From a virus: a stretch of 23,270 nt of DNA. Positions 1-23,270 of the stretch are shown in pieces (the first letter of the stretch is position 1; the number at the start of each line of letters is the position of its first letter). The notes beneath the pieces are model-generated. The model saw only the letters and a list, made by a program, of their open reading frames with translations. It had not been told where the DNA came from and made no database searches. Position numbers and translations under genes: made by a program. The stretch is from the IMG/VR virus record IMGVR_UViG_3300009506_000196, positions 1 through 23,270 of that record; one strand, written 5' to 3'.

Positions 1-237
1 TTCCGAATGGCGTCGGCTATCACGAAGATCGATGGTGAGCCCTGCTCCTTTATCGATGCTCAGAATTTTGTGTCGGGATTGAAGGCTCGTGACTCCCTGG
101 CTCTGAGAACAGATATGGAGATTCACCAGATCGGATATGATTTCACCTTTGATCGTGACTGCCCCGAATGTGGATGGGCGAATGAAGTGACGATGAACTT
201 CGATTTGGAAGAGTTTTTTCGACCCAAGCAGCCGTGA
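1..237 (+). CDS. T4 gp26-like baseplate hub / tail assembly chaperone, C-terminal part (5' truncated by the window)
   Basis: The frame is open to the left edge, so this is probably the last ~78 codons of a longer gene; the ATG at position 7 is likely internal. The visible part reads ASAITKIDGEP, then LKARDSLALR, then CPECG, and ends DLEEFFRPKQ. A helical segment followed by a CPxCG zinc ribbon and a terminal FFRP motif is the pattern I associate with phage proteins of the T4 gp26 type, encoded just before the tape measure gene and thought to act in hub assembly or as tape measure chaperones. Only one CxxC pair is visible, so any zinc site would need other ligands or a partner subunit. It ends four bases before the next ATG and may be joined to it by frameshifting (see findings). 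The family call rests on motif and position only. Confidence 0.6.
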   Translation, partial: FRMASAITKIDGEPCSFIDAQNFVSGLKARDSLALRTDMEIHQIGYDFTFDRDCPECGWANEVTMNFDLEEFFRPKQP

Positions 238-241
238 CATC

Positions 242-430
242 ATGGGTCTGTTCGGGGGATGGCTGCTCCCCATTGGCGATATACAACAGGTCCGAGTCAC
301 CATGTGGCTCTACGGTGGCATACCGCCGTATGAATTTGATCGGTTTCTGGTTCCCGAATATCGCTATTATTACCGCGAACTCGTGAAGAAACTGGAAGCC
401 GAAGCAAAGGCAATGAGCAAACGACGATGA
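242..430 (+). CDS. Small protein upstream of the tape measure gene, possible chaperone partner
   Basis: This 62-residue protein has an N-terminal half rich in Gly, Trp and Leu (MGLFGGWLLPIGDIQQ) and a C-terminal half that looks like a charged helix (YRELVKKLEAEAKAMSKRR). It sits between the gp26-like gene and the tape measure gene and overlaps the latter by ATGA. That is where many tailed phages encode the second part of a tail assembly chaperone. There is no convincing Shine-Dalgarno sequence directly before the ATG at 242, and its frame is open back to about position 197 inside the upstream gene. It may therefore be made by translational coupling, by a +1 frameshift, or both. No specific family is recognised. 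Confidence 0.55.
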   Translation: MGLFGGWLLPIGDIQQVRVTMWLYGGIPPYEFDRFLVPEYRYYYRELVKKLEAEAKAMSKRR

Positions 431-3378
431 ACGAACTGGTTTGGATCGTAAAGATCGACGATCAAACGTCGGCGGCATTGACGAAGATCACATCTTCGAT
501 CGATGCCTTTGTGCGTTCAATCGAGGATTCCATTGTCAGCCTGGGTAAAGTCTTCAAGACGTTCGACTCGTACATGATAAAATCGATTGAGCGAACCGAG
601 GGCTTTGCCGAGAGTCTACGTCGCGCATTTCAAATTCCGACTCCTTCGATGGGTGGATTCCAAGCTCCGGAAACTCCTGCCCCACAGGACATCACGTTTT
701 ATACTGAGGCAGAACTCGCTAAGCAACCAGCTATGGATATTGCCAGTGCATTTGAAGCAGCTGGCAAAGCTACGGGGCAAGCAGCAGCGGCTCAAGAGCA
801 GTACAATGAGAGTGTGAACCAGGGGACGAAAACCAATGATCAGGCAGCGAAGTCGGAAAATGTACGCCAGAGCTGGCTGAAGAAAACAACTAGCGGTCTC
901 AGGAAGTTCTTTGGCGTCCAGCAGAAGACGAATGCGGAAACCGCGAAGGGAAAGAAAGGAACGAAGGAACTTGGCCTGCTAGCGATGTTGACCGGTGGCC
1001 GCTTAGGAACGATGGCAGCCGGTCTTCGTGAAAATGCGATTGGCCTGGAAGATTTGGGAGTTTCCTGGAGCAAGGTCTATTCGATTATGCGGAAGCTCTC
1101 GATCGGATACATCTTGCAATCCCTGGTTAGAACCGGACTCCATGCTGCGCTTCGTATCAAAGATATGAACGATCAGCTCTTCATGACAATCCAGCAGAGC
1201 AGAGCGGTTGGGAGAGTCATTAACGATCTGCGTCGCGGAGCCGTCGAAATGGGTGTCAGCGTGGATGAGCTGGCAAAGATCGTAAAGTCGGGGACTCAAG
1301 TTTCCTTTCTTAATCGGAGCGTGGCTCAGGGAGAGCAGATTCTTCGGGACTATACACAAGCCACACTGGAAACGGCTCAAGCCACGGGTCTAAGCGCCGA
1401 GGCGATCAGCGGTCTCTACAAGCGGATCATCGGGGTCGGGGCGATTGCCGATGTCTCCAAGCTCCGAAACATTGGAAACGGAATCAAGTTCATTGCGGAT
1501 CAGTCCATGCTCAGCGCGGATGAAGTCTTGAATTTTACCAGTTCATTGGAAGATATGTTTTTGGTCGCCGGAAAGAATATGAATCGTTCCCAGGTCGAGG
1601 TGACAACCGATCTTCAAGCCATTGCTGGAGCACTGGGTGGAATTATCAAACCGGAGAAGATCGCTAATATCTTCACGCAACTAGGCGATGAAGTATCGAA
1701 AGGCATAGTCGGTCCGGTTACGAGCGCATTGGGCATTATGTCGGAGAAAGGCGTTGAGTCGATTCAGGATATGTTTCGGTCAGGTGATGTCCAAGGTATC
1801 ATGACCAGTTTTATCCAAGGTGTTCAACGAGTCGGTAAGGAAAGCACTCTTGTCTTGGACTCGATGGTTCAGAACAACGAGGCTCTGGGCCTAAGCTTCC
1901 GTGACGCGGCAAAGCTGGTCGATTTCAATGTCGGAAATATGAACGAGCTGATTCAGCGGCAACGGAGCGAGATTAAGCAGAATCAGATCACACAGGACGC
2001 AGCTTTGGCTCGTCAGAATCGTTTGACCCGCGCCTGGGAGCAGACACAGGATGCGCTCGCAGCTCTGTGGGAAGAACAGGGAATGCGTGTAGTCAAGATT
2101 CTTAATGAGTACATGATTCCAGCTATGGAATGGTTGATAAAGAAAGTTGATAGTCTGCGATCTTGGTGGAATGGTTTGAGCGATGATGTTCAAAAAAGCT
2201 ACGTGATTTGGGCCACGGCTGGACTTTTCATTTTCGGTTTCAGCGAGAAAATTGCTGGTCTAGTCGGAATCATTTCTACTGTCGGAGGTTGGATTGTCAA
2301 ACTTGGAAAGTGGTTAGGTCCGCTTCTATTGAGGATTCCAATGGTGGCTGGGTTGGTCAGCAAGCTAACCGTTGTTGCTGGCTATCTCGTTACAGGATTT
2401 GAAGCAGTTGTGGGGATATTGACTGGGCCTCTAGGAATTATTGCCGGTCTTGTCTTAGTCGGGGTCTACTGGGACGAAATTACAGCGAAGCTCCGAGAAT
2501 GGGCTCCGGAGAGCTGGGTCAGGAAGTGGGACAAACTTGTTGCTTTGTTTAACGAGACATTCCCGGAAGCGATTCAGTATGTTACGGACATATGGGAAGG
2601 CTTTAAGATTCTGTGGGCCGATTCGATGCAATATATTTCCAATGAGTTTTCTTTGTGGAAAGACAGCATTGTAAAATCTCTGAAAGATGCTTGGCCGACA
2701 ATTAAATCAACTCTTATGGAGTGGGGACAATGGATTTTGAAGTATAATCCGATTACGGGACCAATCCTTTTTATCATGGATAACTTCAAACCTCAGATTG
2801 AAAAAGCTCTTGATACGGTTTGGACCGCTATCAAAGGTTTCTTCGACAAGATCGAACGTTGGATTATGCGTCAGCCCTTTGTTCGAAAAATTATGGACTT
2901 TAGCGATAAGCTAACTGATTTCTTCGGCAAGGCAATCGATATTGTATTTGGGGAGGAGACAGTTACGGGTCCGGCAGGCAGAGCTCCAAAGACGGTTGGC
3001 GCTACTCCGGCTCCCCTGGGCGAACCGGAGCTGCAACCAAAGAATCTCAATCTCCAGGTTCCGGATAAGACTCCAGTGCTGATGGAGAAACCGGTTGTTG
3101 AATCAGTGGCTACTCCGCAGCGCGGTATGCCATCTCCGAAACCGATCAATGAGATCAGTATCGATGCTGATCTATCCGAGCTCTCCCCGAAGAAAACTAA
3201 TGATCTGCTCGATGAGCTTGTAACCCTGACGAAAAAGTCAAATGAGCTTCAGGAGCGTAGAGAGCGGATTTTGAAGAAACTGTCTGAGCCGACACGGGGA
3301 CGAGCAGCGGGGGGATCATCTTCGATGCCAGGATTGACCGAGAATGAACGCGCCGTACTAGCCGGAATGGGACAATAA
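427..3378 (+). CDS. Tape measure protein
   Basis: At 983 residues this sits right after the chaperone-like genes and before the baseplate hub genes, the standard place for the tape measure protein that sets tail length and is ejected through the tube. Residues 1-590 are mostly helical, polar and Gln/Ala rich. Residues about 593-682 hold several hydrophobic segments (for example ATAGLFIFGF and GPLGIIAGLVLVGVYW), as expected of tape measure proteins that later enter the host membrane. After a Trp-rich helical part, residues ~845-910 are rich in Pro, and residues ~916-955 form a charged likely coiled coil (KKSNELQERRERILKKL). I see no lysozyme or peptidase motif. At the usual ~1.5 angstrom per helical residue the length implies a tail of roughly 150 nm (inference). 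Its ATG overlaps the previous stop as ATGA. Confidence 0.9.
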   Translation: MNELVWIVKIDDQTSAALTKITSSIDAFVRSIEDSIVSLGKVFKTFDSYMIKSIERTEGFAESLRRAFQIPTPSMGGFQAPETPAPQDITFYTEAELAKQPAMDIASAFEAAGKATGQAAAAQEQYNESVNQGTKTNDQAAKSENVRQSWLKKTTSGLRKFFGVQQKTNAETAKGKKGTKELGLLAMLTGGRLGTMAAGLRENAIGLEDLGVSWSKVYSIMRKLSIGYILQSLVRTGLHAALRIKDMNDQLFMTIQQSRAVGRVINDLRRGAVEMGVSVDELAKIVKSGTQVSFLNRSVAQGEQILRDYTQATLETAQATGLSAEAISGLYKRIIGVGAIADVSKLRNIGNGIKFIADQSMLSADEVLNFTSSLEDMFLVAGKNMNRSQVEVTTDLQAIAGALGGIIKPEKIANIFTQLGDEVSKGIVGPVTSALGIMSEKGVESIQDMFRSGDVQGIMTSFIQGVQRVGKESTLVLDSMVQNNEALGLSFRDAAKLVDFNVGNMNELIQRQRSEIKQNQITQDAALARQNRLTRAWEQTQDALAALWEEQGMRVVKILNEYMIPAMEWLIKKVDSLRSWWNGLSDDVQKSYVIWATAGLFIFGFSEKIAGLVGIISTVGGWIVKLGKWLGPLLLRIPMVAGLVSKLTVVAGYLVTGFEAVVGILTGPLGIIAGLVLVGVYWDEITAKLREWAPESWVRKWDKLVALFNETFPEAIQYVTDIWEGFKILWADSMQYISNEFSLWKDSIVKSLKDAWPTIKSTLMEWGQWILKYNPITGPILFIMDNFKPQIEKALDTVWTAIKGFFDKIERWIMRQPFVRKIMDFSDKLTDFFGKAIDIVFGEETVTGPAGRAPKTVGATPAPLGEPELQPKNLNLQVPDKTPVLMEKPVVESVATPQRGMPSPKPINEISIDADLSELSPKKTNDLLDELVTLTKKSNELQERRERILKKLSEPTRGRAAGGSSSMPGLTENERAVLAGMGQ

Positions 3379-3380
3379 CG

Positions 3381-3875
3381 ATGGCTGACTACATCAACAA
3401 TCCGCATGGCCTGATTATCGATACGATTACAGCCGAAGTTCTGGAGTTTTTCTATTACAAGGAAATCCAGAACACGGTGACGGTAAACTACGAGAAGAAA
3501 TTTGTCCGTGGACGTTCTGAGCCGCACCAGCACTATTCGAACAATGGTCCGGATACGATAGCGATGAACATTTTCTTTGTAGCGTCCATGTTTCAAAGCG
3601 ATGGGGGCGTCTACGCGGATGCGGTTAATCAATGGGCCTTTTTCAAGTCCCTCCTCTTTCCCGATTATCTGGCAGGAGACTATATCCAGGGACCGCATAT
3701 GGTTCGACTGCGTCTGGGGGACTTATATGATGAGGAAGGAATTATCACGGAGTTCTCATCGACGTTGAAACCGCCGTTTGACCGAAATCATCTTCCGGGT
3801 CGAATCGAAGCCAATTTCGTTTTCGAACGCATCGGGGTTCCAAAGGGTTATAGCGATGTGAGGGTCGTGCTGTGA
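3381..3875 (+). CDS. Baseplate tail-tube initiator protein (CIS_tube / gp48-gp54 type)
   Basis: This 164-residue protein follows the tape measure gene after two bases. The order of its motifs matches the tube-initiator domain of phages and contractile injection systems. It has an N-terminal strand with an aromatic segment (VLEFFYYKEIQN), a conserved VRGRSEPHQHYSNNG turn at about residues 42-56 (the family usually has a G-R-S-x-P turn), a strand block (AMNIFFVASMF), a helix ending in SLLFPDYL, and a late strand block with RLRLGDLYDEEGIITEF and FVFERIG. In the family this protein forms the first ring on the hub, on which the tail tube polymerises. No LysM domain is present here; that role appears to lie in the next gene. 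The domain name is assigned from recalled pattern, not a search. Confidence 0.65.
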   Translation: MADYINNPHGLIIDTITAEVLEFFYYKEIQNTVTVNYEKKFVRGRSEPHQHYSNNGPDTIAMNIFFVASMFQSDGGVYADAVNQWAFFKSLLFPDYLAGDYIQGPHMVRLRLGDLYDEEGIITEFSSTLKPPFDRNHLPGRIEANFVFERIGVPKGYSDVRVVL

Positions 3876-4243
3876 GAACGCTTCCGCACAACTATCAGTT
3901 TCCCGCATTGCGGTTCAATGATACGGGAAACCGCTTGTTTCGACTCAACGCTTTGAGCCGATACAAAGATTTCGAGGTATTGGAATACAATGGGGACCAA
4001 ACGATCGAATCCTGGTATCCCGTAGAATTTGATGAGGAGTCAACGGATCGTGTCTACCAGATTACTGCCTTGGAAGAGCGCAGACCGGATTTGTTATGCT
4101 CCTCGATCTATAGCAGCACGGATTTGATCTGGTGGATTATTGCGATGCAGGAACGTATGATTGATCCCTTTTTGGAGATTATTCCCGGCTTAATGGTTCG
4201 TACTCCCTCAGCTACTCGTGTCTTTACGAGGTTGACCAGCTGA
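3872..4243 (+). CDS. Baseplate wedge protein, gp53-like (LysM-like fold)
   Basis: This 123-residue protein starts at a GTG that overlaps the previous stop (GTGA). Residues 70-102 read RRPDLLCSSIYSSTDLIWW then IIAMQERMIDPF, followed by PGLMVRTP. This is the signature of T4 gp53 and related LysM-like baseplate proteins, in which an R-PDLIA-x-x-Y segment leads into a WW-x-IA strand, a DP turn and a final G-x-x-L-x-x-P strand. In T4, gp53 links neighbouring wedges around the hub. Its place between a tube initiator and the hub gene agrees. It is shorter than T4 gp53 (about 196 residues). The GTG start is chosen because no closer in-frame ATG keeps the N-terminal strands. Confidence 0.78.
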   Translation: MRTLPHNYQFPALRFNDTGNRLFRLNALSRYKDFEVLEYNGDQTIESWYPVEFDEESTDRVYQITALEERRPDLLCSSIYSSTDLIWWIIAMQERMIDPFLEIIPGLMVRTPSATRVFTRLTS

Positions 4244-5637
4244 TGCCTCAGACTAATTTTCCGACCATTCATCTGACAATCAACGGCGAGGACTTTTCAG
4301 ACACTCCTCCCGAATATATCCAGGAGCTGATCTTCGAGGATTTGCAGGAGGGCGCATACTCTGTCGAAGTCTTGTTGCATGACAAAGAATTTACGCGGAT
4401 CGAAGATGCGATTCTTCGAGCCCCACAGAGCGGAAATCTCAGTGAGATCGTCGCTAGCTTTGGTTATACGATTGACGGAAAACTCTATAGCTCAGAACGT
4501 CTGCGTGTCTGTCCCTCGTACTATCTTCCTACATTCGGAGCGGGAGTCGATGCGCGACTCAGAGGTTATGCTTTTGGGGCGCAGTTCAACGTCGAATTTT
4601 CCGAGCCTTTGAACTTCGATAATGTGCCGTATCACGAAGTGGTGAAGACGTGTGCTCAAAAAATTTTGGGGGCCGATACACAAACCGATTGGATTCAGGA
4701 GACACGAGAAGGGCAGAACTATACGGGAAGTGTGGAGCCGTTCGGTAAAGTGATAAATTTTCTGAACGAGGACATCGTTCCATCCGCCGAGGACAAACAG
4801 GGAAATACGGGTTTCAAAGTAGGCTTCATCAAAAAGGGAGACGTACTCAGCTTCGGAACTCCTGAGTTCTTATTCGAGAAACGTCTGGAGGAAAAACAGG
4901 AAATTCCCACGTTTACGTGGTTGGCTGGAAAAGCGGATTCGGATGTCATCGAGTTTCGACCCGATTTCTCAGCGACTTCTCTGGGCAACTTTGCGGCACA
5001 CGGTTTGAAATGTGTGGGTTGGGACGCGATTCAGAAACGACAAGTTACGATCGCCGTCAATCCGACTTCCGCCGCATTGGAAAAGAAGACGGGTAAGTAT
5101 CTTGCCAAGGGGGCGGCAGCTGTTTCATTGGGTAAGGATGCGACAAATCAGAGTATCCAGGGAATCGGCACGGAACTACGAGAGCGCATCTTTGGAGCCA
5201 ACAGCTATGTTATCAATCCGAATACGTGGCTCTACGATTTGCTTTATGGGGAAGCCAAAACAAATGATGTTAGCGGACCCGAGTCGATTCCATATGCAGC
5301 TCGTCTATCCTTGACGCGGAACACTCTTGAAGAATTGCAGAGAGAAGCGTTCTGCCGCTGGCGACAGCTCTTCAATGTTTTACGAACTGCCACGCTAACG
5401 CTTAACGGATCGGAACGTACAGTTGATCTACGAGCCAATGATTTGGTCCGTGTGCTCATTTTGATTCCGAAGACGAATCAGGTCCATTGGTCGTCCGGAG
5501 TCTGGTGGATCAATAAGATACGACATGAGATGACATCGGACTATACGGTTACTTGCGAGCTGAAAAGGAATGCGAATGCCACAGGTATCCAACAGATTCC
5601 TGGTGGAGTCACATTCGTAGACCTGGAAGGTTTCTGA
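4243..5637 (+). CDS. Baseplate hub protein, gp27 / gpD-like
   Basis: This 464-residue protein lies between the gp53-like gene and the spike gene, joined to both by TGATG overlaps. The N-terminus (TIHLTINGEDFSDTPPEYI then DLQEGAYSVEVLLHDKE) has the strand pattern of the first domain of gp27, gpD and VgrG hubs. The C-terminus (LRANDLVRVLI then SGVWWINKIRHEMTSDYTV, CELKRNA) resembles the last hub domain, which typically ends in a K-x-x-H segment followed by paired strands and L-x-R. Hub trimers of this family join the tail tube to the spike. T4 gp27 is 391 residues, so this one is somewhat longer; a middle part at residues ~255-345 (Ala/Lys/Gly rich) may be an inserted loop. Identity of family is likely, details inferred. 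Confidence 0.72.
   Translation: MPQTNFPTIHLTINGEDFSDTPPEYIQELIFEDLQEGAYSVEVLLHDKEFTRIEDAILRAPQSGNLSEIVASFGYTIDGKLYSSERLRVCPSYYLPTFGAGVDARLRGYAFGAQFNVEFSEPLNFDNVPYHEVVKTCAQKILGADTQTDWIQETREGQNYTGSVEPFGKVINFLNEDIVPSAEDKQGNTGFKVGFIKKGDVLSFGTPEFLFEKRLEEKQEIPTFTWLAGKADSDVIEFRPDFSATSLGNFAAHGLKCVGWDAIQKRQVTIAVNPTSAALEKKTGKYLAKGAAAVSLGKDATNQSIQGIGTELRERIFGANSYVINPNTWLYDLLYGEAKTNDVSGPESIPYAARLSLTRNTLEELQREAFCRWRQLFNVLRTATLTLNGSERTVDLRANDLVRVLILIPKTNQVHWSSGVWWINKIRHEMTSDYTVTCELKRNANATGIQQIPGGVTFVDLEGF
5625..5630 (+). promoter_or_regulatory. Shine-Dalgarno sequence fixing the spike gene start
   Basis: GGAAGG lies six bases before the ATG at 5637, within the last codons of the hub gene. It supports 5637 over the upstream in-frame ATG at 5553, which would add 28 residues read from the hub gene in another frame. 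Confidence 0.7.
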
Positions 5638-7481
5638 TGGGTACGAATCAGGAAATTATCGATCAATACACGTCTGTTCGCTACGGTTTGTATCGTGGCA
5701 TTATTGAATCGACGAACGACCCGTTGAAGCTGGGTCGGGTTCAGGTTCGTATTCACGATATTCATGGGGATGAGACTCGGACTAGCCGTGAAGTTTTGCC
5801 CTGGGCCGAAGTCAATGAGATGTGGTGCGGCGGATATGATAGCGGTTCGTTCTCCCCCGGCTCTATGATTGTCGGCTCCGGTGTCTACATCGAATTTGAA
5901 AAGGGTCAGATCGATTGCCCCATTGTCATGGGAGCATATCGAGCCAGACCAGAGTTCGCTCAGGAGATGAGAACTGTTTCTGGACGCCGAACGACGGACC
6001 CCGATGAGGAGATCGATTCCAATGCCACCTGGATTCCCAGCGAAAAGCAAATCGAAACCCCAAAAGATGTCTACTTCAAAGGTGACGAAGAAGAAACCTT
6101 TGATGACACGATCCCGACGAAAACGGTCATCTTCAAATCACCGAAAGGCCACACCATCCTGGTCGAAGACAAAGACGGGGAAGAGTTCCTCCATATCATT
6201 GATAGGGCGGGTCAAGTCATTGAAATGAGCTGTGCGGTCGCATCAACTCCTGGTGAGGAAGAAGATGCGGTAGCTCCGAATGCGGCCAATGTGGAACAGC
6301 GCGGCATTCGATCTGCGCTTCGAGGAGACCAGCTCGATCCGAAGGCAATGGTTCCTGGACGTGCCAGAATCCGTTTGATTGATCTAGCGAATCAGGAGAT
6401 TACACTTGACGCGGAAGAGGGAAACGAGACGATACGTCTCCAGAATCGGAACCGGGAAGGGACCAAGTTCCAAACCATTGAGATGTCGATCAACGGTGGA
6501 GAGCCGGTCATACGGATTGAGGGTGCGAACGGTGACAAGATCGTCATCGATTCGGAGTCGCCAACACCAATTCTATTATTGGATCATTCCGGGAATGCGC
6601 TGGTTTTCGATGCGGACGCGAAACAGATTCGTGAGATTTCAAGTGGCGGCAAATCCGTGGAGATGGTCAGCAAGACCGAAGCACTCCAGGGCGATAAGCA
6701 GACGAGTGTCGGTGGCAATGAAGACCTGAATGTAACCGGCAACCGGATCGTTACGGTTGGCAACGATGATGTGCTCAGTGCCATCGGTAATTTGCAACGA
6801 TCAGTTGGTGGGGCTCTGAATACGACGATTTCATCCTTGCTTCTGGGAACTCCACCGACCCCGTTGAACTATGGCTATGATCTGCTGTTGTACGGTCCCG
6901 CATTATCTTTACCTCCTACGGGTCTGACCGATCTATTGAACTCTCATCGCATTCGAATCAATGAGGGAGACTTTGTTCGTCAGGTTACGAAGGGAAGTTG
7001 GAAGTTCCGAACGGCTGAGGGCGATTTCGATGTCGAAACGCTGCTGGGCGATCTGTTGTTCCATACGGCCCAGGGGAATGTCTCCCTGGTCGAAGATGCG
7101 GGAACGCTGAAGATCGAGGTTACTCCTCCAGGAAAATCCAAGGCAACGATTGAAGTCGATGCGAGTGGTGACATCCACCTGAATACGGGTCCGAACGATG
7201 TTCGTCTAGAACAGGCAACGGGGATCACGACGATTGAGGCAACAACGGTTGTGGTCAAATCGGATGACATCAATTTGAGTGGTCCGACTCAGACCGATTA
7301 TTGGATCGCATTTAACCAATGGGTCTCGATCTGGACAAATTGGTTTACCACCCAGTATCTAACTCATGTGCATACGAGCGCGGCTCCCGGAGTACCAACA
7401 AGTCCTCCAACTTTGGGGATTACTCCTCCAACATGGACTCCGGCTCGCAGTACTAAGATCAAAGGTAATCCTACCGGATAG
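5637..7481 (+). CDS. Baseplate spike protein, gp5 / VgrG-type OB-fold with beta-helical needle
   Basis: Start at ATG 5637 (614 residues) is preferred over an upstream in-frame ATG at 5553: it has GGAAGG six bases upstream, overlaps the hub stop as TGATG, and begins just before the conserved domain. Residues ~16-110 form the OB-fold of phage spikes (YRGIIESTNDPLKLGRVQVR, then LPWAEVN, GSMIVGSGVYIEFEKG and PIVMGAYR). Next come strand repeats typical of the triple-stranded beta-prism (for example QEITLDAEEGNETIRLQN, DLNVTGNRIVTVGND), then a Gly/Asp-rich shaft. Near the end THVHTSAAPGVPTSPP holds an H577-x-H579 pair; similar HxH motifs coordinate a metal ion at the tip of P2 gpV-type spikes. No lysozyme domain is present, unlike T4 gp5, so it probably punctures mechanically. 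Confidence 0.88.
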   Translation: MGTNQEIIDQYTSVRYGLYRGIIESTNDPLKLGRVQVRIHDIHGDETRTSREVLPWAEVNEMWCGGYDSGSFSPGSMIVGSGVYIEFEKGQIDCPIVMGAYRARPEFAQEMRTVSGRRTTDPDEEIDSNATWIPSEKQIETPKDVYFKGDEEETFDDTIPTKTVIFKSPKGHTILVEDKDGEEFLHIIDRAGQVIEMSCAVASTPGEEEDAVAPNAANVEQRGIRSALRGDQLDPKAMVPGRARIRLIDLANQEITLDAEEGNETIRLQNRNREGTKFQTIEMSINGGEPVIRIEGANGDKIVIDSESPTPILLLDHSGNALVFDADAKQIREISSGGKSVEMVSKTEALQGDKQTSVGGNEDLNVTGNRIVTVGNDDVLSAIGNLQRSVGGALNTTISSLLLGTPPTPLNYGYDLLLYGPALSLPPTGLTDLLNSHRIRINEGDFVRQVTKGSWKFRTAEGDFDVETLLGDLLFHTAQGNVSLVEDAGTLKIEVTPPGKSKATIEVDASGDIHLNTGPNDVRLEQATGITTIEATTVVVKSDDINLSGPTQTDYWIAFNQWVSIWTNWFTTQYLTHVHTSAAPGVPTSPPTLGITPPTWTPARSTKIKGNPTG

Positions 7482-7490
7482 GAGAAAACG

Positions 7491-7733
7491 ATGCCTCTCG
7501 TTCCAGCAGCATGTGCCGCAGCAATTAAAGCAACGGTCCAGACAGCGATGGGAACCTATTTCCCTCCTGATGCGAATAATCCGACTTTTTCCGCTGCGCA
7601 GCAAGAAGCTTTTGCAAATGCGGTGAGCGAGGGAATTGCCAATGGCTTGATTCCATATTTGCTTACTAACACGATTGTTGTTGGAACATGCCCGAGCGGC
7701 GGTGGTCCGCTGTCCGGTGGTCTGCTCACATAG
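7491..7733 (+). CDS. Small spike-adjacent protein, family not recognised
   Basis: This 80-residue protein has an Ala-rich N-terminus (VPAACAAAIKATVQTAM), a helix (QQEAFANAVSEGIANGL), a hydrophobic strand (IPYLLTNTIVVG) and a Gly/Ser/Pro-rich end (TCPSGGGPLSGGLLT). It follows the spike gene with the SD TAGGAG embedded in the spike stop codon and six bases before its ATG. Small proteins directly after gp5-type spikes are sometimes tip or PAAR proteins. This one lacks the PAAR motif and the histidine ligands expected of such tips, so that is not claimed. A structural or assembly role near the spike is the most that context allows. Confidence 0.7.
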   Translation: MPLVPAACAAAIKATVQTAMGTYFPPDANNPTFSAAQQEAFANAVSEGIANGLIPYLLTNTIVVGTCPSGGGPLSGGLLT

Positions 7734-7737
7734 GAGG
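7732..7737 (+). promoter_or_regulatory. Consensus Shine-Dalgarno of speD
   Basis: AGGAGG overlaps the TAG stop of the previous gene and lies seven bases before ATG 7745. This perfect site decides the speD start against an in-frame ATG at 7688 that would extend 19 codons into the upstream gene. Confidence 0.8.
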
Positions 7738-7744
7738 TCCGAGG

Positions 7745-8164
7745 ATGGAGCATTTGGGGCGTCACTGGCTCGTCGAAATGTATGGATGCCGAAATCTGAA
7801 ACGGTGTGAGACGGATGGGTTGGACGCCATGAGACAGGCAGCGGAACTTGCCGGGGCAACAATCGTTGGTTACAGCGGACACAATTTCGAGCCTGAAGGT
7901 TTCTCAGCAGTGATCCTTGTGGCGGAAAGTCACCTATCCATTCATACTTGGCCCGAGCAAGATTATGCGGCAATCGACATTTTCACCTGTGGAGAGTCTA
8001 TCCATCCGGAACCAGCCCTGGCATTTCTGCGGGGCTACCTGGGAGCCAGGGACTGTGAGTGCCAAGAGATCAGGAGGGGAAGTGCCCAAAAAACAGGCAA
8101 ATCAAATGAGAGCCTCTGTAATGAACGATCCCAGGTGGGGGCGGCTACCAGACCGGCAGTCTGA
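7745..8164 (+). CDS. speD: S-adenosylmethionine decarboxylase proenzyme (pyruvoyl-dependent)
   Basis: This 139-residue protein matches the small bacterial/archaeal AdoMet decarboxylase family. It opens LGRHWLVEMYGC, has GATIVGYSGHNF, then the family signature AESHLSIHTWPEQDYAAIDI followed by FTCG. In the family the chain self-cleaves between Glu and Ser; here that is E61-S62, with S62 becoming the pyruvoyl cofactor. H67 and C82 match the catalytic His and Cys (T. maritima H68 and C83, from memory), and W69 and E71 are also kept. The reaction makes decarboxylated AdoMet, the aminopropyl donor for spermidine. Related proteins have evolved into ornithine or arginine decarboxylases, so the substrate is not proven. 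The conserved core ends near residue 112 (CECQEIRRG); the last ~25 residues are a non-family tail that overlaps the next gene. No spermidine synthase gene is in the window. Confidence 0.93.
   Translation: MEHLGRHWLVEMYGCRNLKRCETDGLDAMRQAAELAGATIVGYSGHNFEPEGFSAVILVAESHLSIHTWPEQDYAAIDIFTCGESIHPEPALAFLRGYLGARDCECQEIRRGSAQKTGKSNESLCNERSQVGAATRPAV
8072..8077 (+). promoter_or_regulatory. Shine-Dalgarno inside speD for the next gene
   Basis: AGGAGG lies four bases before a GTG at 8082, inside the end of speD. It is the best evidence for a separately translated gene that overlaps speD. Later in-frame ATGs at 8106 and 8121 lack a comparable site. Confidence 0.5.
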
Positions 8165-8399
8165 GAAGGTCTGCTCAGCAAGGACTCTACCCCCTAATCT
8201 GCCCGATTCAGCGGCTCCCGAGGTCCGCGCCTTGGTGGAGCAGTGCTACGCCACGAATCCCCTGGTTCGGCTCCAGTCGATCATGGGCTTATCTGTAATG
8301 GTTCTAAAAGAAGCACAATCCCATATGGAAGGGAAAGTTAGGGTCGCCGGGAACTTGCTGAAGGCGATGAGCTGGAGAGAGGCGGAGCGCAATGGCTGA
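8082..8399 (+). CDS. Small protein of unknown function overlapping speD
   Basis: Read from GTG 8082 this is 105 residues; ATG 8106 or 8121 are alternative starts giving 97 or 92. The N-terminal third is basic and Pro-rich (RWGRLPDRQSEK, ARTLPPNLPDSA). The C-terminal part looks helical (EVRALVEQCYATN, SIMGLSVMVLKEAQSHMEG, LLKAMSWREAE). It overlaps the end of speD by 83 bases in another frame and the next gene by eight bases (ATGGCTGA). It fills an otherwise empty stretch from 8165 to 8391 in which no other long frame exists. No family is recognised, and nothing ties it to polyamine chemistry beyond position. Confidence 0.6.
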   Translation: MPKKQANQMRASVMNDPRWGRLPDRQSEKVCSARTLPPNLPDSAAPEVRALVEQCYATNPLVRLQSIMGLSVMVLKEAQSHMEGKVRVAGNLLKAMSWREAERNG

Positions 8400-9822
8400 A
8401 TGGAAAACCGGGGCTCTCGGGGGTATGTTCCCTGCCGATGTCCAAGATGCGATCGATGAGGCGACGACGACGGCGGCAGCGGCGAACAGCGTTTTGTCCC
8501 CGGTGCGTGACGCGCTTGATCTGGCAAAGAACTTTTTGACCAGTCTTCCAGTCCTCGATCTCCCAGCTCTGCTCGCTCAAATTATCGAGGATTTTTTGAA
8601 TGACTTTCGGGCATCGGGAATCTACTATCTTCCCGTCCTGGATCGGGGGCTGGAGGACGTTGCGAAGCTCAATCTGAATTTCAAGGAATCGGCTCGCATC
8701 TGGGAAGAGCTCAATGTTCCGAGTTACGATGGATTCGGATCGAATGACGATACCTATGCCCAGGAGCGGAATCGGAAAGCGTTTCAGGCATACTTCTTTC
8801 GTCGTTACCTAGGAGGTCCAACTGGTTCCGCGATGTCTCGTTTCAAGAGTCGGGTCGTTCAGAGCTTCAGCGATGAAACGGATGATGAGAGGCCCACGTT
8901 TACCGGAGAAGTGGCTGGAACCGTTTTCCTAGTTGGGGCTCCATCGATGGCAGAATATGTGGATGTCCTGGTGCAGATCGCAGACCTCTGGCCGAACAAT
9001 ACGGAGCTGAATCGTGGTCTGGAGCTGATGCGAAACAAGTTGACAGACGGTTTTCTCAACACGTTTAGTCATTCAGGAAATCGAATTGTCAAACGATTGG
9101 AGGGTGACAATACAACTGGCTATTCTCTCAACTTTGGTCGGGAGATTAAGCAATACAGCATTACGATTAGACAGCAATCCCAGATCGAAGGTGTAACCGG
9201 CGTTCTACGAGACTTCTTTGGTATTCCATTTGAACGGATCGCATCAGATACTCCGCTTGATGAGAACTATGGTTTGTTCGATCCGAGAAGTGGCTGGCAG
9301 ATTTCTGTAGGAGCCGATATAGATTACAAAGCAGGATCATTTTCCGGTTTGAAGTTTACGAGCGATCCTGGAAATCTTGTGGTCAGTTTCATTCCTACGG
9401 TAACAGGCGTCAATCCTCCGGATTGGACCACGATCAATCTGGATAAACTCTTCCCCTTCATCTTTGGGATCATGGACAACTACATGCTTCCCATTGTTCA
9501 GGCACTGAGGGCTGGGTCAAATGCGAAAGATGCGATGATCGCCCTGATCGATTTGCTGGATCAGAAGCTGGCCCGCTTGGACGAGTTGATTATCGAAGCA
9601 GAACGATTGGTCACGATCTTCAATGTGATTTTAGGGGCTACAGGAATTTACAGCCTCTATATTCACTCTAGTAGCGGGGTCGATGATTGGATCGATCAGT
9701 TTCAGAATGCGACGAACGAACCTCCTTTCAACGAGTTCGATGCGTTTGTTGGTGGAGTCGTGCTTATGGCGGGTGGTCCGTCATTGACTCCGTTTGAAAA
9801 CTTCTTCTCAGGGTTGGCATGA
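8392..9822 (+). CDS. Putative baseplate structural protein, family not recognised
   Basis: This 476-residue protein begins at an ATG with GGAG five bases upstream, overlapping the previous stop. The N-terminus is helical and Ala-rich (DVQDAIDEATTTAAAANSVL), then a hydrophobic helical stretch (LPVLDLPALLAQIIEDFL). The middle is mixed, and residues ~305-345 are strand-rich (GSFSGLKFTSDPGNLVVSF). The C-terminal part is a long helix (LLDQKLARLDELIIEAERL) followed by a hydrophobic segment (VTIFNVILGATGIYSLYI). Its place between the spike/speD cluster and the gp25-like gene suggests a baseplate component, but I recognise no family. The segment FTSDPGNLVVSF resembles the end of the repeated module seen in the later tail genes; it is too short to prove kinship. 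Confidence 0.8.
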   Translation: MAEWKTGALGGMFPADVQDAIDEATTTAAAANSVLSPVRDALDLAKNFLTSLPVLDLPALLAQIIEDFLNDFRASGIYYLPVLDRGLEDVAKLNLNFKESARIWEELNVPSYDGFGSNDDTYAQERNRKAFQAYFFRRYLGGPTGSAMSRFKSRVVQSFSDETDDERPTFTGEVAGTVFLVGAPSMAEYVDVLVQIADLWPNNTELNRGLELMRNKLTDGFLNTFSHSGNRIVKRLEGDNTTGYSLNFGREIKQYSITIRQQSQIEGVTGVLRDFFGIPFERIASDTPLDENYGLFDPRSGWQISVGADIDYKAGSFSGLKFTSDPGNLVVSFIPTVTGVNPPDWTTINLDKLFPFIFGIMDNYMLPIVQALRAGSNAKDAMIALIDLLDQKLARLDELIIEAERLVTIFNVILGATGIYSLYIHSSSGVDDWIDQFQNATNEPPFNEFDAFVGGVVLMAGGPSLTPFENFFSGLA

Positions 9823-9953
9823 AAAAGAGAGATAAGCGTCGTAAACGATTGGCCCGAAAGAAGAGGGCCGAGGAGAAAGCTCAGACTCATGTGGCTACGA
9901 GGATTCAAAGGACCGCTGACGTTTCTTCCGAACGGAGACCTGGAACAAGTTGA
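9819..9953 (+). CDS. Possible 44-residue highly basic peptide
   Basis: An ATG overlapping the previous stop (ATGA) opens a 44-codon frame, MKKRDKRRKRLARKKRAEEK and onward, ending TGA at 9951. More than half of the first 20 residues are Lys or Arg. It covers the 66-base gap before the gp25-like gene and then overlaps that gene by 65 bases in another frame. Its translation could serve mainly to carry ribosomes to the gp25-like start, or it could be a real nucleic-acid-binding or assembly peptide. No independent SD is clear. Confidence 0.35.
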   Translation: MKKRDKRRKRLARKKRAEEKAQTHVATRIQRTADVSSERRPGTS

Positions 9954-10296
9954 AGATGTCGATGCGTTGGCAACGGACCTGTTTCAGATACTGGATGATC
10001 GACAAAAGGAGTGGTTGTTTCAGCCGAACCACGGTTTGTCGATTATGAGCTCTGTGATGAGTCAGAAAGATTCGATCTTTGCGCTCCAACTGGAAACAGC
10101 TTTGCGACGCGAGACGTTGGACCAGGAGCCACGAGTGCGGGTCAAATCGATCACGGTTAATACGGATGCGGCGGCTGCGGCTCGGACTCAGGCGGAAGTC
10201 AACGAACTTGAACATACGGCGGTAGTACGTTTGGAGTTCCAGGTAGGGGCAACAGGCGAGAATGCTGCGGTAAACCTCCAGATTCAGAGAGGATAA
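9889..10296 (+). CDS. Baseplate wedge protein, gp25 / gpW-like
   Basis: This 135-residue protein has nearly the length of T4 gp25 (132). It carries the features of the GPW/gp25 family: an N-terminal strand pair (FLPNGDLEQVEDVDAL), a helix (TDLFQILDDRQKEWLFQPNH) where the family usually has a ...R-G-E-...P-x-x-G turn, and the conserved E80-P81-R82 motif in DQEPRVRVKSI. In T4 the EPR region of gp25 packs against gp6 and gp7 in the wedge core, and gp25 starts sheath assembly. The gp6/J-like gene follows directly, as in most contractile systems. A weak AGGAG lies 13 bases before the ATG, inside the small basic frame, so translation is probably coupled to that frame. Confidence 0.85.
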   Translation: MWLRGFKGPLTFLPNGDLEQVEDVDALATDLFQILDDRQKEWLFQPNHGLSIMSSVMSQKDSIFALQLETALRRETLDQEPRVRVKSITVNTDAAAAARTQAEVNELEHTAVVRLEFQVGATGENAAVNLQIQRG

Positions 10297-10340
10297 GTCG
10301 ATTGTTTAATTTTAGACGATCACCTAACGGAGACTAAAAC
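10297..10340 (+). other. Longest intergenic gap (44 bases)
   Basis: This is the only gap over 15 bases in which no frame is open. It has an AT-rich centre (TTGTTTAATTTTAGA) and ends in a GGAG Shine-Dalgarno at 10330-10333 before ATG 10341. A promoter is possible because of the AT-rich core, but no matched -10/-35 pair or terminator hairpin is convincing. Confidence 0.4.
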
Positions 10341-12032
10341 ATGGCTCTCGGACGCTCTCTTAGTTACACGGGGAAAGACTACCTTTCTCTGACCGAGGAA
10401 ATCACGAAGTACATGACGGAATTTCTTCCGGAAATTAGCGATGCGTCTCAGGCCAATCCTGGGCGACTCCTGGCGAATCTGTTCGGTGGCATCATCGATG
10501 TGCTGAATTATAGTACGGACATCAACTTCATCGAGAGTCTTTGGGGCGTCAGCCAGCAGAGCAGAAATCTCATCAATCAGGCGAAAGGAATCCCCTGGGC
10601 CTATCCTGGTCCGAGTTCGGCCAGTACCGATTTGCTATTTGTTCAAACCGGGTCGATCACACAGGTTCCTCGCTATTTGGTTTGTACGACGAATGACAAT
10701 CCCCCAAAGAAGTTTGTTACGATCGATTCGGGTCTGGTCGTCGGCAGTTCGGTAACAGTGGCAGCTGTTGAAGGTGAACGAGTCGTTGATGAAATTGTTA
10801 CGGAATCGGCCAGCGGGGATTTGAATCAAACCTATTCGCTTTCACAGACCTTGGCTCCGTACAGATTTGTTGAAGTCCAAGTAGGCGGTGTTCCTTGGAC
10901 CCGGCAGCCATTAACGTTGTTCGAGAGCACGGCGGACGATACGCATTTCATCTGCATTCCTGACTCGGAAGACCCGACAATTACGCAGATTCGATTCGGT
11001 AATAACGAATTTGGCATGGCTCCTCCGGCGGGAAGCCTAATCACGGTGAGCTATATCCGCTCTTCGGGAGGGACCGGAAATGTCCCCAGAAATTCGATTA
11101 CGAAAATTGTCGGGCCGATCAGCGGCTCTTTCACGGTCAATAATCCGGAAGGAGCTGGCGGCGGATCAGATGGACCCGATGTGGAGACGATCCGCGAGCA
11201 AGCCCCTTGGATCGCTCAGACCTTTTATCGTGCGGTCAACGAAGCCGATTATCTGGCCTATGCTGTGAGCGTCCCAGGAGTATTCGATGCAGCGATCGCA
11301 ACAATTATCGGATCGATCTACTCACTCTATATCGTGCCGGATGGTGGGGGCAGAGCTTCTCAGACCCTAATCGATGCGGTTCAAACAGGATTGGCTGAGA
11401 TCGCCATGATTGGTAGTCAAGTCAATGTGAACACGACGGAAGAAGCCGAATTGCTGATTTCGGCTCGGGTCTACACTAGAACAACTGACATCCCGCGAGC
11501 CACGGTTCGACAAAAGGTGATTGATGAAATCCTGAATGCCCTGGACTATCGCAACATTGAGATCGGCAAAGCATTTACGGTTAGTGAGCTGAGCAAGCTG
11601 ATCTTGGACATCGATAATGGGCAGTTGGTGCAAGCCGTCAACTTTACGGAGCTGACACGTCGCCCCAGAGTGGTCCAGAGCGATCCTGACGCTCCTTCGA
11701 TCCAAGGAGACGTGGAGGTCAATGCAGCTGCTGATTACGCTTCCTGGGTCGTTTCCCAGTTGACGGCAACCACCTTTGCCGTTGCCAAGAATGGGTCGGT
11801 AACGGGAAGTCCTGGGACAGTGGGAGAAGAGTATACGACGGCTGAAGGTGAGATCACTTTTACGTTGGGAACGCCGACCGATACACTTCCAGCCGCTACG
11901 ACCTGGACATTCTCCACCAGTAAGTATTCGGGAAATATCCAGATCGGGGATGGAGAAGTTCCGGTGATCTCAAATCTTGGACAGGTCCAAGTAGATGTCT
12001 TCTATCCAGGTGAAGGAAATCCGTTCGAATGA
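10341..12032 (+). CDS. Baseplate wedge protein, gp6 / gpJ-like (Baseplate_J)
   Basis: This 563-residue protein has the Baseplate_J layout. The N-terminus (SYTGKDYLSLTEEITKYM then ANPGRLLANLFGGIIDVLNY) is typical of gp6/J proteins. Residues ~265-313 hold the signature NPEGAGGGSDGPDVETIREQ followed by RAVNEADYLAYAVSVPGV. Residues ~350-450 form the C-terminal alpha/beta part with VRQKVIDEILNAL and GKAFTVSELSKLI. In the family this protein dimerises and, with gp25 and gp7/I, makes the wedge core and the ring that opens on contraction. Between residues ~455 and ~540 a strand-rich insert (AVAKNGSVTGSPGTVGEEYT and so on) lies before the usual final strands (GNIQIGDGEVPVISNLGQV). The stop overlaps the next ATG. 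Confidence 0.9.
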   Translation: MALGRSLSYTGKDYLSLTEEITKYMTEFLPEISDASQANPGRLLANLFGGIIDVLNYSTDINFIESLWGVSQQSRNLINQAKGIPWAYPGPSSASTDLLFVQTGSITQVPRYLVCTTNDNPPKKFVTIDSGLVVGSSVTVAAVEGERVVDEIVTESASGDLNQTYSLSQTLAPYRFVEVQVGGVPWTRQPLTLFESTADDTHFICIPDSEDPTITQIRFGNNEFGMAPPAGSLITVSYIRSSGGTGNVPRNSITKIVGPISGSFTVNNPEGAGGGSDGPDVETIREQAPWIAQTFYRAVNEADYLAYAVSVPGVFDAAIATIIGSIYSLYIVPDGGGRASQTLIDAVQTGLAEIAMIGSQVNVNTTEEAELLISARVYTRTTDIPRATVRQKVIDEILNALDYRNIEIGKAFTVSELSKLILDIDNGQLVQAVNFTELTRRPRVVQSDPDAPSIQGDVEVNAAADYASWVVSQLTATTFAVAKNGSVTGSPGTVGEEYTTAEGEITFTLGTPTDTLPAATTWTFSTSKYSGNIQIGDGEVPVISNLGQVQVDVFYPGEGNPFE

Positions 12033-14503
12033 TCCGACGATTTCTAAACAGTTTCGAGTCTAGAACGGCTCTGGAAACTCCACAGATCGTTTTGACCTGG
12101 GAATTTAATGAGAGTCTATTTCCGCTGATTCAATCGTTTCAGATCGTGCGATCCGAGACGGTATGGCCTCGCACTGCGGCCGAGGGCAACATTGTTTTAT
12201 CCGGTTTTCCTACGAGTCTTTCCGGAAATTTCGCGGATATTGGAATCGATCCGGATCGTCTTTATTACTACACGATGATTATTCAGTGGCGGGACGCACA
12301 ATTGTCCAAGGAACGCTATCGGGAAATCGATGGTCACTTAGCAGGTGGATTTCCGATAACGGATCATTTCGCGTTTTCCCCAAGTTATCCGGGAACTGTA
12401 GTTGGTGTGGCTCGTGTCTATCGAGGACCACTGACAGGAACCTATGATGGTTTGCTGGCGATCGCCGTTATCGATTCGGACGGAACCAGTTCGATTCTAT
12501 TCTGGAGGATGGACACGGGGTTCGTCGAGTATCGGATGGAACTGGGTGGAATCCTGGCAGCGGGGGATGCGATCTCTTCAATTGCTTGGTGCGGACGTAT
12601 AGGAAGCGATCCAGGTAGAGCCATTATTACGACGAAGCGATTTCAACTGATCCATTTCTCATATCCGAATAATCTATCGATCCCTACTGATGATCCGGGT
12701 GCAGGGGATATTATCAGTTCGTATGATTTGCGAATTCAGCTCGGACTTCAGATATATCCTGATCCGCCCTATCCGCCGGGCAGTAAGTTCCGCGACTTTA
12801 ACATTGTGGACTCAGCTATTGAGTGGGGAGTTTACAAGACGGCGGGACTGCTTGGAAATAATGGAATCGGTTATTCCAAAGGAATTACATCGGATTCAGC
12901 TGTTCCTACTTTGGTTTATATCCGGGAAACAACGGGCGATACGATCATTGCCGTTGATAACGGATCGGGTGGATTTACGGGTATAGGACCGTGGGTCGTT
13001 TCTTCCGGTACGATCACGTATGCTCAAACCGTTATTTCCAATTTGAAGTTTACGGTTGATCCCGGAGCTTTAGCCGTCGATTATGTGTATCCGACATTTG
13101 GCAGCGGAGCCCTCAATTACTTGTTGCTCGATGGTTTGCGGAACAGAGTTTATCGATTAAGCTTTGCGGATGGTGAATACTATGACGATTCCGATTTTCC
13201 ATTTGAGACCGTGCTCAATCCGGATCAGAACGTAGGTGGCGATAATTTAATCGGCTATAATCAGGTTTTGGATAATTCTACGATTTTACCGGGGACCGTC
13301 GTTCTTCGTCGAACCTTGGATAATCAGGTCGTAGCTATCGATGATGGTTTAGGCGGATTTATTGGGCGCAACGGCTGGCCCATTTATGGTGGCGTTATCA
13401 CCTATACGAATGCGACGATCAGCAATTTACAATTTGCATTGGATGAGGAACCACCCGATTTTACAACGAAGAATCCGGGTATACTTACTGTCGAATATGC
13501 GATCGGTCATTTCACAGCTATCGCTTCGGTCTGGACCGGCACGGTTTATCGAGTCGGTGTTTCATTTTGGGAGGATACTCAAGGCTATGCCAAGACTCAA
13601 ATCTTGGAGTTTCCAGCAGCGAACAATGATCCGTATGAGAATCCTGGTGCGCTGCTCCGAACCTATTTGACCGAGCCAATCTCAGGTCTGTTCTATCGTG
13701 TAGCGTCTCTAGTTTATCTGTATCAATCGGTGACGGCCGATGGCTTGGTTCAACTTTGGCAAGCCCAATCCGCATCGTCAAACGTGAATTATTCTTTCTG
13801 GCTCTACCATAAGACTCAGGCGTTTTCAGGCAGAGAATATGTGGAGGGAGAGTTTTCGTTCCGGGACAATCTGTACGACTACATTTCCGACAGTATGCGA
13901 TTTCGAGACCATACTCCGAAATTTCTTAATTTGACCGCGTTGGATGATGGAGAACTGGTTCATAGAAACGTGCCCTATTCGAAGAAGCAGCTGGAAAGAT
14001 TGCTGCGGATGTTTGGTCTGCTCATCGATAGAGCTGTCGATTATCGAAACTTCTTTCAGAACCATCTCGATCCGGAACTGTGCGATCCTCGCTGGCTAAC
14101 CAGTTTGGCAATGCACTTCGGCATTGCCGATCTCGATCCGAACTGGCCCTTGGATCGGCAGAGAATTTATATGCAGTTACGTCCTCTCATCAATCAGAAG
14201 AAGGGTACGCTATCCGCAATGGAGCTGCTCATCAAATTCTTCGGGTTCGAATTTGCTGCGGCCAGCACACGGATCATTGTGGGTCGGCAAACCTTCGATA
14301 GCTGGGATACGGCTACTCCCATACCATTTGATAGTGGCGGAATCTTCGATACGTTTGGTGGCTTCTTCGAGGTCTTGTTTCAGATTCGGTTACGACGGAT
14401 CATCGATTTGGAAGAAGTTCCGTCCTATGATCCTATCGTAGAGTTTATCATCGATCGTTTGAACCAGATCAAACCGTTTAACGTGACGATCGAATACGTT
14501 TAA
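12029..14503 (+). CDS. Baseplate wedge protein, gp7 / tail protein I-like with FN3-like and repeated beta modules
   Basis: This 824-residue protein overlaps the gp6-like gene (ATGA) and holds three parts. Residues ~15-90 look like a fibronectin type III domain (QIVLTWEFNES, FQIVRSETVWPR, DPDRLYYYTMIIQW). The middle is all-beta and contains two copies of a repeated module (residues 291-355 and 419-493). Residues ~649-745 match tail protein I (P2 gpI type): KKQLERLLRMFGLLIDRAVD, then PRWLTSLAMHFGI and RPLINQKKGTLSAMELLIKF. P2-type I proteins are near 180-200 residues, while T4 gp7 is about 1030 and carries extra domains, so this is closer to gp7 in plan. In the wedge it would contact gp25 and gp6 and carry peripheral parts. 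The fused beta modules may display fibres or bind surface glycans (inference). Confidence 0.82.
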   Translation: MIRRFLNSFESRTALETPQIVLTWEFNESLFPLIQSFQIVRSETVWPRTAAEGNIVLSGFPTSLSGNFADIGIDPDRLYYYTMIIQWRDAQLSKERYREIDGHLAGGFPITDHFAFSPSYPGTVVGVARVYRGPLTGTYDGLLAIAVIDSDGTSSILFWRMDTGFVEYRMELGGILAAGDAISSIAWCGRIGSDPGRAIITTKRFQLIHFSYPNNLSIPTDDPGAGDIISSYDLRIQLGLQIYPDPPYPPGSKFRDFNIVDSAIEWGVYKTAGLLGNNGIGYSKGITSDSAVPTLVYIRETTGDTIIAVDNGSGGFTGIGPWVVSSGTITYAQTVISNLKFTVDPGALAVDYVYPTFGSGALNYLLLDGLRNRVYRLSFADGEYYDDSDFPFETVLNPDQNVGGDNLIGYNQVLDNSTILPGTVVLRRTLDNQVVAIDDGLGGFIGRNGWPIYGGVITYTNATISNLQFALDEEPPDFTTKNPGILTVEYAIGHFTAIASVWTGTVYRVGVSFWEDTQGYAKTQILEFPAANNDPYENPGALLRTYLTEPISGLFYRVASLVYLYQSVTADGLVQLWQAQSASSNVNYSFWLYHKTQAFSGREYVEGEFSFRDNLYDYISDSMRFRDHTPKFLNLTALDDGELVHRNVPYSKKQLERLLRMFGLLIDRAVDYRNFFQNHLDPELCDPRWLTSLAMHFGIADLDPNWPLDRQRIYMQLRPLINQKKGTLSAMELLIKFFGFEFAAASTRIIVGRQTFDSWDTATPIPFDSGGIFDTFGGFFEVLFQIRLRRIIDLEEVPSYDPIVEFIIDRLNQIKPFNVTIEYV
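12899..13093 (+). repeat. Repeated beta module, copy A (protein-level)
   Basis: Residues 291-355 of the gp7/I-like protein. Key positions: AVDNGSGGF, then W, then SGTITY, then ISNLKF, then DPGALAVDY. It shares the order VDDG-x-G / W / G-x-I-x-Y / L-x-F / x-L-x-V-x-Y with three other copies in this window. Confidence 0.7.
13283..13507 (+). repeat. Repeated beta module, copy B (protein-level)
   Basis: Residues 419-493 of the gp7/I-like protein. Key positions: LPGTVVL, AIDDGLGGF, GVITYTNATISNLQF, and PGILTVEYA. It is closest in pattern to copy A in the same protein and copy D in the long fibre, with a short Pro/Thr insertion before the last strand. Confidence 0.7.
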
Positions 14504-14509
14504 TAGGAG
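14504..14509 (+). promoter_or_regulatory. TAGGAG Shine-Dalgarno of the first fibre gene
   Basis: TAGGAG directly follows the TAA stop of the gp7/I-like gene and lies six bases before ATG 14516. The same TAGGAG form starts the genes at 7491, 7745 and 16866. Confidence 0.6.
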
Positions 14510-14515
14510 AGCACA

Positions 14516-16852
14516 ATGGCTCAGCGCAGATTCTTCGATTTCAAAATTGCGGATGCGACGATCAATCTCAATGATCGGGATCGCCGTCTGCGTAATCCTG
14601 GTGTCTATTGGGGATTTCGTATAGTTCCGGGGACACTAGGAGGTATGTCTCTAGATATTATGCGAGAGCCACACGACGATATTCCTCCGATCGATAGCGA
14701 AGCCGATGAGCTAAGCATCCTTGAAACCAAGGATTTTGTCACTTACATTGAGAATGAAGACGTAATCAGTGCTGTTGTCGGTTCGGAAAATGTCTCTGGA
14801 AACCCTCGGATCGATTTGATTACGGCATCATATCAGTATGTCAAAACGAACCAACCGAATCCGAGTGTGAACTTCAATTTTCATGAAGGAACTCCGGCAG
14901 CTGATCCGGTTCCTGACTACGGTGCTCTGAGCCTGAACGAGATCATCCTGGCCGAAATCTATGTCCCGAACGGCGTCACATCGATCAGTGGTGGGTATGG
15001 TACGACCGGAGTTATCATCGATAATGCTCCGAAGGTCCGTGTCGAGGAGGATTACAATTTTCCGGGTGCGCCTCTCAGCGGTTTGATGAAACCCGGAGTC
15101 TACGATGGTTTCGAACTATTGGTCGGAACCGGCATCAATAAAGTCAAAGTGGGTCCGGGAACACTGATTACTCAGGACCAGATCGTGATTACGACGGATG
15201 CTGATAGCTCCGAATTTACTGCTGCTGATCCCGGTGGTGGGAATGTGAGGCTCGATGCGATCTATCTTCTGAGCCGGTCCAAGCCCAGAGCCGACCAACA
15301 AACGGATTATGATCTTATCAAGGTTTCGGGAACCGTTGTGGCTGTAGGTGGTGGAGTCCCTGCCAGTCTACCGACCTATGCTCAGATCAATTCAGCAATT
15401 TCCGCTTTAACCGATAATGGTCTTTATGAAAAGCCGACAGATGCGGTTTCTCATAACGCGACGTATCTGGGTTATGTCAGAGTCGTAAACGGTGGTCAGA
15501 TCGAGAGTTTCCATAGCGCGGAGAAGCGCAGTGTTCCCCTGGAGCTGCGTGTGAGCGACGGAATCATGTTTGAATCCGGCTCGCCATTTGTCGGCACTCC
15601 AGGTCTGCGACAAGTCTTCGACTTGATCTTTGATACGATCCAAGACGAGGAGAATCCGGTTCCTCGAAGAGTTAGAATCGAGGGGGAGTTTACTTGCGAA
15701 GATGATATTCTTGTCCCTTCCAGAGTCGAACTGGTAGGGGACAAAGCATGGGCTCGCATCACTGCCGGAGCTCCCACAATTGGGGTCAAAGCTGGTGGAC
15801 GAGGGTTCATCAATTCGGGTGGTAGTACATATAGCGTTCTGGGACCACCACAAGCGATTGGAGCCTACACTCGCTACGAAATCGAAATTGCTCCTGCCTA
15901 CCAGTCTGGAAATACGTTAGCTGAGCTTCGCTTTGCTTATGGAGACATGGTTTCTCTGACCGACGGGGCCATAACTACCTACGGGTTGTTTGCAGGATAT
16001 GTTGATCCAGCCGGATCGCCGTGGAGAGTCTATTTTGACTATCTAACTGCGGATATAGGAACTCTTGATCCGGCCACAACGACTCATAGTATTGCATTCT
16101 ATACAAATGGAATTGGTCTTTCAGGAATCTCAGTCTCCGGAACATTGGACCTGAGTTATAGCGTAGGTACGGAAGCGCCATCAATTTCCGTAGGAACTCT
16201 GGTTCTAGGCCACAACTATGATTGTGTATTGGGGTCGGTTCTAGTGGGCACAACTCTGAGCGACATCAATGATGCAATGGTTTCAAAGGGTGAAGGCAAT
16301 GTGATTCAACTGCTTTCTCTTCTAGGTTGCAACGGAACCTTTGGAAAGAGTAATCATCGTTCTACGATCAATCATATTCAAGTCGATTCCGGATTCTCCA
16401 TTACTTTGAATGGTGAACAGGACTGGATCGGATCAATAGCAGGAGATGTAATCTTTGCTGCAACGGCGTCGGAGAATACGGTTGCCGTGGTCTACGGAGA
16501 CATCACAGCCATTGCTGGTTCAACGGATAACGTGGTGCTGCGAAACGTGGGTGCGGCTCCAGTAGATGGCGGATCGGGAAACCAGTTTGGTGGTGCAGCT
16601 CTTATTCAGAGGGGAGTAGGTACGTTTGCCGGATCAGGCAGTTCTGAAGTGATTGCAATTCCTGATATGGGCGGAATCGATTATCAAGTGACGATCACCC
16701 CGACAACGGGAGCGACGGCAACGAAGCCGCCGACCGGGGCCGGAACGATTGGAGAAATCTGGATCGTGGGGAAGACAGCGACCCAGTTTGAGGTGTATAA
16801 TACTGGCTCAAACAACACGGACAGTTTCGACTGGGTGTTGGTAGTGAACTGA
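14516..16852 (+). CDS. Tail fibre or tailspike with duplicated attachment domain and beta-helix
   Basis: This 778-residue protein starts with two diverged copies of one domain (residues 27-153 and 192-326). Each begins PGVY-x-GF, has a middle G-N-P/V-R-x-D-x-I strand, and ends with a strand such as IILAEIYVPNG or YLGYVRVVNG. Such N-terminal domains usually attach fibres to the baseplate. Residues ~380-680 have the Gly/Asn/Ile-rich pattern of a right-handed beta-helix, including VRIEGEFTCEDDILVPSRVE. The last ~80 residues (VGTFAGSGSSEVIAIP, YQVTITPTTGA, GEIWIVGKTATQFEVYNTG, FDWVLVV) resemble the C-terminal beta-sandwich of many phage fibres. Glycan recognition or depolymerase activity is possible, but no catalytic site is identifiable by eye. 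Confidence 0.75.
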   Translation: MAQRRFFDFKIADATINLNDRDRRLRNPGVYWGFRIVPGTLGGMSLDIMREPHDDIPPIDSEADELSILETKDFVTYIENEDVISAVVGSENVSGNPRIDLITASYQYVKTNQPNPSVNFNFHEGTPAADPVPDYGALSLNEIILAEIYVPNGVTSISGGYGTTGVIIDNAPKVRVEEDYNFPGAPLSGLMKPGVYDGFELLVGTGINKVKVGPGTLITQDQIVITTDADSSEFTAADPGGGNVRLDAIYLLSRSKPRADQQTDYDLIKVSGTVVAVGGGVPASLPTYAQINSAISALTDNGLYEKPTDAVSHNATYLGYVRVVNGGQIESFHSAEKRSVPLELRVSDGIMFESGSPFVGTPGLRQVFDLIFDTIQDEENPVPRRVRIEGEFTCEDDILVPSRVELVGDKAWARITAGAPTIGVKAGGRGFINSGGSTYSVLGPPQAIGAYTRYEIEIAPAYQSGNTLAELRFAYGDMVSLTDGAITTYGLFAGYVDPAGSPWRVYFDYLTADIGTLDPATTTHSIAFYTNGIGLSGISVSGTLDLSYSVGTEAPSISVGTLVLGHNYDCVLGSVLVGTTLSDINDAMVSKGEGNVIQLLSLLGCNGTFGKSNHRSTINHIQVDSGFSITLNGEQDWIGSIAGDVIFAATASENTVAVVYGDITAIAGSTDNVVLRNVGAAPVDGGSGNQFGGAALIQRGVGTFAGSGSSEVIAIPDMGGIDYQVTITPTTGATATKPPTGAGTIGEIWIVGKTATQFEVYNTGSNNTDSFDWVLVVN
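14594..14974 (+). repeat. Fibre attachment domain, copy 1 (protein-level)
   Basis: Residues 27-153 of the 778-residue fibre. It starts NPGVYWGFRIVPG, includes GNPRIDLI, and ends EIILAEIYVPNG. Compared with copy 2 at 15089-15493. Confidence 0.55.
15089..15493 (+). repeat. Fibre attachment domain, copy 2 (protein-level)
   Basis: Residues 192-326 of the 778-residue fibre. It starts KPGVYDGFELLVGTG, includes GNVRLDAIYLL, and ends TYLGYVRVVNG. The order of features matches copy 1, but the two copies are well diverged. Confidence 0.55.
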
Positions 16853-16865
16853 TAGGAGTACACAC

Positions 16866-19800
16866 ATGGCTATTCCTGAGCTCCCGTCTCTCCCGAAGGA
16901 TTTCAAAGAACTTCTGGAGAAGATCAACGAGATCATCAACAATCAGATCGCGGCTCCTCGAAGTTTGGCCGTCGATACACTGACGACGGGGGACGACTAT
17001 ATTTATCTCCGTGACGGAGCTCTCGTTGCTGAGGACATCTATGTCTACAAGCCGACTGCTTTTACGTTGACAGAAGCCGACGGGTTGACCCCGCTCGATG
17101 ATGGGGCCAGCGGTAACATCACGGTTGATGAAGTTTGGGGTAGCAATTCGGATGCGGTTACAGGCGTTGGATCAGCTCCGACAAGTTGGTCAGTAACGCT
17201 CAGTGCGTCAGCTGAAGATGCGGCTGGGGCAATCGTCCTAGTGGATGATGCTGGTGTTGTTGCAGCCGTTTACAACGGAACAAATTTTACAGCGAAGAAC
17301 GGTTACACGATCAGTCAACAGCCTGATGTGGTAAGCGGTGGTGGATCGGTAACATCATTCGGGACGGTTACTCCTCTTCAATTTTCGACTGATCCGGCTA
17401 CGTTGTCTGTCGATTATGTTGGAAGTGGGGATTCCAAGATCGATGGGATTAGTGGAACTCGGTTTGTCGCATCTCCTGTATTTCTGCTACTCTCCTCGTC
17501 TGTTGCCGGATCGACTACGGGAACCAGCGTGGTCTACTTTGGTATCTCTCGGACCTTCGGTGAGCTGGCTGAAGACTATTTGATTTCGGCGGTGCGCGGC
17601 GTGGCAGCTGGGGACGTGGCAATCACGGATGTCATCGCGGACCTCAAAGGATTTGCATCGGCTGATTGGGACAAGCTGCATGACGATGTGGGTTACGAGT
17701 TTACTCCGCTCAAAGACCTCTCCGATAATTTTGACGATCTATTGGAATCGTATGAGTTTGAGCATATTCTCAGTCACGGAACATCCAATGACGGATTGCA
17801 CAAGACGATTCAACAACTGGATACGGCAACAACAGCTTCGCTTTATCTCCTTGGTTTGTTGGCTGGCCGAGTAATCGTTCAATCCTTCAAAGACACGTAT
17901 GGAGGATATGACTATCAGCTATTACGTATCGGTGTGAATTGCGACGATATGTCGTATCGTAACTATGACCTGAAGGGAGATGCGCTGACCATTCCTCAGA
18001 ATGCATCTTCGGCCAATGGAATAGTTGCTACTGATAAGTTACAAAATCAGGCGCTGCTCCTCGAACTGTTTCGGGACGTTTCGGCCGGAGCCGATCAGAC
18101 TGATTCCGACAATACGATGATCCGCATCTACTGGTATCGTGTGAGCGGTGACGAATTTGTCAAAGTTGCGGAGTATAAGAAGCAAATTGCGGGTCAGAAT
18201 ATTTTGCCCTCACTCTACGATTACAATTCGATCATTCTTGATGAAGGATCGGACCAGGACGGAATCATTGCCAACACGCTTTCCCTGCAAGAGTGGGTCC
18301 GTAACAATTTTATCCGGAAAGAGCAATCCTCAGAACCAGCGTATCAATCTAGTTTTGAGCGTTCCGAAATTCCTATTATCTTGGGAAACGAGGTATCGGC
18401 TAATAAGGATCAGCTGCGTCTCAAATTGGCATCTGGAAGTATCCATGTGAGCAAGGGTTGGATGCAGCTGAGCCGAAACACGATTCCATCAGAAGCGGCT
18501 GATGGTGGTGAGCTACTGGACGCTACCGATGTTTTGGCTATGCCGGGATACTGGCTGACCTTTGGAGCCGGAACGAATTACAGCATCAACATGGTAGATG
18601 GGGTTTATCTGGCAGCTCAAGTCTCGTTGATCACTGAGAACTCAAAGTTCTGGATCAATAGTGAGGGTGGACCACCACTTATTTCCGGAGTTATTGATCC
18701 GCTCGGAGCTTCTCCTCGGTATCGCTATGAATACTGGGATGTGGAATCAGGGTCTTGGAAATATGCCGGAGCAACCTTAGATAGAGTCGTGGAAGACTTT
18801 GCATTTGGGTCAGGGTACATCCCCTATATCGGACGTGGTCAGACAACGCTTATCAACGGAGCAATGGGCGGAACGGATACGGTTATTACAAAAGGTGGTG
18901 GAGCCGATTATGCGTGTTCCCGACTCCGTTTTGAGGGCAAGACTTCGCATCACGCCTTGAACGATACAAGAGCTGCTATTCCTGGAACACTACAACTATG
19001 GGCTGACGATGGAGCTGGTCAGACCTCGCTTATCGCCTTAGACGATGGAGCTGGTAACTGGGTCCAGCAAGGCTCCTGGGTCATTTCGTTGAACGGTACG
19101 ATCGACTATACCAGGGCTGCCCAGAACATTTCTTTGACCCTCTTTTCTGGAATCACATTAGATGTTCCTTCGATTCCGGACTGGGATGGTGGCGGGGGTG
19201 GTGCTGGTAGTGTCCCCCTGGCGAACGAAATCAAAGTTATTCTGGTAGCAGAGAAGGATCGTCTCTATCTCAGCCAGATTGATGTGGACACATTGGTTCG
19301 TACTCCATACGGAGCTGGTGGTGGCGATCCTCGACTTCTTTGGATGACCTATTCGACGAATGGGGACATTCCGGAAGGAACGATTGCCGGTGTTCGCACC
19401 CCGGATGATACCGATCCTCCTCATTACGTGGCTACGAAACAGTCCTTGGATGATTTGCGGGGGCAAACTATTCAATGGCTCAAGGCGAGCGGAACCGAAT
19501 ATACGAGTTGGGCCGATGCTTATGAGGTGACAGCAAATAGCTGGTATCTAAATCTGGCCGGAAATGACATCCATCTTCGATTCGGTTATACAGGTTTGGG
19601 CGGACCTATTGCGAGTCCATCTTCCTATTTTCAGGATGCTGGAGAGATTGTCTCTAAGGCGTATGTAGATCAGGTAGCAGCAGGAGCTGTGATCTCCCAG
19701 GTAACGGATAAAACGGCTGTACGACGTTTGCCGGTAAGAGGACCAGCATATAATCCTGATGCTGCGTCAAACGAAAATATCTCGATTGATTCGGGAAACG

Positions 19801-21365
19801 AGAACATCGTCGCTATCGATATTGTTATTAACGACTTGTATGGTCAGGTATTCACTGAGGACACAGAATACTATACGCAGCAAGCAGCTTCGTTCTATAA
19901 GGGCAACCGTGGTATGTTGACCGTATCTCCCGCCAGCTATAAGACAAATGCGGGATCATATGAATCAAGTGTTGCAGGAACGACCTCTGCTAAAAGTTTA
20001 CGGACCTTGGACAGCCGTATAAATGGAGTCGGAAGCTATGGACGTTATTCCGGAGCTAATATGCCAGGAGTTCGTTGGCACAGCTTATTGCTCCGAGAAC
20101 GAAAGGGAATCCTAGGTCCAAGTCTGGGCCATATCGGAGATGAGGCAGATACGTTTCATTTGTATCCATATAGGACCGATTTCTACTGGGGTGAAGGGGC
20201 TGGAGCATCTCGATTCGGTGGAACAGAGCTAGGAAGCAGTCGTGAATTTCCGATCAAATTGGAATTGACAGGTTCGGAGTTCAGCTATCCTACTGGAGCG
20301 TCTTATGGAGAAATCACGTCTACGCATCGACGCTTACTTATCGGCAGTGAGGGATCATCGTATAGCCGTGTCGTAGCAGGAGTTTCTATTACTCCACCCG
20401 GATTTAGTTTCTCAGGTGGTATCGAATGGGCTCACTTCGATTCGAGTGGAAATCTTGTTGCCAGTTCTACGATTCCAGCTGGGAACTCTGTCGTAGCTGG
20501 AAAAATCGATCCGGATTCTGGAGATATAACAACTCCTTTTGAATTCTCCGGACCCGACTCTCCGCCAGGAGGAAACGTGGTTTATGTGGTCCGTTCGGAA
20601 AAGCCACGTTACTTTCCTTCCCACTTGGACAAAGTGCTTAGCCGAAACGCTCCAATTACGGATACACAAGTTATTGTTCAATATCGGGTTCAGAGTGTGA
20701 ATCCAAGTTTGCTTATGCGCGTCTTCTTCATGGATGAAGCCATGTTCCATGTCGAGTTGCCGATGGACCTAGTTTCGGAAGCCGAGTATCCTACTCGGGT
20801 CTCACATCGAAAATCATTTATGTTTTCAATTGCTCAGCCTGTGAATATTCTGCGTAACGATTTTCGACGCGGATTTATGGTTTGTCGCGTAGCCTTTGCT
20901 TGCAAACAAACTGGGGCAGCCATTGTCGGAAGCGATTTGGATAATCAATGGAATGTGAGTGCGATGACACTGGGACCGCCAACTGGATTGGCTACGGATA
21001 AGGGCGCTGTTGCTGACAATGACACGTTTGCGCGTCATGCCATTCAGCTGATTGACCCATTCGATTTCCGCTACATTTCTCCGACCACACGTAACTATGG
21101 GGTCTATCCTCCTCGTTCCTGCAACCATGAAGATGCGGGTGGAACCTATGTTGGAAGTTCTCCTACCGGAGGTTTGTACCCCGTTTCGAACTTTGCGCTA
21201 CAATATGCGGCGCATATCGGAGATGGAGGAAACCCGTTTAGTAGTCCTTTAGCGATTCTGGATGGTGTCATTAACTGGTATCCGGACTATGCGGGTCGTC
21301 GTGGAGGACAATCCGGTTTATTCGTGGCTTTGGGTGATTTCCCAAGTGGTGAAACGGAGACCTGA
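16866..21365 (+). CDS. Large tail fibre protein, family not recognised
   Basis: At 1499 residues this is the largest gene here. It has TAGGAG seven bases before its ATG, directly after the stop of the previous fibre gene. The N-terminus has a short heptad-like helix (LPKDFKELLEKINEIINN), suggesting trimerisation or attachment. Two copies of the repeated beta module lie at residues 121-186 and 705-767. A helical part at residues ~270-340 includes DNFDDLLESYEFEHILSHG. A Gly-rich hinge (DGGGGGAGSVP) follows the second module. From residue ~960 onward the sequence is beta-rich with many Gly, Ser and Tyr. The C-terminus (CNHEDAGGTYVGSS, NWYPDYAGRRGGQSG) is presumably the host-contact end. I see no enzyme motif. 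Position between a fibre and the lysis genes and the modular build support a fibre. Confidence 0.72.
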   Translation: MAIPELPSLPKDFKELLEKINEIINNQIAAPRSLAVDTLTTGDDYIYLRDGALVAEDIYVYKPTAFTLTEADGLTPLDDGASGNITVDEVWGSNSDAVTGVGSAPTSWSVTLSASAEDAAGAIVLVDDAGVVAAVYNGTNFTAKNGYTISQQPDVVSGGGSVTSFGTVTPLQFSTDPATLSVDYVGSGDSKIDGISGTRFVASPVFLLLSSSVAGSTTGTSVVYFGISRTFGELAEDYLISAVRGVAAGDVAITDVIADLKGFASADWDKLHDDVGYEFTPLKDLSDNFDDLLESYEFEHILSHGTSNDGLHKTIQQLDTATTASLYLLGLLAGRVIVQSFKDTYGGYDYQLLRIGVNCDDMSYRNYDLKGDALTIPQNASSANGIVATDKLQNQALLLELFRDVSAGADQTDSDNTMIRIYWYRVSGDEFVKVAEYKKQIAGQNILPSLYDYNSIILDEGSDQDGIIANTLSLQEWVRNNFIRKEQSSEPAYQSSFERSEIPIILGNEVSANKDQLRLKLASGSIHVSKGWMQLSRNTIPSEAADGGELLDATDVLAMPGYWLTFGAGTNYSINMVDGVYLAAQVSLITENSKFWINSEGGPPLISGVIDPLGASPRYRYEYWDVESGSWKYAGATLDRVVEDFAFGSGYIPYIGRGQTTLINGAMGGTDTVITKGGGADYACSRLRFEGKTSHHALNDTRAAIPGTLQLWADDGAGQTSLIALDDGAGNWVQQGSWVISLNGTIDYTRAAQNISLTLFSGITLDVPSIPDWDGGGGGAGSVPLANEIKVILVAEKDRLYLSQIDVDTLVRTPYGAGGGDPRLLWMTYSTNGDIPEGTIAGVRTPDDTDPPHYVATKQSLDDLRGQTIQWLKASGTEYTSWADAYEVTANSWYLNLAGNDIHLRFGYTGLGGPIASPSSYFQDAGEIVSKAYVDQVAAGAVISQVTDKTAVRRLPVRGPAYNPDAASNENISIDSGNENIVAIDIVINDLYGQVFTEDTEYYTQQAASFYKGNRGMLTVSPASYKTNAGSYESSVAGTTSAKSLRTLDSRINGVGSYGRYSGANMPGVRWHSLLLRERKGILGPSLGHIGDEADTFHLYPYRTDFYWGEGAGASRFGGTELGSSREFPIKLELTGSEFSYPTGASYGEITSTHRRLLIGSEGSSYSRVVAGVSITPPGFSFSGGIEWAHFDSSGNLVASSTIPAGNSVVAGKIDPDSGDITTPFEFSGPDSPPGGNVVYVVRSEKPRYFPSHLDKVLSRNAPITDTQVIVQYRVQSVNPSLLMRVFFMDEAMFHVELPMDLVSEAEYPTRVSHRKSFMFSIAQPVNILRNDFRRGFMVCRVAFACKQTGAAIVGSDLDNQWNVSAMTLGPPTGLATDKGAVADNDTFARHAIQLIDPFDFRYISPTTRNYGVYPPRSCNHEDAGGTYVGSSPTGGLYPVSNFALQYAAHIGDGGNPFSSPLAILDGVINWYPDYAGRRGGQSGLFVALGDFPSGETET
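17226..17423 (+). repeat. Repeated beta module, copy C (protein-level)
   Basis: Residues 121-186 of the 1499-residue protein. Key positions: GAIVLVDDAG, VYNGTNF, a diverged middle, then PLQFSTDPATLSVDYVG. It is the most diverged copy at its centre, but its end is very close to copy A (DPGALAVDY). Confidence 0.6.
18978..19166 (+). repeat. Repeated beta module, copy D (protein-level)
   Basis: Residues 705-767 of the 1499-residue protein. Key positions: IPGTLQLWADDG, LIALDDGAGNW, GSWVISLNGTIDYTRA, then SLTLFSGITLDV. The PGT / A-x-DDG-x-G / G-x-I-x-YT order matches copy B. Confidence 0.65.
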
Positions 21366-21964
21366 TGAAAATCTGCGGTATTCGAACGAATCGTCGGTTC
21401 GGCGTTGAGGTGGTGGAGAGTCTGACTTTGATCCCTCCTGGAATCGAACTGCCCGTGGCTGAAGACGAAAAGACGATTGCCTACTCGTTACCCGAGATGA
21501 AAGACTATCTTTTCTGGATCGTAGATCAATCAGCTAGGCACGAAGAGCTACGATCAGAAACGATTCTGGAGCATCTCTACTTGGCCTATTATCGGGACGG
21601 ACATTGGCATCCGTTTCGGGCCGGAGAGCCTTTTTCTGTTGTTCAGGACCGCGTCGAGTTGACAAAGGATGGAATCGATGTTTATCTACGGATCGTGGAC
21701 GTTGAAAACAATCCTTGCTGCGTTTCTCAAGTCCTGTTCGTAAAGGTTTGCGGATCGGACTGGACCGAATTGGCAGCTGGAGGGACTCCATTTATCGATG
21801 GCGAGTCCGTTTTGCCAGTGCCACGAATGCTGTTGGACCACGATCTCCATCTCTACTTATTTGCGTGGAAAGATGACATCCCCTGCGGCCACATAATGAT
21901 CGAACCGGGAAAAATCAATGAGCTTAACGAACGACTACATTCTGAACCACAGCCGAATTACTGA
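21365..21964 (+). CDS. Unknown protein after the fibre gene, possible fibre accessory or assembly protein
   Basis: This 199-residue protein overlaps the end of the long fibre gene (TGATG) and runs 47 bases into the endolysin gene. It is acidic, rich in Asp, Glu, Leu and His, and looks mixed alpha/beta (MKDYLFWIVDQSARHEEL, LYLAYYRDGHWHPF, DGIDVYLRIVDVENNPCCVS, DHDLHLYLFAWKDDIP). There is no signal peptide or membrane segment. Genes directly after a fibre gene often encode fibre assembly chaperones or adhesin caps, so that is the leading guess, without motif support. I recognise no family. Confidence 0.75.
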   Translation: MKICGIRTNRRFGVEVVESLTLIPPGIELPVAEDEKTIAYSLPEMKDYLFWIVDQSARHEELRSETILEHLYLAYYRDGHWHPFRAGEPFSVVQDRVELTKDGIDVYLRIVDVENNPCCVSQVLFVKVCGSDWTELAAGGTPFIDGESVLPVPRMLLDHDLHLYLFAWKDDIPCGHIMIEPGKINELNERLHSEPQPNY

Positions 21965-22688
21965 TGCCAGAGCTCTTCTTCCTCGGGGACCAGGAGAGTG
22001 GAAGACTCGTGATCCGAAACTGTTGAAGGGCATGGTTTGGCATCAAGCCTTGAGTTGGGGATCGGTAGAGGATGTGGCTCGTTACCATATTGGTCCAAAT
22101 CATATGAGCCAGGATGGTCTTCCCGGAATTGCTTATACCTTTGCCATTAGACGCAGCGGTGAAATTCTCCTCTGCAATAATCTGGAAGACAAGCCTTGGT
22201 CCCAGGGAACGAAGCAGCGTCCAGGTGATGAGAACGCAGAGTTTGTCTCCTGCATGTTCGAAGGGCGGTTCTGGGCTCGGGACGTAAATGATCCGAACGT
22301 CGGGGAACCAACGATCGAGCAGATCGAATCTGGCCTCTATCTCTGGAAACTGCTGAGGGATACGATGAGCTGGTCGAAAGATGCGCTATACGGGCATTAT
22401 CACTTCGGAAAACCAGCGTGTCCCGGCTATACCTTGGAACGGATCATCAATGCGATTAGTCGCCAGGAAGCGAAGCCAAATTCAGATCAGGTCCGCTTCA
22501 TTCAGGAAGGGCTCCAGAAATTAGGACACTATAAGGCTGCGATCGACGGGTTGTGGGGACCACAGTCGAAAGCCGCTCTAATCACGTTTCAAGCCGAGAA
22601 CAATCTGGAGCCATCCGGTGTTCTTACTACGGCCACACGAGCGATCCTAATGAACTCGGTTGGCTATACGCATATCGATAAACGATAA
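21918..22688 (+). CDS. Endolysin: N-acetylmuramoyl-L-alanine amidase with peptidoglycan-binding domain
   Basis: This 256-residue enzyme has an Amidase_2/PGRP domain at residues ~30-180 and a PG_binding_1 domain at ~192-245. Likely zinc ligands are H42 (GMVWHQALSWG), H160 and C168 (LYGHYHFGKPACPGY); the H-to-C spacing of eight equals that of T7 lysozyme H122-C130. Y73 (IAYTFAI) fits the conserved Tyr. The usual K-x-C lysine (T7 K128) is displaced by one, with K165 three before C168. The C-terminal domain reads VRFIQEGLQKLGHYKAAIDG then LWGPQSKAALITFQAENNL. The enzyme cuts the amide bond between MurNAc and L-Ala in peptidoglycan. There is no signal peptide, so release should depend on the holin encoded next. 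The start overlaps the previous gene by 47 bases; no other in-frame start keeps the fold. Confidence 0.93.
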   Translation: MSLTNDYILNHSRITDARALLPRGPGEWKTRDPKLLKGMVWHQALSWGSVEDVARYHIGPNHMSQDGLPGIAYTFAIRRSGEILLCNNLEDKPWSQGTKQRPGDENAEFVSCMFEGRFWARDVNDPNVGEPTIEQIESGLYLWKLLRDTMSWSKDALYGHYHFGKPACPGYTLERIINAISRQEAKPNSDQVRFIQEGLQKLGHYKAAIDGLWGPQSKAALITFQAENNLEPSGVLTTATRAILMNSVGYTHIDKR

Positions 22689-22690
22689 AT

Positions 22691-22695
22691 GGAGG
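22691..22695 (+). promoter_or_regulatory. Shine-Dalgarno fixing the holin start
   Basis: GGAGG lies five bases before ATG 22701. An earlier in-frame ATG at 22689 overlaps this site and directly abuts the endolysin stop, so it is unlikely to be the main start. Two starts four codons apart could in principle act as a dual-start holin and are worth noting. Confidence 0.6.
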
Positions 22696-22700
22696 TCGTC

Positions 22701-23090
22701 ATGGACGAGACAACAGTCGCCAATGCTCTTGGAGCAAGTACTGATACAATGATGATTATGGCTCTTGGCGTGATGCACGTCTTAACTCCTAAACTAACCC
22801 AGGTTGTCCGAGTCTTTATCGCGGATAATCAGAAGCTCAACTATTTGCTACCAACCATCATCGGTTTGGTTATCGGTTTGGTCGCAACGATCGGTGTCCA
22901 GCCGGATACATGGATGCAGGGCATATACATTTATATCTGTGCCGTATCCGGTTCGATGTCGAGCCAATCGTGGCGCGATGCGAAGAAGAACGGGTTGAAC
23001 ATCAAAACGAAGAGCCAGCGAAAGAATGGGAAAGCGAAGAGACCTTCGGTCCCTGGTCCTGTAGAAATGCCTAGTGGACCAAGTCTATGA
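22701..23090 (+). CDS. Holin
   Basis: This 129-residue membrane protein follows the endolysin gene. Three hydrophobic segments are visible: TMMIMALGVMHVL (followed by the amphipathic TPKLTQVVRVFIA), YLLPTIIGLVIGLVATIGV, and GIYIYICAVSGSM. The C-terminal ~40 residues are very basic and Pro-rich (KKNGLNIKTKSQRKNGKAKR), the cytosolic tail expected of many holins. By role it forms membrane lesions that let the amidase reach the wall. Assignment is by size, topology and adjacency to the endolysin; no holin family signature was matched. A longer form from ATG 22689 would add MEVV. Its stop overlaps the next ATG (ATGA). Confidence 0.72.
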   Translation: MDETTVANALGASTDTMMIMALGVMHVLTPKLTQVVRVFIADNQKLNYLLPTIIGLVIGLVATIGVQPDTWMQGIYIYICAVSGSMSSQSWRDAKKNGLNIKTKSQRKNGKAKRPSVPGPVEMPSGPSL

Positions 23091-23270
23091 AAGCACTTGG
23101 AGCCGTGTGGAGTCTGTTGAAGTTCATCGGTTCGATTCCCAGTTTGATCAGTGAGTTTCAAGCATGGCTCCGGGAACGGGAGATGGATAATTTACGCAAT
23201 GAAAATCTCCAGTACAAAACGGATGAAGCGACTCGAAATGCGGTAGACGACTCGGAGGGAGCCGTCGATC
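23087..23270 (+). CDS. Coiled-coil protein, possible spanin-like lysis protein (3' truncated by the window)
   Basis: An ATG overlapping the holin stop opens a frame that runs off the right edge. The 61 visible residues begin with an N-terminal hydrophobic/amphipathic stretch (MKALGAVWSLLKFIGSIPSL), followed by a charged, heptad-rich segment (EFQAWLREREMDNLRNENL, then KTDEATRNAV). An N-terminal membrane anchor with a following periplasmic coiled coil, encoded after endolysin and holin, is the plan of inner-membrane spanins (Rz type). The hydrophobic part here is short and contains a Lys and a Pro, so an accessory or second-holin role is also possible. Confidence 0.5.
   Translation, partial: MKALGAVWSLLKFIGSIPSLISEFQAWLREREMDNLRNENLQYKTDEATRNAVDDSEGAVD

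Follow-up and report, generated by a model that had tools for sequence, protein, structure and literature searches.

The closest described relatives of the gene analyzed here are the prokaryotic class 1b S-adenosylmethionine decarboxylases (AdoMetDC, SpeD/SpeH; TIGR03330, PF02675), such as T. maritima TM0655 (PDB 1tlu/1vr7). Class 1b enzymes are also carried by cyanophages (S-PM2 and others), in which the gene has no adjacent spermidine synthase and usually accompanies replication or photosynthesis genes (its neighbors include sliding clamp, glutaredoxin, PSII or PhoH genes), so that a location among late genes is not the rule. In E. coli lacking speD, spermidine is restored by several SpeDs of phage origin (PMC9992855). 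That paper and PMC10407285 also characterize shifts of substrate within the SpeD family, which makes the substrate of the enzyme studied here a fair question. On the structural side, Bacillus phage SP-15 and Listeria phage LIS04 (Thornevirus) share a tail gene order with our locus that runs from the tape measure protein through a tube protein, a gp53-like protein, a hub and a base_V spike to gp25 and J.

We analyzed a linear virus fragment of 23,270 bp (hereafter the window, meaning this whole stretch of DNA). The first half of its gene order comprises tail chaperone-like ORFs, a tape measure gene, and genes for a tube-like protein, a gp53-like wedge protein, a hub and a gp5/VgrG-like spike. 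The spike gene is followed by an 80-aa ORF, speD, a 105-aa ORF, a 476-aa ORF, gp25 and J, and J in turn by I, large fibre-like proteins, an amidase-type lysin and a holin (see the table). Family matches to the Phage_base_V spike and to gp25 bear out an earlier note, made from the sequence alone, that speD lies between spike and wedge genes. In SP-15 and LIS04 the corresponding interval holds one PAAR/Rhs-like gene, whereas in the window it holds speD and the three ORFs around it. Flanked on one contig by phage genes (spike, gp25, J, lysis), speD is a host-type metabolic gene that classes as a phage auxiliary metabolic gene. The window gene set supports a contractile tail, as does a related contig, L178, which has the same gene order preceded by apparent sheath and tube proteins, the sheath named by inspection.

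Features of the speD locus, in coordinates of the window
Feature	Position (nt)	Strand	Basis or remark
gp5/VgrG-like baseplate spike-hub (Phage_base_V), 614 aa	5637..7481	+	PF04717 E=1.4e-7; phrog_430 E=3.6e-19
80-aa ORF directly 3' of spike gene	7491..7733	+	no family match
Shine-Dalgarno AGGAGGT, overlapping stop codon of the upstream 80-aa ORF	7732..7738	+	sequence
speD, class 1b S-adenosylmethionine decarboxylase proenzyme, 139 aa	7745..8164	+	ATG start, family matches
speD domain, residues 1-112	7745..8080	+	C-terminal tail 113-139 low-confidence (model)
E61-S62 codons, predicted self-cleavage site (S62 to pyruvoyl cofactor)	7925..7930	+	translation; aligned to T. maritima E62-S63
H67-T68-W69-P70 codons; H67 in processing/catalysis, P70 typical of true AdoMetDC	7943..7954	+	alignment
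C82 codon, catalytic cysteine	7988..7990	+	alignment
105-aa ORF, GTG start, overlapping speD 3' end	8082..8399	+	AGGAGG 4 nt upstream, inside speD
476-aa ORF, last gene of variable interval	8392..9822	+	no relatives in a scan of viral contigs
gp25-like baseplate wedge / sheath initiator	9889..10296	+	PF04965 E=8.7e-7
Baseplate J-like wedge protein	10341..12032	+	TIGR02243 E=3.8e-23; baseplate J matches

The arrangement of these genes points to late expression. A consensus scan of the + strand from spike to gp25 found no promoter- or terminator-like site, so speD is likely co-transcribed with the tail genes. Together with its tight or overlapping neighbors on the same strand, this agrees with the proposal of the earlier note that speD is made late with virion proteins, which is probably right. 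The consensus AGGAGG site reported there is present as AGGAGGT, 6 nt before the ATG, and is the longest Shine-Dalgarno match among all genes of the window. The GTG of the 105-aa ORF falls exactly at the end of the SpeD domain, and the codon usage of this ORF is beyond the range seen elsewhere in the window. Spermidine synthase, said to be missing nearby, is indeed absent from the 23.3-kb record; because that record is a linear fragment, such a gene may sit elsewhere in the genome.

The assignment of the gene to the SpeD family is far beyond chance. Its product matches Pfam PF02675 over residues 7-112 (E=1.5e-33; 115.7 bits against a cut-off of 25 bits) and the NCBIfam equivalog TIGR03330 over residues 3-112 (117.1 bits against 75.65). 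It is also matched by AdoMetDCs of solved structure from T. maritima (E=5e-25) and Aquifex. The ORF is real and intact. The window SpeD has the length and fold of the prokaryotic class 1b enzymes and shares their E-S cleavage pair, catalytic His and Cys, and HTWPE motif, at ~43–47% identity; it differs from them in being phage-borne and encoded within a baseplate operon. Every residue listed at first sight, including the ESHLSIHTWPE motif, is present in the translation, and E61-S62, H67 and C82 align with T. maritima E62-S63, H68 and C83. Among 49 other SpeDs, 45 columns are conserved in at least 75% of the sequences, and the window SpeD agrees at 38 of these, every fully invariant column included. 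One departure is R20, at a position where 94% of other SpeDs have the usual Leu. A structural model built with 49 relatives has a mean pLDDT of 89.6, exceeds 90 across nearly the whole domain, and superimposes on T. maritima AdoMetDC 1vr7/1tlu with an rmsd of 1.3 Å (1vr7_B, TM 0.79/0.92). Only the last ~27 residues, which lie outside the family domain and whose codons overlap the next ORF, are of low confidence; the class 1b enzymes differ from the window SpeD in this tail. Catalytic residues, family score and modeled fold thus agree in predicting that the enzyme is probably active, as the earlier note had supposed. The window enzyme is a new example of an already familiar phage SpeD, and what is unusual is its genomic position.

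We compared the spike–gp25 interval across phages. With a profile of the spike N-terminus we recovered 80 viral loci, and spike and gp25 could both be placed in 59 of them; this set includes the window and some near-copies, and the 58 loci other than the window are comparable but distant. The interval ranges in length from nothing to ~5.3 kb and contains a PAAR gene in about half of the loci. Other contents were each seen in a single case. In L206 the interval encodes a protein of 272 aa (5545-6363) that matches guanylate cyclase / class III nucleotidyl cyclases weakly, below the cut-off. In two related phages the genes lie antisense: L186 (10693-11363) has a HicB-like antitoxin beside a small HicA-like protein, and L187 (3489-4026) a PIN-domain protein, also with a small partner. 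L217 has a DUF3310 protein. None of the 58 other, distant loci has speD in the interval (0/58), and the contig of the only close relative, L178, breaks off within the spike gene, before the slot. speD may be kept in the phage's own group or may be the isolated insertion that the earlier note had named as a refutation. Because the contents vary and speD occurs in none of the other loci, the interval has the look of a cargo slot and not of a site for a conserved baseplate gene, and it is probably a variable cargo slot within the tail operon. Judged by their titles, abstracts and term counts, the papers that a search on AdoMetDC, phages and baseplates brought up apparently describe no such placement of speD.

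Searches for nearer relatives returned little. An alignment search with the hub found L178 as the sole relative (spike 84%, hub 64% identical), and when viral contigs were scanned with SpeD, J, I and the 476-aa protein as single sequences, no relative appeared. Among the loci retrieved by the spike profile, no locus had a spike match and a SpeD match together, which leaves unsupported the idea that speD is a conserved member of this phage group's baseplate operon. We also considered the 109-, 118- and 416-aa proteins of L206 as homologues of the 80-, 105- and 476-aa ORFs of the window; the alignments were not significant, the sole exception being an 18-residue N-terminal resemblance.

SpeD-like matches in named phages came to 149 records, mostly from cyanophages and all below 60% identity. 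We built SpeD trees of 118 and then 93 rows, the second leaving out very long rows (pelagiphage, YS40, P2559S) whose placement had been unreliable. The window SpeD fell in a starred clade with bacterial class 1b SpeDs (100/94 in the second tree) and, in both trees, outside the clades of cyanophage and freshwater-phage SpeDs. Its branch is long (1.6–1.9 changes per column), with no close homologue. As the bacterial rows were chosen by their similarity to the window SpeD, the donor group cannot be named. The codon usage of speD approaches the lower limit seen among the phage's other genes without leaving their range, which argues against a very recent arrival; its GC3 is in range as well. A recent transfer judged by composition is unsupported. 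A SpeD from MT839461, labeled 'Bacteriophage sp.', was dropped as a phage neighbor case since it sits in a fused bacterial-type ORF. There (L002:1606-3273) the fusion partner of SpeD resembles, by eye, a branched polyamine synthase, and the contig looks bacterial and not phage.

Our preferred explanation, to which we give a probability of about 60% with bacterial ancestry counted in, is that speD encodes a functional, bacterium-derived class 1b AdoMetDC carried in the variable spike–gp25 cargo interval, made late, and boosting spermidine through the host synthase. SpeD would be translated from the late tail transcript, and the proenzyme would cleave itself at E61-S62 to form the pyruvoyl cofactor. 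By decarboxylating AdoMet it would allow host spermidine synthase to make more spermidine during particle assembly; as the fragment carries no spermidine synthase, the host must supply that enzyme. The extra spermidine may help compact DNA for packaging and support late translation. Such a role has precedent in that phage JG004 is unable to infect a P. aeruginosa speD mutant, for which its authors proposed DNA packaging (PMC3120641), and in T4, whose virions can carry polyamines and whose maturation is reduced in cells depleted of these compounds (PMC7226272). These dependences make a late AdoMetDC sensible. The sequence does not, however, distinguish between packaging, late translation and mere passenger status.

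Passenger status is the first alternative to weigh. Here speD would be a gene in a tolerated insertion spot, expressed by virtue of its position while bringing little if any benefit, or already in decay. The variable interval, the lack of speD in any other locus examined, the long branch with no close relative and the overlap of the speD 3' end with the next ORF are all consistent with this. Its catalytic residues, however, are all intact, its codon usage and GC3 are in range, and its ribosome-binding site is the best in the window; these features argue for a function maintained over some time, and we consider a mere passenger unlikely.

A second alternative concerns substrate. The gene could encode a SpeD neofunctionalized to a pyruvoyl-dependent arginine or ornithine decarboxylase (ADC or ODC), as in some pelagiphages and freshwater phages. 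PMC9992855 and PMC10407285 document such shifts among phage SpeDs and among those of bacteria, where they often accompany the absence of spermidine synthase; the window fragment lacks this synthase, and its SpeD sits on a long branch. PMC10407285 describes the proline after HTW as typical of true AdoMetDCs and not conserved in ADCs, and Fig. 8 of that paper gives four diagnostic residues (Gln, Thr, Phe, Tyr) for SpeDC, the pyruvoyl ornithine decarboxylase. In our alignment the proline lost in SpeDA, the pyruvoyl arginine decarboxylase, is kept as P70, whereas an ADC-type pelagiphage relative reads HCWDE. The proline is an imperfect marker, though, as the phiYS40 SpeD reads HYWID and is reported to be a true AdoMetDC (PMC9992855). 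The grouping of the window SpeD with bacterial class 1b SpeDs also speaks against a changed substrate, in a tree from which a characterized ODC sequence was absent. On balance, the substrate is likely AdoMet, and the ODC or ADC identity that the earlier note had raised becomes the less likely one, to the point that we regard it as improbable.

Could SpeD instead serve the baseplate as a structural or moonlighting component, or travel in the particle as cargo? Two T4 enzymes, dihydrofolate reductase and thymidylate synthase, were once reported to belong to the baseplate, and speD lies almost directly 3' of the spike gene, a position at which related phages often have the gene for a spike-associated PAAR protein. 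The protein nevertheless consists of the AdoMetDC domain and its low-confidence 27-residue tail; neither PAAR nor an adaptor nor any other domain for virion loading is fused to it. It keeps all of the enzyme residues, although a purely structural protein could do without them. Comparable baseplate operons lack speD, and what the interval encodes in other phages varies and is sometimes non-structural. A place in the particle is thus very improbable.

We likewise think it highly improbable that SpeD lowers AdoMet to blunt host methylation or restriction in the manner of phage SAM lyases. SpeD would consume AdoMet, and phages are known to use SAM-degrading enzymes in counter-defence (PMC7877911). 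But counter-restriction must act early, whereas speD in the tail operon is expected to be late, and SpeD has no match to the PADLOC library. Least credible is that the spike–gp25 interval is a loading site for particle cargo and that SpeD is delivered into the host like the spike effectors of secretion systems, in which case a ready-made polyamine enzyme would enter the host together with the phage DNA.

The preferred explanation, a late AdoMetDC, has parallels in other phages. In six large-phage contigs of 174–412 kb (L058, L080, L260, L261, L263 and L265, with L260 and L261 near-copies of each other), speD lies directly 3' of one conserved gene, which encodes a ~210-aa protein family, amid genes for very large fibre-like or appendage-like proteins. 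One protein near speD matches head-decoration and virion families in L080, and another weakly matches a tail-fibre family in L058; most neighbors have no family match, so the assignment of this block to the virion is partly inference. As in the window, the large-phage speD sits in a virion-like block and has a bacterial-type sequence. The lineage differs, however, with no common structural proteins detected and SpeDs ~43% identical to that of the window, and speD is found among fibre-like genes and not between spike and gp25. The late-module speD genes of other large phages are independent parallels to that of the window.

Late-module speD recurs elsewhere too. In L027:283-8342 it lies a few genes 3' of a T4-like block of portal, protease and major capsid genes, and the genes after it resemble restriction-modification parts; in phiYS40, speD is two genes away from the portal gene. 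By contrast, the other common contexts in phages are a primase and a glycosyltransferase (L038 type), an exonuclease (L010 type) or the replication and photosynthesis genes of cyanophages. A 192-kb contig, L267, encodes two SpeD-family proteins ~5 kb apart (6001-6378 and 11427-11789), the second, a divergent one (PF02675, 54 bits), may act as an arginine or ornithine decarboxylase. In Microcystis phage MaAM05 (L007:2971-5749), two SpeD-family genes are clustered with speE and speB; the HTWP proline is missing from the second SpeD, which suggests an arginine decarboxylase feeding agmatinase. In L026:7983-9266, SpeD forms the N-terminal domain of a phage ORF of 427 aa whose C-terminal extension is unexplained.

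The reasons proposed for phages to carry polyamine enzymes include translation, replication, photosystem maintenance and DNA packaging. A speD linked to tail genes and the speD genes of virion-like blocks in large phages point to a late role. The independent parallels make such a role of phage polyamine synthesis testable, and phages with a late-module speD offer concrete systems in which to separate packaging from early metabolic roles. The variable spike–gp25 interval, in turn, is a useful spot to seek further phage cargo genes.
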